Part shown: positions 1 through 64,000 of the stretch, one piece after another
Layout of the letters: the number at the start of each line of letters is the position of its first letter
Numbering within the stretch: the stretch's first letter is position 1
DNA from: Platanthera guangdongensis
Taxonomy: Eukaryota > Streptophyta > Magnoliopsida > Asparagales > Orchidaceae
Assembly: GCA_039583875.1 (NCBI GenBank)
Contig: CM077150.1
Span: 188,050,375 to 188,114,374 of the forward strand
Direction of reading: 5' to 3'
DNA length: 64,000 bases
The notes under the pieces: model-generated
What the model was told of the DNA's origin: nothing
What the model saw: the letters and a program-made list of their open reading frames with translations, nothing else
Database searches by the model: none
Made by a program: the position numbers and the translations under genes

Positions 1-496
1 TCCGACCGATGCATGGAGTGTCACGGGTGCGTGGTGTGAAAACGCTAAGCCCAAGGTACGTTGGGCCTTATACTATACTGGAAAGGATTGGCCCGTTGGC
101 CTATCGGTTGGAGTTACCGCCAGAGCTAGAGAACCTCCACGACGTGTTCCATGTGTCGTCACTTCGAAAGGCGCTGTTGCGGCCCAATCAATATATCCCC
201 ACTACTGATGGTGTAGTGGCGACTGATAGGTCTGCACAACTGGAGCCGGTGCGGATCGTAGACAACGAGACAAGAATATTGTGCCGCAAAAGTGTTCCTT
301 TGGTAAAGGTGTTATGGTCTAATCATGGAAAGGAGGAGTATACATGGAAGCCGGTGGACTTGATGCAAAAACGCTACCCGGAATTATTTCCTCGAGGTAA
401 ATTTGTTTAAAAGCATATTTTATCTTCTGTTATGCTTTTCTCCCATAGCCTTAGCCTGATTTCGGTGACGAAATCTTTTATTTTATTTATAGGATT
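1..496 (+). mobile_element. Gypsy A' fragment: 3' internal end, no LTR
   Basis: This is the last part of the internal region of a Ty3/gypsy chromovirus. It aligns base for base with the 3' internal end of element A (about 33540-34025), including the conserved TTTCGG-GACGAAAT block near 460-475. The match to A stops at the last internal base, 496, exactly where the LTR (TGTAAC...) should begin, and an inverted RT fragment follows instead. The fragment carries the end of pol and runs off the left edge of the window. Confidence 0.85.
9..410 (+). CDS. Gypsy integrase C-terminus with chromodomain (partial)
   Basis: This is the C-terminal end of a gypsy Pol polyprotein, open from the window edge to a stop at 408-410. 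The GPY/F module of integrase is visible (SPRYVGPYTILERIGPLAYR, then LHDVFHVSSLRKALL). A chromodomain-like tail follows (VKVLWSNHGKEEYTWKPVDL, then YPELF). In this family the module helps integrase bind chromatin and choose targets. The true N-terminus lies outside the window, so the first methionine is not a real start. It is about 95% similar by eye to the end of element A pol at 33540-33940. It has no LTR downstream and is presumably a dead fragment. Confidence 0.85.
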   Translation: MHGVSRVRGVKTLSPRYVGPYTILERIGPLAYRLELPPELENLHDVFHVSSLRKALLRPNQYIPTTDGVVATDRSAQLEPVRIVDNETRILCRKSVPLVKVLWSNHGKEEYTWKPVDLMQKRYPELFPRGKFV

Positions 497-1444
497 AAGG
501 GCATCACGGTAAACTCGTACAACCCATATCTGCTGCTGAAGGCCGTCTTCGGGATATCCTCCTCCTGTATGCGTAGCTGATAGTACCCCGATCTCAGGTC
601 CAGCTTCGAGAACCAATGGGCTCCCTCCAGCTGATCAAATAGCTCGTCTATCCTTGGCAAGGGATACGTATTCCGGACTGTAAGCCTGTTCAGGGCCCGG
701 TAATCGATACATAGCCGCAGGGTCCCATCCTTCTTTTTGACGAAGAGCACCGGAGCACCCCATGGGGAAGAACTAGGCCGATCTAACCCGGCTTCCACTA
801 ACTCTTAAAGCTGGCTTCGAAATTCCACCAGCTCTTTCGGGGCCATTCGGTAGGGAGCCCTGGATACTGGCTTAGCCCCTGGCACGAGCTTAATCTGAAA
901 GTCTTTCTCCCGGTGCGGGGGTAGCCCTGGCAGCTTCTCATGAAATACATCAGCAAAGTCTCGCACCACTGGAATATCTGATATAGAATCCTTGGCGGAG
1001 ACCATCTCGAAGAGAACCTGAAAAACTTTGTCTCCCTATAGGTGGGCCTTGACGGCCTGCACAGACGATAATAATAATAGGTGGGCTGGTGTAATACCTT
1101 CGATAACAATAGAGGAGTCCCCGTTCCTTACGGTGACCCTCTTTGTCAAGCAGTCGATCTGGCATGGTTCCAGTACAACCACGTCATTCCCAGTATGAGA
1201 TCATAGTCCGGCATCATCAAGATCGTCGCCGGTGCCTCAAACACCTTCCCGCCGATCTCCGCCTCCATTTTGCAATGAGAAGAGGTCACGAGCTCCGATC
1301 CATCGGGCAGCCGCACCCTCACCATCCTTCCTGTGAACTGCTCCACGTCTGCCAGCCCTTTCACGAAATCCTCTAGCACAAATGAGTGTGAAGCCCCGGT
1401 GTCGAAGAGTGTGTGAGCGGGCTTGCCACTGATAAAAACCACGC
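497..1444 (-). pseudogene. G protease and N-terminal RT, truncated
   Basis: The retropepsin active site [10 protein letters not shown] lies near 1410-1380, with its flap-side partner DLILGMTW near 1190. After a decayed linker come [20 protein letters not shown] near 910-840 and the RT fingers ([20 protein letters not shown], then [20 protein letters not shown], then YEFTVMP ending at 497). The catalytic FIDD motif, thumb, RNase H and integrase are missing because the sequence changes abruptly to inverted A' at 497. At least two frame changes lie between protease and RT. It is non-functional. Confidence 0.8.
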
Positions 1445-1567
1445 CTGGAGTAATTAAGTGTCTTAGTGTTCTAGTTGTAGTTTTTCTTTCTTTTCTTAAT
1501 CTCTAACTAGTTTATGTCTATGAGAACCAGTTCTTATGAAAGAAAGAAATCGAATGTACTGGCATAC
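1445..1567 (-). other. Candidate gag-protease intron of G
   Basis: A 123-bp segment between gag and protease starts GTATGCC and ends in CAG. Removing it joins the two frames in phase 1 within a glycine codon, the same place and phase as in A, B, C and D. Confidence 0.65.
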
Positions 1568-2680
1568 CTGCTATAACCTACTCCGGGTTCCAGGGTTGAG
1601 CCAGATCTAGTATGTACATATGCTCCCTCTCTGGCCTGTGGTCCCTGCCCTAATATCCCCATCCTCGGTCGTGCCCTCAGACCCCAAACCGCCGAGGGGG
1701 TGGGGCTCCCTGAAGTGCTGGTGGGGGTGCTTACCTCATGGGACAATTTCTCTTGAAATGCCCAGGCTGATTGCAGTGGAAGCACACCGATGTCTACTCT
1801 GCTATCCTCGGTATCTCCAGCATCTGTAAGGGCTGAGGGGCCAATACCCCCGATTCCTCTACTCCAGTCCAATCTCCTAACGGGGTTGATCCCCGTTCCT
1901 TCTTTCCCCGATGACCTGGCCTCTAGGACGGTCTCTACGTCCTCCAATCACTGCATCATCAGCCGGCCTCTTTCGGCTCTTGACCGTAAGCTGATCTGCC
2001 TACCTCTTCTTAGCCATTTCCAAAATCCTGGCCAAGCTTCCCTCGGAGACGAAGAGGAGGGCCTGTCTCATGTCGTCGTGCAGTCCCTTGTAGAACCTCC
2101 TAGCGTAGCTTGCATAGTCCAACTGGTAAGAGTCCGCATAACGGGCTAAGTGGTTAAACTCCTGGTAGTATTCCAGCACTGTCCTGTTGCCCTGCATTAG
2201 CCGTAGGAACGTATCCTCCAGCTCTTACCTTGCCAACTGAGGCACAAAATGTCCCAGAAGTGCTGCTCTGAACTCTCCCCAAGAGATATCTGCACAATCC
2301 AAATCCGCAAAGGTGGTGTCCAGCTGTGACTTCCACCACCTCTTCCCGTGTGACTCCAAGCAGGAGACTGCCAAAGCAACTGCCTCCTCAGTGGGGCATC
2401 GGATCCCCGCAAGCATCTCGTAAATGGTATCCAACCATTCCTCCATGCAAACTGCCGACTCCGTCCCCTGGTAGGATGGAGGGGAAAGTTCCCGGAAGGC
2501 ACTCATCCAGTTGGCCCCGGGATTTGGCTATGGAGGGGCCTACTGGGCCCTAAAGGCCTCTAGGATGGCCGTCAAAGTTTGCCCCATCTCTGTCTGCTGA
2601 AACGAAACTGGAGCCGGCAGAGGTGGAACTATATTCGGAGCCTGAGGTGTCCCGTGCTATGGAGTAGGGTTTGTCGCAGG
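1568..2680 (-). pseudogene. G gag (main exon), frameshifted
   Basis: This is the capsid/nucleocapsid region of a gypsy element. Gag core blocks are visible in order: EEWLDTIYEMLAGI...RWWKSQL around 2460-2330, WGEFRAALLGHFVP around 2270, then LEYYQEFNHLARYADSY...ARRFYKGL around 2170-2080. A CCHC zinc knuckle, CFHCNQPGHFKRNC, lies near 1785-1744 in another frame, so at least one frameshift separates it from the core. A TAG interrupts the N-terminal part near 2655 and another lies near 2545. The exon begins after a TTGTAG acceptor, and no ATG suits the N-terminus. It ends at a GTATGC donor. Confidence 0.75.
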
Positions 2681-2866
2681 CTACAAGGAAAAATTCCAAA
2701 AGTCAGATAGCGTACCAATGGAATAAAAGAAGGAGAAAATGGACTTTTACATGTGATTTCCCTTATGGGCCCACCACTGCTTCCGCTGCTAGTTTTTTCG
2801 CAAACTAAGCTCGCGTGGGTGTGGCCAAAGGTTATTGTGGAGTACTTGTCTTTTCGATCGAGGTTC

Positions 2867-2878
2867 GCTCTGATACCA
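2867..2878 (-). other. Primer-binding site of G (tRNA-iMet)
   Basis: The minus strand reads TGGTATCAGAGC, the complement of the 3' end of plant initiator tRNA-Met, two bases inside the LTR end at 2881. It fixes the orientation of G and the 3' boundary of its LTR. Confidence 0.85.
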
Positions 2879-3198
2879 CTTATAAGACCCCCTTTTTTTA
2901 AACCCCGGGGTGTTATGCCCAGAACCGCCGTTTTGCGGTGGCCTCGACTCTCGGGAAGCCGCTACTATAAAACGCTGATTCTACCGACCTTTTCGATCAT
3001 CACAAAGACAACAGTATTCAGGAATGAAATAGCTGAGTCCACAAATGTCATATATACTAAGAGAAAATCACAATATGTCCATAAGTAGAAAAGAGAGTAC
3101 TGCAAAGTAACAAAATGGAAATATAAACGGGCTTAAGCCCGGTACATAAGATCCTCATTACAATCTCTCGCAGAAGCTAAAAAAAGACTATCACTCAC

Positions 3199-3306
3199 GG
3201 AGCTGGTCGCTGGTGCTCCGGTACTAGACTGGCCCACCTCCATGTGCACCGTACTCTGCTGGTGCTGATCCCGGAGCTGCTGGTCCCTGTCTCCCATCCG
3301 GAGCCC
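3199..3306 (-). CDS. G LTR-encoded gag exon 2 (candidate)
   Basis: A 36-codon open exon is bounded by a polypyrimidine-ACAG acceptor and a consensus GTGAGT donor. It is phase 0 at both ends and rich in Gln and Asp (for example GDRDQQLRDQHQQS). It sits at the same place in the LTR as exon 2 of A, about 320 bp from the LTR end and just downstream of a stem-loop. The next acceptor (TTGTAG, ending at 2681) leads into gag in the same phase. The frame is open in spite of decay elsewhere in G. Confidence 0.6.
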
Positions 3307-6300
3307 CTGTAATGTTGTGGTCCGAAAACCATTAGTCATAAAGACTAAGCCTTATCATCCCCTACCCCTCCCCCCATGGCTCCTAGGCACCGAGCAGGGA
3401 GGAGGAAAGGGAAGCTACAAAGGTGGAGAGTACAAAGTGGCAGGTGACAGTGGAACTAGTCTAGCAGTTCTATAATAGTATGCAGTAAGGTAAGCCAGTA
3501 GAGTAAGCAAGTCGAGTAAGCAAGTAGAGTAAGCAGCATATGTAAAAAAAGACAAGGTAAGAAGTAAGTAACCTTAACTTATATGAATGCCCGTACAAAC
3601 ATATAAGTTAAGGGGTCTTTTGCAAAGCTCCCATCATATAAAAAGTCTCATACCAATTTATACGTTGGGGTGTCGGTTGTATGCAAGTATGAGTGTAGTG
3701 ATATGCTATGCCATGATTCATGCAAGTGCAACCCACGCACATGACTCTATGCGTACAGACCATTAGTTCCCCCTATTTGGGCAGCTAGCTTCACTCCCAG
3801 GAACCTCCATAGTGGCCAACGGAGACAGTGGGTCGGGCCCCCCACTCCTAGGCGGGTATCCACACTACCAGGCCTAGCCCTCCCGTACGCCCCTAGAAGA
3901 ACACAACCTAGAGTATCTGCGTACTAATGCTGGCCATATCCACCAGACTTTCTTTGGCTAAGTGTCCCACACCTCTGAGTCAACATATCGACGTCGGTGT
4001 GAACGACTATCCGATACCGATGACCCACCACCTTATTTTATATCCAGAACCTTTTGAACCACTGGCTCCCCGTACTAATCGTCTGTGCATCTACCTTCCG
4101 AACGAACCGCCCAGATGGCAATCAAAACAACCGAATCAACCTCCCGAGTTACCTGGGTGTGTGAATGTGCAAACCTAGTTATACTAGTTGCTCTTGTAAT
4201 ATATTATTCTTACTGTTTATGTTAGCTCAGGACTGCCCAAGGTATTCCCAGCGAAGGGCTCTCGAATGCACTAGGAACTACGATGGGATTACGCCCAAAG
4301 CTCCCTTTTGCAAGGCACTTACTATTATAGGTTGCTATCAAATTTCCTAAAACCCTTACTTGTTGTACTGGATCTAACCCTAGAGTATTTGACACTTCCT
4401 CCCCTCAGGAAAGACGATCTTTCGTCGATCCCGAGCACCACTTAACACTAGCCAAACCAACACCCTATTCATCCTATCTTCTAATGATAAACTCATTTTT
4501 AATTATCCAACAAGCAAACATCTAACCCCAACTCATGTGCCCAAATTCATATTCCAAATTAAATTCTGCAGTTTTACTAAATGCAGACCAACTCAAGTTA
4601 TATGACGTGTAAAACAAGAGATACTCAAACTATTCATCCAATATCCCTATAATAATTATTGGGGGTCTATCATGATATGTTTGGCATAAATCCAGAAATT
4701 CATATTTTTTCTAATTTATCTGGTTATTTATTTAATTATTTTGGTAATCCAAAAACCCCAAGTTTGAACACGATGTACCAACACCAGACAAGTAAATGCT
4801 CCACCAAATTTATGATAAACATAATATGACTATTAAACATAAAATCAGAAAATTTCTCAACTCTTCAACAAGATTTAAGCCCCTAATTAATTAATTCAAT
4901 AAAAATACAATAAATAAAAATAAATAGAGAAGTGGCTTAATATTGTCCAAAAATTACACAAAATTTACCAAGGCTATAGAATGATCTTAAATCCTCACTG
5001 TCCAAGTTTCATAATATTTTAAGTTAGTTTAATCATGATTTTATCAAATTCATCCTTAGGGCCTATACAAGGATTATAACTACAAGTACAGGCTAATATC
5101 TTCCAAACACCCTACAATATTTCCAGAGGCTCCTACTGACCCTAAAACTACTCTACCCAAGTTTCATCGCTGTTCAATGAGTTTTAGTAACCTATTTTAT
5201 CTCTACAATTTTTGTGCCCTAAACTAGGGTTAGGGTTTAGAGGGGTCTACCCATTCCGAAATCCCATAATATTTTTACAAGAGGGCTTTAGGTAACCTAG
5301 CATCCTCCCTACCAAATTTCAAGCTAAATTTGGGTCATTTGACCTCATTCCCTTCACAAGGCATAAAAGTCCTTCCTTAGGGTTTGACCTTAAGTCCTAA
5401 GGCAAATTAACTCCAATCTACCCCATTTTCCAGCAGTGGGTGACAGAAGACATGCCAAGTCAGTGGCCCCAATTTCATCCTCTGTTGAAGTGAGATGGCC
5501 ACTCAAAACCTAAATTGCCCATTTGACCAAAATGCCCCTATTATGGCAAGGCTAGGGTTTGCTTGTTTTCTACTCAAACCATCTCCAAATGAGGTGAAAG
5601 CTTAACCAGTGCTTTATAATGACCCTAGGATCCTCTGACTAGAATTTGAATGAGGTTGGATGTTATTTAGACCGTAAGTTAAAATACCCTAGTAAAATAA
5701 AATAATTTCCAAAACTATTGGAAAAGTGTCCCCAAAAATTCTCAACTTTGGGCAGGGCCTAGATATGGTCTAGCGTGAGTCCCTGTCCAAATTTCAAGTC
5801 ATTTGGACCAGAGATGAGTTGTGGGCACCTATTTTAATCTCTGTCTTGTCTTAGGTATAGGCCCCATCAAAATGAGTGCCCTAGTAGAACCCGACACCCA
5901 AATTGGTTCAAACCAAATTTGGTTTGACGTAGACCCTTTGGGCTACAAAGTTCATGTTGACCACATCCTCTGGATTAGCCTCTAGGTATTTTTAATAATT
6001 AAAAACATTAAATGCAAAAAGTGTGACAAAAATGAAATTAATATACACATATCCTATAGTTTAATATTAGGCCAGCACGAATCTTGGCGCACTTTTGGAC
6101 GACATCCCGTCATCGTCCCCGCGCGCCAATGGTCTGGATTCATCCTTGCTGGATTTTTACATGATGTCGGCGGCCATCCGGCCACCTCCATGGCCGGCCA
6201 CCACCACCTCCGTTGAGGTGGTGGCTAGCGCCAGGCGGCGACACAACCGCCGAAGAGTCCTATTTCGGCGATCCCGAGAGTTCATTTTTCACGGAAAAGT

Positions 6301-6396
6301 CATGAAAATGCAAGCATCAATCAGGCTCAATTGAGCCCGATTTTCATTCTAAAAGATCCCTACGATCTATCCACAGCGAGAGAGGAATGAGAGGAC

Positions 6397-6438
6397 CTTG
6401 TTTGCAGCCTGGAGACGCGTTGATCGCCGGGAAGCCAT
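6397..6438 (-). CDS. G LTR-encoded gag exon 1 (candidate)
   Basis: A 14-codon open segment inside the LTR starts at an ATG in a strong context (CACCACCATGGC). It encodes MASRRSTRLQAANK and ends at AAG followed by GTCCTC, a weak donor. The basic, Ser/Arg-rich start resembles exon 1 of A (MSPRRVTRS...) and the 8-codon exons of C, D and E. It would be the first of two LTR exons spliced to gag. Support is comparative; the donor is the weakest of the set. Confidence 0.5.
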
Positions 6439-6949
6439 GGTGGTGGTGGCGCCGCTCGAGTTTCTGCAACTACACAGGGAAGTGGCTCTAAATCATTGGG
6501 GTGAGAGTGGAAGCGACTCCTTGGATCCCACTGAAGCTTGTAAAATCATCAGATGGGGAGGGGGGGGGGGTGTCATGGCATCAATGTCATTAATGGCCAT
6601 GAATGGCTAGGCTCGGCCATGGTGATGGGGGGTGAATCTGCCTTGGGGTGGCCAGGAAACAGCTGGAAACTTCTCCTCTCCTCCAGAGGAGTTGAATCCA
6701 GCCACCAAAGGTGGCCCTTGGCCTTCCCATGCATGAATGGCCTTCTCATTCTCCTTTCTCTCTCCTCCATTAAAGGGAAAATGGAGTTTTCTCTCTCCTA
6801 GTCATCAAGGCCAAATTTTGGTGTCTCCTCCAGCTATTGGCAGCCCACTAACTCCTAATAATAATAAAAATGAGGTTAGCCCAAGTGGGGGAAATGGGTT
6901 GAGCTTGAGTTAGCCCATTTAGGCTAATTTGACCTAACACTAGAATAGA

Positions 6950-7281
6950 GTTGACCTTGGTCAACATGACCATTTGGGTTGACCACAATGGGTCCTTCGT
7001 GACTCATTGGACTCCCTTAAGGTCTAGGAAGGGTTGGGTAGGGTTGTCTTGACACTTTGGAGGTCACATACCCTTAGGAAGGGTACTTTGACCAAATTAG
7101 GACTAGAGTTGACTTTGGTCAACATAGACTCTTGGGTTGACCCCAATGGGTCCTTGGTGACCCTTTGGCCTCACTTTAGGAATAGGAGGGCATAGGTGGG
7201 GTCCACTTGGCTAGAGGAAATTCAATTGACTCTTAGTAGGCTAGTTTGACCCATTTAGGGTTAGGGTTGACTTAGGTCAAC
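6950..7281 (-). repeat. Three 158-bp units with W-box palindromes in G U3
   Basis: Three tandem copies with a period of 158 bp each hold a 16-bp near-palindrome: GTTGACCTTGGTCAAC at 6950, GTTGACTTTGGTCAAC at 7108 and GTTGACTTAGGTCAAC at 7266. Each is two inverted TTGAC cores (W-box type) around a two-base centre. Each is followed by a conserved tail of the type CAATGGGTCCTT-GTGAC. They lie in the first 600 bp of the LTR, where U3 enhancers are expected. Confidence 0.75.
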
Positions 7282-7546
7282 TTAACCACTTTGACTGCCC
7301 ACAATGGGTCCTTAGTGACCCTATGGACTTCACAAGGTGTTTGGGGTGTTGTGGTAGGGTCATGGGATCAAGGTGTAGCCCTAATGTCAGACCTTAGGTT
7401 TAAATGTTGAGGCTGAGCTATAGGCAGTCCAAGGTGATTTTTACCTTGCCCTTCTTCACTTGGTCCTTGAGCTTTTGGTTGTTTTGTCATGACCTAGTCA
7501 TGAGAAAACAAAACCCTAGGGGTCTAGTTGTTTGGGGGATGTTACA

Positions 7547-8095
7547 AAGCTTCTGAGCAGAGGGTAAATATTTGGCCAAGAACAATCTTGAGAATTCCTC
7601 CATATGCACATCAGCAAGCTGCCTTCCCACTAAGAGATGAAACTCCAACTCATCCCACCACAGCCTCACCTCACCAGCCAAAAGGAACGTCACTATGGTG
7701 GTCCTCTACCACTCCTCAGTTAACGTGGCCGTCAAGACCCTCTTTATCGTAGAGAGCCAATCCTCAGCTTGAGCTGACGTTCCAACCCCATCGAATCTCG
7801 GAGGATTAAAGCGCATTACATGCTTGAGCTGTCTCTCTGTAGCTCTCCTTGGCTCTACCTGATCCACTACCGCGCGCTCCACAACTCTCGGCTCTGCCGC
7901 CATAATCGGTTCTTGCTCAACAACAGGTGGTGCGTGGTGCAATTGCCCTGCAGGTTGGGCATTATTCATGGCAAAAACTGCTTCAGCCTCCAATCTGATG
8001 GTTTCCGCTGAAGGAGGTGTTGTAGGCATGTCCCTCAGTGCACTACTTTTCACTGATTGTGGACGCTCCGATTGACTAGCACCACTCCTAGCCTC
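7547..8095 (-). pseudogene. E gag main exon, cut by G
   Basis: Gypsy Gag N-terminal half. The frame opens immediately after CTATTATAG at 8096, whose TAG is an in-frame stop, and the first codons read EARSGASQSERPQS. It continues with PPSAETIRLEAEAVFAMNNA, ATERQLKHVMRFNPPRFDGV, AEDWLSTIKRVLTA and, after a frame change, GEVRLWWDELEFH and EEFSRLFLAKYLPSAQK. Element D shows the same order of blocks. The coding region stops where TGTAACATCC of the G LTR begins. The zinc knuckle and everything downstream are missing. Confidence 0.8.
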
Positions 8096-8306
8096 CTATA
8101 ATAGCAAAGAACCTAAATTAGACGACACACAAATTGTTATAAACAATCATTGGAACACTCAGGTTCCACAAAACAAGTGTATTTTTCATTCCTAAGTGGA
8201 CATTCATGGGTTCTTTTTGATGTTATAACGATGACGCACACATATGCTCACCACCTATTAAAAGAATTTGCCCACGAATTCATTTATGCCTGACCGTAAC
8301 CAGAAG

Positions 8307-8316
8307 TCTGATACCA
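8307..8316 (-). other. Primer-binding site of E
   Basis: The minus strand reads TTTGGTATCAGA directly after the LTR end at 8320. TGGTATCAGA matches the plant initiator tRNA-Met complement. Confidence 0.8.
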
Positions 8317-9372
8317 AATTGTAACACTCCCATCCGTCATACGACATATAGTAGAAGGCCCAGCTGGAACCCGACGCCATATACCACGGACAGTCAGAAG
8401 GGTTACGTATGAATAACCAAACTATCCAATTAAGACTACACGTCCTAACACAGAGCATTCTAGCGGAAGCTTTTAAACAGTTGAAAGAACCCATAATAGT
8501 AATCCAATAATCATGAATGTCCACAACCACTACAACTGGAATGAAATACAAATGCACTGAAAGATACTTTGTCTTATGGCCTTACAAGAGTTCAGTTAGC
8601 AATATAATGTTTTTCATACATCTGCTCACAGGCCGGCCACTCATGACAAAATAAAGAACAACTATTCGCTTTGGCCTTCGAGGGCCAGCACAGCAACATG
8701 GGCTCCAGCCCGCTATTTGGTACTCGGCACCGCAGCACCTGCAATTAACATTCCACCACACGGTGGCAAACAAAGCAATGGTCAGCCAAGGCCGACCAAA
8801 TTATAATGACCCCGCCCCTAACTCGGGACGGCGGGGCTCCTTCCCTGCAATTCATTAGCCCAGCTAAACAATATAAAACAAACATACTACGCCACAGGTG
8901 TAGGCTCGCACGACCAAACACCCAGTGCACTCAGGGCACATTATCGGTGAATCCTGACACTTCAGCATCTTCACCACCACACCAGGATGGCAACCTCGTG
9001 AGCATTCTAGCCTTTCTGACCACCGTCTAAGGATCCCGACTATGTCAACGGCCAGTCCCCTTTTCGGGTCTCTCGCACCGAACCACATAGCCCAAGTCCG
9101 ATTCCACTTTCCCATTGCTCACAACGCGTAGTTCACATTAAGACGTACGCACGAGCCAAGCTTCTCTCGGATCCCGCCACAGTTTCCAAACATCGCATAA
9201 CCCAGTTATGCACAAGGCCGGCTCCCCGACTGCCAAGTTAGTAGAACAACGTTACCACTCAGTTTTATAGGTGCGCCTTGGAGTTAATACCCAAGGATCC
9301 TTGCTGCAATCTACCGCGTAGAAACCTGAAAACCCAAAGCTCGGAGTCTTCTCCGGCAAACCTTAATAAATG

Positions 9373-9753
9373 TGTTGAAGTTGGTGACCGGGCGGTCTGG
9401 CGGTTTGTCTTGGCGGGTTGAAGACCGCGCGGTCTGGCGGTTTGTCTCAGTCGGCTTGGAGACCGGGCGGTCTGGCGGTCTACACTGGCTGTCTCTCTTC
9501 CTCTCTGGTGGTAGCCGTGCGGTTAGCCCTGCTGTCTAACCGCGCGGCTTGTGCGGTTTGTTTTGTATAGTCCGCCTGTCCTGTAAATTATAGTCCCACA
9601 TCTCTTATTTGTATTCTCTCATCTCTCCTCCATTCTATATAAAGGAGGGCATACCTTTGTAATATATATCTTTTTTGGATAATAAAATTTCAATTATTCA
9701 AAAGTTTATTCGCTTGTTCTCTACTTTTCGCTTCTTGTCTCTACTTTCTAACA
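9373..9753 (+). repeat. Copia 5' LTR
   Basis: It begins TGTTGAAG and ends CTAACA, 381 bp. U3 carries GACCGGGCGGTC (twice) and GACCGCGCGGTC, separated by TGGCGGTTTGTC repeats. Confidence 0.93.
9636..9686 (+). promoter_or_regulatory. Copia TATA box and AATAAA signal
   Basis: TATATAAA at 9636-9643 is followed 38 bp later by AATAAA at 9681-9686, a compact U3/R arrangement in which one LTR supplies both promoter and polyadenylation signal. The same pair is in the 3' LTR at 13954-13961 and 13999-14004. Confidence 0.75.
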
Positions 9754-9765
9754 TGGTATCAGAGG
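9754..9765 (+). other. Copia primer-binding site
   Basis: TGGTATCAGAGG directly follows the LTR. It is complementary to initiator tRNA-Met apart from the last base. Confidence 0.85.
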
Positions 9766-10467
9766 ACAGGGTCATTTTCTCCCGATTCTGTGCGCCCTCT
9801 GTTGTTCGCGACCTGTTTTCCGCGTTCTGCGACTTGATTCGCGGCTTGCCCTCTCTTCTATCCGCGCGGCTTGTTTCTATCCGCGCGGCTTGTTTCTGTC
9901 CGCCGCCCTGTTCGCACGGCTTGCTTCTTCTTGGTTCTCTTCTCCCACTCTCTTTGTCGCAGCGACCTGTTTCGTTGTCGCCGCGTTCCTTGTTCTTTCT
10001 TGCCTCTCCGACTTCCTAGTCGTTGCGGTCTGTCTCTGTCCGCATGTCTTATCTCTATACTCGCGGTTTGCTGCTGTGATCTGCCTGACCGTGCGGGTTG
10101 TTCCTTTTTCACCCGCATCTTGGTCGCGGTCACCTGCTATTCTCTTCTCTTCTGTTCGCTCGGTCTTCTCAGTCCGCGCGACCTCTTCCCCGCTGGACCT
10201 TTGCCTGCTTTTTCGCCGCTTACTTCTTATTGCCTTCTACCCGCTCTTGCTTGCTAGTCGCCTCGGCCTCATCTTTGGCCGTGCGACTTGTTCTCCTCTG
10301 TTCGCCCGACTTTTTCAGGTCGTGCGACTTCTTTCCCTCTGCTTTGCTCGGCTTCTTGGAAGCGGCCTTCCTAGCCGCCCGACCTATTTTCTGGTCGCCC
10401 GGCTTGGTGCTCTATTCTCTTCTCGCGGCTTGTTCTTCTCGTCGCGGTTTGCTACTCTCTTGCTTCC
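9766..10467 (+). repeat. Copia leader of degenerate CGCGGCTTG-type repeats
   Basis: Where gag should be, there are 700 bp of C/T-rich sequence made of variants of one phrase: CGCGGCTTG, GCGCGGCTTGTTTC (twice in tandem near 9860-9900), GTGCGACTTG and GCGGTTTG. The same phrase occurs in the LTR (CGCGCGGCTTGTGCGG). Long open frames exist only because stops are rare in this composition; they show no Gag motif. Confidence 0.7.
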
Positions 10468-13400
10468 ATGGCTTTCCTCTCCTCCAGCCTGTCCGCCTCC
10501 GTGGTCACCTCTTCTGGTAGTACTCATGTTGTGACTCGCGGACGATGGCTCATCGACTCTGGTGCAACAAATCATATGACAGGCAACCCTCAATGTTTCT
10601 CTCTTCTTGACACACAGGCTCAGTTGCCCCCGGTCATTGTCGCTGATGGATCTCCCTCCCCGGTCCATGGGACGGGCATGGTTCAAGTCACTCCATCTCT
10701 CTGCTTGGCTGATACCCTCTATGTGCCCAAGTTTCCTTGCAATTTATTATCGGTTACTTCTTTATGCAAGCAACTACGGTGTTCTGTCACATTCACCCCT
10801 ACCTCTTGTGCTTTTCAGGATCCGGACTCCCAACGGACGATTGCTACCGGGACTGAGAGTGGTGGCCTCTACTTCCTCGACAACGTTTCTGCTCTATCCG
10901 CCTTCTCGTCCTCCTCTACCGATCTTCTCCAATGGCATCTTCGCCTTGGACATACTCCTCCCCGCATTCTACGACAGCTCCTGCCGCACCTCCCTCCTCA
11001 TCATCCTCCTCTAAACTGTGATGCATGTCAACTTGGCAAACATCACCGCTCCTCCTTCCCACCAACGCAAAGTCGGGGCTCTTCCCATCCGTTCGACCTC
11101 GTTCACTCTGACATATGGGGTCCCGCTCCTACCCTCACCATCGGTCGGGGCAGTTCCTATTTTGTCACCTTCATTGATGATTTCTCTCGGTCTACGTGGG
11201 TATATCTTCTTAAAGATTGCTCCGAGTTGTTCTCTGTTTGGACCACATTTTATTCGATGGTTAAAACTCAGTTTGCTACGTCTATTAAAATCCTTCGTTC
11301 TGACAATGCTAAGGAGTATCTTAGCCACGACTTCTCCTCCTTTTGCACTCACCATGGTGTTATTCGTCAAACCAGCTGTGTCTACACTTCCCAACAAAAT
11401 GGGGTGGCGGAACGCAAAAACTGTCACCTCCTTGATGTCGCTCGCACTATGATGACTCAAATGCATGTTCCTCGCTCCTATTGGGGCTATGCTGTCCTTC
11501 TCTCCTGCTATCTCATCAATCACCTTCCCTCCACCGTTCTCCACGGTGCTACCCCCTTCTCCATTCTTTATCCGGACAAGGATCCCTTTCCTCTTCCTCT
11601 ACACATCTTTGGGTGCACCACTTTTGTGCACTCTCCCGCTGCCACCCGTGATAAACTCTCACCCCGTGCCACCAAATGTGTCTTTCTGGGCTACTCTCCC
11701 ACTCAGAAAGGCTATTGTTGCTTTGACCCTGTTACCCGCAAGCAATTTGTCTCTGCGGATGTCATCTTCTTTGCCAATGCATCTTACTTCTCTCCCGCTT
11801 CCTCTTCTCCTCCTCCTGCTCCTACTTCTCATACCAACCCATCCCTTCCCTATGCTCCCACTGAGGTTCCGTCCTCTCCACCCACTTCACCGTCTTCCCC
11901 ATCCTCCTCATCTCCACCCTCTACTCCGCTTTCTCCCTCCACTCCGCTGCCATCTCTCTCTACTCCCAGGCCAGCTCTCTCCACCACGGATACTCCGGAT
12001 ACTGAGGCACCTGCTGACCTGGATCTCCCGATTGCTCTTCGCAAAGGGGTTCGGGCTTGTACCCACCATCCTCTTGCTGCGGTTGTTTCCTACGATCGCC
12101 TTACCCCTGCTCGCCGAGCCTTTGCCCTGGCTATCTCGGCCACTACCACCCCCCGTTCCTACCAGGAGGCCCTTACTATTCCTCACTGGAAAGTTGCCAT
12201 GGATGAGGAGATTGCTACTCTCACTGAACGGGGTACCTGGACCCTTGTTCCGCCTCCTTTCGGCACCGATGTTGTTGGTTGTCGCTGGGTCTTCGTGGTG
12301 AAGTTTCTCCCGGATGGCAGTGTGGATCGTTATAAGGCTCGCCTAGTTGCCAAGGGTTTTACCCAAACTTATGGGGTTGATTACTTTGACACTTTCTCGC
12401 CCGTGGCTCGCCTCAGCACTATTCGGGTTCTTCTCTCTGTAGCTGTCAACAGGGATTGGCCCATCTCGCAGCTAGATGTTAAGAATGCCTTCCTCTATGG
12501 AGATCTGCAGGAAGCTGTTTACATGGAGCAACCTCCTGGGTATGTTGCTCAGGGGGAGACACGGGTATGCCGGCTAAAGAAGGCTATCTATGGCCTCAAG
12601 CAGAGTCCTCGTGCCTGGTTTGACAAGTTCAGTGGCATTGTTACGGCCATTGGTTTTACACGAAGCTCAGCAGATCACTCCTTGTTTGTTCGGAAAACCG
12701 CCTCTGGTCTTGTTGTTCTTGCGGTTTATGTTGATGACATTCTTCTTACTGGCGATGACCAGGATGGGATACTGATGACCAAGAAACACCTTCGTCAACA
12801 TCTGGTTACAAAGGATATGGGCTCCCCGAAATACTTTCTGGGGATTGAAATCTCTAGAAAGCCCAACTCCATGGTCCTTTCACAACGGAAGTATGCTCTT
12901 GATCTTTTAAAGGATGCAGGACTCACTGGTGCTAAACCTGCACGTTGTCCTATGGCTGCTGGAGAAGACAAAACTTGGACAGATGACTCACCTCTTCTCT
13001 CTGATCTTACGAGATACCGGCGTCTGGTGGGCAAGCTCATATATCTCACGGTAACCAGACCCGACATCTCCTATGCTGTTGGCAAGGTGAGCCAGTTCAT
13101 GCAAGCTCCGAGGGAGTGTCATCTACAATCTGCTCTGAGGATATTAGAGTATATTAAAGCTGCTCCAGGGAAAGGACTCCTATTTCAGAAGAATGGTCAC
13201 CTAAGGGTTGAAGCTTACTCTGATTCAAGCTATGCGGATGACAAAGGGGACCGCAAATCGACTTCAGGTTTCTGCACATTTGTTGGAGGCAATCTTGTGA
13301 GTTGGAAGAGCAAGAAACAGTCTGTCGTTTCCAGGTCTAGTGCAGAGGCTGAATATCGTAGCATGGCATCGACTACATGTGAGTTGAAGTGGTTGCGGGC

Positions 13401-13683
13401 TCTCATGCTTGACTTAGGAGAGGTTTACAACTATCCTCTTCCTATGTTCTATGACAATAAGGCCGCGATACACATTTCCAAAAATCCGGTCTTTCATGAG
13501 AGAACAAAACACATAGAAGTCGACTGTCATTTTATTCGAGAAGAAATATTGAAGAAACAGATTTGCACTCCATTTGTCACGTCCGACAACGAGTTGGCAG
13601 ACGTCTTCACCAAGCCAGTGTCCGCTTCCTTTTTCCACATCTGTGACAAGCTGGGCATGATCGATATATATGCTCCAGCTTGA
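10468..13683 (+). CDS. Copia Pol polyprotein: protease, integrase, RT, RNase H
   Basis: A single 1,071-residue frame starts at an ATG in a good context (TTCCATGG). Domains in order: aspartic protease with WLIDSGATNHMTG near residue 28; GAG-pre-integrase zinc site (WHLRLGH...CDACQLGK) near 155-190; integrase core with the three acidic residues in HSDIWGP, LRSDNAKEY and QQNGVAERK between about 213 and 315; a Pro/Ser-rich linker near 440-510; RT (CRWVFVVKFLPDGSVDRYKA, then LDVKNAFLYGDL, catalytic YVDD near 755); RNase H (AYSDSSYADDKGDRKSTSGF, then SSAEAEYRS) to about 1040. No stop or frameshift interrupts it. It lacks the Gag part that normally precedes protease in one frame. Confidence 0.93.
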   Translation: MAFLSSSLSASVVTSSGSTHVVTRGRWLIDSGATNHMTGNPQCFSLLDTQAQLPPVIVADGSPSPVHGTGMVQVTPSLCLADTLYVPKFPCNLLSVTSLCKQLRCSVTFTPTSCAFQDPDSQRTIATGTESGGLYFLDNVSALSAFSSSSTDLLQWHLRLGHTPPRILRQLLPHLPPHHPPLNCDACQLGKHHRSSFPPTQSRGSSHPFDLVHSDIWGPAPTLTIGRGSSYFVTFIDDFSRSTWVYLLKDCSELFSVWTTFYSMVKTQFATSIKILRSDNAKEYLSHDFSSFCTHHGVIRQTSCVYTSQQNGVAERKNCHLLDVARTMMTQMHVPRSYWGYAVLLSCYLINHLPSTVLHGATPFSILYPDKDPFPLPLHIFGCTTFVHSPAATRDKLSPRATKCVFLGYSPTQKGYCCFDPVTRKQFVSADVIFFANASYFSPASSSPPPAPTSHTNPSLPYAPTEVPSSPPTSPSSPSSSSPPSTPLSPSTPLPSLSTPRPALSTTDTPDTEAPADLDLPIALRKGVRACTHHPLAAVVSYDRLTPARRAFALAISATTTPRSYQEALTIPHWKVAMDEEIATLTERGTWTLVPPPFGTDVVGCRWVFVVKFLPDGSVDRYKARLVAKGFTQTYGVDYFDTFSPVARLSTIRVLLSVAVNRDWPISQLDVKNAFLYGDLQEAVYMEQPPGYVAQGETRVCRLKKAIYGLKQSPRAWFDKFSGIVTAIGFTRSSADHSLFVRKTASGLVVLAVYVDDILLTGDDQDGILMTKKHLRQHLVTKDMGSPKYFLGIEISRKPNSMVLSQRKYALDLLKDAGLTGAKPARCPMAAGEDKTWTDDSPLLSDLTRYRRLVGKLIYLTVTRPDISYAVGKVSQFMQAPRECHLQSALRILEYIKAAPGKGLLFQKNGHLRVEAYSDSSYADDKGDRKSTSGFCTFVGGNLVSWKSKKQSVVSRSSAEAEYRSMASTTCELKWLRALMLDLGEVYNYPLPMFYDNKAAIHISKNPVFHERTKHIEVDCHFIREEILKKQICTPFVTSDNELADVFTKPVSASFFHICDKLGMIDIYAPA

Positions 13684-13690
13684 GGGGGAG
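13682..13690 (+). other. Copia polypurine tract
   Basis: GAGGGGGAG lies directly before the 3' LTR and overlaps the pol stop region. It is the expected plus-strand primer. Confidence 0.85.
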
Positions 13691-14071
13691 TGTTGAAGTT
13701 GGTGACCGGGCGGTCTGGCGGTTTGTCTTGGCGGGTTGAAGACCGCGCGGTCTGGCGGTTTGTCTCAGTCGGCTTGGAGACCGGGCGGTCTGGCGGTCTA
13801 CCCTGGCTGTCTCTCTTCCTCTCTGGTGGTAGCCGTGCGGTTAGCCCTGTTGTCTAACCGCGCGGCTTGTGCGGTTTGTTTTGTATAGTCCACCTGTCCT
13901 GTAAATTATAGTCCCACATCTCTTATTTGTATTCTCTCATCTCTCCTCCATTCTATATAAAGGAGGGCATACCTTTGTAATATATATCTTTTTTGGATAA
14001 TAAAATTTCAATTATTCAAAAGTTTATTCGCTTGTTCTCTACTTTTCGCTTCTTGTCTCTACTTTCTAACA
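13691..14071 (+). repeat. Copia 3' LTR
   Basis: 381 bp, TGTTGAAG to CTAACA. It differs from the 5' LTR at three positions by eye (for example CTACCCTGG against CTACACTGG). It is followed by the AAATG duplication. Confidence 0.93.
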
Positions 14072-14285
14072 AAATGCAACATCACCGATCCAGACCAACA
14101 TGTCCGGGTAGGCTTCACACACAATGCCTATGTCCGTACTACGATTCCGGACTCTATATGCAACATAAGGGGGACTATTCAAGTCAACCCCAGGAAACAC
14201 CGCACATTCACCGCACACTCGCGGGAGCGGGTTTCCCTATGCAGAAAAGAAGAGAGCTTCACATGCTCAAGTAGAGAATCATTAC

Positions 14286-14309
14286 CCTTGTAGTATGCTT
14301 TTGCGCCAT
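14286..14309 (-). CDS. E LTR-encoded gag exon 1 (candidate)
   Basis: Eight codons (MAQKHTTR) begin at an ATG in the context TTTTCCATGGCG and are followed by a GTAATG donor. Length, position and surroundings match exon 1 of C and D. The upstream leader shares GGATCCG-GGAGG with D and B. The acceptor for the main gag exon is at 8096, in phase 0. Confidence 0.65.
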
Positions 14310-15010
14310 GGAAAACTATCCTGATAGAAGTCTTCGCAACGGAATTTCCTCCACGGATCCGCTCTCGGTTCTCTAAACGGTGCTCCGATGCTCCGTCGGT
14401 GGCCGGAATCCTCCTCCTTCTTCCTCCTTGCTCTAACTCCTTGGAAAGAGAAAGCTTAGGGGAGAAATGAGGAGTTAAACCACCATTCCCGGCCTTAACA
14501 GAGCAGGAACATATCGGGGCCGTCAGATCTTACTTAAAGAAAACGAACGGCTCAGATCTGAAAACAATTCATCAAACCTGGGCTGAACACGGCCTTGCAC
14601 ACGGTCGTGTCCTAGGCCGTGTGCCTCAATCCAGACATGATCGTCAAACACAGAAAAACCACACGAGCTAACACACGCCCGTGACTAAACCTGACACGCC
14701 TGTATCGGGTCATCGACTCACCCGTGACTGGAGGCGTGTAACATATAACAGTCCCGCCAACCGTCACGTCCCTGCTGAACACAGGTGGGGACACAGGTAT
14801 GAACACGCTCGTGTCACCCCCTGACACGCCCGTGTCAAAACTGTGCACAACCCGTGTTTACTGCTGTGTCCTTTTATGGACACAGCCGGCCAAAACACCA
14901 AGCAAGACACGGCCTTGGACACGCCTGTTTCCTAGGCCGTGTACCCCTATACAGGCACCAAAATTTCTTTTGGACGCGATCAGCTCAAATATGATTTTTG
15001 GGGCATTGCA

Positions 15011-15735
15011 GGGTGAGTCATAGCGGCTGCCAGTTTCCAGGACGCACCCTGTCTATAGAAGAGTTCGAGAATGCCTTCTTGAAAAAGCATATCCCTTTGT
15101 CGACAAGGTTAGCCGTTCTGAGATAGTTTTTGCACTTGGTTAAACGAGACAAGACTATGGATGAGTATGTTCAGGAGTTTACTCGATTGGGTCATTATGC
15201 TGGAATGAACATGGCTGGTGATGAAGAGAGGGACAATATCTTCTACTATAGGTTGAGAGAGAACTTTAGGTCAACCCCTAATTACTATGAAAAATGCGGG
15301 GTTCAACGAGTTGATTGAGGTGGCCAAGACATTGGAAAGTGACATAGAACGAACCCAATGTTGTAAGGGACTTGTAGTAAAATAGGTAGAAGGAAATCCT
15401 TCTCAATTGCAAGGGAATTCTGAAGGGAGTAAGTGGAAGAAGAATCCACATCCCTTCAAGTCATGGGAGAAAAGCAATACGACATCTGGGGGTTCTCACT
15501 TCACAGGACCACCATCATGCTACAAGTGTGGCAAGCCAGGCCACATAGCTCGTTTCTGCACTGAGGATGGCTCAGAGAAGGAGCCAGGGCATGAGCAGTC
15601 CGTGCGTTCCGATCCCAGCATTGCGGAGAAAGGAAAAATGCCGGAGTCAAAGTGCTTCACGTTTCCAACTCGTGCAGCCAATGGCATACAACCTCGGGTA
15701 GCAGGAAGTGATTCAACAACCCGATGTTGTGACAG
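15011..15735 (+). pseudogene. B gag, 5'-truncated and frameshifted
   Basis: C-terminal two-thirds of Gag: EEFENAFLKKHIPLS near 15060, then MDEYVQEFTRLGHYAGMNMA near 15155-15215, a basic linker, and an intact zinc knuckle CYKCGKPGHIARFC near 15519-15560. A stop near 15125 and several frame changes break it. The 5' end is cut at 15011 by element E. It ends at the GTATGG donor of the gag-protease intron. Confidence 0.8.
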
Positions 15736-15807
15736 GTATGGGAAAGTTTAAGTTTGTTTATTAGCTTTAGACTTTCGAGACTTTTATGTGTATTTCCTGT
15801 GTTTTAG
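15736..15807 (+). other. Candidate gag-protease intron of B
   Basis: 72 bp from GTATGGG to TGTTTTAG. Removal joins ACA-G to GC-TTC (phase 1, glycine codon), as in A, C, D and G. Confidence 0.7.
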
Positions 15808-16257
15808 GCTTCATGATGCTTTCCGGTTATCCTGCTAAGGTATTATTCGACAAAGGAGTGTCACACTCCTTTCTTGCGGAAAGCTTTATCCAAATAATTG
15901 CAGTCGAGTCATTTTTGACGGACATAGAAATTAGGGTGTGCATGCCCACTGGGTCTTTCATGACTACCAGGATGAGAGGGCGCATTGGTTGGAATCTAGA
16001 CAGAGTTGACTTCGTGTTGGTAGCAGTGGTTCTACCGTTTGTCTAATTCAATGTGATCTTGGAGATGGATTGGCTTGCAGAGCAGCGTTCTAGTATTGAC
16101 TATCTATCCATGGTGGTGACCTTGAGAAGCAAAGGAAAGGAAGATGTTAAATTTGAGGGCCTTAGTGGAGTGGCCTGTTCCCTGATCTCAGCCATGCAGT
16201 TAGTGCGAGCAGTTAACCAGGGAGGAGTAGCTTTCGTAGTATTGTTAGAAGCTCAAC
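15808..16257 (+). pseudogene. B protease, decayed
   Basis: Retropepsin domain whose active-site loop reads LFDKGVSHSF instead of the usual [10 protein letters not shown]. Downstream are the paired block ILEMDWLAEQ near 16055 and the linker SAMQLVRAVNQGG near 16190-16225. An in-frame stop lies at 16044-16046. The frame continues on the far side of element A at 37925. Confidence 0.8.
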
Positions 16258-16941
16258 TGTAATGTCCCGATTCGCACTAGGCCCCTCGTGCGCATTTTTG
16301 AGTCAGGAGAGCTGAGTTGGGTTCAGGGAAGTGCCGGCAGCTGGGCTGCACTTGTAAATGGGGGGAGAAATCAGTCCAGAATAGGACACGAGTAGAGACA
16401 CGGGTGTGTCCCTACCAGTGTGTGTGAGGCCGGCTCTTGAGTCGACAACTCAAGTATGTCTAGAGAAGGACACGGGTAGTGACACTGGCGTGTCACTACC
16501 CGTGTGCATAAGGACACGGGTCGAGACACGGGCGTATCCCTACCCGTATCTGTCCAACCAACTCTCGAGTCGATGACTCGAGTTGTCCAAGAGAAGGACA
16601 CGGGTAGTGACACGGGTGTGTCACTACCCGTGTGACGTTGACACAGGTAGAGACACGGGCGTGTCCCTACCCGTATGGGTCGAGTTGAGATCGACGAAGT
16701 GTACCCCGAGAAGGACACGGGTAGAGACACGGACGTGTCCCTACCCGTATGTGTCGAGTTGAGTTCGTCGAGGCATGTCTAGAGAAGGACACAGCCAGAG
16801 AACATGGCCGTGTCATGTGGACATGGGCGTGTCCCTACACGTGTCGAGTATTGAACCGACACTAAAACCATCTTCGACGCTTCTCCCGAGCAGGACACGG
16901 GTAAGGACACGGGCGTGTCCCTACCCGTGTCACTTTTCAGA

Positions 16942-16949
16942 TATAAGGG
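16942..16949 (+). promoter_or_regulatory. TATA box of A 5' LTR
   Basis: TATAAGGG follows the palindrome array and lies 130 bp before the LTR ATG at 17072. The 3' LTR has the same element at 34720-34727. The position fits a U3/R boundary. Confidence 0.6.
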
Positions 16950-17071
16950 TTGTGAAAACACTAGACATTTTCACACCTCATTCCAGCCATTTTTCTGAAT
17001 TTCTATAGAGAGGGAGAAACTGCTGGAGCAAGTCCTAGAGGAGGAGATCCGCCGCCACCGTGAAGGAGAAA

Positions 17072-17131
17072 ATGTCGCCGAGAAGAGTAACAAGATCTAT
17101 GGCTGGAAATAGTGGAAACGTCAGAAATTAG
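17072..17131 (+). CDS. A LTR-encoded gag exon 1, 5' LTR copy (decayed)
   Basis: Twenty codons beginning MSPRRVTRSMAGNSGN, followed by a consensus GTGAGC donor. The last codon is TAG in this copy but GAG in the 3' LTR copy (34854-34913), so the transcribed 5' copy has lost coding capacity. The rest of the segment is in frame in both copies. Confidence 0.6.
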   Translation: MSPRRVTRSMAGNSGNVRN

Positions 17132-18550
17132 GTGAGCTTCCTACCCTCTCCATTGGTTCTAAATCTGTAGATATCTAGGTGAGATGTCAACTTAAAAGAG
17201 TCGAGAATTATGAGATGATGATTTTTATAGGAAGACGCCATTCTAGGGCTTGTGCTCTAAGGTTAGTGGTGTCTTCAACCTCTCCAACCTTCTATGTGAA
17301 GATGGGGGATGGTTTCGTGAAGAGTCATGGCCTCAAGAGGGTGAATAAGGGAGGAGGAATTTCTGATGTGATTTTGGAAGATCGACTTGAGGAGGGAGAT
17401 GAACCGATGCCGTTCATTTCGCTTTAAGATGCGTGCAGAATCTGTGTTCTGCGTGCAGTGATCTCCTTGGCCATTTTCAGATGTGATATGTCCAGATCTG
17501 GGATTTCCACTAAACACGAAAGTTGAAGCCCTTAAAAATACCTTTCCAACGAATGGTTGCACGACTTCAGGCGACATCTATAGCTACAGGAAAGTCCGAA
17601 CGAATTTGGCGGCAGACAAACCCTGCATATAGAAATTGTGTTCTGTACGCAGCAAACTTTGAAGCCTATTTCAAGTATATTACTCTCAAATCTGGGTTGT
17701 GTTCTGAGTATGAAAGTTGTAACCCATGAAAAGACCTTTCCATCAAGGGGTTACATGTCTTCATCAGATTCTTTAGCTTCGGGAATCTCCGATCGAAGTT
17801 GCTGTCCAAATTTATTCTGCACCTAAATTCTCGGTTTGGTATAGCATGGGATTTGGACTCGGTGGAGTCAATGTTGCAAGTTAACTTGAGGTTTGTGGAA
17901 CTCTTTTATGTTAATAATCATCTTAGTTCTATAATTGATGAAGTTTAATAATTAGATCCCATGAAATTGATTTGTGAAGCGAAGCATACTTAAACGAAAT
18001 GATTTGATAGAAATTGGTTGACTAATATAAATGCGCATCATGCTTATAATGTGTTGAAATCATTTGGAATGACATGTAGGAGGATAATTTATGGCCATGT
18101 GAATGATTGTTTAACTGAATGAATTTAGTAGCCCAATGCTTAGAGTGGCATCTCACTACAGGTAGCATCGTGTAAGGGTGTAAGTGAGAGTGTTGTCCGC
18201 ACTGAGTTGGTTAGTGTTGAGACGAGTTATAAATGGACGGTTGGGCTTGGTCCTCGGTGCTCATTTCCCGGGGGTCCTTCCGTGCTGAGTGGACGGTTGG
18301 GCTTGGTCCTCGTGTTTTTTTCACCGAGGCTCCTTCCGTGCCACGGTGATGTGGAATTGCATGCGGTGTGAGTCGACACGCGGTGCCGTAATCCTGTGAT
18401 AAGGATAGTGTGACCGGTCTACGGGATCGCCAGTCGTCACACCGACGGGAGTTGACAGATAGACCTTGGGCGGTTGGGCTTGGTCCTCAATGTTGTAACG
18501 CCCCGAAACTCAAAGGAGCAAAGGGGAATGTTTTGGGCCAATTTGAGTTC

Positions 18551-18955
18551 TGGCTGCAGGCACACGGCCTGGGACACGGGCGTGTCCCAGGGCGTGTCAA
18601 GCCTGTGTCGACACTAAGGCGCGAAGTCGACACTTTGGTCTCGACATTGTGTCGAGACTGGGCACACGGCCTGCGACACGGGCGTGTCGCAGGGCGTGTC
18701 AACCCGTGTCGACACTTAGCCATGAAGTCGACACAGTGCTTCGACGTTGTGTCGAGACACGGCACACGGCCTGCGACACGGGCGTGTCGCAGGGCGTGTC
18801 AACCCGTGTCGACACTCGTCCCGCAAAGTCGACACTTTGGTGTCGACAATGTGTCGAGACATGGCACACGGCCTGCGACACGGGCGTGTCGCAGGGCGTG
18901 TCGACCCGTGTCGACACTTAGCCGCGAAGTGTCGAGACCATGTACATGGCCTGGA
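18551..18955 (+). repeat. Four ~101-bp units with covarying palindromes in D U3
   Basis: Units start near 18560, 18661, 18761 and 18863. Each has a 24-nt near-palindrome with 11-bp arms around GG (18568-18591, 18670-18693, 18770-18793, 18872-18895), then GGGCGTGTC and GTGTCGAC. The first has arms CCTGGGACACG / CGTGTCCCAGG; the others CCTGCGACACG / CGTGTCGCAGG. Both sides of the stem changed together. The array is repeated in the 3' LTR at 25741-26145. Confidence 0.85.
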
Positions 18956-19486
18956 GCCCAGGCGTGTCAAGGTGACACGGGCAAGGACACGGGCGTGTCC
19001 TAGAACCCGTGCAGTGCTCGGGTTGAAAACGGGGAAAAATCATGGGGTACACGGCCAGCTACACGGCCGTGTCAGGTGGAACACGGGCATGTCAGCTCGA
19101 ACACGGGCGTGTTCGATACCCGTGTGAGGTTCCAGATGATTCGATTTTGATGGCGAATGAGGCACACGGCCCTGGACACGGGCGTGTGCCAGGCCGTGTT
19201 CGGTCCAGATTGGGCATTTCAGCCCCGAATCGAAGCCGTTCATTTCTTTGACTGAAGATCCAACGGCTGGGGGTTGTTCCTGAAGGGATATACCCGGGTT
19301 TTGACTTAGAAAACCCTCACTTTTTCCACTTATCCTCTTTCTAAATCCTTGGAGAAAGGAGAGCTAAGGCAAGAAGAAGAAGAGCTAGATCCGCCATTGG
19401 AGGAGCTTCGGAGCTCCGAATCGCAAGCCGACTCCGGATCCGCGGAGGCAACGCTAGTGCGGTCATTTCCATCCGATTACTTTCCG

Positions 19487-19510
19487 ATGGCGCCAAAGAG
19501 GACCGCAAGG
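19487..19510 (+). CDS. D LTR-encoded gag exon 1 (candidate)
   Basis: Eight codons, MAPKRTAR, start at an ATG in the context TTTCCGATGGCG; the donor is AGG/GTAACG. If unspliced, the frame stops at 19655-19657. If spliced to 21026, the frame enters the long gag frame in phase 0. The identical exon is in the 3' LTR at 26677-26700. C has the same length, phase and donor. Confidence 0.75.
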
Positions 19511-21025
19511 GTAACGATCCTCATCTTGAGCTTGAGTCGCTCTCTTTCTTTGCATAGGAAGCCCGCTCTCACGAGTTTGCGGAGAGTTGGAGGCGTTCCT
19601 TCGGGTAGATATGTGAAGTCCCCGTTGTTTAGAGTCCGTATGCGAGAACGGACATAGGCATTTTGGTTGAAGCCTACCCGGACATGTTAGTTCGGATCGG
19701 TGATGTTGCATTGCATAAGGCCGGAGAAGACTCCGTGCTATGGTTTGTTTTCGGGTTTTCTACGTGGTAGATTGCAGCAGGGAGCCTTAGGGATTAACCC
19801 AAACGTGCACCCGGAAAACTGGGCGGATACGAGATCTTGCCAACTTGGTGGCCTGAGAGTCAACTTGAACATAACTGGGTTATGTGATTTGTGATGGACA
19901 CGGGACTCGGTGGAAGTTTGACCCGCGCATATGGCTTAAATTGTCGTTGCGACGTGAGCACGGGTTAGATGGAACCGTACCCGTTCTATGTCGTTCGGTT
20001 AAAGAGACCTAAAGGTACGTGGCACTTACCGTTGGCATAGAATAGGGTCTTCGGCGGTCGATGGCTTAAATTGACGTGACCAATGCCAGGAAGACAAATT
20101 GCGCATAGGATTAGCCGTCTGTTGGCGGTGGTGAGTCTGGAATGTTGGTGGCTTAAGTTGACGCGACATGGACCGGTTCACCGAGAATGTGCCCTGAGTG
20201 CACGGGGCGTGTGGCCGTGCGAGCCAACGCCTGTGATGAAATGGCTATGTTTTTTATATTGCTCGCTTATGCTAATGAAATGCAGGGAAGGAGCATCGCC
20301 GCCCCGAGTTGGGGGCGGGATCGTTATAATTTGGTCAGCATTGCTGACCGTTGCCTTGTTTTGCCACCGTGCGGTGGTTTGTTGCTTGCAGGTGCAGCTG
20401 GACCAAGCGGTCAATAGCGGGCTAAAGCCCTTTTTGCGAAGCTGGCCCTCGAAGGCCCGAATGGAAATGTTTATTGCTTTATTCATGTATGACCGGCCTG
20501 CGTGCCGAGGTTTGTAAATCATGTAACAGACAAGTGAAACATTTTTTGTAAGGCCTTAAGGCTTGTTTTGAGTATTTTTGTAATGACATTCCTATTTTCG
20601 TATTAGTGGACATTCATGCTTGTTGCTGGGTTCTTGTTTTGCAACTTTTATAAACTGCTTCCGCTAGAATGCTCTGTGTAGGATGTTGAGATTGGTTGGA
20701 TGGTTTCCATACGTAACCACCCGGTCTGTCTGTGGTATATGGCGTCGGGCCCCGGCCGGACCTACTGCTATATGCTATGCGACGGATAGGGGGTGTTACA
20801 ATTTGGTATCAGACTACTGGTTTTGGTCGGGCTTGAACTGAATTCGTGGGCGAATTCTTTTTAAGGGGTGGTGAGCACATTGTGTGCGTCATCGTTATAA
20901 CAGTAAAAAGAACCCATGAATGTCCACTTAGGAATGAAAATACTCGTGTTTGAGGAACCTGCGTGTTCCTATAATTGCTGTTTGCAATTTATTTGGTCGC
21001 TTAACGGTGTTTTGTACCACTATAG
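19511..21025 (+). other. Candidate intron of D spanning the LTR end and PBS
   Basis: 1,515 bp from GTAACGATCC to TTGTACCACTATAG. It contains the rest of the LTR, the primer-binding site and the leader. The acceptor TAG (21023-21025) is an in-frame stop directly upstream of the gag frame, so gag cannot be entered from upstream without splicing. Confidence 0.7.
20803..20812 (+). other. Primer-binding site of D
   Basis: ATTTGGTATCAGAC follows the LTR end at 20800; TGGTATCAGA matches the initiator tRNA-Met complement. Confidence 0.8.
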
Positions 21026-22168
21026 GTGACCCGAAGTGGTGTTGGGCCGTCAAAACGCCGAGTTTCTGAGGCAAGTAGTGCACCGGATGTTGCTCCTGCA
21101 ACACCTCTATCGGCTGAGAATATACGATTGGTTGCTGAAGCGGTGTTGGCCGTGATCAATGCGCAGCCTGGAAGGCAAGCGCAGCAGCCCGCTCCTGTGA
21201 TGGAGCAAGTACCTCTGCAAGAGGCTGAGCCGAGGAGGGTGGAGCAAGTGATTGCGGAACCAATAGTGCCAAGGAGGGCAACTGAGAGGCAGCTGAAGCA
21301 TGTAATGAGCTTTAACCCTCCGCTATTCTCGGGGTTGGGAACCCCATCTCAGGCTGAAGACTGGCTCTCTAGGGTGAAGAGAGTCATGACAGCGACGGAG
21401 ACGGAGGAGTGGCAGATGACCACCATTACTACGTTCCTGCTGGATGGTGAAACAAGGATGTGGTGGGAAGGATTGGAGCCGCACTTACTGAGAGGTAGGC
21501 AACTTTGTGATGTCTCGATGGAGGAGTTCTCGAGATTATTTTTGGCTAGATACCTCCCTTCGACGCAGAAGATAGCGTTGGACAATGAGTTCCTGAAGTT
21601 GGTGCAGGTGAGAGGAGCGTGGATGAATATCTCCACGAGTTTACGCGGTTGAGTCGTTATGCTAGCTCCATCATCATGCATGAGGAGCGCAAGACTAATC
21701 GTTTCTATGAAGGCCTGAGGGATGAGCTGAGATTGTTACTGTCGGGGCCAATGACGCAGGGTTTCTTAACCTTGGTCAATACTGCCCGGTCCTTGGAGAA
21801 GGACATGAAGAGCGTGCAAGCGAAGAAAAGCTTGAGTGAAAAGAAATCTGAGTTCAGAGTGCCGACTGCTTCAAAGTCCGGCTATCGGAAGTCTTTTAAG
21901 AAGCATAGGACTTCGGGTCCAGCTCCTTCTGGCGCTTCTGGGGCGACTACGGGTCGGACCCCGGGTGCGTGCTTTACATGTGGAAAGACGGGGCATTTCG
22001 CCCGTGATTGTTGGAGCGGACGTCCTAAGTCCGAGAGGAGGCCGGGAGCCACTTATGAAGAAAAGGGAAAGGCGGTGGAGTCGACCGCATCCCACTATGC
22101 TCCGGCCCAACCAAGGGTCTACAATCTTGGCCAACAGGAGGCCATTAAACAAGCTGACGTGGTGACAG
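21026..22168 (+). pseudogene. D gag main exon (one frameshift)
   Basis: Gypsy Gag. The frame opens with GTG ACC CGA right after the TATAG acceptor; the first in-frame ATG is about 58 codons in, so the start must come from elsewhere (LTR exon 19487-19510). Blocks: ATERQLKHVMSFNPPLFSG near 21270-21330, EDWLSRVKRVMTA, GETRMWWEGLEPH near 21446, and EFSRLFLARYLPSTQK near 21530. A one-base frameshift near 21607 follows. The frame then resumes with MDEYLHEFTRLSRYASSI, and the zinc knuckle CFTCGKTGHFARDC lies near 21970-22011. It ends at DVVTG at the donor of the small intron. Confidence 0.85.
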
Positions 22169-22240
22169 GTACGTTTTAATTTATAGCAAGTCAATTTATA
22201 TGCTTGTTATGCACATGTTACCTTACCACTACTTGTTTAG
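22169..22240 (+). other. Candidate gag-protease intron of D
   Basis: 72 bp, GTACGT to TTGTTTAG. Unspliced, gag stops after three codons (TAA at 22177-22179). Spliced, gag is joined to pol in phase 1 within a glycine codon. Confidence 0.75.
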
Positions 22241-25200
22241 GATTTGTGTTGATTTGTGAAAATCCGGCACGAGCACTCTTTGATACGGGAGCTTCACACT
22301 CCTTCTTGTCCGAAGGATTTGTATTACGCATCGGAGTCCCTTCTTCGATGGCGAGGGATAAGTTGGATGTGCTGTTGCCAAATGGGTGTTCGATGCGAGC
22401 GGATAGGATCTGCGATGTTAAGATTCGTATTGGAGAGCAGGAGTTTGACCTGCGGGCGTCTTTACTTCCGTTGGTGGAGTTTGACGTCATATTTGGCATG
22501 GACTGGCTCTCGGAGCAGCAGGCCCATATAGATTGCGGTAGCAAGGAAGTAAAGCTGGGAGCGAGTCGTGAGACGACTTTTACGGGCTTAAAGGGGTCGA
22601 GCAAGACGTTGATGTCTGCTCTTCAGGTGGTGAAGGCGGTTCGTGCCGGAGCAGAACTGTTCTTTACACTATTGGAGGTTGCAAAGCCGCAGGCCGCTTT
22701 GGATTGTATTTCAGTGGTATCAGAATACCCTGATGTGTTCCCCGCAGATCTTCCTGGAGCCCCGCCTCAACGGGAGATAGATTTTACAATCGAGCTAGTG
22801 CCAGGTGCAAAGCCTGTGTCACGATCTCCGTATCGGCTGGCGCCTAAGAAAATGACGGAGCTGAAAGTTCAACTGCAAGAGTTGTTGGAGCAAGGGTATG
22901 TGCGCCCGAGTTCTTCGCCTTGGAGCGCACCGGTCCTCTTTGTTAAGAAGAAGGACGGAAGCTTGAGGTTGTGTATTGATTATCGGGAGCTAAACAAGCT
23001 GACTGAGAAGAACAAGTACCCGATCCCCCGGATTGATGATCTCTTTGATCAGTTAGTCGGGTCGACGGTGTACTCGAAGTTAGATCTCAAGGCTGGGTAC
23101 TATCAGCTGCGAATAAGGGAGAGTGATATCCCGAAGACAGCGTTTAGTACGAGATACGGGCATTATGAGTTTACGGTCATGCCGTTTGGGCTGACTAATG
23201 CGCCGTCAGTATTCATGGATTTGATGAACAGGACGTTCAGGGAGTACTTGGACCATTTTGTGATCGTCTTCATCGACGATATTTTGGTGTACTTGCAAAG
23301 TGAGGAAGATCACTTCAAGCATCTCCATTTGGTGTTGGAGACACTCAGGAGAAACCAGTTGTATGCCAAGTTCTCGAAGTGCGAGTTTTGGCTATCCTCA
23401 GTGGCGTTCCTCGGGCATATAGTGAGTGGAGAGGGTATTGCTGTGGATCCGGCGAAGATTGTTGCGATACGGGAGTGGCCTGAGCTTGCTACGGTAGCAG
23501 AAGTCCGGAGCTTTTTGGGGCTTGCCGGCTATTATAGGCGCTTCGTAGAGAACTTCTCGCGGATAGCGTTACCTCTCACTACTTTGACGAGGAAGGAGCA
23601 TAAGTTCGTTTGGACGCCGGAGTGCGCGCGAGCTTTTGAGGAGTTGAAGTGTCGGTTGACCACGGCGCCTATGCTGAGTTCGCCGGTTGGAACCGAAGGC
23701 TACGAGATATATAGCGATGCTTCGGGCAGCGGTTTGGGTTGCGTGCTATTGCAGCACGGCAGCGTGATAGCTTATGGCTCGAGACAGCTAAAAGTGCACG
23801 AGAGGAATTATCCGGTCCATGACTTGGAGTTAGCGGCCGTGATTTTTGCCTTGAAGCTGTGGAGACACTATTTTACGGTGTGAAGATTGATATCTACACC
23901 GATCACAAGAGTCTAAAGTACCTGATTGATCAGAAAGATCTGAATATGCGGCAGCGTAGGTGGATGGAGTTCCTGGGGGACTATACATTCAAGATCCACT
24001 ACGTGCCTGGCAAAGGGAATGCGGTTGCGGACGCGTTGAGTCGCCGAGCCCCAGCTCAAGCGAATTGGCTATCAGTGCATGATGAGCGGTTGGTGCAGGA
24101 GCTGGAGGCGTTGGAGATTGTTTGTGTGGATAGACAATCTAGTGCTGAAGCAGTACTGAATTGGACTGAAGTCCAATATGACCTGGCTGATCGGATTCGG
24201 CAGGCTTTGGATATGGATGCTCATATGAAGCAGTTCATGATAGAGGCTCTGGATGGGTCAAATTCCCAATTTGTTGTGGAGGACGGATTGCTGTGGAAAG
24301 ACGGTCGTTTGTGCGTCCCTAGTGTGGGCAATTTACGGGTGGAGTTGTTGTACGAGGCGCACCATACCAAGTACTCGATTCACCCGGGGAGCACGAAGAT
24401 GTACCGTGATGTAAAGAAACTGTTCTGGTGGCCGGGCTTAAAGAAGGATGTGGCGTTATACGTAGCAAAGTGCCAAACCTGCGCCTTGGTAAAGGCGGAG
24501 TGCCAAAAGCCGGGAGGATTTCTTAAGTCCTTGCCTATTCCGGAGTGGAAATTCGACGACATCTCTATGGACTTTGTGCATGGTTTGCCAAGGTCGTAGA
24601 AAGGGAACGACGCCATTTGGGTGGTGGTCGATCGATTAACGAAGGTGTCACATTTTATTCCGCATAGGAAGGATGATCCGGTGGAGAAACTGGCGAAGCT
24701 TTATGTGGATAACATAGTGCGGCTTCATGGTGTGCCCCGCAGCATCGTGAGTGACCGAGATGGGCGGTTCACGTCCAATGATTGGAGGCTGGTGCAGCAA
24801 ATGTTGGGAACAAAGCTGAAGTTTAGCACAGCCTTCCATCCGCAAACGGATGGGCAGACCGAGAGGGTCAATAGAACCATGGAAGACATGCTTCGCATGT
24901 GTGTCTTGGACTTTGGAAAGCAATGGGAGGACCACCTTTATTTGGTGGAGTTCGCATACAACAACAGCTACCAAGCAAGTATTCAGATGGCGCCTTTCGA
25001 GGCCCTTTATGGTAGAAGATGTCGCACGCCGTTGTCTTGGTTAGAAACGGGCGAGTCAAAGTTGTATAAGCGATCGGAAGTGGATGATGCTACTTCTTTG
25101 GTGAGAACCATTCGGGAGAGATTGCTTATCGCTCAGGACCGACAAGCAAAGTACTATAATGCCAAGCACAGGAACGTGGAGTTCGCTGTGGGCGAGTATG

Positions 25201-25688
25201 TATACTTGAAGATCAAGCCATTCAAGGGTGTCTCGCGGGTGCGGCGATTGAAAAAGCTAAGCCCGAGGTACCTTGGACCGTTTGAGGTTCTGGAGCGAGT
25301 AGGAGAAGCGGCCTTTCGGCTGAAGCTTTCAGTGGAGCTAAGTGGTTTACATGATGTATTCCATATTTCGGTGCTTCGGAAGGCGGTGCAAGAGCCTACG
25401 CAAGTGATCGCGGTCGATCAAGTGCCGGTGGATAGTGGGCTAACGACAAAAGTCAAGCCCGTGCGGATTGAGGACTCGGAGGTCAAGCGGCTACGCAATA
25501 AAGAGATCAGGATGGTCAAGGTCCGGTGGGACAATTGCGGTCGTGAGGAGCTCTCTTGGGAGCGAGAGCAGACGATGCTTGACGAGTATCCGGAGTTGTT
25601 CCGCTCAGGTACAAATTTTGTTTTGTACATGTTTTTCCCTTTATGTAATTTCGTGGGCGAAATTCTTTTAAGAGGGGTAGAGTTGTAA
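22241..25688 (+). pseudogene. D pol: protease, RT, RNase H, integrase, chromodomain
   Basis: Protease [10 protein letters not shown] near 22280, with [11 protein letters not shown] near 22483. [22 protein letters not shown] near 22913, [12 protein letters not shown] and FIDD near 23268-23280. RNase [15 protein letters not shown] near 23709 and, after a one-base deletion near 23870, TDHKSLKYL and ADALSR. Integrase: HHCC zinc site near 24360-24482; the core acidic residues fall in [19 protein letters not shown] and [14 protein letters not shown] replaces a CAG at 24598-24600. GPY/F ([15 protein letters not shown]) and a chromodomain tail ([15 protein letters not shown]) follow. Only the deletion and the TAG stop it from being intact. 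Confidence 0.9.
25670..25683 (+). other. Polypurine tract of D
   Basis: AAGAGGGGTAGAGT lies directly before the 3' LTR, after the conserved TTTCGTGGGCGAAATTC block. Confidence 0.75.
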
Positions 25689-27990
25689 CGCCCCGAAACT
25701 TAAAGGAGCAAAGGGGAATGTTTTGGGCCAATTTGAGTTCTGGCTGCAGGCACACGGCCTGGGACACGGGCGTGTCCCAGGGCGTGTCAAGCCTGTGTCG
25801 ACACTAAGGCGCGAAGTCGACACTTTGGTCTCGACATTGTGTCGAGACTGGGCACACGGCCTGCGACACGGGCGTGTCACAGGGCGTGTCCACCCGTGTC
25901 GACACTTAGCCGTGAAGTCGACACAGTGCTTCGACGTTGTGTCGAGACACGGCACACGGCCTGCGACACGGGCGTGTCGCAGGGCGTGTCAACCCGTGTC
26001 GACACTCGTCCCGCGAAGTCGACACTTTGGTGTCGACAATGTGTCGAGACATGGCACACGGCCTGCGACACGGGCGTGTCGCAGGGCGTGTCGACCCGTG
26101 TCGACACTTAGCCGCGAAGTGTCGAGACCATGTACACGGCCTGGAGCCCAGGCGTGTCAAGGTGACACGGGCAAGGACAAGGGCGTCTCCTAGAACCCGT
26201 GCAGTGCTCGGGTTGAAAACGGGGAAAAATCATGGGGTACACGGCCAGCTACACGGCCGTGTCAGGTGGAACACGGGCGTGTCAGCTCGAACACGGGCGT
26301 GTTCGATACCCGTGTGAGGTTCCAGGTGATTCGATTTTGACGGCGAATGAGGCACACGGCCCTGGACACGGGCGTGTGCCAGGCCGTGTTCGGTCCAGAT
26401 TGGGCATTTCAGCCCCGAATCGAAGCCGTTCATTTCTTTGACTGAAGATCCAACGGCTGGGGGTTGTTCCTGAAGGGATATACCCGGGTTTTGACTTAGA
26501 AAACCCTCACTTTTTCCACTTATCCTCTTTCTAAATCCTTGGAGAAAGGAGAGCTAAGGCAAGAAGAAGAAGAGCTAGATCCGCCATTGGAGGAGCTTCG
26601 GAGCTCCGAATCGCAAGCCGACTCCGGATCCGCGGAGGCAACGCTAGTGCGGTCATTTCCATCCGATTACTTTCCGATGGCGCCAAAGAGGACCGCAAGG
26701 GTAACGATCCTCATCTTGAGCATGAGTCGCTCTCTTTCTTTGCATAGGAAGCCCGCTCTCGCGAGTTTGCGGAGAGTTGGAGGCGTTCCTTCGGGTAGAT
26801 ATGTGAAGTCCCCGTTGTTTAGAGTCCGTATGCAAGAACAGACATAAGCATTTTGGTTGAAGCCTACCCGGACATGTTAGTTCGGATCGGTGATGTTGCA
26901 TTGCATAAGGCCGGAGAAGACTCCGTGCTATGGTTTATTTTCGGGTTTTCTACGTGGTAGATTGCAGCAGGGAGCCTTAGGGATTAACCCAAAGGTGCAC
27001 CCGGAAAACTGGGCGGATACGAGATCTTGCCAACTTGGTGGCCTGAGAGCCAACTTGAACATAACTGGGTTATGTGATTTGTGATGGACACGGGACTCGG
27101 TGGAAGTTTGACCCGCGCATATGGCTTAAATTGTCGTTGCGACGTGAGCACGGGTTAGATGGAACCGTACCCGTTCTATGTCGTTCGGTTAAAGAGACCT
27201 AAAGGCACGTGGCACTTACCGTTGGCATAGAATAGGGTCTTCGGCGGTCGATGGCTTAAATTGACGTGACCAATGCCAGGAAGACAAATTGCTCATAGGA
27301 TTAGCCGTCTGTTGGCGGTGGTGAGTCCGGAATGTTGGTGGCTTAAGTTGACGCGACATGGACCGGTTCACCGAGAATGTGCCCTGAGTGCACGGGGCGT
27401 GTGGCCGTGCGAGCCAACGCCTGTGATGAAATGGCTATGGTTTTTATATTGCTCGCTTATGCTAATGAAATGCAGGGAAGGAGCATCGCCGCCCCGAGTT
27501 GGGGGCGGGATCGTTATAATTTGGTCAGCATTGCTGACCGTTGCCTTGTTTTGCCACCGTGCGGTGGTTTGTTGCTTGCAGGTGCAGCTGGACCAAGCGG
27601 TCAATAGCGGGCTAAAGCCCTTTTTGCGAAGCTGGCCCTCGAAGGCCCGAATGGAAATGTTTATTGCTTTATTCATGTATGACCGGGCAGCATGCCGAGG
27701 TTTGTAAATCATGTAATAGACAAGTGAAACATTTTTTGTAAGGCCTTAAGGCTTGTTTTGAGTATTTTTGTAATGACATTCCTATTTTCGTATTAGTGGA
27801 CATTCATGCTTGTTGCTGGGTTCTTGTTTTGCAACTTTTATAAACTGCTTCCGCTAGAATGCTCTGTGTAGGACGTTGAGATTGGTTGGATGGTTTCCAT
27901 ACGTAACCACCCGGTCTGTCTGTGGTATATGGCGTCGGGCCCCGGCCGGACCTACTGCTATATGCTATGCGACGGATAGGGGGTGTTACA
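25684..27990 (+). repeat. D 3' LTR
   Basis: 2,307 bp, the same length as the 5' LTR, with about 28 substitutions by eye and no indel noticed. It carries the exon 1 copy at 26677-26700 unchanged. One palindrome (near 25860) has a one-sided change, TGTCACAGG against CCTGCG. Confidence 0.93.
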
Positions 27991-28742
27991 AATGTTCATG
28001 TCCCGGGGCTCCTTCCGTGCCGAGTGAACTATTGGGCTTGGTCCTCGTGCTTTCTTCCGAGGCTCCTTCCGGGTCACACAAGGCCAGTTCAGGGCTTAGT
28101 TCTCGGTGCACATCTACCCAAGACACCCGCTGGGCCATATTATGTGAGGCGGGGGCTCCGCTATTGTGTTTATAGCGTTAAGGCGTACAGAGGCCTAAGT
28201 GAAGTAGTATGGATGCCCGCTTAGTAGTAGAGAAGCCCGCTCTACTGTCTCCGCCTGGCCACGACGGTTGATGCCTTAGAGGTTAGCTACCTTCTCAAAA
28301 AGTGGGAACTACTAGTATGTGTCAACATAGCGGTTGTATGTGTGTGATCATGGGTGAGTCATTGCATAGCATACATACCATAACATTACATTGCACAAAC
28401 AAGATCCTCATCGTATTAGTTTGTATGGGCACTCCTATACGATGAGTTACTTTATGTTAAACCGATCCTTAACTTATAAGCTTGTATGGACATCCTTATA
28501 AGTTAAGTTACTTTCCTGCTGTAGATACTTATACCTGATGGTTTGTTATTGCTCATGTAGAACTGCTAGATTATAATGATGTTAATCATATTATACTATT
28601 ATCACCTGCTTGTACCTGCTATATTAATAATTATATATTATATACTGCTTCCTTTCTCCGCCCGGTGCCGAGGAGACGCCGGGGGAGCGGATGTGAAGCC
28701 ACTTAGTCTTTTTGACTACAGTTGCTACGTCTTCATTTTTAG

Positions 28743-28847
28743 GAGGTCACCCTATAGGTAGAGGAGCCGTAGACTTTGCAGCAGGACAGCCATGCTAGGA
28801 CGACAGGGCCTGAAGGGACGGTACCATCGCTACCGTCGGTCACCAAT
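28743..28847 (+). CDS. A LTR-encoded gag exon 2, 5' LTR copy (decayed)
   Basis: A 105-nt segment between a TTCATTTTTAG acceptor and a GTGAGT donor, phase 0 at both ends. In this copy two codons that are CAG in the 3' LTR have become TAG. The 3' copy at 37516-37620 is fully open. The gag acceptor is at 29349. Confidence 0.6.
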
Positions 28848-29156
28848 GTGAGTATTGAGAATTTTTGATGTAGCCATCTAGGAGTTTGTTGTTGTACTCT
28901 GATATTGTAGAAGCTTGATGTTAGCTTCCTTATTTGTTTTACTTTGGACTATTATGCATGTGTGGATTTGACTTCTTATTATATTTTGGTTGGGTTGGCA
29001 TATATATATATATATATTGATGTTGATTGTAGCCGGCAGAATAGGCATCTTGTGATACAGGTTAGCCCATGTGCTAATTCTACCGCAAGGCGGCTGTTCT
29101 GGGCATAAGACCCCCTTCGTCCCGTGTTTCGACATCCGGGAGGGGGGTCTTACAAA

Positions 29157-29165
29157 TGGTATCAG
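29157..29165 (+). other. Primer-binding site of A
   Basis: After LTR end ...CTTACA and two bases, TGGTATCAGC follows. It matches the initiator tRNA-Met complement over nine bases and then diverges, fitting an old element. Confidence 0.7.
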
Positions 29166-29349
29166 CTTGCCACGATCCTCAACTAAAGAAGTCATTCAAC
29201 AATGGTACCACCCATGTTCGATTAGTCAGTTTGCGGACAAACTGACTTAGCGGAAGCAGTGGTGTGCCCATATGTAATTCACTCTAAGTATGTCCAACTT
29301 TGACCTTTAGATTAGCCAACCTGACCATACGTTTGTATTCTACATGTAG

Positions 29350-30451
29350 ATTCCAATGCACGTTGAGCCGATGAGGGGGCACTCCTGCCCCTTCAATACC
29401 TACTCAATTCCAACAATCCGAGTTGGGGCAGATGCTCACCGCCATCTTGGATGCCTTTAGGGCGCAGCAGCCTCCAGTGAAATAACAGGCTCCATGCTCA
29501 AACTGGCTGAGCACCTTTCGGGCTCTCTCCCCTCCCACCTACCTTGGGACAGACTCGGCTGCTCGCACTGAAGAATGGCTCTACACGGTGCAAGAGCTAT
29601 TGTCGGGGATCTGTTGCCCAGCCAACATGGCTGTAATGTTCGTGGTGTCCATATTGGAACTACATGCTAAGAGGTGGTGGAAGTCCCTCATGGGCTCCAC
29701 CTTCCAAGGGCGAGTCTATACAGAGATAAGTTGAAGCGAGTTCTCAGGTGTCTTCTTACAACACTTCATTCCCTCATCTTCTCTAGATGAACTCGAAGAG
29801 AGGTTTCTTCTGCTGAAGCAAGGATCAAAGACGGTTACGGAATATCAGCGAGAGTTCCAACATCTCGCGAGATTCGCAGCCTCATATGATTTGGATGATA
29901 GAGTATATGCCAAGCGCTTCTACAAAGGGTTGCAGGATCCCCTAAGACATGCCCTTTTGTTTATAGCAGACGCTAGTTTGGTAGAGATTATCGACATGGC
30001 GAAGATATTGGAGGTGGACCACTTGGGAAGTGGTAAGAGGCCTGCGAAGGGCGTGATGGAAGCTGACCCAAGCAATAGAAGGAGACAGGACTTTAGAGGA
30101 GGAAGAGTACATCAAAGAGGTGGAGGGAGCTTCCACCGAAACTTTAGAGTGGAGCATCCGGTTCCGCAGCCGTCTGCGTTGCCTCCAACGCCTCAGCCTC
30201 AACAATTTCAGCAACCTGAGGGGCATCGTGGGCTGGTGTGTTTTGAATGCAACCAACCGGGCCACATTCGACACTACTGCCTGCAGTTGTTTGGGAACGT
30301 CCCTCCTACTTTACCCCGACAGCTCCTTGAGGACGGGGTTACATGCGTGGTCGAGGACGAGGACCGCAAGGAGGAAACCCCGGCCCTGCCTGAGATCAAG
30401 TGTATGCGCTGGACATGGTGCAAGAACACAATCCCCAGGACGTTATTGCAG
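29350..30451 (+). pseudogene. A gag main exon, decayed
   Basis: It begins after the TTCTACATGTAG acceptor. The visible core reads SELGQMLTAILDAFRAQQ near 29420-29470, then EEWLYTVQELLSGI, KRWWKSLMGSTF, VTEYQREFQHLARFAASYDL near 29835-29895 and AKRFYKGLQDPLRHALLF. An intact zinc knuckle CFECNQPGHIRHYC lies at about 30240-30281. Stops occur near 29380, 29485 and 29733, and a frame change precedes the last 17 codons. It ends at a GTATGT donor. Confidence 0.8.
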
Positions 30452-30547
30452 GTATGTTGCATTTAGCCTTCTCATTTTCATTGTTTAAGTTAAGTTGCTT
30501 AAGATATACTAGAGACCTACTGTTGAGCTTTGGTTATTTGTACTTAG
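30452..30547 (+). other. Candidate gag-protease intron of A
   Basis: 96 bp, GTATGTTGC to TTGTACTTAG, a multiple of three without a stop in the pol frame. Removal joins GCA-G to GC-ACC (phase 1, glycine), the same junction as in the other families. Confidence 0.65.
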
Positions 30548-31951
30548 GCACCGTGGTAGTCGGCGGGAAGACGGCATATGCGATGTTCGATACTGGTGCC
30601 TCACACTCCTTTGTGTCTAAGGACTTCATTAAAGACATGGAGGGTGTACAATATTTCATTGGTATAGCCCGACGAGTACGCCTCCCGGACGGCTCTGAGA
30701 TGATCGCAACCGCCAAGTACGAATTTACGATACTTATTGAGGGAAAAGCCTTTGATATGCCTGCCACAGTCTTTAGGATTCCAGAGTTTGATCTCATTCT
30801 GGGCATGACATGGTTGGACTGTCACTTCGCAAGGATCGACTGCGCGGAGAAATGAATCTATTTGAGATATGGGGACTCCGATGTCATCTTCCAAGGTATT
30901 AGATTCGCATCTCGTATGTTGTTATCTTCAGTTCAGGCTGTAAAAGCCCATATGAAGGGAGATGAAGTATTCATGATATGTTTCGAGTTGAAGGAGAGAG
31001 CATTGAATATGAAAGACGTACGGGTAGTGCGGGACTTCCCCGAGGTATTTCCTAAGAAACTGCCAAGATTAACCCCCGCATAGAGAAGTTGATTTTCAAA
31101 TTAATTTAGTACCGGGTGCCAAGCCTGTATCCAGGGTCCCTTACCAAATGGCCCCGAAGGAACTCGCGTAGTTTAGAGTTCAACTGCAAGAACTGGTGGA
31201 TTCAGGGTTCATTCGCCCCAACTCGTCACCATGGGGAGCCCCTGTATTGTTCGTTAAGAAGAAGGATGGAACTCTGCGTTTATGCATAGACTATCGGGAA
31301 CTCAATCGACTGACGGTGCGGAACACTTATCCGCTACCACGAATCGACGAGTTGTTCAATCAACTGGTGGGAGCGCAATGGTTTTCTAAGTTGGATTTGC
31401 GCTCGGGATATTATCAGTTGAGGATACAAGAAGGGGATATCCAAAAAATGGTCTTTAGTTCAAGATATGGACTGTACGAGTTCACTGTAATGCCGTTTGG
31501 GCTCACCAATGCCCCTTCGGCCTTCATGAGCCTGATGAACAAGGTGTTTGAACCTTATTTGGACATCTTTGTCATTATTTTCATCGACGACATCCTGGTC
31601 TACTCAAAGACGGAGGAGGAGAATATTGAGCACTTGACCTTGGTATTGAAGAAATTAAAAGAGCATGCCTTGTTCACCAAGTTCAGCAAGTGCGAATTCT
31701 GGCTTAAAGAGGTTTCTTTCTTGGGGCATGTGATCAGTGGAGCAGGACTAGCGGTGGATCCGGCCAAGGTGTGTGTCGTGACGGAGTGGTCTCCCTTGAA
31801 GTCAGCGGCAGATGTGCGGAGCTTCCTTGGACTTGTCGAGTACTACCACAAGTTCGTAAAAGGATTCTCCAAGATTGACCTCCCTCTTACTTCCTTGAAA
31901 AAGATAGGTGTGCCATTTGAGTGGACACCTCAGTGTGAAGCGGCGTTCTAA
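30548..31951 (+). pseudogene. A protease and RT, decayed
   Basis: Protease [15 protein letters not shown] near 30583-30625 and DLILGMTWLDC near 30791 are intact, followed by TGA at 30853-30855. The RT fingers and palm are open from 31196 to 31951: [45 protein letters not shown] and catalytic FIDD near 31579. The frame stops at TAA (31949-31951), where GAG (E) is expected. Further stops lie near 31082 and 31170. Confidence 0.85.
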
Positions 31952-32371
31952 GAGCTGAAGGATAGACTTACCTCCCCCCCCATCCTAGCCCTCTCGTCTG
32001 GAAAGGAGGAATTTCAAGTTTACACTAACGCGTTGTATCAGGGGATGGGAGCGGTATTGATGCAGCACGACCATGTAATTGCCTATGCCTCAAGACAGCT
32101 GAAGAAGCATGAGATCAATTATCCGCTTCATGATTTGGAGTTCAGAACAGTGGTATTCTCCTTGAAGGTCTGGAGGCACTATATATACGGCGTCCACTGC
32201 GAGATCTTTTCAGACCATAAAAACTTAAAATATGTTCACACACAGAAGGAATTGAACTTGAGACAATGGCGGTGGTTGGAGTTTTTGTACGATTATGAGT
32301 TCACTCTGAACTACCACCCCGGAAAGGCAAACTCGGTGGCTGATGCATTGAGTAGAAAAGTACCGGACTAA
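31952..32371 (+). pseudogene. A RNase H, decayed
   Basis: Continues in frame after the TAA at 31949. [18 protein letters not shown] corresponds to the VYSDAS-type active-site strand, here N for [41 protein letters not shown] and [16 protein letters not shown] follow, ending at TAA 32369-32371. The acidic-site change suggests lost activity. Confidence 0.8.
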
Positions 32372-33940
32372 AGCTCAGAGTCTCAATTGATGCGGATGGA
32401 GTTAGTTCGGATGCTCAAGGAGATGGAAATTACTTTGGTGTATAAAGTTCTTTTGGAAGAGTATACAGAGTACTTGACAACCATGAGCATAGTTTGTGAT
32501 ATTCGGGACAGAATCCGGGCGGAGCAAGGAAGGGATACGGCTCTGGCCCCGACAATCCAGTTAATCGAAGATGGGACTACCGACTAGTACACTCTAAAAG
32601 ACGGCCTTGTTTATTTCCACGGTCGGCTCTACATTCCCAAGGGCGGTAAAATCCGGGAGGATATCATGAGAGAGGCTCATTGCTCTCAGTATTCAGTGCA
32701 CCTGGGTATTGCCAAGATGTAAGCTGGCTTACAGAAGACCATATATTGGCCGGGAATGAAGAAAGATGTCAGATACTTTGTTACACATTGCGAGGCTTGT
32801 CAACGGGTGAAGGCGGAATGCAAGAGCCCCGGTTGTTTGTTACAATCATTGCCCATCCCCGAGTGTAAGTTTGAGGATATCTCCATGGACTTCGTCCATG
32901 CTTTACCCCGCTCACGATCAGGAAATGATTCAGTGTGGGTGATTGTTGATCGCTTGACAAAGGTAGCCCGGTTCATCCCTATGAAGAAAGAGGCTCACGT
33001 GGATGTTTTGGTACGCCTCTTTGTGGAGCAGTTTGTTCGGTACCATGTCGTGCCAAAGACAATCATTTCTGACCGGGATGGTCGCTTTACCTCCAAGGAA
33101 TGGAAGGCGGTACAAGCGTATTTGGGCTCACGCCTTACCTTTAGCACCGCATTTCATCCTTAGAAGGACAGGCAGTCTGAGAGGACCACCAGGACATTAG
33201 AGGACCTATTGAGGTTGTGCGTGTTGGATAGAGGGGAGCCATGGGAAAGGCTCTTACCACTGGTAGAATTATCGTACAATAACAGCCATCAAGCTAGCAT
33301 CGGCATGGCGTCCCATGAAGCCCTTTACGGAAGAAGGTGTAGAACCCCCTTGTCTTGGGTGCAAGATGAAGACCCGAATACTTTGGGAATTGAGTATATT
33401 GATGATACTGATGTGGTTGTTAGATTAATACGGGATCGCATGTTGGAGGATCAAAGTCGGCAGGAGAAGTATTATAATGCAAAGCATCAGATGGTGGAGT
33501 TTCATGTGGGTGATAAAGCATTTCTGAAAATCCGACTGATGCATAGAGTGTTACGGGTGTGTGGGGTGAAAAAGCTAAGCCTAAGGTATGTTGGGCCTTA
33601 CACAATACTGGAAAGGATTGGACCCTTGGCCTATCGGTTGGAGTTACCGCCCGAGCTAGAGAATCTTCACGACGTGTTCCATGTGTCGTCACTTCAAAAG
33701 GCACTGTTGCGGCCCAATCAATATATCCCCACCACTGATGGTGCAGTCGCGACTGATAGGTCTGTGCGACTAGAGCCGGTGCGGATCGTAGACAATGAGA
33801 CAAGGATTTTGCGCCGCAAAAGTGTTCCTTTGGTGAAGGTGCTATGGTCTAATCATGGGAAGGAGGAGTATACATGGGAGCCGGTGGACTTGATGCAAAA
33901 ACGCTACCCGGAATTATTTACTCAAGGTAATTTCATTTAA
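32372..33940 (+). pseudogene. A integrase with chromodomain, decayed
   Basis: Zinc-binding region near 32676-32800 (HCSQYSVHLG... then CEACQRVKAEC) with a stop at 32718-32720. The core has [28 protein letters not shown] and [13 protein letters not shown], then a TAG at 33162-33164 just before the Q(T)DGQ(S/T)E glutamate block. From 33209 to 33940 the frame is open: NNSHQASIGMASHEALYGRR, GPY/F (SLRYVGPYTILERIG) and the chromodomain tail (KVLWSNHGKEEYTWE). This last part closely matches the A' fragment at 9-410. Confidence 0.85.
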
Positions 33941-34853
33941 AAGCAAATTTTATTTTCTGTATGCTTTTCTCCCCATAACCTTAGCTTGATTTCGGGGACG
34001 AAATCTTTTATTTGTTTATAGGATTTGTAACGTCCTGATTCGCACTAGGCCCCTCGTGCGTGTTTTTGAGTCAGGAGAGCTGACTTGGGTTCAGGGAAGT
34101 GCCGGCAGCTAGGCTGCACTTGTAAATTGGGGGAGAAATCAGTCAAGAATAGGACACAGGTAGAGACACGGGTGTGTCCCTACCCGTGTGTGTGAGGCCG
34201 GCTCTCGAGTCGATGACTCGAGTATGTCCAGAGAAGGACACGGGTAGTGATATGGGCATGACACTACCCGTGTGTATAAGGACACGGGTCGAGACACGGG
34301 CGTGTCCCTACCCGTTTCTATCCAACCAACTCTTGAGTCGATGACTCGAGTTGTCCCAAAGAAGAACACGGGTAGTGACACGGGCATGTCACTACCCGTG
34401 TGATGTTGACATGGGTAGAGACATGGGCGTGTCCCTACCTGTGTGCATCGAGTTGAGATTGATGAAGTGTACCCCGAGAAGGACACGGGTAGAGACACGG
34501 GCGTGTCCCTACCCGTGTGTGCCGAGTTGAGTTCATCGAGGCATGTCCAGAGAAGGACACGGCCAGAGAACATGGCCGTGTCATGTGGACATGGGTCGGG
34601 ACACAGGCGTGTCCCTACCTGTGTCGCGAATTGAACCGACACTAAAACCGTCGTCGACGCTTCGGCCAAACAGGACACGGGTAAGGACACGGGCGTGTCC
34701 CTACACGTCACTTTTCACATATAAGGGTTGTGAAAACCCTAGCCATTTTCACTCCTCATTCCAGCCATTTTTCTGAGAGAGCTTCTGTAGAGAGGGAGAA
34801 ACTGCTGGAGCAAGTCCTAGATGAGAAGATCCGCCGCCGCCGTGAAGGAGAAA

Positions 34854-34913
34854 ATGTCGCCGAGAAGAGTCACAAGATCCATGGCCAGAAATAGTGGAAA
34901 TGCCGGAAATGAG
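34854..34913 (+). CDS. A LTR exon 1, 3' LTR copy (open)
   Basis: Twenty open codons starting MSPRRVTRSMARNSGN and ending at GAG followed by GTGAGC, a near-consensus donor. A TATA box lies 127 bp upstream. It differs from the 5' LTR copy at several bases but keeps the frame. Confidence 0.6.
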
Positions 34914-36153
34914 GTGAGCATCCTCCCCTCTCCCTTGTTGCTAGATCTGTAGATATCTAGGTGATATGTCGACTCAAAAGATTCTAGGCTTGCGAGATGA
35001 TGATTTCTCAAGGAAGAGGCCGTTCTAGGGCTTGTGCTCTAAGGTTAGTGGTGTCTTCAACCTCTCCAACCTTCTATGTGAAGATGGGGGATGGTTTTGT
35101 GAAGAGTCATAGCCTCATGAGGGTGAATAATGGAGGAGGAATTTCTGATGTGATTTTGGAAGATGGACTTGAGGAGGGAGATGAACCGATGTCGTTCATT
35201 CCGCTTTAAGATGCGTGCAGAATCTTTGTTCTGCGCGCAATGATCTCCTTGGCCATTTTCAAGTGTGATATGTCCAGATTAGGGCTTTTGACTAAACACG
35301 AAAGTTGAAGCCCTTGACAATACCTTTCCAACGAATGGTTGCATGACTTCAGGCGACATCTATAGCCACGTGAAAGTCCGAACTAATTTGGCGGCCGACA
35401 AACCCTGCATACAGAAATTGTGTTCTATACGCAGCGAACTTTGAAGCCGATTTCAAGTATGTTACTCTCAAATCTGGGTTGTGGTCTAAGTATGAAAGTT
35501 GTAACCCATAGAATGACCTTTCCATCGAGGGGTTACACGTCTTCACTGGATTCTTGTAGCTTTAGGAATCTCCGATCGAAGTTTCTGTCCAGATTTATTT
35601 TGCACCTAAATTCTAGGTTTGGTATAGCATGGGATTTGGACTCGGTGGTGTCAATGTTGCAAGTTAACTTGAGGTTTGGGGAACTCTTTTATGTTAATCA
35701 TCTTAGTTCTATAATTGATGAAGTTTAATAATTGGATCCCATGAAATTAATTTGTGAAGCGAAGCATACTTAAATGAAACGATTTGATAGGAATTGGTTG
35801 ACTAATATAAATGCGCATCATGCTTATAATGTGTTGAAATCATTTGGAATGACATGCAGAAGGATAATTTATGGCCATGTGAATGATTGTTTAACTAAAT
35901 GAATTTAGTAGTCCAATGCTTAGAGTGGCGTCTCCCAATGGGTAACATTGTGGAAGGGTGTAAGTGCGAGTGTTGACCGCACTGAGTTGGTTTGTGTTGA
36001 GACAAGTTATAAATGGACGGTTGGGCTTGGTCCTCGGTGCTCATTTCTCGGGGCTCCTTCCGTGCCGAGTGGATGGTTGTGCTTGGTCCTCGTGTTTTTT
36101 TCTCTGAGGCTCCTTCCGTGCCACGGTGATGTGGAATTGCATGCGGTGTGACA

Positions 36154-36356
36154 TACCCTAAACCCTAAACCCTAAACCCTAAACCCTAAACCATAAACCC
36201 TAAACCCTAAACCATAAACCCTAAACCCTAAACTAACCCTAAACCCTAAACCCTAAACCCTAAACCCTAAACCCTAAACCCTAAAACCCTAAACCCTAAA
36301 CCCTAAAACCCTAAACCATAAACCCTAAACCCTAAACCCTAAACCCTAAACTAAAC
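36154..36356. repeat. Interstitial CCCTAAA telomere-type array
   Basis: About 29 heptamers of the plant telomere C-strand repeat, with variants CCATAAA, CCCTAAAA and one AACTAACCC step. It lies inside the A 3' LTR; the 5' LTR has only about 20 unrelated bases at this place (18371-18390). Confidence 0.93.
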
Positions 36357-36364
36357 CTTTCATA

Positions 36365-36647
36365 CGGACTACGAAGCACCAAGTGCTTACCCCCAGCGAC
36401 ATAGTGCACAATTGCACACCACAATGGGCTAAAAAGGTGCGCTTCATGTAAAAGTGTGAATGAGTGCAATATAATTAATAATGATTTATAAGTAAAGTGC
36501 AGTCAACACTCGGACTACGAAGCACCAAGTGCTTACCCCCAGCGACATAGTGCACAATTGCACACCACAATGGTCTAAAAAGGTGCGCTTCATGTAAAAG
36601 TGTGAATGAGTGCAATATAATTAATAATGATTTATAAGTAAAGTGCA
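36365..36647. repeat. 146-bp tandem repeat, 1.9 copies
   Basis: Unit 1 is 36365-36510 and unit 2 is 36511-36647; both begin CGGACTACGAAGCACC. They differ at one base in the overlap (CAATGGGCT against CAATGGTCT). They follow the telomere-type array directly and are absent from the 5' LTR. No coding potential. I do not recognise the unit. Confidence 0.9.
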
Positions 36648-37515
36648 AGGGTTAAGGGTAGTAATCCTGGGTTAAGGATAGTGTGGCAGGTCTACGGGCT
36701 CGCCAGTTGTCACACCGACGGGAGTTGACAAATAGACCTTGGGCGGTTGGGCTTGGTCCTCAGTGTTCATGTCCCGAGGCTCCTTCCGTGCTAAGTGGAA
36801 CGGTTGGGCTTGGTCCTCGTGCTTTCTTCTGAGGCTCCTTCTGGGTCACACAAGGCCAGTTCGGGGCTTGGTTCTCAGTGCACATCTACCCGAGACTCCC
36901 GTTGGGCCATAGTAAGTGAGGCGGGGGCTCCGCTGTTGTGTTCATAGCATTGAGGAGTACGGAGGCATAAATGAAGCAGTGTGGATGCCCGCTTAGTAGT
37001 AGAGAAGCCCGCTCTTCTGTCGCCGCCTGGCCACGGTGGTTGATGCTTGAGAGGTTAGCTACCTGCTCGAAAAGTGGGAACTACTAGTCTGTGTCGACAT
37101 AGATGTTGCATGTGTGTGATCATGGGTGAGTCATTGCATAGCATACATACCATAACATTACATTGCACAAATAAGATCCTCATCGTATAAGTTTGTATGA
37201 GCACTCCTATACGATGAGTTACTTTATGTTAAACCGATCCTTAACTTATAAGCTTGTATGGGCATCATTATAAGTTAAGTTACTTTCCTGCTGTAGATAC
37301 TTATACCTGATGGTTTGTTATTGCTCATGTAGAACTGCTAGATTATAATGTTGTTAATCATATTGTACTATTATCACCTGCTTGTACCTGTTATATTAAT
37401 AATTATATATTGTATACTGCTTCCTTTCTTTGCCCGGTGCCGAGGAGACGCCGGGGGCCCGGATGTGAAGCCACTTAGTCTTTTTGACTAACGATTGCTA
37501 CGTCTTCCTTTTTAG

Positions 37516-37620
37516 GAGGTCACCCCGCAGGTAGAGGAGCCGCAGACTTTGCGGCAGGACAGCCAGGCCAGGACGACAGGGCCTGAAGGGACGGTACCGT
37601 CGTTACTGTCGGTCACCAAT
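37516..37620 (+). CDS. A LTR exon 2, 3' LTR copy (open)
   Basis: 35 open codons rich in Gln, Thr and Pro (starts EVTPQVEEPQTLRQDS) between CTTCCTTTTTAG and GTGAGT, phase 0 at both borders. It lies directly downstream of the conserved stem-loop. Exon 2 of G has a similar length (36 codons), position and composition. Confidence 0.6.
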
Positions 37621-37919
37621 GTGAGTGTTGAGAGTTTTTAATGTAGCCCTCTGGGCGTTTATTGTTGTACTCTGATATTGTAGAAGCTTGATGTTAGCTT
37701 CCTTATTTGTTATACTTTGGACTATTATGCTTGTGTGGATTTGACTTCTTATTAGATTTTGGTTGGGTTGGCATATATATTGATATTGATTGTAGCAGGC
37801 AGAATAGGTGTCTTGTGGTACAGGTTAGCTCATGTGCTAATGCTACCGCAAGGCGGCTGTTCTGCACATAAGACCCCCTTCGTCCCGTGTTTCGGGATCC
37901 AGGAGGGGGGTGTCTTACA

Positions 37920-38511
37920 TCAACTTTCCAAGGTATCAATTGGAGATGTGCCGAAAGTGATAGAATTCGAGGATGTGTTTCCTGACGAGATTCCTAGAGC
38001 GCCTCCTCGATGGGAGATCGATTTCTCAATTGAGTTAGTTCCAGAAGCTAGGCCGGTGTCACGTCCTCCTTTTAAGATGGCACTGAAGGAGTTGGCTGAG
38101 CTCAAGATACAATTGCAGGAACTGTTGGGGAAGGGGTACATTATACCCAGATCTTAGCCTTGGAGCGCACCCGTACTATTTGTGAAGAATAAAGATGATA
38201 GTATGTGATTGTGTACCGACTACCGGGAGTTTAATAAACTGACTGTCAAGAATAAGTATCTGATTCCACAGTTAGATTACATGTTCGACCAGTTGGTAGG
38301 TTTAGTGGTGTACTCTAAGTTCGACTTGAAGTCAGGGTACAACCAATGCAGATTCAAGAAGAGGACATACCCAAGATAGCATTTGGAACAAGGTATCATC
38401 ACTTTGAGTTATCAGTGATGTCGTTCAGGTTGACGAACGTGCCATCGATATTCATGGATTTGATGAACCGAGTGTTTTGGGAGTATTTAGACTCATTAAT
38501 TGTAGTTTTCA
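37920..38511 (+). pseudogene. B RT N-terminal part, between A and C
   Basis: Continuation of B pol after the duplicated TCAAC. EFEDVFPDEIPRAPP, IDFSIELVPEARPVSRPPF and ELKIQLQELLGKGYI are followed by a TAG at 38156-38158, then [26 protein letters not shown] and a shifted MPF-like region. The domain is interrupted at 38511, just before the FIDD motif, by element C. Confidence 0.8.
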
Positions 38512-39416
38512 TGTAACAGCCCAAAGTTCTGAAACAGGCAAATTTGGGTGACACGGCCTGGGACACGGGCGTGTCCCAGGGCGTGTCAGGTGACACGGCC
38601 TGCGACACGGGCGTGTCGCAGGGCGTGTCGAGTTGTGTCGACGATTGGGCTTTGTCTCGACGATTTGTTTTTGGTCTCGACGATTCGTCGAGAGGAGGCA
38701 CACGGCCCAGGACACGGGCGTGTCCAAGGCCGTGTCGCATGCTCGACGATTTTTACTCGACGATCGTCGAGTGTCGAGAAGTGCGTGTCGAGTGTTGAAC
38801 ACGGCCTGTGACACGGGCGTGTCACAGGGCGTGTCAAATCAGGCGACGAACTCAGCCCGCCGAAAGAATTCGACAGGGCGTGTCTTTGTGCCGTGTCTGG
38901 GCACACGGCCTGGGACACGGGCGTGTCACAGGACGTGTGAAGTCTCGGGATGATTTGGGATTTTTTTCACCCAGGTACACGGCCACAGACACGGGCGTGT
39001 CTGAAGGCGTGTTGGTGACACGGCCCATGACACGGGCGTGTCCCGTGGGCGTGTCACTGGTTTGGATAAGTCGGTTGACCACCGCTTGAGGCACACGGCC
39101 AGGCACACGGCCGTGTTCGAGGCCGTGTCGGGTCAAAATGTGTGTTTTTGGCAGAATCGTGGCCGTCCATTTCTTCAGTCTGGATCCAAGGGCTGAAAGC
39201 TCTTCTTCTTTTTCCTTAAGGGCCGAATTCAGAAAAGAATCCTCACTTTGAATTGGACTTCATCTTTCTTCAAGAGAGAGAGAAAGAGAGAGAGAAAGGA
39301 GGAGGAAGAAGGGAAGGGGGCTGCTGTTGGTGGTGCTGCGGTTTACCGGCAAGAGATCCGAAGTCAGCGTTGCGGAGGAAACGCTCTTGCGAGTCTTGCA
39401 AGCAAGCTTTCAAGCC

Positions 39417-39440
39417 ATGGCACCGAAGCGATCGTCAAGG
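39417..39440 (+). CDS. C LTR-encoded gag exon 1 (candidate)
   Basis: Eight codons, MAPKRSSR, start at an ATG in the context CAAGCCATGGCA; the donor is AGG/GTAACG. The 3' LTR has an identical copy at 46799-46822. Spliced to 41194 it continues in phase 0 into the intact gag frame. In C this would complete an otherwise start-less gag. Confidence 0.78.
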
Positions 39441-39714
39441 GTAACGACTTTTCTTCCTAGCCAGGCGAAGGCTTCTATTTTGGCATATCTTTTGATTCCC
39501 CCACCAAGAGGTGGCTGCTTTTGGGAGTCATTTGGGTGGATGCTTGAAATCCCCTTGGTATTGCATATAGATCCGGAAATGAGTACGGAATAGGCATGCT
39601 GTGTGAAGCCCATCTGGACAGGTTGGTCTGGATTGGTGATGTTGCATATGAACCGGAGAAGACTCCGTGATAAACGTGTAGTGTAAGGAGTCTATGGGTT
39701 ATGCCTGCGAAAAG

Positions 39715-39985
39715 GAGTAGCAGGAAGTACTGGGGTGGTAGTCTAGGAAAATAGCCTTGTGGTGGTTTTGGGTCCAACCTGTGGTTGAGGCACAGGAAGT
39801 ACTGGTGGGACCAGGAAAGGCCCTTTTTGTGATGCTTGATGTCATAGGGTGTCAACCTGTGAAGCGAGTCACAGGAAGTACTGGTGTGCCCAGGAAAGAC
39901 CCCTGACATTTGTGCTTATGCGGTGTCCACCTGTGGAGAGAATCACAGGAAGTACTGGTGCGCCCAGGAAAGACCCGTTGTTGCT
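39715..39985 (+). repeat. Four ~75-bp degenerate repeats in C LTR
   Basis: Units share ACAGGAAGTACTGG followed by a G-rich spacer and AGGAAAG-CCC. They begin near 39722, 39792, 39869 and 39946 and recur in the 3' LTR. They lie within the candidate long intron, so they would be absent from spliced gag RNA. Confidence 0.75.
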
Positions 39986-40978
39986 GTGAGGAAATGGGTA
40001 TAGTGACATACCCAGGCTTGAATGCTAGGAACAGGATTGGTGAGACCGACCCGCGCCTTTGATATAGCCGTGAGTACGCTGTACTCGGAGAAGGCAAGGC
40101 GATTTGAGCAACGGGGGGTGGAGGATCCGACCTGCGCTATGTCCGTCCGACGTGAGACCAAAAAGTGCGGTCTGTTGGAGCGCATAGCAAGAGTCTTCGG
40201 CCTGCGCGCCATGACACAAAGGGGGGCTACGGGCCATCCCGGTGTCCGAGGACTAACTCCGGCTGCACGCCATGGAGTAAATGCTCAAGAGTGTTACCGT
40301 TGGGTGATAATCCTGATACGGTGGTGGGCAAGAGGTTGCCAGAACACCAAGAATGTGCCCTGAGTGCACGGACCGTTGGGCCGGGCGGCGAACGGTTGTG
40401 ATGGCTTGTGTGCGTGAAAGCACCTTTGATGATATAGCTTGCCATACTTGTGATATGATATGCCTGCAGGGAAAATACCGCTGCCCCGAGAGGAGGGGTA
40501 GGGTCGTTATAATTTGGTCAGCTGAACGCTGACCGTTGCTTTTGTTTGCCACCGTTGGGTGGATTGTCCTTGCACAGGTGCTGGAGAGCCGAGCGGGTCG
40601 CATAGAGGTTGATGCTCCTGCTGGTGTTGCTGCTGCTGCTAGCCCTCGAAGGCTAATGTTCTTTTGAGTGTTTTCTTTTGTGGCCGGCCTGCGCGCCAAT
40701 TTGTTTAGGCCACTGCATGAAAGCCCTGTAAGGCCATAAGGCCAATACTTTATACATGTTGTAAGACATTCCTATCTATATATAAAATGTGGAGTTTATA
40801 TTTGGACATTCATGAGGAGTTCAAGTAGCTTATGCTTCCGCTAGAATGCTTGGGATAGGTGCGATGCGCTGCTCTGGTATCATCCTGTACCTTCACCGAC
40901 TGTTTTGTGGTATATCCTGTGGGGCCCCGGCCGGACCTTCTAGAATATATCATATGAACGGATGGGGTTGTTACATTT

Positions 40979-40990
40979 TTGGTATCGGTT
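40979..40990 (+). other. Primer-binding site of C (variant)
   Basis: After LTR end GTTACA the sequence is TTTTTGGTATCGGTTG. Only TGGTATC matches the initiator tRNA-Met complement, and it diverges after seven bases. This is a weak primer site for such a young element. Confidence 0.6.
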
Positions 40991-41193
40991 GTCTTGGTCT
41001 TTCCCTCTCGAAGTCGTGGCCGCCTTCTTTTGTGGGGTGGCGAGCACGTGGTTGTGCACACCAAAGTCTACGATTGAACTCCTGAATGTCCATGATAGGA
41101 ATGCATTTTGTATGTTTGAGGAACCTGTGTGTTCCTATTTTGTGTTGTTTGCTTGGGTACGACCGCTAATGTGTGTGTCTTGTCCACCTTTAG

Positions 41194-42316
41194 GTGACTC
41201 GGAGTGGAGCTGGGCAGTCTGAGCCCCAGCGTTCTGATGAAAGTACGACACCAGCCGCGGTGCCTACACCTCCTCCGTCTGCGGAACATGTCCGTTTAGT
41301 TGCGGAGGCCTTGTTTACCATGATCCAAGGCCAGCCACTTAGGCAGGAGCAAGCGGCTGTGGGGCCAGAACAGGTGGCGGCAAGGCCTGAACCTGTCGTG
41401 GATGTGGTACCTCGAGCGGCCGAGAAGCAGCTAACGCGGTTTATGAGTTTCCATCCGCCTACGTTCTCGGGAGCGGGAACCCCGACGCAGGCTGAGGATT
41501 GGTTATCGCGCGTCAAGCGAGTGATGACGGCGATAGGCACGGCGGAGCATCAGAAAGTTACCTTAGCCACCTTCTTGCTTGAAGGAGAAGCTCGGTTATG
41601 GTGGGATGAGATGGAGTTGCATCATTTGGCGGGTCGTCCGTTAACCCAAGTGTCGATGGAAGAATTCTCCCGGCTCTTCCTTGCGAAGCACCTTCCTGTG
41701 GCTCAACGGATAGCCATAGAAAATGAATTCCAACGGTTGACTCAAGGTGATGGCAGTGTTGACGCGTACCTACATGAGTTTACTCGCTTGGGGCGGTATG
41801 CGGGTTCGATTTTTGCTGATGAGCAGAGGAAGACTAATCGGTTCTATGAAGGACTGAGGGACGAGTTGAGGTTCCTTGTGTCTAGTTCGGTGAACCAGGG
41901 TTTCCAAGCGTTGGTTGACACTGCGACCGCGTTGGAAAAGGATATGAAGAGGGTGCAAGGGAAGAGAGCGTTGGTGATGACGCAACCGGAGTGGAAGGCG
42001 CCCCGCTCTGGAAAATCATTTTACAAGAAGAGATGGGGTAAGAGGTCCAAGCCGAGTGGACAAGCTCCTTCATCAGTTGCAACGGGAGCAACTTCAGGGG
42101 CAACCTCCAAGCCAGAAACTCGTACCTGCTTCAATTGTGGTAGGATGGGGCACATTGCGCGAGATTGCCGGATGCCGCCAAAGAGTGAAAAGAAGGCGGG
42201 AGCATCTTATGCGGAGAAAGGAAAAGCGGTGGTGGATTCCTCTGCCTCGCAAGCGCAACCCCGGGTCTACAATCTTGGCCTGCAGGAGGCCATCAAGCAG
42301 AGTGACGTGGTCACAG
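41194..42316 (+). CDS. C gag main exon (intact)
   Basis: Gypsy Gag, 374 codons open from GTG ACT CGG to the small-intron donor. Blocks: PPSAEHVRLVAEALFTMIQG near residue 25, EKQLTRFMSFHPPTFSG near 77, EDWLSRVKRVMTA, GEARLWWDEMELH near 130, EFSRLFLAKHLPVAQR, VDAYLHEFTRLGRYAGSIFA near 188, and zinc knuckle CFNCGRMGHIARDC near 310. No in-frame ATG precedes the main domain before about residue 42, and the codon before GTG is TAG. An LTR exon is therefore the likely start. It ends within the sequence DVVTG. Confidence 0.88.
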
Positions 42317-42407
42317 GTATGAGTTTAGTTTTGCTTATGCTAATGTTTGTATGCTTAGCTTAGTACCCCTACGTTTGTGGTTTGTGTGTGTGACATGTTT
42401 GTCATAG
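42317..42407 (+). other. Candidate gag-protease intron of C
   Basis: 91 bp, GTATGAGTTT to TTGTCATAG. Read through, gag ends at TAG 42361-42363; spliced, ACA-G joins GC-TTT (phase 1, glycine) and leads into the open pol frame. The length is not a multiple of three, so pol is otherwise in another frame. Confidence 0.78.
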
Positions 42408-45400
42408 GCTTTGTGATGATTCGGGACACGCTGGCGCGAGCACTGTTTGATACAGGTGCATCGCATTCTTTTCTGTCTATTGAATTTCTTACGCGGCTTG
42501 GGATACCCAGTCGTGCAAAGGCAGATAGCGTCAGAGTGGTGTTGCCGAATGGTTGTTGGATGCTTGCGGATCAAGCTTGCGATGTGGCGGTTCAAGTAGG
42601 AAGTCGGGATTTTTGTTTATCCGCATTTGTTTTGCCAATCTCGGAATTCGATGTGATTTTTGGGATGGATTGGCTTGCGGAGCAGCATGCTAGGATCGAT
42701 TGCCAGTCCAAAGAAATCACGTTGGGCCAGAATACCGAACAGGAGACCAAGTTCGCGGGTATACGAGGAGTAGGCGGGACGTTGATGTCTGCACTCCAGG
42801 TAGTCAAAGCTGTTCGGAAGGGTGCGGAGTGTTACTTTGCACTAATGCAGGCTGTTGAGCCTAAGACCACTTTGTGTGAGGTTCCGATTGTGGCAGAATT
42901 TGCTGATGTGTTTCCCGCAGATCTCCCTGGGCTACCACCCCAGCGGGAGATTGACTTCACAATTGAGTTGGTGCCAGGTGCGAAACCAGTGGCCCGTTCG
43001 CCATATCGCGTTGCGCCTAAAGAGATGGCTGAGTTGAAGGTTCAACTACAAGAAATGTTAGAGCAAGGCTATATCCGCCCAAGTATGTCACCTTGGAGCG
43101 CGCCTGTGCTTTTTGTAAAGAAGAAAGATGGTGGGTTACGGTTGTGTATAGACTACCGTGAATTGAATAAGCTGACTGAGAAGAATAAGTATCCGATACC
43201 TCGGATTGATGAATTATTTGATCAGCTAGTGGGCTCGACCGTCTATTCAAAGTTGGACCTGAAGTCTGGTTATTACCAGTTAAGGATTCGGGAAGGTGAC
43301 ATTCCCAAAACCGCATTTGGAACGCGTTATGGGCACTATGAGTTCACAGTCATGCCCTTTGGATTGTGTAATGCGCCCTCGGTGTTTATGGATTTGATGC
43401 ACCGTATTTTTCGTGAGTACCTGGATCTGTTTGTGATAGTGTTCATTGATGATATCCTGGTGTACTCGAAGTCCAAAGCGGAGCATGAGATTCATTTGCG
43501 GTTAGTGTTGAATACGTTGAGGCAAAATCAGCTTTATGCCAAGTTCTCGAAGTGCGAGTTTTGGCTATCGTCAGTGGCATTTTTGGGCCATGTGGTGAGT
43601 GGAGCGGGCATTGCAGTGGATCCAGCGAAGATAAGAGCCATACAAGATTGGCCAATACTGTCTTCCGTGGCCGAAGTTAGGAGTTTCCTTGGACTTGCGG
43701 GCTATTATAGAAGATTTGTGGAAAACTTCTCGCGGATCGCTTTGCCGCTAACCACACTGACGCGAAAAGATCAGAAGTTCGTTTGGACGCCAGAGTGCGC
43801 ACGAGCTTTTGAAGAGCTGAAGGTTCGGTTGACCACGGCGCCGGTGTTGTCTTCGCCATGTGGAACCGATGGGTTTGTAATATATAGTGATGCCTCAGGG
43901 AGCGGCTTAGGCTGCGTTCTTCTGCAGAGCGGAAAGGTGATTGCTTATGGCTCACGCCAGCTGAAGGTGCACGAGCGGAACTATCCCGTCCATGATTTGG
44001 AATTAGCAGCGGTGATTTTTGCACTGAAGCTGTGGCGACACTACCTTTATGGTGTGAAGGTGGAGATCTATACTGATCATAAGAGCCTTAAGTATCTGTT
44101 GGAGCAGAAAGAGTTGAACATGCGACAACGAAGGTGGTTGGAGTTCCTTGGGGACTACACTTTCGAGATTCACTATACACCCGGGAAAGGGAATGTTGTC
44201 GCGGATGCTTTGAGTCGGCGAGTTCCGGCGAGAGCGAATTGGTTACAAAGGCATGATGAACGTCTGATCCAGGAGTTGGAGGCATTGGAGATCTATTGTG
44301 TTGACAAAAATTCCACTGCCATTGCGTGTTTGAACTGGACCGAGGTGCAATGTGACCTTGCGGACCGAGTTCGACGGGCAACGGAGTTGGATGAAGATCT
44401 CTTGCGCTATGGGAATGAAGGGCCAGAGGGCAAATTCACCTGGATTGACGGTCTGTTGCGAAAAGAAGGCCGATTGTGCGTCCCAAATGTGGGGAAACTG
44501 AGGGAAGAACTGATGTATGAAGCACATTATACGAAGTATTCCATTCACCCCGGGAGCACAAAGATGTTCAACGATATGAAAAAGCTCTTTTGGTGGCCAG
44601 GGCTTAAGAAAGATGTTGCCCTGTATGTAGCCAAATGCCAAACATGTGCGATGGTGAAGGCGGAATGCCAAAAGCCGGGTGGTTATTTGAAGTCACTGCC
44701 GATCCCATTATGGAAATTTGATGATATTTCCATGGATTTTGTGCATGGATTGCCAAGATCGCAGCGAGGAAATGATTCCATTTGGGTGATAGTTGACCGG
44801 CTAACAAAAGTAGCACATTTTCTCCCAAACCGGCGGGATGATTCGGTTGAAAGTTTGGCAAAGTTATATGTTGATCAAATTGTGCGTCTTCACGGTGTTC
44901 CTCGAAGCATCGTAAGTGATCGAGATGGGCGATTCACGTCAAATGATTGGAGACTAGTTCACCGACTGTTGGGCACGAAATTGACCTTCAGCACGGCCTT
45001 TCATCCCCAAACGGATGGCCAAACTGAACGTACCAACAGAACAATGGAGGACATGCTCCGAATGTGCGCCCTTGACTTCAGAAAGAGATGGGAAGATCAT
45101 CTCTATATGGTCGAGTTTGCATATAATAACAGCTACCAGGCAAGTATTGGGATGGCACCATATGAAGCCCTATATGGCAGGAAATGTCGTACTACCTTGG
45201 CTTGGGTAGAAGCGGGTGAAGCCCGGGTTGTTAAACCAAATGAGGTGGATGAAGCAAACTCAACCATTCGGACTATTCGAGAGAGATTGCTAGTTGCTCA
45301 AGATCGACAAGCGAAGTACTACAACGCCAAGCACCGGAACGTTGAATTTGCGGTTGGCGATTGGGTCTACTTGAAGATCAAGCCATTCAAAGGTGTCTCC

Positions 45401-45772
45401 AGGATTCGACGATTGAAAAAGTTGAGTCCAAGGTATTTGGGTCCCTTTGAAGTGGTTGAGCGAATTGGCGAAGCAGCTTATCGGCTCGCTCTGTCGGCGG
45501 ACTTGGGTGGGTTACATGATGTCTTTCACATCTCGGTGCTGCGGAAAGCCGTGAAAGATCCAGCTCAAGTGATCGCGGATGATCGTGTGCCGGTGGAGTA
45601 TGGGCTAACAACGAGAGTTAGACCCATTCGGATCGAAGATCGAGCCGAGAAACAGTTGCGGAACAAGACAGTCGGTATGGTGAAAGTCCGGTGGGACAAC
45701 TGCGGCCGTGAAGAGTTGACGTGGGAACGCGAGCAGACCATGCGAGAAGAGTTCCCTGAGTTGTTTCTGTAA
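42408..45772 (+). CDS. C pol: protease, RT, RNase H, integrase, chromodomain (intact)
   Basis: An uninterrupted pol frame. Protease: [10 protein letters not shown] near 42447 and [12 protein letters not shown] near 42649. [22 protein letters not shown] near 43090, [12 protein letters not shown] near 43254, [13 protein letters not shown] and catalytic FIDD at about 43442-43453. RNase [15 protein letters not shown] near 43881 and [19 protein letters not shown] near 44073. Integrase: HHCC zinc site ([10 protein letters not shown]...CQTC) near 44524-44650, the core in [17 protein letters not shown] and [10 protein letters not shown] near 44720-45040, GPY/F near 45430, and chromodomain tail [17 protein letters not shown] near 45680. 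Frame opening and intron phase support a start by splicing at 42408, not at an ATG. Confidence 0.92.
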
Positions 45773-45879
45773 TTGGTAGCGAGACTATTGTAACATAAAC
45801 ATTGAGATATTGTTACATTTTTCTTGCTGTCTTTTTGTTACTTTCCTGTCTCTGAATTTCGAGGACGAAATTGTTTTGT

Positions 45880-45892
45880 AGGAGGGGAGGAT
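45880..45892 (+). other. Polypurine tract of C
   Basis: AGGAGGGGAGGAT lies immediately before the 3' LTR, after the conserved ATTTCGAGGACGAAATT block. Confidence 0.85.
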
Positions 45893-48358
45893 TGTAACAG
45901 CCCAAAGTTCTGAAACAGGCAAATTTGGGTGACACGGCCTGGGACACGGGCGTGTCCCAGGGCGTGTCAGGTGACACGGCCTGCGACACGGGCGTGTCGC
46001 AGGGCGTGTCGAGTTGTGTCGACGATTGGGCTTTGTCTCGACGATTTTTTTTTTGGTCTCGACGATTCGTCGAGAGGAGGCACATGGCCCAGGACACGGG
46101 CGTGTCCAAGGCCGTGTCGCATGCTCGACGATTTTTACTCGACGATCGTCGAGTGTCGAGAAGTGCGTGTCGAGTGTTGAACACGGCCTGTGACACGGGC
46201 GTGTCACAGGGCGTGTCAAATCAGGCGACGAACTCAGCCCGCCGAAAGAATTCGACAGGGCGTGTCTTTGTGCCGTGTCTGGGCACACGGCCTGGGACAC
46301 GGGCGTGTCACAGGCCGTGTGAAGTCTCGGGATGATTTGGGATTTTTTTCACCCAGGTACACGGCCACAGACACGGGCGTGTCTGAAGGCGTGTTGGTGA
46401 CACGGCCCATGACACGGGCGTGTCCCGTGGGCGTGTCACTGGTTTGGATAAGTCGGTTGACCACCGCTTGAGGCACACGGCCAGGCACACGGCCGTGTTC
46501 GAGGCCGTGTCGGGTCAAAATGTGTGTTTTTGGCAGAATCGTGGCCGTCCATTTCTTCAGTCTGGATCCAAGGGCTGAAAGCTCTTCTTCTTTTTCCTTA
46601 AGGGCCGAATTCAGAAAAGAATCCTCACTTTGAATTGGCCTTCATCTTTCTTCAAGAGAGAGAGAAAGAGAGAGAGAAAGGAGGAGGAAGAAGGGAAGGG
46701 GGCTGCTGTTGGTGGTGCTGCGGTTTACCGGCAAGAGATCCGAAGCCAGCGTTGCGGAGGAAACGCTCTTGCGAGTCTTGCAAGCAAGCTTTCAAGCCAT
46801 GGCACCGAAGCGATCGTCAAGGGTAACGACTTTTCTTCCTAGCCATGTGAAGGCTTCTGTTTTGGCATATCTTTTGATTCCCCCACCAAGAGGTGGCTGC
46901 TTTTGGGAGTCATTTGGGTGGATGCTTGAAATCCCCTTGGTATTGCATATAGATCCGGAAATGAGTACGGAATAGGCATGCTGTGTGAAGCCCATCTGGA
47001 CAGGTTGGTCTGGATTGGTGATGTTGCATATGAACCGGAGAAGACTCCGTGATAAACGTGTAGTGTAAGGAGTCTATGGGTTATGCCTGCGAAAAGGAGT
47101 AGCAGGAAGTACTGGGGTGGTAGTCCAGGAAAATAGCCTTGTGGTGGTTTTGGGTCCAACCTGTGGTTGAGGCACAGGAAGTACTGGTGGGACTTGGAAA
47201 GGCCCTTTTTGTGATGCTTGATGTCATAGGGTGTCCACCTGTGAAGCGAGTCACAGGAAGTACTGGTGTGCCCAGGAAAGACCCCTGACATTTGTGCTTA
47301 TGCGGTGTCCACCTGTGGAGAGAATCACAGGAAGTACTGGTGCGCCCAGGAAAGACCCGTTGTTGCTGTGAGGAAATGGGTATAGTGACATACCCAGGCT
47401 TGAATGCCAGGAACAGGATTGGTGAGACCGACCCGCGCCTTTGATATAGCCGTGAGTACGCTGTACTCGGAGAAGGCAAGGCGATTTGAGCAACGGGGGG
47501 TGGAGGATCCGACCTGCGCTATGTCCGTCCGACGTGAGACCAAAAAGTGCGGTCTGTTGGAGCGCATAGCAAGAGTCTTCGGCCTGCGCGCCATGACACA
47601 AAGGGGGGCTACGGGCCATCCCGGTGTCCGAGGACTAACTCCGGCTGCACGCCATGGAGTAAATGCTCAAGAGTGTTACTGTTGGGTGATAACCCTGATA
47701 CGGTGGTGGGCAAGAGGTTGCCAGAACACCAAGAATGTTGCCCTGAGTGCACGGACCGTTGGGCCGGGCGGCGAACGGTTGTGATGGCTTGTGTGCGTGA
47801 AAGCACCTTTGATGATATAGCTTGCCATACTTGTGATATGATATGCCTGCAGGGAAAATACCGCTGCCCCGAGAGGAGGGGTAGGGTCGTTATAATTTGG
47901 TCAGCTGAACGCTGACCGTTGCTTTTGTTTGCCACCGTTGGGTGGATTGTCCTTGCACAGGTGCTGGAGAGCCGAGCGGGTCGCATAGAGGTTGATGCTC
48001 CTGCTGGTGTTGCTGCTGCTGCTAGCCCTCGAAGGCTAATGTTCTTTTGAGTGTTTTCTTTTGTGGCCGGCCTGCGCGCCAATTTGTTTAGGCCACTGCA
48101 TGAAAGCCCTGTAAGGCCATAAGGCCAATACTTTATACATGTTGTAAGACATTCCTATCTATATATAAAATGTGGAGTTTATATTTGGACATTCATGAGG
48201 AGTTCAAGTAGCTTAGGCTTCCGCTAGAATGCTTGGGATAGGTGCGATGCGCTGCTCTGGTATCATCCTGTACCTTCACCGACTGTTTTGTGGTATATCC
48301 TGTGGGGCCCCGGCCGGACCTTCTAGAATATATCATATGAACGGATGGGGTTGTTACA
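45893..48358 (+). repeat. C 3' LTR
   Basis: 2,466 bp, with about 18 differences from the 5' LTR including two single-base indels. The exon 1 copy at 46799-46822 is unchanged. It ends GTTGTTACA at 48358. Confidence 0.93.
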
Positions 48359-48363
48359 TTTTA

Positions 48364-48624
48364 TGCAGCTCAGTTGGTGATGAGAGTTGAAAGAACTTCA
48401 TAGTTAAGCGTGCTCGGGCTGGAGTAGTACTGGGATGGGTGACCTCCTGGGAAGTCCCCGTGGTGCGGGCTTGACTATCGAGTTTACCTCATGAAAGGGA
48501 GGCTGTGGCCACCAACAACCCGCCTGTGGATGGAGAGGGGTTGGGGTGCTTGGGCTGCAGCCCGGTAGCGTCGCCTAGAGCGGAGCCGTGACGCTGTCAC
48601 GTTGGATCGGCTAGGGGCGTTACA
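48364..48624 (+). mobile_element. Cassandra-like solo LTR containing 5S rRNA sequence
   Basis: 261 bp from TGCAGCTCAG to GGCGTTACA, flanked by TTTTA and TTTCA. Bases 48402-48467 match the 3' half of plant 5S rRNA, including the internal control boxes AGTTAAGCGTGCT and GATGGGTGACCTCCTGGGAA. The 5' third is diverged. Plant Cassandra TRIM elements are known for LTRs of this size carrying 5S RNA. It lies between the end of C and the continuation of B. Confidence 0.8.
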
Positions 48625-48629
48625 TTTCA

Positions 48630-50960
48630 TTGACGATATTTTGATATACTCCAAATCGAAGGCAGAGTATGAGGCTTATCTGAGAGTATTCTTATAAACT
48701 CTGAGAGAGAACAAGCTGTATTCCAAGTTCTCGAAGTGTGCGTTCTGGTTGGAGAAGGTGGCATTTTTGGGCCATATGATTAGTGGTGGCGTGGTGGTGG
48801 TGGATCCAGCGAAAGTTGAGGCCATCATAGATTAGCCAGTTCTGAGCACCAGGGCGGAAGTCAGAAGTTTCCTTGGACTAGCCGGGTACTATAGAAGGTT
48901 TGTGGAAAACTTTTTGCGGGTAGCTCTACCCCTCACTACTATGACTCGTAAGGACCAGAAGTTTGTCTGGAGTCAGGAGTATAATCAAGTGTTTGACTCC
49001 TTGAAGTAAAGGCTGATGACATCTACCATCCTAAGTCTTTCTAAAGGGGCTGAAGGATTTCAGATTTTCAATGACGCATCAGGTTGTGGTTTGGGTTGCA
49101 TGTTAGTGCAACATGGCAAGGTGATAGCCTTTGCGTATAGATAGTTGATACCTCATGAGAATAATTACCCCGTCCATGACTTGGAGTTGGCGGCAGTAAT
49201 TTTTGCGTTGAAGTTGTGGTAGCACTATGTGTACGGTGCAAAGGTATAGATCTTCAAGGACCACAAAAGCCTGAAGTATCTTCTGGATCAAAAAGATTTG
49301 AACATATGGCAGTATAGGTGGGTCAAGTTCCTTGGGGACTACCATGTGGCGATTCAGTATACGCCATGCAAAGCCAACGTTGTGGCAGATGCCTTGAGTA
49401 GGGGGTATTCTGGACAAGGGAATTGGATTGAAGCTCATGATGTGTGGTTGGTTCGGGACTGTGAGTCCCTGAGGATTGAGTATATAGCCAGAGGCGAGAC
49501 TATCACGGCTCGATTGAACTGGATAGAATTGCAGAATGACTTGTCTGATTGTATTCGGGAAGCGACCAGTGTGGATGTAGGGTTCCATCCATTTGTGGTG
49601 GAAGCTAAAAAAGGTGAGGGTGGTGCCTCAGAGATAATTGATGGGATCTTAAAGAAGGACAAAAGGATTTGTGTATCACAGTTCGGCAAGATCCGTGAGC
49701 AGTTGATGTTTGAGGCTCATTTCACAAAGTACTTAATTCACCCGGGCACTTCAAAGATGTACTTGTATATGAAGAAATCCTTTTGGTGGTCTGGTTTGAA
49801 GAGGAACGTAGCTTTGTACGTGAGTCGGTGCCAAACTTGTGCCTTAGTGGAGGCTGAGTGTCAGAAGCCGGGTGTGTTCCTGAAGCCTCTTCCTATCCCC
49901 AAGTGGAAATTTGATGACATCTTCATGGACTTTGTGCATGGCTTACCTCGGTTACAGTAGGAAAATGATGTGATTTGGGTAATCGTGGATCGCTTGACCA
50001 AAGTAGCTCACTTCATCCTGAATCAGAAGGAGGACAACATGGAGAAGCTGGTAGAGCTGTACGTTCTCAAATTATGTGGTTGCACGTAATTTCCAAGAGT
50101 TTTGTTAGTGATCATGATGGACAGTTCACATCCAAGGACTGGAGATTGGAACAGAAACGTCTGGGCACAAAGCTCAAATTTTGTATGGTGTTCCATCCTC
50201 AAATCGATGGTCAAACTGAAAGGACGAACCATACAATGGAGGATATGCTGAGAATGTGTAGCCTTGATTTGGCAAGAGGTGTGAAGATCACATTTTCATG
50301 GTGGAGTTTGCCTACAATACTAGTTTCCAGGCGAGTATCAAGATGGCGCCATATGAGGCTCTGTATGGAAGGTGGTGTCGAATACCGATGTCATGGATAG
50401 AGACAGGAGACACCAAACCTTTTGGAAAAGAGGTGGTGGTTGAAGGTTGCATAGGATCGTCAAGCAAAGTATTTCAATGCTCGCCAGAGGAACGTGGAGT
50501 TCACGGTAGGAGACTGAGTATACCTAAAGATTAAGCAGTTCAAAGGTGTTTCGTGGATTCATCGACTCAAGAAGTTGAGTTCGAGCTTTTTGGGGCCGTT
50601 CGAGGTCGTTGAATGTATTGGAGAAGCAGCCTGCAACTTGGCATTATCCACAGAGCTAAGTGGATTACACGATGAATTGTATGTCTCAGTTTTGAGGAAA
50701 GCCTTGATGGAGACGAGCGTTATGGTCTAGTCGGCAGCGGTGCCGATAGAAGAGGATTTGAGGACGAATGTCTGTCCTGTCGGCATAGAGGATTCAGAAG
50801 TTCGGTAGTTGTGGAGCAAAGAAGTTAAGCACATGAAAGTGCGCTGGGATAACTACGGGCGAGACAAATTCTCATGGGACCATGAGCAAGCAATGCGGGA
50901 GGACTTCCCAAAATGTTTTACGTCAGATATGCTTTTTGGTTTCAGTGTATGCTATATTTT
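48630..50960 (+). pseudogene. B pol 3' part: RT, RNase H, integrase (decayed)
   Basis: Continues B RT from the broken FIDD motif (DDILIYSKSKAEYEAYLRVF). [24 protein letters not shown], RNase H (IFNDASGCGLGCMLVQHG, then [15 protein letters not shown]), integrase zinc site (FTKYLIHPG...CQTC) near 49725-49840, [25 protein letters not shown] and [11 protein letters not shown] near 50200 follow. A GPY/F-like region near 50570 and a degenerate chromodomain complete it. Many TAG/TAA stops replace Trp or Gln codons (48697, 48834, 49007, 49142, 49220, 49248, 49958). The longest open stretch is 49298-49960. Confidence 0.85.
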
Positions 50961-50974
50961 GAGGACAAAATTCT

Positions 50975-50991
50975 TCTAAAAGGGGAGGAGT
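50975..50991 (+). other. Polypurine tract of B
   Basis: CTAAAAGGGGAGGAGT lies directly before the LTR, after a TTTTGAGGACAAAATT block. Confidence 0.75.
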
Positions 50992-51408
50992 TGTAACACC
51001 CCAGTTTTCTAGAGCTTTAGCCTCATGAAGCTATCGCGTGGCGATAGGTAGCTATCGTCAGGCGATAGCCTTGTTTCGTCGAAATGAAGCTTTGATAGTA
51101 TTGAGTACTAGCGTGCGACGTTAGTTAGCTACCGCTCGGCGGTAGCTTGGCGTTGAGAGTATTGGGAGGCAGGCGTTGAGTGGAGGCGTTGAGTGGTAGG
51201 TGTTGAGTGAGCTACCATGCAACGTTATTCCTAGCGTCGGCATTAACATGACATTATTTTTGGTCGAGAGCTCGGGAAGTTATCGTAGTGCGGTAGGTAG
51301 TTACCGCCCGGCGGGAGAAGACGGGGGCAGTTCCGTCGTTTGGCATTTTAGCCATCTGATTTATCTTAGGATTTGATCCTATGGCCAAGGACACTCCATC
51401 CAAAGGGC

Positions 51409-51419
51409 ATAAATAGGGA
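51409..51419 (+). promoter_or_regulatory. TATA box of B LTR
   Basis: CATAAATAGGG, followed by AAACCCTCATTTC, the same downstream motif seen after the TATA-like sequences of A and D. Confidence 0.6.
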
Positions 51420-51610
51420 TGAAACGTTCTAAACCCTCATTTCATATCATTTTGAGAAAGAGTTAGGTTTTGGGGAGGGTGAGTTTGGAGTAGGAAGAAG
51501 ACCTTTCTCCGTCATTGACGAAGCTTCGGGGATCTGATCGTCGATCTGAGGCCAGATCCGTGGAGAGGACTTGAAGATGCATATTTTCATCCATGTAAAT
51601 CAAGTTTTCC

Positions 51611-51633
51611 GTGGCTAGGAAAGGAATTGTAAG
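51611..51633 (+). pseudogene. Relic of LTR-encoded gag exon 1 in B
   Basis: GTGGCTAGGAAAGGAATTGT-AAG is followed by GTAACGAC. It aligns with the ATGGC...AAGG/GTAACG exons of C, D and E, and the upstream GTTTTCC matches E. The ATG is now GTG and one G before the donor is missing (23 nt instead of 24), in line with the decay of B. Confidence 0.55.
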
Positions 51634-53079
51634 GTAACGACACTTCTCCTCCGGGTCTTTAGGATGTGTGCATGGTATCCATGTTTATTACTACTTTCTT
51701 TCAAGCATTTTGGCATCGGTTCTCTCAAATGAGAGGGGTTCAGGTTGTCATGGCTAAAGAGGAGCCACCAGGTCAATTGTGTCCGTCCCGACATGATATT
51801 GCATTAGAGATCTACTTCGTTACTGGATTAGGCATTGTGGGTGAAGCCTAAGTCGCGATCGTTAGTCCGACTTGGTGATGTTCCATAACGAGCCTATGGA
51901 TTGTGCTAGAAATCCGTTTGCGGCAAGTTGTCGTTTGTGATGACTGTCCCCCTATTTTTCTGTGAGAATGAATGGTGGATTAGGGCGGGAAAGGCTTTTG
52001 ATTGTGATGTGCTAAGGCGTGACTTTGTCTCTGTGTTCGGATGGCTAGCCCGTGACGTGCAAGTAATGTGTGGAGAGTGTCCCGACAAGACAAGTCCCCT
52101 TCTGTGAAATTGATGAGAACGCCAAGTTTTGGACATGACCGGGCGATGAAGCCCATGAGCGGGTGGGGTATATCAACGGTTCTTAGCATTGGTGTGTTCG
52201 TGTGACGGAATCCTGATGTGAGAAGTCAGAGCTTGCAAGCTAGCCTGAGTTTTGAGATCCACGAGTGGACGAGGCCTAGGCTAGAGTTCTGTGTGGCGGC
52301 TTGTATGCAGTTTGGGGAAATGGAAGTACCCATGTGTTTGTGCCTTGAATGTTGAAGGGGAAATTAGAAGTACCCGATTGATGATGCGTGATGACGTGTT
52401 AGATTCATATGCTATATGACATCTTGGGTGAAGCCCAGGTTTGCATACATGCTGTATTGTAGACCCCTTTTATTTTATGCTCAACATAAAAACATGTTTG
52501 TTGTATTAGACATCCAAACCTATTTCGCTACTTTCTATGTTCATGTATATTTGCATACGAAGTGCTGACCTGTAGGGTGATGGAGTGCCCCGGGGTCCGC
52601 TAAGGATGGCCGGGAGGAGATGTGTTGGTTACACAGTTGAGGTTAGTCTATGCTGACCCACGTTAATATAAACTTCTACAGGGCAAGGATCGCAAGGGGG
52701 ATCAAGCTCACCAACCAAAAAGGCCTAAGCCTCATGAAGTTATCTCTTTGTTGAGTAGCTTTGTTTGGTTGAATGTTATGTTTAGTGCACTATGATTCCA
52801 GCTTGCATGTCAAGGTAGCCTAGGAGTGATAATACATGTTGTTATGTTTATGTTATTGTTTCATTCTTGGACTCATGAATGTTGTAAGGCCTTAAGGACG
52901 TTTTGATACTATTCTGATGGTGGATGACTTCTAGTGTGGTTGTATGTTTCCGCTATTTATAGTCTGAGTTTTGAGTTGGGTAATTTACATCATCTTATAA
53001 TGCTTAAGCTATGGAGTCTGTATGTTATGGGGCCCTGGCTGGACACATATTATGTGGTCTTTATAGGGGAGGTGTTATA

Positions 53080-54845
53080 ATTGTGCACAAGATTATTTTA
53101 AAAAGGCCTCAAGATGATAATAAACACCTTGTATTTAATGTGAGTTTTAGTTTGTCGTGACAGGGGTTACAAAAGTTCATGGCTAATGTAGTGTTAGACT
53201 TATGGTCACTCAAACTGGTTTTTGCCCATGTAATCCCTTACGGAGCAAACTCATTTTCACTTATGACCTAATCCTATATTAGGCATGTCATTATCATGAG
53301 AAAAGTCAATAGAGTTAAAAGAATTCAAAGGAAGGAGCTTAAATTTATCTAAGTTAAATATTTGGTGCTTAGGATAGAAGCTAAGCATTTTGTCGATTGC
53401 ATCTGATAGAGGCTAAGCGTTTTGTTGATTGCATCTAATAAATGACTCGGGGAAAATATCGAGTGCATTAACTGTATGTCAAATGCATCTACTGCATGAT
53501 ATAGAAGGCTTTATATATATTTCTCGATTGCATCAGCTACACGGTGATAGAAAGAATTCTGCAGAGTTAAATGCTTAAGTGTTGGGTATCTTCAGTTGAG
53601 TCCTTATGATGTTTTATGCCGATTACATATTTGTTACTAGAGCTAAGAAACTTTATCGACTGCATCAAGTAAAGTTTACTTAGAGAAGTTTTGTCGGCCT
53701 GACGTATGGTCTAATATCTCTTTCCTGAGATTAAGCTATTGATTGCTTACTCAATTTAAATTATTTCAAATTGAAATCTTTGTTGCTGTAATCATGGCGC
53801 TGCCACTGGGAAAGATATATTCTCACTTAGTTCCGAATAATTCATTTTCTATAATTTTTTCCTTAAGAAAAATTCTGTAGTTGTTGGAAGATTCCTATTT
53901 TAGAATTTTCCTTAGGAAGATTGAATTGCCGTGGGAAGTTTCCTTCTCAGACACAATGCCCTCTGTCGATCCCGTGTACTATAAATGGGAGATTTGAAAA
54001 GGATTCAAAATACACATATAAGTAATACAAAGAGATTTTTACATGCTAATACTTTCAAAGTTTTTTTGCAAGTATTAAACAGTGTTCAAGCATCAAAATT
54101 ATCTCAAGTATCGATTTACTGTAAACAACAGAGAGATTTTCTTCCAAGACTAATCTCAGCAATATTCTTTCTAAAAAATTTTCTCTCTGTCAAAGTTTCT
54201 TGATCCAGCTTCATTCTTTTCAAGCCAAGATATTCAAGTGCTGATCAAAGAAAAAAAAGATGCCTACTCAGTGCTTCTATTTGAACACTCAAGCCTTGTC
54301 TGTTGAGTCAAAATCTTGTAAAACTCTTTTATATCTGTAGGATATTTGTGATCTTAGTTGTAGGATCTATAAAATGATCTGAGTGTAGATCTTTACGTGT
54401 AGAAATTAAGGTAGGGTTGTGTCTAGCCTGAGTTGTAGGATCTGTAAAAAATCTAAGTGTCGAGCTATAGCTGTAGAAATTGAGGTAGGGTTATGTTTAG
54501 CCTGAGCTATGGGATCTATGAAAGGATTTGAGCTGTAGGATCTTGTGATAGAAGATCTGAGTGGTAGGACCTGTGTACAAAGGTCTAAGGTAGGGGACTG
54601 ATGTCCCTGAATTGTACAATCTGTGGATCTGAGATAGTTTGGAGAAGTTTGGCATGAGCTAACACTCTGCTAGATATGTAAAGAGGAAAAGTCGATGTAC
54701 CCATAATTGGGGAACCACTATAAATATTGTGTCCTATGTTGTGTTGAGTATTGCTTGTGTTGATTTATCATTCTACTGTTCTCAAATCAAGAAAATCATA
54801 AGAAACTATAAAATAAGTAAAAAAAACTATTCACCTCCACCCCCT
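53080..54845 (+). repeat. Copia-type LTR relic, 3'-truncated
   Basis: No gypsy similarity. Repeats of TCGATTGCATC occur at 53394-53660. TATAAATGGGAG lies at 53980, a 74-bp repeat (GTAGAAATTNAGGTAGGGTT) at 54399 and 54473, and the end CTATTCACC...CCCCCTCTAG at 54822-54848 resembles the LTR end of the Sirevirus-like element H (CTATTCACCCCC...CTAG). I infer the 3' part of a related LTR, cut just before its end by the next fragment. Its left end is unclear, and it may include flanking DNA. Confidence 0.55.
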
Positions 54846-55542
54846 CTAGGTGAGTTGTCTCGTGTTCATTGTTTTACCCAGTGTGGCTTCCTTCATGTTA
54901 CAATCAATACATGCATGTTTCTTTGAAATCATGTTCATGCCAAAGATCATATCAAACTTAGATATCAACAACATTAATGCTTCCAATTCATACACTTGGC
55001 TTCATATCCACACCTTCACACAGCAAACTCTATCTGCAAACATCAGGCACACATTTGGCAGCAAGACGCTCAATCAATCTTTTGATACGAATGAAGACAC
55101 CTCCAATATGCAGAATGAAGTCCTCAGGTAAAAAGGAATGAGATGCTCTATTGTCAAATAGTATTTTCGTCGGATAGTTTAGTATTAAAACAAAGCATAA
55201 TACAAACATGTTACACAAGCAATTGCACACAAGGTATAAAGTACATAAAGCTAAAACGTTATATATTAAACCATACATGTCATGATGTTGCTTTGATTAA
55301 TGTCCTCTTACTGGCCAAGATTGTACACTCGTGGTTATGCTGGAGTGTATTGGGATGCAGATGACTCCGCTGCTTTCCCTTTCTCTATATAAGATGCACC
55401 CACATTTTTCGTAATCTTTCGGACACTAACACGACAGTTTCAAACAAAATTGACCCACCTTGTTGTATTTATAGCAACTGAGCGGACCTCGCCTAGTAGT
55501 TGCTCCAAAAAAGAAGAAGATGCGGATCAACTAAAACCTAGG
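54846..55542 (-). pseudogene. Gypsy gag-protease scrap
   Basis: On the minus strand, the end of gag (near 55500-55290), a decayed gag-protease intron region (ACATGTATGG...TTTTAA) and protease LFDNRASHSFLPEDF near 55155 are visible, then FDMIFGMNM and ACIDCNMKEATLGK to 54850. Active-site DTG has become DNR. It is bounded by the copia LTR relic and the sequence gap. Confidence 0.7.
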
Positions 55543-56042
55543 NNNNNNNNNNNNNNNNNNNNNNNNNNNNNNNNNNNNNNNNNNNNNNNNNNNNNNNNNN
55601 NNNNNNNNNNNNNNNNNNNNNNNNNNNNNNNNNNNNNNNNNNNNNNNNNNNNNNNNNNNNNNNNNNNNNNNNNNNNNNNNNNNNNNNNNNNNNNNNNNNN
55701 NNNNNNNNNNNNNNNNNNNNNNNNNNNNNNNNNNNNNNNNNNNNNNNNNNNNNNNNNNNNNNNNNNNNNNNNNNNNNNNNNNNNNNNNNNNNNNNNNNNN
55801 NNNNNNNNNNNNNNNNNNNNNNNNNNNNNNNNNNNNNNNNNNNNNNNNNNNNNNNNNNNNNNNNNNNNNNNNNNNNNNNNNNNNNNNNNNNNNNNNNNNN
55901 NNNNNNNNNNNNNNNNNNNNNNNNNNNNNNNNNNNNNNNNNNNNNNNNNNNNNNNNNNNNNNNNNNNNNNNNNNNNNNNNNNNNNNNNNNNNNNNNNNNN
56001 NNNNNNNNNNNNNNNNNNNNNNNNNNNNNNNNNNNNNNNNNN
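55543..56042. other. Assembly gap (500 N)
   Basis: Exactly 500 N, a conventional placeholder, followed by a run of 14 G. Confidence 0.99.
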
Positions 56043-56044
56043 GG

Positions 56045-56974
56045 GGGGGGGGGGGGTAGATGGCTTATCAGTGATATCAAGAGTGTGAAGATCTCTTTAG
56101 AGGTAGTAGGGACATGAGAATGTTGGTGTGATTGGGGTGCTGGAGGAGATGGAAGATTAGTTGCTGGAAGAGGTTGTGGAGATGGGATAACCTCTTCTGC
56201 AGGGTGGGAGTGGCCTCACGGCCCTGGTGCTCTCAGAAGCGGGGATGGAAAGGAGGAAGCCTTGGATGGCTTAGAGATCGTCCTCTCCCATCTGCCAAAC
56301 AAAGCGCATGTGAGGCGCTTGCTGGCATTGATGAAAATGGTCAGGGAGACCATAAATTCACCTGCTTTCGCTTGAAGGAAAATCCCAGGATTCTTCCAAG
56401 CAAACCTATTTCTTGTTGTTTTCTTCTTTATCAAATCAAAGAAAATCTGGCCCCAATCAACTTGACGCTTGTTGACCACTGCGCCACATGACAAGGAATT
56501 GGTGTCTTGTAATGTAATCGTGCGCAGAGTGCTTGCCCATCAGCACTTTGACCACAATATCCGCCAAGACTGGTAGGCGGCAGAAAGTTGTTTCTTTAAC
56601 AACTTGTTAGGGTTACTCCTAGTAAACCCCATCAATTTCAGCATCGAACTATATTCTTCAGAATCTATCTCCAAATCGTCTTCTCCATTTACCAACCCAA
56701 AATTTCAGAAAGAACGGCGGGAGATAAAGAAACAGCATTACTTCCGATATTTCCTATCAAGACATTTTCCTCAGAAATAGAAGAAGTGTATACCCATTCT
56801 CTAATTTCGGTTGCATGCTATTTAATTCTTCTGGTCATAAAATCCTGAGACCAAGTTCTTCTAGAAGTTCCAAATGTAGAGAAATATAGGGTCAGAGTGC
56901 TGGAATGAATCAAAGTCCATGTCAAATCCTGTGTCGAATTTCATTGCAGCTAAAGCTCCTGCTGGAATCGCCAT
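56045..56974 (-). pseudogene. Post-RNase H reading frame of H (function unknown)
   Basis: After RNase H, an ATG at 56974 follows TATCTTGCAG/GTGATCTCA, a possible splice acceptor. The first part is open for about 37 codons (MAIPAGALAAMKFDTGFDMD). Later in-frame relics include SSMLKLMGFTRSNPNKLLKK near 56640-56580 and VDWGQIFFDLIKKKTTRNRF around 56455-56400. I do not recognise a domain with certainty. Sireviruses often carry an extra 3' ORF of debated, envelope-like nature; this could be one. The composition of the end is Pro/Ser-rich. Confidence 0.45.
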
Positions 56975-57019
56975 TGAGATCACCTGCAAGATAGACAGAG
57001 AAAACGACGATCAAGGGAA

Positions 57020-57370
57020 ACATGAACTGAACCGCGGGACGGAGGTCGAAGAAAACCTAGATATAATGTTTTCCTGAATATAAATCGACAGACTCGTTCC
57101 ACGAAAAGAAAACAGTTCTTCGAACTGAGGTCGACGAAATAAATTATAGATAGATAATTCGTCGATCTCATCTAGAAGAAACGAAAACAGTTCGTCGACT
57201 CCATTCGACGAAATATCTTCTGAAGCAAAGTTCGTCGATCTCCAGTCGACGAAACTTGTTTCCACACAGAGAATTCGTCGATCTCCGTTCGACGAGCATC
57301 TCTCAAACTTTCCCTAATTCGTCGAACTCCGTTCGACGAACTCTGGAAAATTCGTCGAATGCAGACAAAA
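57020..57370. repeat. TTCGTCGA/TCGACGAA palindrome array, copy 1 (post-pol)
   Basis: TTCGTCGA occurs at 57158, 57191, 57231, 57274, 57318 and 57351, most followed by a 5-9 base spacer and TTCGACGA or TCGACGAA. It lies between RNase H and the extra reading frame of H. Confidence 0.85.
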
Positions 57371-57409
57371 ACTAATTTAACTCTTCTCCATTGATCATTC
57401 CCAGTTGAT

Positions 57410-58848
57410 TTATAAAGAACAGATGATTTTTCTCATCCAGGGTTTTGTGAAAATGTCTGCTCTCTGTAGATCAGTAGGAATATGGAGTAGGTTAATTTTC
57501 TTTTTGTCTACATTATCTCTAATGAAATGTTGCCTTATATCAAAATGTTTAGTCCTACTATGGTGAACTGGATTCTGTGCTATAGCAATAGCACTAGTAT
57601 TATCACAAAATAATGTTGAATTATTTAAGTTGACACCATAGTCTAGGAGTTGGTTTTGTGTCCATAACATTTGTGAACAGCAGCTGCCAGCACCATATTC
57701 TGCTTCTGCAGTTAATGTAGACACAGATGTTTGCTTTTTAAAAACCAGGAGATAAGTCTCATACCCAGGAACTGGCAAGTTCCAGAGATACTCTTCCTGT
57801 CCACTCTACATCCAGCATAATCAGCATCTGAGTATCCAGTTAACTCAAACTCTGACTCTACATGATACCAGAGTCCTAGATTAGGATAACTCTTTATATA
57901 TCTCAAAATTCTTTTTTAAGAAAATAAGGTGAGATTCTTTGGGGTTCACTTGGAACCTAGCACAAAGGCATGTGACAAACATGATTTCAGGCTGGTAGCT
58001 ATTAAGTATAATAGGGATCCACAATTGCCCTATAATGTTTCTGATCTACAGGTTTCCCTACTGCATCAGAATCCACAACAGCATTGGTAGTCATAAGTGT
58101 TTTCATTCCTGAAGCATCACCCATCCCAAACTTCTTAATAAGCTCTTTAACATACTTAGCTTGGGAGAGGAAGATACCATCAGGAGCTGCTTCACTTGGA
58201 GACCAAAGAAGTAGGAAATCTCACCCATGCTACTCATCTAAAATTTGGAATGCATGAGGTCAACAAACCTCTTGCATAATTTGGGATCAGTAGACCCAAA
58301 GATGATATGTCATCCACATATATTTGTACTAACAAATTTTGTCCTTATGATGTCTAGTGAAAAGTGTTTTATCTATGGTTCGTCTTGTAAATTTATACTC
58401 TAAAAGAAAGCTTGCTAGGGTCTCATACCAGCTCTTGGAGCTTGCTTTAAACCATAGAGAGCTTTATGCAATTTAAATACAAAAGAGGGTTGAGTTAGAG
58501 AGATAAAAGCTGAAGGTTGTTCCACATAAACCTCTTCTTGAAGCACTCCATTCAAAAATGCACTCTTGACATTCATTTGAAAAACTTTGAATCTCCTGTG
58601 AGCTGCATAGGCAAGGAATATTCTTATGGCCTCTAACCTGCAATAGGGGCAAAGGTTTGGTCATAGTCAATTCCTTCCTCTTGCCTGTGGCCTTGAGCAA
58701 CAAGCCTAGCCTTGTTTCTCACAATATTTCCTTGAGCATCTAGCTTGTTTCTGTAGATCCATTTGGTTCCAATAACTGGGTAGTTATGAGGTCTTGGAAC
58801 CAAATCCCAAACTCTACATCTCTCAAATTGATTTAGTTCCTCTTGCAT
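57410..58848 (-). pseudogene. H RT and RNase H, decayed
   Basis: RT: WDLVPRPHNYPVIGTKWIYR near 58810-58760, then NKARLVAQGHRQEEGIDYDQ and TFAPIA to 58633, with frameshifts. RNase H: ELTGYSDADYAGCRVDRKSI near 57850-57790, LTAEAEYGAGS near 57715, FCDNTSAIAIAQNPVHHSRT and DLQRADIFTKPW near 57440. The copia layout is preserved, but the frame changes at least three times, and the catalytic YVDD region near 58320 is not readable in one frame. Confidence 0.8.
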
Positions 58849-59299
58849 TGCAATGATCCATTGGGGATCTTGCTCAGCTTCATGGATGAGAGATGTTCAA
58901 TCTGAGAGAGAAAACGGGCATGCATCAAGTTTTGGTTGAGTTTATGCCTTGTTTGTACACCTGCTGAAATGTCTCTAATCACTTGAGATCTGGGGTGATC
59001 TCTAAGTGTGATAAGATCAGTGGGTGGAGTTTGTTCAGCAACAGCTTCTATAATTAATTCCTCTTGAGGAATGTTATTAGCTGTTGAGGGAAGTTCAGCC
59101 ACTTCCACTTGAATTTCTTCTTCACTATCTTCAGCAACCTGTGGAGAAGGATGGGTTGACACCTCTTGGGTAAGGTTTAGTCCATCCATAGACTCACACA
59201 GTTGTGGAACCTGCAAAAAGATATTGGTAGAAATCTCTTTCTCCGTATAAGACATGTTAGCTTCATCAAAAGATACATGGACTGACTCTTTCAATTTAA

Positions 59300-60534
59300 G
59301 AGTGGATTTATTAAAAACCCTATAGGCCTTGCTTACTTGGGAGTATCCTAGAAAAATTCCTTCTTCAGTATTAGCCTCAAAATTTCTAATGTATCTTTTG
59401 TTGTTTGTGTGAATATAACATATACAACCAAAAACTTTAAAATATGTGATTTTAGGTTTCTTCCCTTTAAGTAATTCATAGGGGGTCTTATTTTTCAGCT
59501 TATGTATAAGACTTCAATTCAGGACATAGTTAGCAGTGTTTACAGCTTCTACCTAAAAGGATAGAGGCATGTAAGCATCTGCCAATAATGTGCCTGCAGA
59601 TTCAATGAGTGTCCTGTTTTTCCTTTCAGCAACCCCATTTTGTGGAGAGTTCTAGGAGCTGAGAAGCACTGCCTGATACCTTCCTTCTCACAGAACTCAT
59701 GCATAAGAAGAGACTCAAACTCTATGCCTTGATCACTTCTGATCAATGCAACATGAGTAGAGAACTCAATCTGTATGGTCCTGAGAAAATCTGTAAGAAC
59801 CTTGAATGTATCTGACTTAGTTCTCAGAAAGGCTACCCAACTGAATCTGGAGAAGTCATCAACAATCACTAAAGTGTAAGACTTTCCTCCTAGGCTTTGT
59901 ACTACAATGGGTCCAAATAGGTCCACATGAAGCAAATACAAAATCCTAGGTGAATCACTTTTATTAATAGATTTTAAACTAGTTTTAGTTTGCTTGCCTA
60001 ATTGACAAGCCCTGCATAGGTTTTCCTTCTTGTAGGGGCCAGAAGGCAAACCTCTAACAAGGTTGTCTTTAGATAACCTAGCTATATTCTTAAGATTTAC
60101 ATGGCCTAATCTTTTATGCCACAACTCATTTTGGTTACTAGTGATATTGAGTAAATACATATCAGTTTTGGCAGAAATAAAATCTATAGATATATGTTAC
60201 CTTCTTTAATTCCAATTAAAACAGTTTTGTTTTCATTATTAATAATAGAACAGGAGGTAGAGTTAAAGTGTACATGATAACCTTCATCACATAATTGGCT
60301 TATGGATATTAGGTTATGTTTGAGTCCTCTTACATATGTTACTCTTTTGAAGGTAACTGTTCCAATCTTTACTACTCCATATCCTTCAGACTGGACACTA
60401 TTTGAATCACCAAAGATCACCTTTGGTCCTAGCTTGGACTTGTAATTAGATAGATTGTCCTTGCTGCCTGTCATATGCTTGGAGCAGCCACTGTCCAAGT
60501 ACCAGGTCTGACTCACCCTTGGACAGCTCTTCAC
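59300..60534 (-). pseudogene. H protease and integrase, decayed
   Basis: Protease WYLDSGCSKHMTG near 60504-60466 and GLKHNLISISQLC near 60320. GAG-pre-integrase WHKRLGH...CRACQLGKQ near 60120-59995. Integrase core LHVDLFGP, VIVDDFSRFSWVAFL near 59870 and LIRSDQGIEFES near 59740. The third acidic block (normally QQNGVVER) is shifted out of frame near 59640. The segment from 59294 to 58850 is a Thr/Glu-rich linker before RT. Confidence 0.8.
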
Positions 60535-60749
60535 CTGTACCTGTGATGAAAAAAAAACTCAATTGTTCTTGACCCAGGTTACCTTGGGTCCTTTATTTGG
60601 TTGAAAGGAAAACCTGGAAATAACTAACAAAGTAGGTTGAGATTTATAACCTAAGGGGTGATATCTCATAGGTGGAATAAACCAATCAGCTACTAGATTG
60701 AATGATTTATTAGCTAGCTTAGAATTTCTGTAAGAGAAATGATTTATGT

Positions 60750-61010
60750 TTGGTCCTTCTGGGTTCGACGAATTTCTGTAAGTTCGTCGACCAGAGTTTG
60801 ACAAATTGGGCTGAGATCGTCGATCTCTGCTCAGAGAATGACAATAGTCATTTTTTGCGCCCCAAGTTCGTCGACCTCTGCTCGACGACCATACAAAGTT
60901 CGTCGATCGCAGTTAGACGAATTGTTATAACTGAAGTTTGCGTTCAGCGTTCATCGATCTGGTTCGACGAACTGACCACATTTCGTCGATCTGAGTTCGA
61001 CGAATGCTGC
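60750..61010. repeat. TTCGTCGA/TCGACGAA array, copy 2 (gag-protease hinge)
   Basis: The same motif as 57020-57370, here inside the gag-protease linker of H, where on the minus strand it would encode repeats of the type RSTN(L). Units near 60764, 60783, 60817, 60867, 60899, 60961 and 60981. Confidence 0.8.
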
Positions 61011-61499
61011 TGAACCTTGTTTTTATTAGCTGTTTTCTGATTTGTATTGCTCTTGTCTATGGGTATTTTCTCTTTTCCTTTGGCAGAAACAAATTTAATG
61101 GGTGTGGTAAGAATATTTTTCTTAATTATGGGGGCAAACCTGATGATGCACCCAAGCCCAGCTTGTCATTTAATCTGGCATTTACTGTGCTTGTTATGTC
61201 CATCAGCTTGAGACTTCTTCCATTGAGAGATTGCTCAAGTTGTTTGGCCTCACATAAATCAGATTTTAATTTAATTATCTGTTCATTAGCTAAAGTTAGT
61301 TGATCTTTTAGTTTAATATTTTCTGAGTTAACAGATTCAAGATTTCCTAGTCTTTCTCTAAGGTTTTTATTTCTTTCTCTAAATTAATTAAATCTAAACA
61401 CATAGTTTTGAATTCAATTTTAAATAAATCAGAATTAAAATCAAAGCTTGAAAGAACCTGATCTGCCTCTAAGTCTGAGGCTGCCTCATCTTCAGATTC

Positions 61500-62645
61500 T
61501 CCTTCTGATCCTGAACAGTTCCTAGAGGAATCAATTGTCATAAGGAAAACCTCCTTGGATCTTGCTTCTTACTATTCTTCACTTGAGCTGGAGGAGGATG
61601 ATTCTTCTTCAGTATCACTCCATGTTTCAGCAACAAAGCCTTTGTCTTTCTTTTTATACTTGCTGGAGGAGGGTCTGCTGCTGTGTTTTCTCCGGGAGTC
61701 CTTTTCTCTACTTTTCTCCTTCTTCTGGTTTTCTGGACATTCAGAGATGTAATGTCCAGGTTTTCTACATCCAAATCACACAACCTCCTCCTTTTGGTGT
61801 TTTGTCAAATCTGGGCTTATCATCCTGCCTTGATGATTTCCTTCTGAAATCCTTTCCAGCCATCTTATTAAATCTTTTTGCAAAGATGCTAATGAGTTCT
61901 TCATTTGATTTTGAGGTCTCACTTTCCTCAGATGCCTTGAAAGCTATACTGTGATCCTTTCTCACTGGAGTTGTTGCTTTCTGTTCAGCTGCTTCTCTTG
62001 ATTTGATCAACTGCTCATAAGACTTTAGTTTGCCTAGCAGAGATTCAGTTGATATCTCATTTAGGCTTCTAGCTTCTTTGATAGGCCAGATTCTTGAGTC
62101 CCAAGAGCTAGGGAAGCACATCAAGATTTTGTCATTCACCTCTATCAGGGTGATGTCCTTATCCAGGTTTTGAGCTCATTGATGATTGAACTCAAGCTGT
62201 ACATTTATTTCAGCAACTGATTCAGCATCATCCTTCTTGAATTCTCATACAGGGATATGAGATTTGATCTCCTGTCTTTCCTTTCATCAGCTGAACCAGC
62301 TACCATTTGGTTGAGGGAGTCCCAAATGGCCTTGGCTGAGGTGCACTCAGCCACCTTCTGAAATATGTCATCTGACATTGTCTGAGCCAAGATGTTCATT
62401 GCTTTTGCATCTGCAATTTTGACTTTCTTGTATGCATCATTATTCTCTGGAGGAGGTACTGCAGTCATGTTTGTGGAGGTGCTTGTAGAAGCTGTAGGTG
62501 CTGGAGGTACTCCTGTCAAGATGGAAGCAAAAATATCTTCATCAATAGAATTCATGTATAGTTTGATTCTTGCCTTCCAGATGGCAAATCTGTTAAGATT
62601 GCATACTGGAGGTCTGATGCTTGCATAATCTTTGTTTTGAGCCAT
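61500..62645 (-). pseudogene. H gag, decayed
   Basis: It starts at ATG 62645 (MAQNKDYASIRPPVCNLNRF), then WKARIKLYMNSIDEDIF, AMNILAQTMSDDIFQKV near 62400 and EKCTSAKAIWDSL. It continues after a frame change with VNDKILMCFPSSWDSRI near 62135. A zinc-knuckle relic (GCRKPGHYISEC) lies near 61765-61730, beside a stop and frameshift, followed by a Lys/Ser-rich tail. The copia Gag layout is clear but broken in several places. Confidence 0.8.
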
Positions 62646-62771
62646 TTCTGTGAAAAAATAAATCTAATAAAGGAAATAAAACAATCAGATCTAACAAGAG
62701 GGATCTTTATGGTTCAGGTGTTAGCCTGTGCAATCAATTAACCTCTTAAAGTGTGGTAGATTAACCAACCT

Positions 62772-62786
62772 CCCTCTGATACCAAA
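62772..62786 (-). other. Primer-binding site of H
   Basis: The minus strand reads TTTGGTATCAGAGGG directly after the LTR end ...ACTTTCA at 62787. It is complementary to initiator tRNA-Met. Confidence 0.85.
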
Positions 62787-64000
62787 TGAAAGTACAAGTT
62801 AGATCTGAAATACTCTAGGGGGGGGGGGGGGGTGAATAGAGTATTGTGCTCACTACAAATTTTTTTTACAACTTTTGCTGTAATCCTAAGTGAACAGATT
62901 AGCAAATAAAGAAATAAGCACACACAACCTAGTAAATCACAGAACACAGTCAAAACAAAAGAAAAAGGGCAACCAAACGACACAAGAAATTTATAGTGGT
63001 TCCCCAACCTGGGTACATCCACTCTTCTACCACCCTGGTAGGAATCCACTCAGATTTTTGATTAGGTGCCTGACACCAATGAGCTTTTGTTCAGGTGCTC
63101 AAAAACCAAAACCTCAAGTCTTTTGGTAGGAGAATTGCAACCAGAAATAATTTGAAGGGACTTAAAACCCTGTACAGAAGTTGGAAAAGGGGTGATGAGG
63201 TCTTCTCTTTCTCAATAACAACTGAGAAGACTTGTGGATTGATTTCAGCAGATTGCTCCCCTGAGATCTTGAATGGATCAGGAATTCTGGAGCACTGCTT
63301 CAGGGTGACAGTCTTCAAAGAGCTTGAGTGCCTGGACCAGAGATTGCTTCAGGAACTTCTTTGACAGATAGAATAATTATTGTCCTTCAGAAGTTATCCT
63401 GTAGGGTTGGAAGAAGAAGACTCTTGATGGAGATTGAATGTTCTTCTTCTTCTTGATGATGTTCTCTGGCTTAGGCTGATTGCAGTATAAAAACTTTAAA
63501 TTTCTGTAAGACTGTTCTTGAGTGTACTGTCTGTCTGTGTCTGTCTGACTGCTTAATCTTTTCTTTTCTGACTTTTTACTGACTGAGGAACATTCGAAAT
63601 TTGAATGTTTGAGCAGTAAATGCAGTCGGCCTAGGAAGGAAGCGACAATCAATAATTTCCTAACTGTCCTATGGAAAAATGGCATGTAATAATCCATGAT
63701 CAATGCTCGTTCCAACGGTAACATTCCGAGAAGATTGAGCATTAATTACTCAGGAATCTGAGAAGTCCTAGTCTGGAATCGTCGAACGAAGAATAGAAAT
63801 CGTCGAGCTAAGTTCACAGTTCATTGAGCTGAGCTGATGAGTTCGTCGACCAGACAATAACAATTAGTCTTCAAGGGAATCTTGTCAATTCTGCTACAAT
63901 CTTCGTCGAACTTACAATCTTCATTCGTCGAGCTGAGTTCAAAAATCGTCGACCGAAGAATGATTGTGGACTTAGAATCTGAGAAGTCTCTGGCTGAGAA
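62787..64000 (-). repeat. 5' LTR of H (runs off the window)
   Basis: At least 1,214 bp. Near its 3' end is a C-run (CTATTCACCC... to CTAGAGTATTTCAG). CGTCGA/TCGACG palindrome elements lie at 63779-63960. A candidate TATA (TTTTTATACTGC on the minus strand) is near 63483. The LTR start is not in the window. Confidence 0.75.

Follow-up and report, generated by a model that had tools for sequence, protein, structure and literature searches.

Element C, an LTR retrotransposon in a 64,000-nucleotide stretch of the Platanthera guangdongensis genome (the window), probably begins its gag gene inside its own LTR. An eight-codon stretch there is the predicted first exon of gag, and would be spliced over an intron containing the primer-binding site (PBS) onto a gag frame that has no ATG of its own at its beginning. 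The basis of this reading in the DNA is a short open reading frame, an open gag frame, AG/GT borders, branch-point-like sites, the recurrence of these features in relatives of C and the position of the PBS within the interval to be removed.

Layout of element C

Its LTRs, PBS, gag and pol, the last in the order PR-RT-RH-INT, identify C as a Ty3/gypsy LTR retrotransposon (Table 1). The LTR pair shows 16 mismatches over 2466 aligned positions (99.27% identity) and in a domain search the Retrotrans_gag and zf-CCHC models match the gag frame. The Pfam Chromo match is weak (18.8 bits, E 0.0015, below the gathering cut-off of 25.1); C may belong to the plant chromovirus clade Tekay/Del. C apparently sits inside the pol of a further related element, whose segments lie at 37930-38513 and 48626-50919; about 270 unassigned nt separate the second from the 3' LTR of C.

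Table 1. Features of element C and of its relatives B and A, as positions in the window
Feature	Position	Strand	Remark
5' LTR of C	38512-40975	+	99.27% identical to 45893-48358
Exon 1 of C, ATG and 7 codons, MAPKRSSR	39417-39440	+	counterparts in B, A and LTRs fetched for comparison
Predicted 5' splice site, GTAACG	39441-39446	+	GTAACG or GTAATG in 7/7 aligned LTRs
Predicted intron 1 of C, 1,753 nt, phase 0	39441-41193	+	spans LTR remainder, PBS and leader
PBS-like TGGTATCGG	40980-40988	+	just 3' of C LTR
Branch-point-like CTAAT	41166-41170	+	A lies 24 nt upstream of C intron-1 end
Predicted 3' splice site of C intron 1; in-frame TAG	41191-41193	+	direct reading
C gag frame, no start ATG	41194-42363	+	predicted exon 2, runs into intron 2 to stop
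Predicted intron 2 of C, 91 nt	42317-42407	+	if retained, Gag ends at 42361-42363
C pol	42408-45772	+	protease, RT, RNase H, integrase, SH3, weak Chromo
3' LTR of C	45893-48358	+	second exon-1 copy at 46799-46822
5' LTR of B	18494-20800	+	exon 1 at 19487-19510, MAPKRTAR/GTAACG
Predicted intron 1 of B, 1,515 nt	19511-21025	+	PBS TGGTATCAGA at 20804-20813
B gag, frame broken in present copy	21026-22168	+	sequence reading
Predicted intron 2 of B, 72 nt	22169-22240	+	bounded by GT..AG
3' LTR of B	25684-27990	+	exon-1 copy at 26677-26700
Exon 1 of A, MAQKHTTR/GTAATG	14286-14309	-	A is an old, interrupted relative
A, PBS (8316-8307) to predicted 3' splice site (8096)	8096-8316	-	gag from 8095

A predicted gag start exon in the LTR

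The initial annotation of this DNA held that the gag frame of C opens with GTG at 41194 directly after an in-frame TAG, and the letters read exactly so; from there the frame runs for 389 codons to its stop. It also gave no methionine before about codon 42: the absence was borne out, but the exact first Met is at codon 43. The short LTR reading frame offered as the missing start (ATGGCACCGAAGCGATCGTCAAGG) could likewise be read directly, its ATG (39417-39419) standing in the context gccATGG and its last codon, AGG (39438-39440), abutting GTAACG. Joining 39440 to 41194 does give one open phase-0 frame, and the 1,753 nt removed do contain the PBS-like sequence; since the LTR extends from 38512 to 40975, exon 1 lies inside it and TGGTATCGG inside the predicted intron. 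Provided that splicing occurs, these positions entail a Gag mRNA without a PBS, which could hence not be a template for reverse transcription. TGGTATCGG, and TGGTATCAGA in B and A, may correspond to tRNA-iMet.

Two features count against the splice reading: exon 1 is short, at 24 nt, and its donor, AGG/GTAACG, departs from the consensus AG/GTAAGT at -2, +5 and +6. The ATG-free stretch 5' of exon 1 measures 117-327 nt and is unusual in B only (P 0.015; others P 0.05-0.23).

In the mechanism that we propose, transcription would start in the LTR upstream of 39417, which would place exon 1 in R or U5. The spliceosome would join 39440 to 41194 to yield the Gag mRNA, while unspliced RNA would keep R-U5-PBS and provide the genome, or reverse-transcription template. 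Read without splicing, the exon-1 ATG leads to a stop after 58 codons and intron 1 of C holds 37 ATGs (2.1 per 100 nt); because that frame closes and those further ATGs precede gag, the unspliced genome would make no Gag. Splicing would in this way be the switch between the RNA pools for translation and replication. We lean, with some reserve, towards the stronger proposal that the switch is obligate: Gag would come only from RNA without U5 and PBS, copying would proceed only from RNA unable to make Gag, the LTR-PBS block would sit in a gag intron, every LTR, solo LTRs included, would carry a start codon and a donor, and the arrangement would have been kept through deep divergence of this orchid retrotransposon family.

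Relatives in the window and elsewhere in the genome

Element B was found by self-comparison; its LTRs are 98.8% identical, AATGT flanks it on both sides and its pol is 74% identical to that of C. Exon 1, the donor, a branch-point-like site and the AG are common to C, B and A. The gag start reads ACTATAG/GTGACCCGAAGTGG in B (from 21026) and ATTATAG/GAGGCTAGGAGTGG in A (8096/8095), and in all three a branch-point-like YTNAY motif has its A 21-24 nt upstream of the intron's 3' end (CTAAT, 24 nt, in C; TTAAC, 21 nt, in B; CTAAT, 22 nt, in A). B and A share the PBS TGGTATCAGA; C reads TGGTATCGG. In B, GAATTCGTGGGCGAATTCTTTTTAAGGGGT near the PBS (20840-20869) resembles the stretch with a polypurine tract before the 3' LTR (25647-25683). 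The LTR of C has, near its end, TATATATAAA (40777-40786), which is absent from the LTR of B and would be a second promoter or else belong to a poly(A) signal.

LTRs within 200 kb beside the window also carry the exon and donor, as MPPRKNAR/GTAATG in L032 and MAPKRNAR/GTAACG in L036. Both LTRs of L049 have MAPKRSSR/GTAACG, with TTGATAG/GTGGCG as acceptor, and the decayed L048 has MTPKRLIW/GTAACG. The AG/GTG acceptor and gag start is found in L036 and L049 as well. The recurrence of exon 1 in A, B, L032, L036, L048 and L049 led us to reject chance as its origin. All of the compared DNA is from one genome, which counts against the splice reading.

Initiation of Gag at GTG 41194 or at another non-AUG codon on unspliced RNA might be proposed instead, since C, B, L036 and L049 all retain this GTG. 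We regard it as very improbable: A has GAG, an in-frame TAG precedes the GTG in C and a long, ATG-rich leader lies upstream.

The pattern M-[AP]-P-[KR]-[KR]-x-x-R followed by GTAA matched 13 times in 264 kb, made up of the window and 20 fetched 10-kb stretches, and had no match in letter-reversed and complemented controls. LTR-query matches cover all 13 sites, among which there are five distinct exon sequences; six of the 13 belong to a near-identical duplicate of the window or to its extra B-like copy, and the duplicate was not counted as independent. Two 35-nt LTR-query fragments (L039 3479-3513 and L040 917-951) stop short of exon 1 and were left out of the counts.

The gag of C gave at least 5959 first-look candidates in the window's assembly (4.2 Gb), of which 40 were scored (99-100% identity) and 20 of those 40 fetched. 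Exon 1 is in place, with at most three mismatches in 30 bases, in 19 of the 20, and intron 1 measures 1,683-1,795 nt in 19 of 20; the ATG and eight open codons are kept in 17 and the acceptor in all 20. The remaining copy, L011, is rearranged, with exon 1 inverted nearby. In these young copies the stretch between branch point and acceptor has a substitution rate of 0.003, exon 1 with its donor 0.008, the last part of the LTR 0.009 and the other parts counted 0.016-0.020, all from few events. The closeness of the exon-1 value to that of the last LTR part counts against the splice reading. In L029, a decayed relative, gag begins VTRSG and the base before GTGAC is G, the AG not being kept in place, which counts against the splice reading. 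No spliced DNA copy was found in the 4.2 Gb with a junction probe allowing two mismatches (the one match is the unspliced, decayed L029; control 0). This absence fits an RNA that lacks a PBS and is not copied, fits an absence of splicing too, and decides nothing. A viral contig collection held no relative of C gag (three pattern matches, none confirmed) and no match to the exon-1 pattern.

Substitution pattern across exon 1, donor and gag start

Between B and C, exon 1 has five synonymous and two non-synonymous differences (pS 0.833, pN 0.111), and gag codons 1-41, which precede Met43, have pN 0.242 and pS 0.626; for 37 aligned codons past the donor, read in the same frame, pN is 0.519 and pS 0.705. 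By these values, exon 1 and exon 2 are both under constraint, which falls off at the predicted donor. This coding-type substitution, and the recurrence of the signals in diverged relatives, argue for the exon, donor and acceptor much as the initial annotation had drawn them; the relatives, the predicted gag-pol intron and the peptide's likeness to Gag N-termini predicted elsewhere are additional to that annotation.

When 52 ungapped 24-nt windows were ranked for pN-pS in five LTRs (C, B, L032, L036 and L049; the seven-LTR set has no ungapped window), the exon-1 frame came second, and ranks 1, 3 and 4 overlap it in-frame. Random placement of the seven B/C differences kept at least six of the eight residues in 2-5% of trials, a result that is suggestive alone and stronger with the other evidence. 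Eight ATGs can be aligned between the LTR-leader regions of C and B, and a similar eight-residue peptide is kept at only two of them, exon 1 and 40353; the block at 40353 differs by 2 nt and one residue, which counts against the splice reading.

The initial annotation had itself named an internal methionine as the alternative that would undo its proposal. On this view translation of Gag would begin at Met43 in C, from RNA left unspliced or processed in some other way, and exon 1 would be a chance or regulatory short reading frame. Met is present at the aligned position in seven of 12 sequences compared (C, A, L029, P0001, where it is the model's start, P0007, P0008 and P0018) and is absent from five (Val in B, L036 and L049, Ala in P0010, and Val with a Met adjacent in P0009), which allows an internal start in some members without making it general. 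Such a start leaves the coding-type conservation of gag codons 1-41 unexplained, the ATGs of intron 1 would all lie ahead of it and it does not account for the fall in exon-1 frame conservation past the donor. The alternative is weakened without being removed, and we consider it unlikely.

Predicted proteins and the N-terminus of Gag

Searches with the gag protein returned six and one matches; a pol search returned 7960, of which the best 120 were taken. All 126 proteins fetched were scanned for the N-terminal motif, and 21 of them were also inspected by eye. An M[AP]P[KR][KR] start occurs in seven of the 126, for example in P0033 (MAPKRTTR), P0056 (MPPRRGAR) and P0125 (MPPRRSGH); the likeness is one of predicted peptides. 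Because some relatives' predicted proteins begin in this way, exon 1 may be the ordinary Gag N-terminus, which an intron or a displaced LTR border may have brought into the LTR. The exon-1 peptide stands at the N-terminus of none of the gag-search matches (six and one), and the Platanthera gene models P0007, P0008, P0009 and P0018 do not contain exon 1; no gene model among those inspected uses it, which counts against the splice reading.

In P0007, P0008 and P0009, from P. zijinensis, unlike sequences precede a shared VTRS, a pattern that would fit sequence spliced in at the gag acceptor. P0018, from P. guangdongensis, starts MTRSG; that copy would therefore have an ATG at the acceptor, which counts against the splice reading. 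Together the four models fit an acceptor and a missing usual start, and not the donor. P0007, P0008 and P0009 bring up a further possibility, that splicing into 41194 is real but proceeds from another donor in the LTR or leader, giving another N-terminus and leaving exon 1 not the first exon, or not the only one. GT sites do occur in the relevant LTR part of relatives (GAG/GTTTGT in B, GAT/GTATGT in L029). The sequence before VTRS varies among the models, however, C has no GT at the corresponding place and the aligned ATGs of C and B offer a comparable octapeptide only at 40353; we judge this possibility to be quite improbable.

A likely second intron at the gag-pol junction

C and B likely have a second intron at the gag-pol junction. 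The 91-nt and 72-nt intervals have GT..AG borders and are U-rich (46% and 43%). DVVTG/F spans the junction in five Platanthera models (P0002 and P0007-P0010), and the junction pattern is seen in six of the eight proteins given (these five and P0001, which ends in the intron), P0011 and P0018 being the exceptions. Retention of intron 2 would give Gag alone and removal of introns 1 and 2 a Gag-Pol mRNA; intron 2 would then set the ratio of Gag to Gag-Pol.

Comparison with known systems

In retroviruses and LTR retrotransposons a single unspliced RNA generally acts as both Gag mRNA and genome, and the insect endogenous retroviruses ZAM and Beagle express gag from unspliced RNA. Ty1 of yeast has its Gag start codon in the LTR, as is predicted here, but it is unspliced and its PBS lies within the translated RNA; in Ty1 the frame is continuous into gag, whereas the exon-1 frame of C closes before it.

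The balance between these two roles of the RNA is described as a major question in the abstract of a study of BARE (PMC3735527). If our reading is correct, splicing would settle that balance by construction. It would also explain why a long stretch of LTR and leader, before which gene models differ, lacks a start codon for gag, and solo LTRs could supply neighbouring genes with a coding first exon. BARE1 of barley (Ty1/copia) is a plant LTR element with separate RNA pools, as is predicted for C; its spliced RNA, from which a 104-nt intron at the gag end is removed, encodes Gag only, and its unspliced capped RNA can also encode Gag (PMC3735527). The predicted intron 1 of C, unlike that of BARE1, precedes the main gag exon and contains the PBS, and splicing would supply the start codon; at the gag-pol junction of C it is retention that would give Gag, and removal Gag-Pol.

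Splicing likewise produces the shGAG RNA of EVADE and other Ty1/copia elements of Arabidopsis, where it raises Gag over Pol; that intron lies downstream in gag-pol, its removal takes out the protease part and is coupled to premature polyadenylation, and the available sections of these reports describe no LTR start codon (PMC8892269, PMC12786077). The Ogre intron, like the predicted intron 2 of C, splits the polyprotein coding region; intron 2 of C lies before the protease, Ogre belongs to a non-chromovirus clade and the available sections of the source mention no LTR start exon (PMC6317226). In ZAM and Beagle the spliced product is Env, unlike the Gag predicted here (PMC12992720). A further parallel may be P4 of rice tungro bacilliform virus, a pararetrovirus in which a short leader reading frame gives the start codon and is splice-fused to a distant frame, the coat protein coming from pregenomic RNA (PMC5902531); the sequence signals and conservation in C would fit a leader fusion of this type. 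Diaspora of soybean is likewise predicted to have donors in its LTR, five in number, and two acceptors around the start of gag; unlike C, it opens gag with a start codon of its own, 3' of the PBS. In 2005 its authors wrote that an intron upstream of gag was unreported in any LTR retroelement (PMC1142308). Among the papers listed by our searches of the open full-text literature, screened by title and abstract start, none describes an element whose gag start exon lies in the LTR with the PBS in an intron, and the predicted exon is likely to be new relative to the known spliced and LTR-start elements.

Surroundings of the elements

Positions 1-55541 of the window are repeated about 99-118 kb downstream (L033-L040) at 99.4-100% identity, as either a segmental duplication or an uncollapsed haplotype. 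The repeat carries the extra B-like copy and an insertion near the 3' LTR of C. A run of 500 Ns at 55543-56042 is likely an assembly gap.
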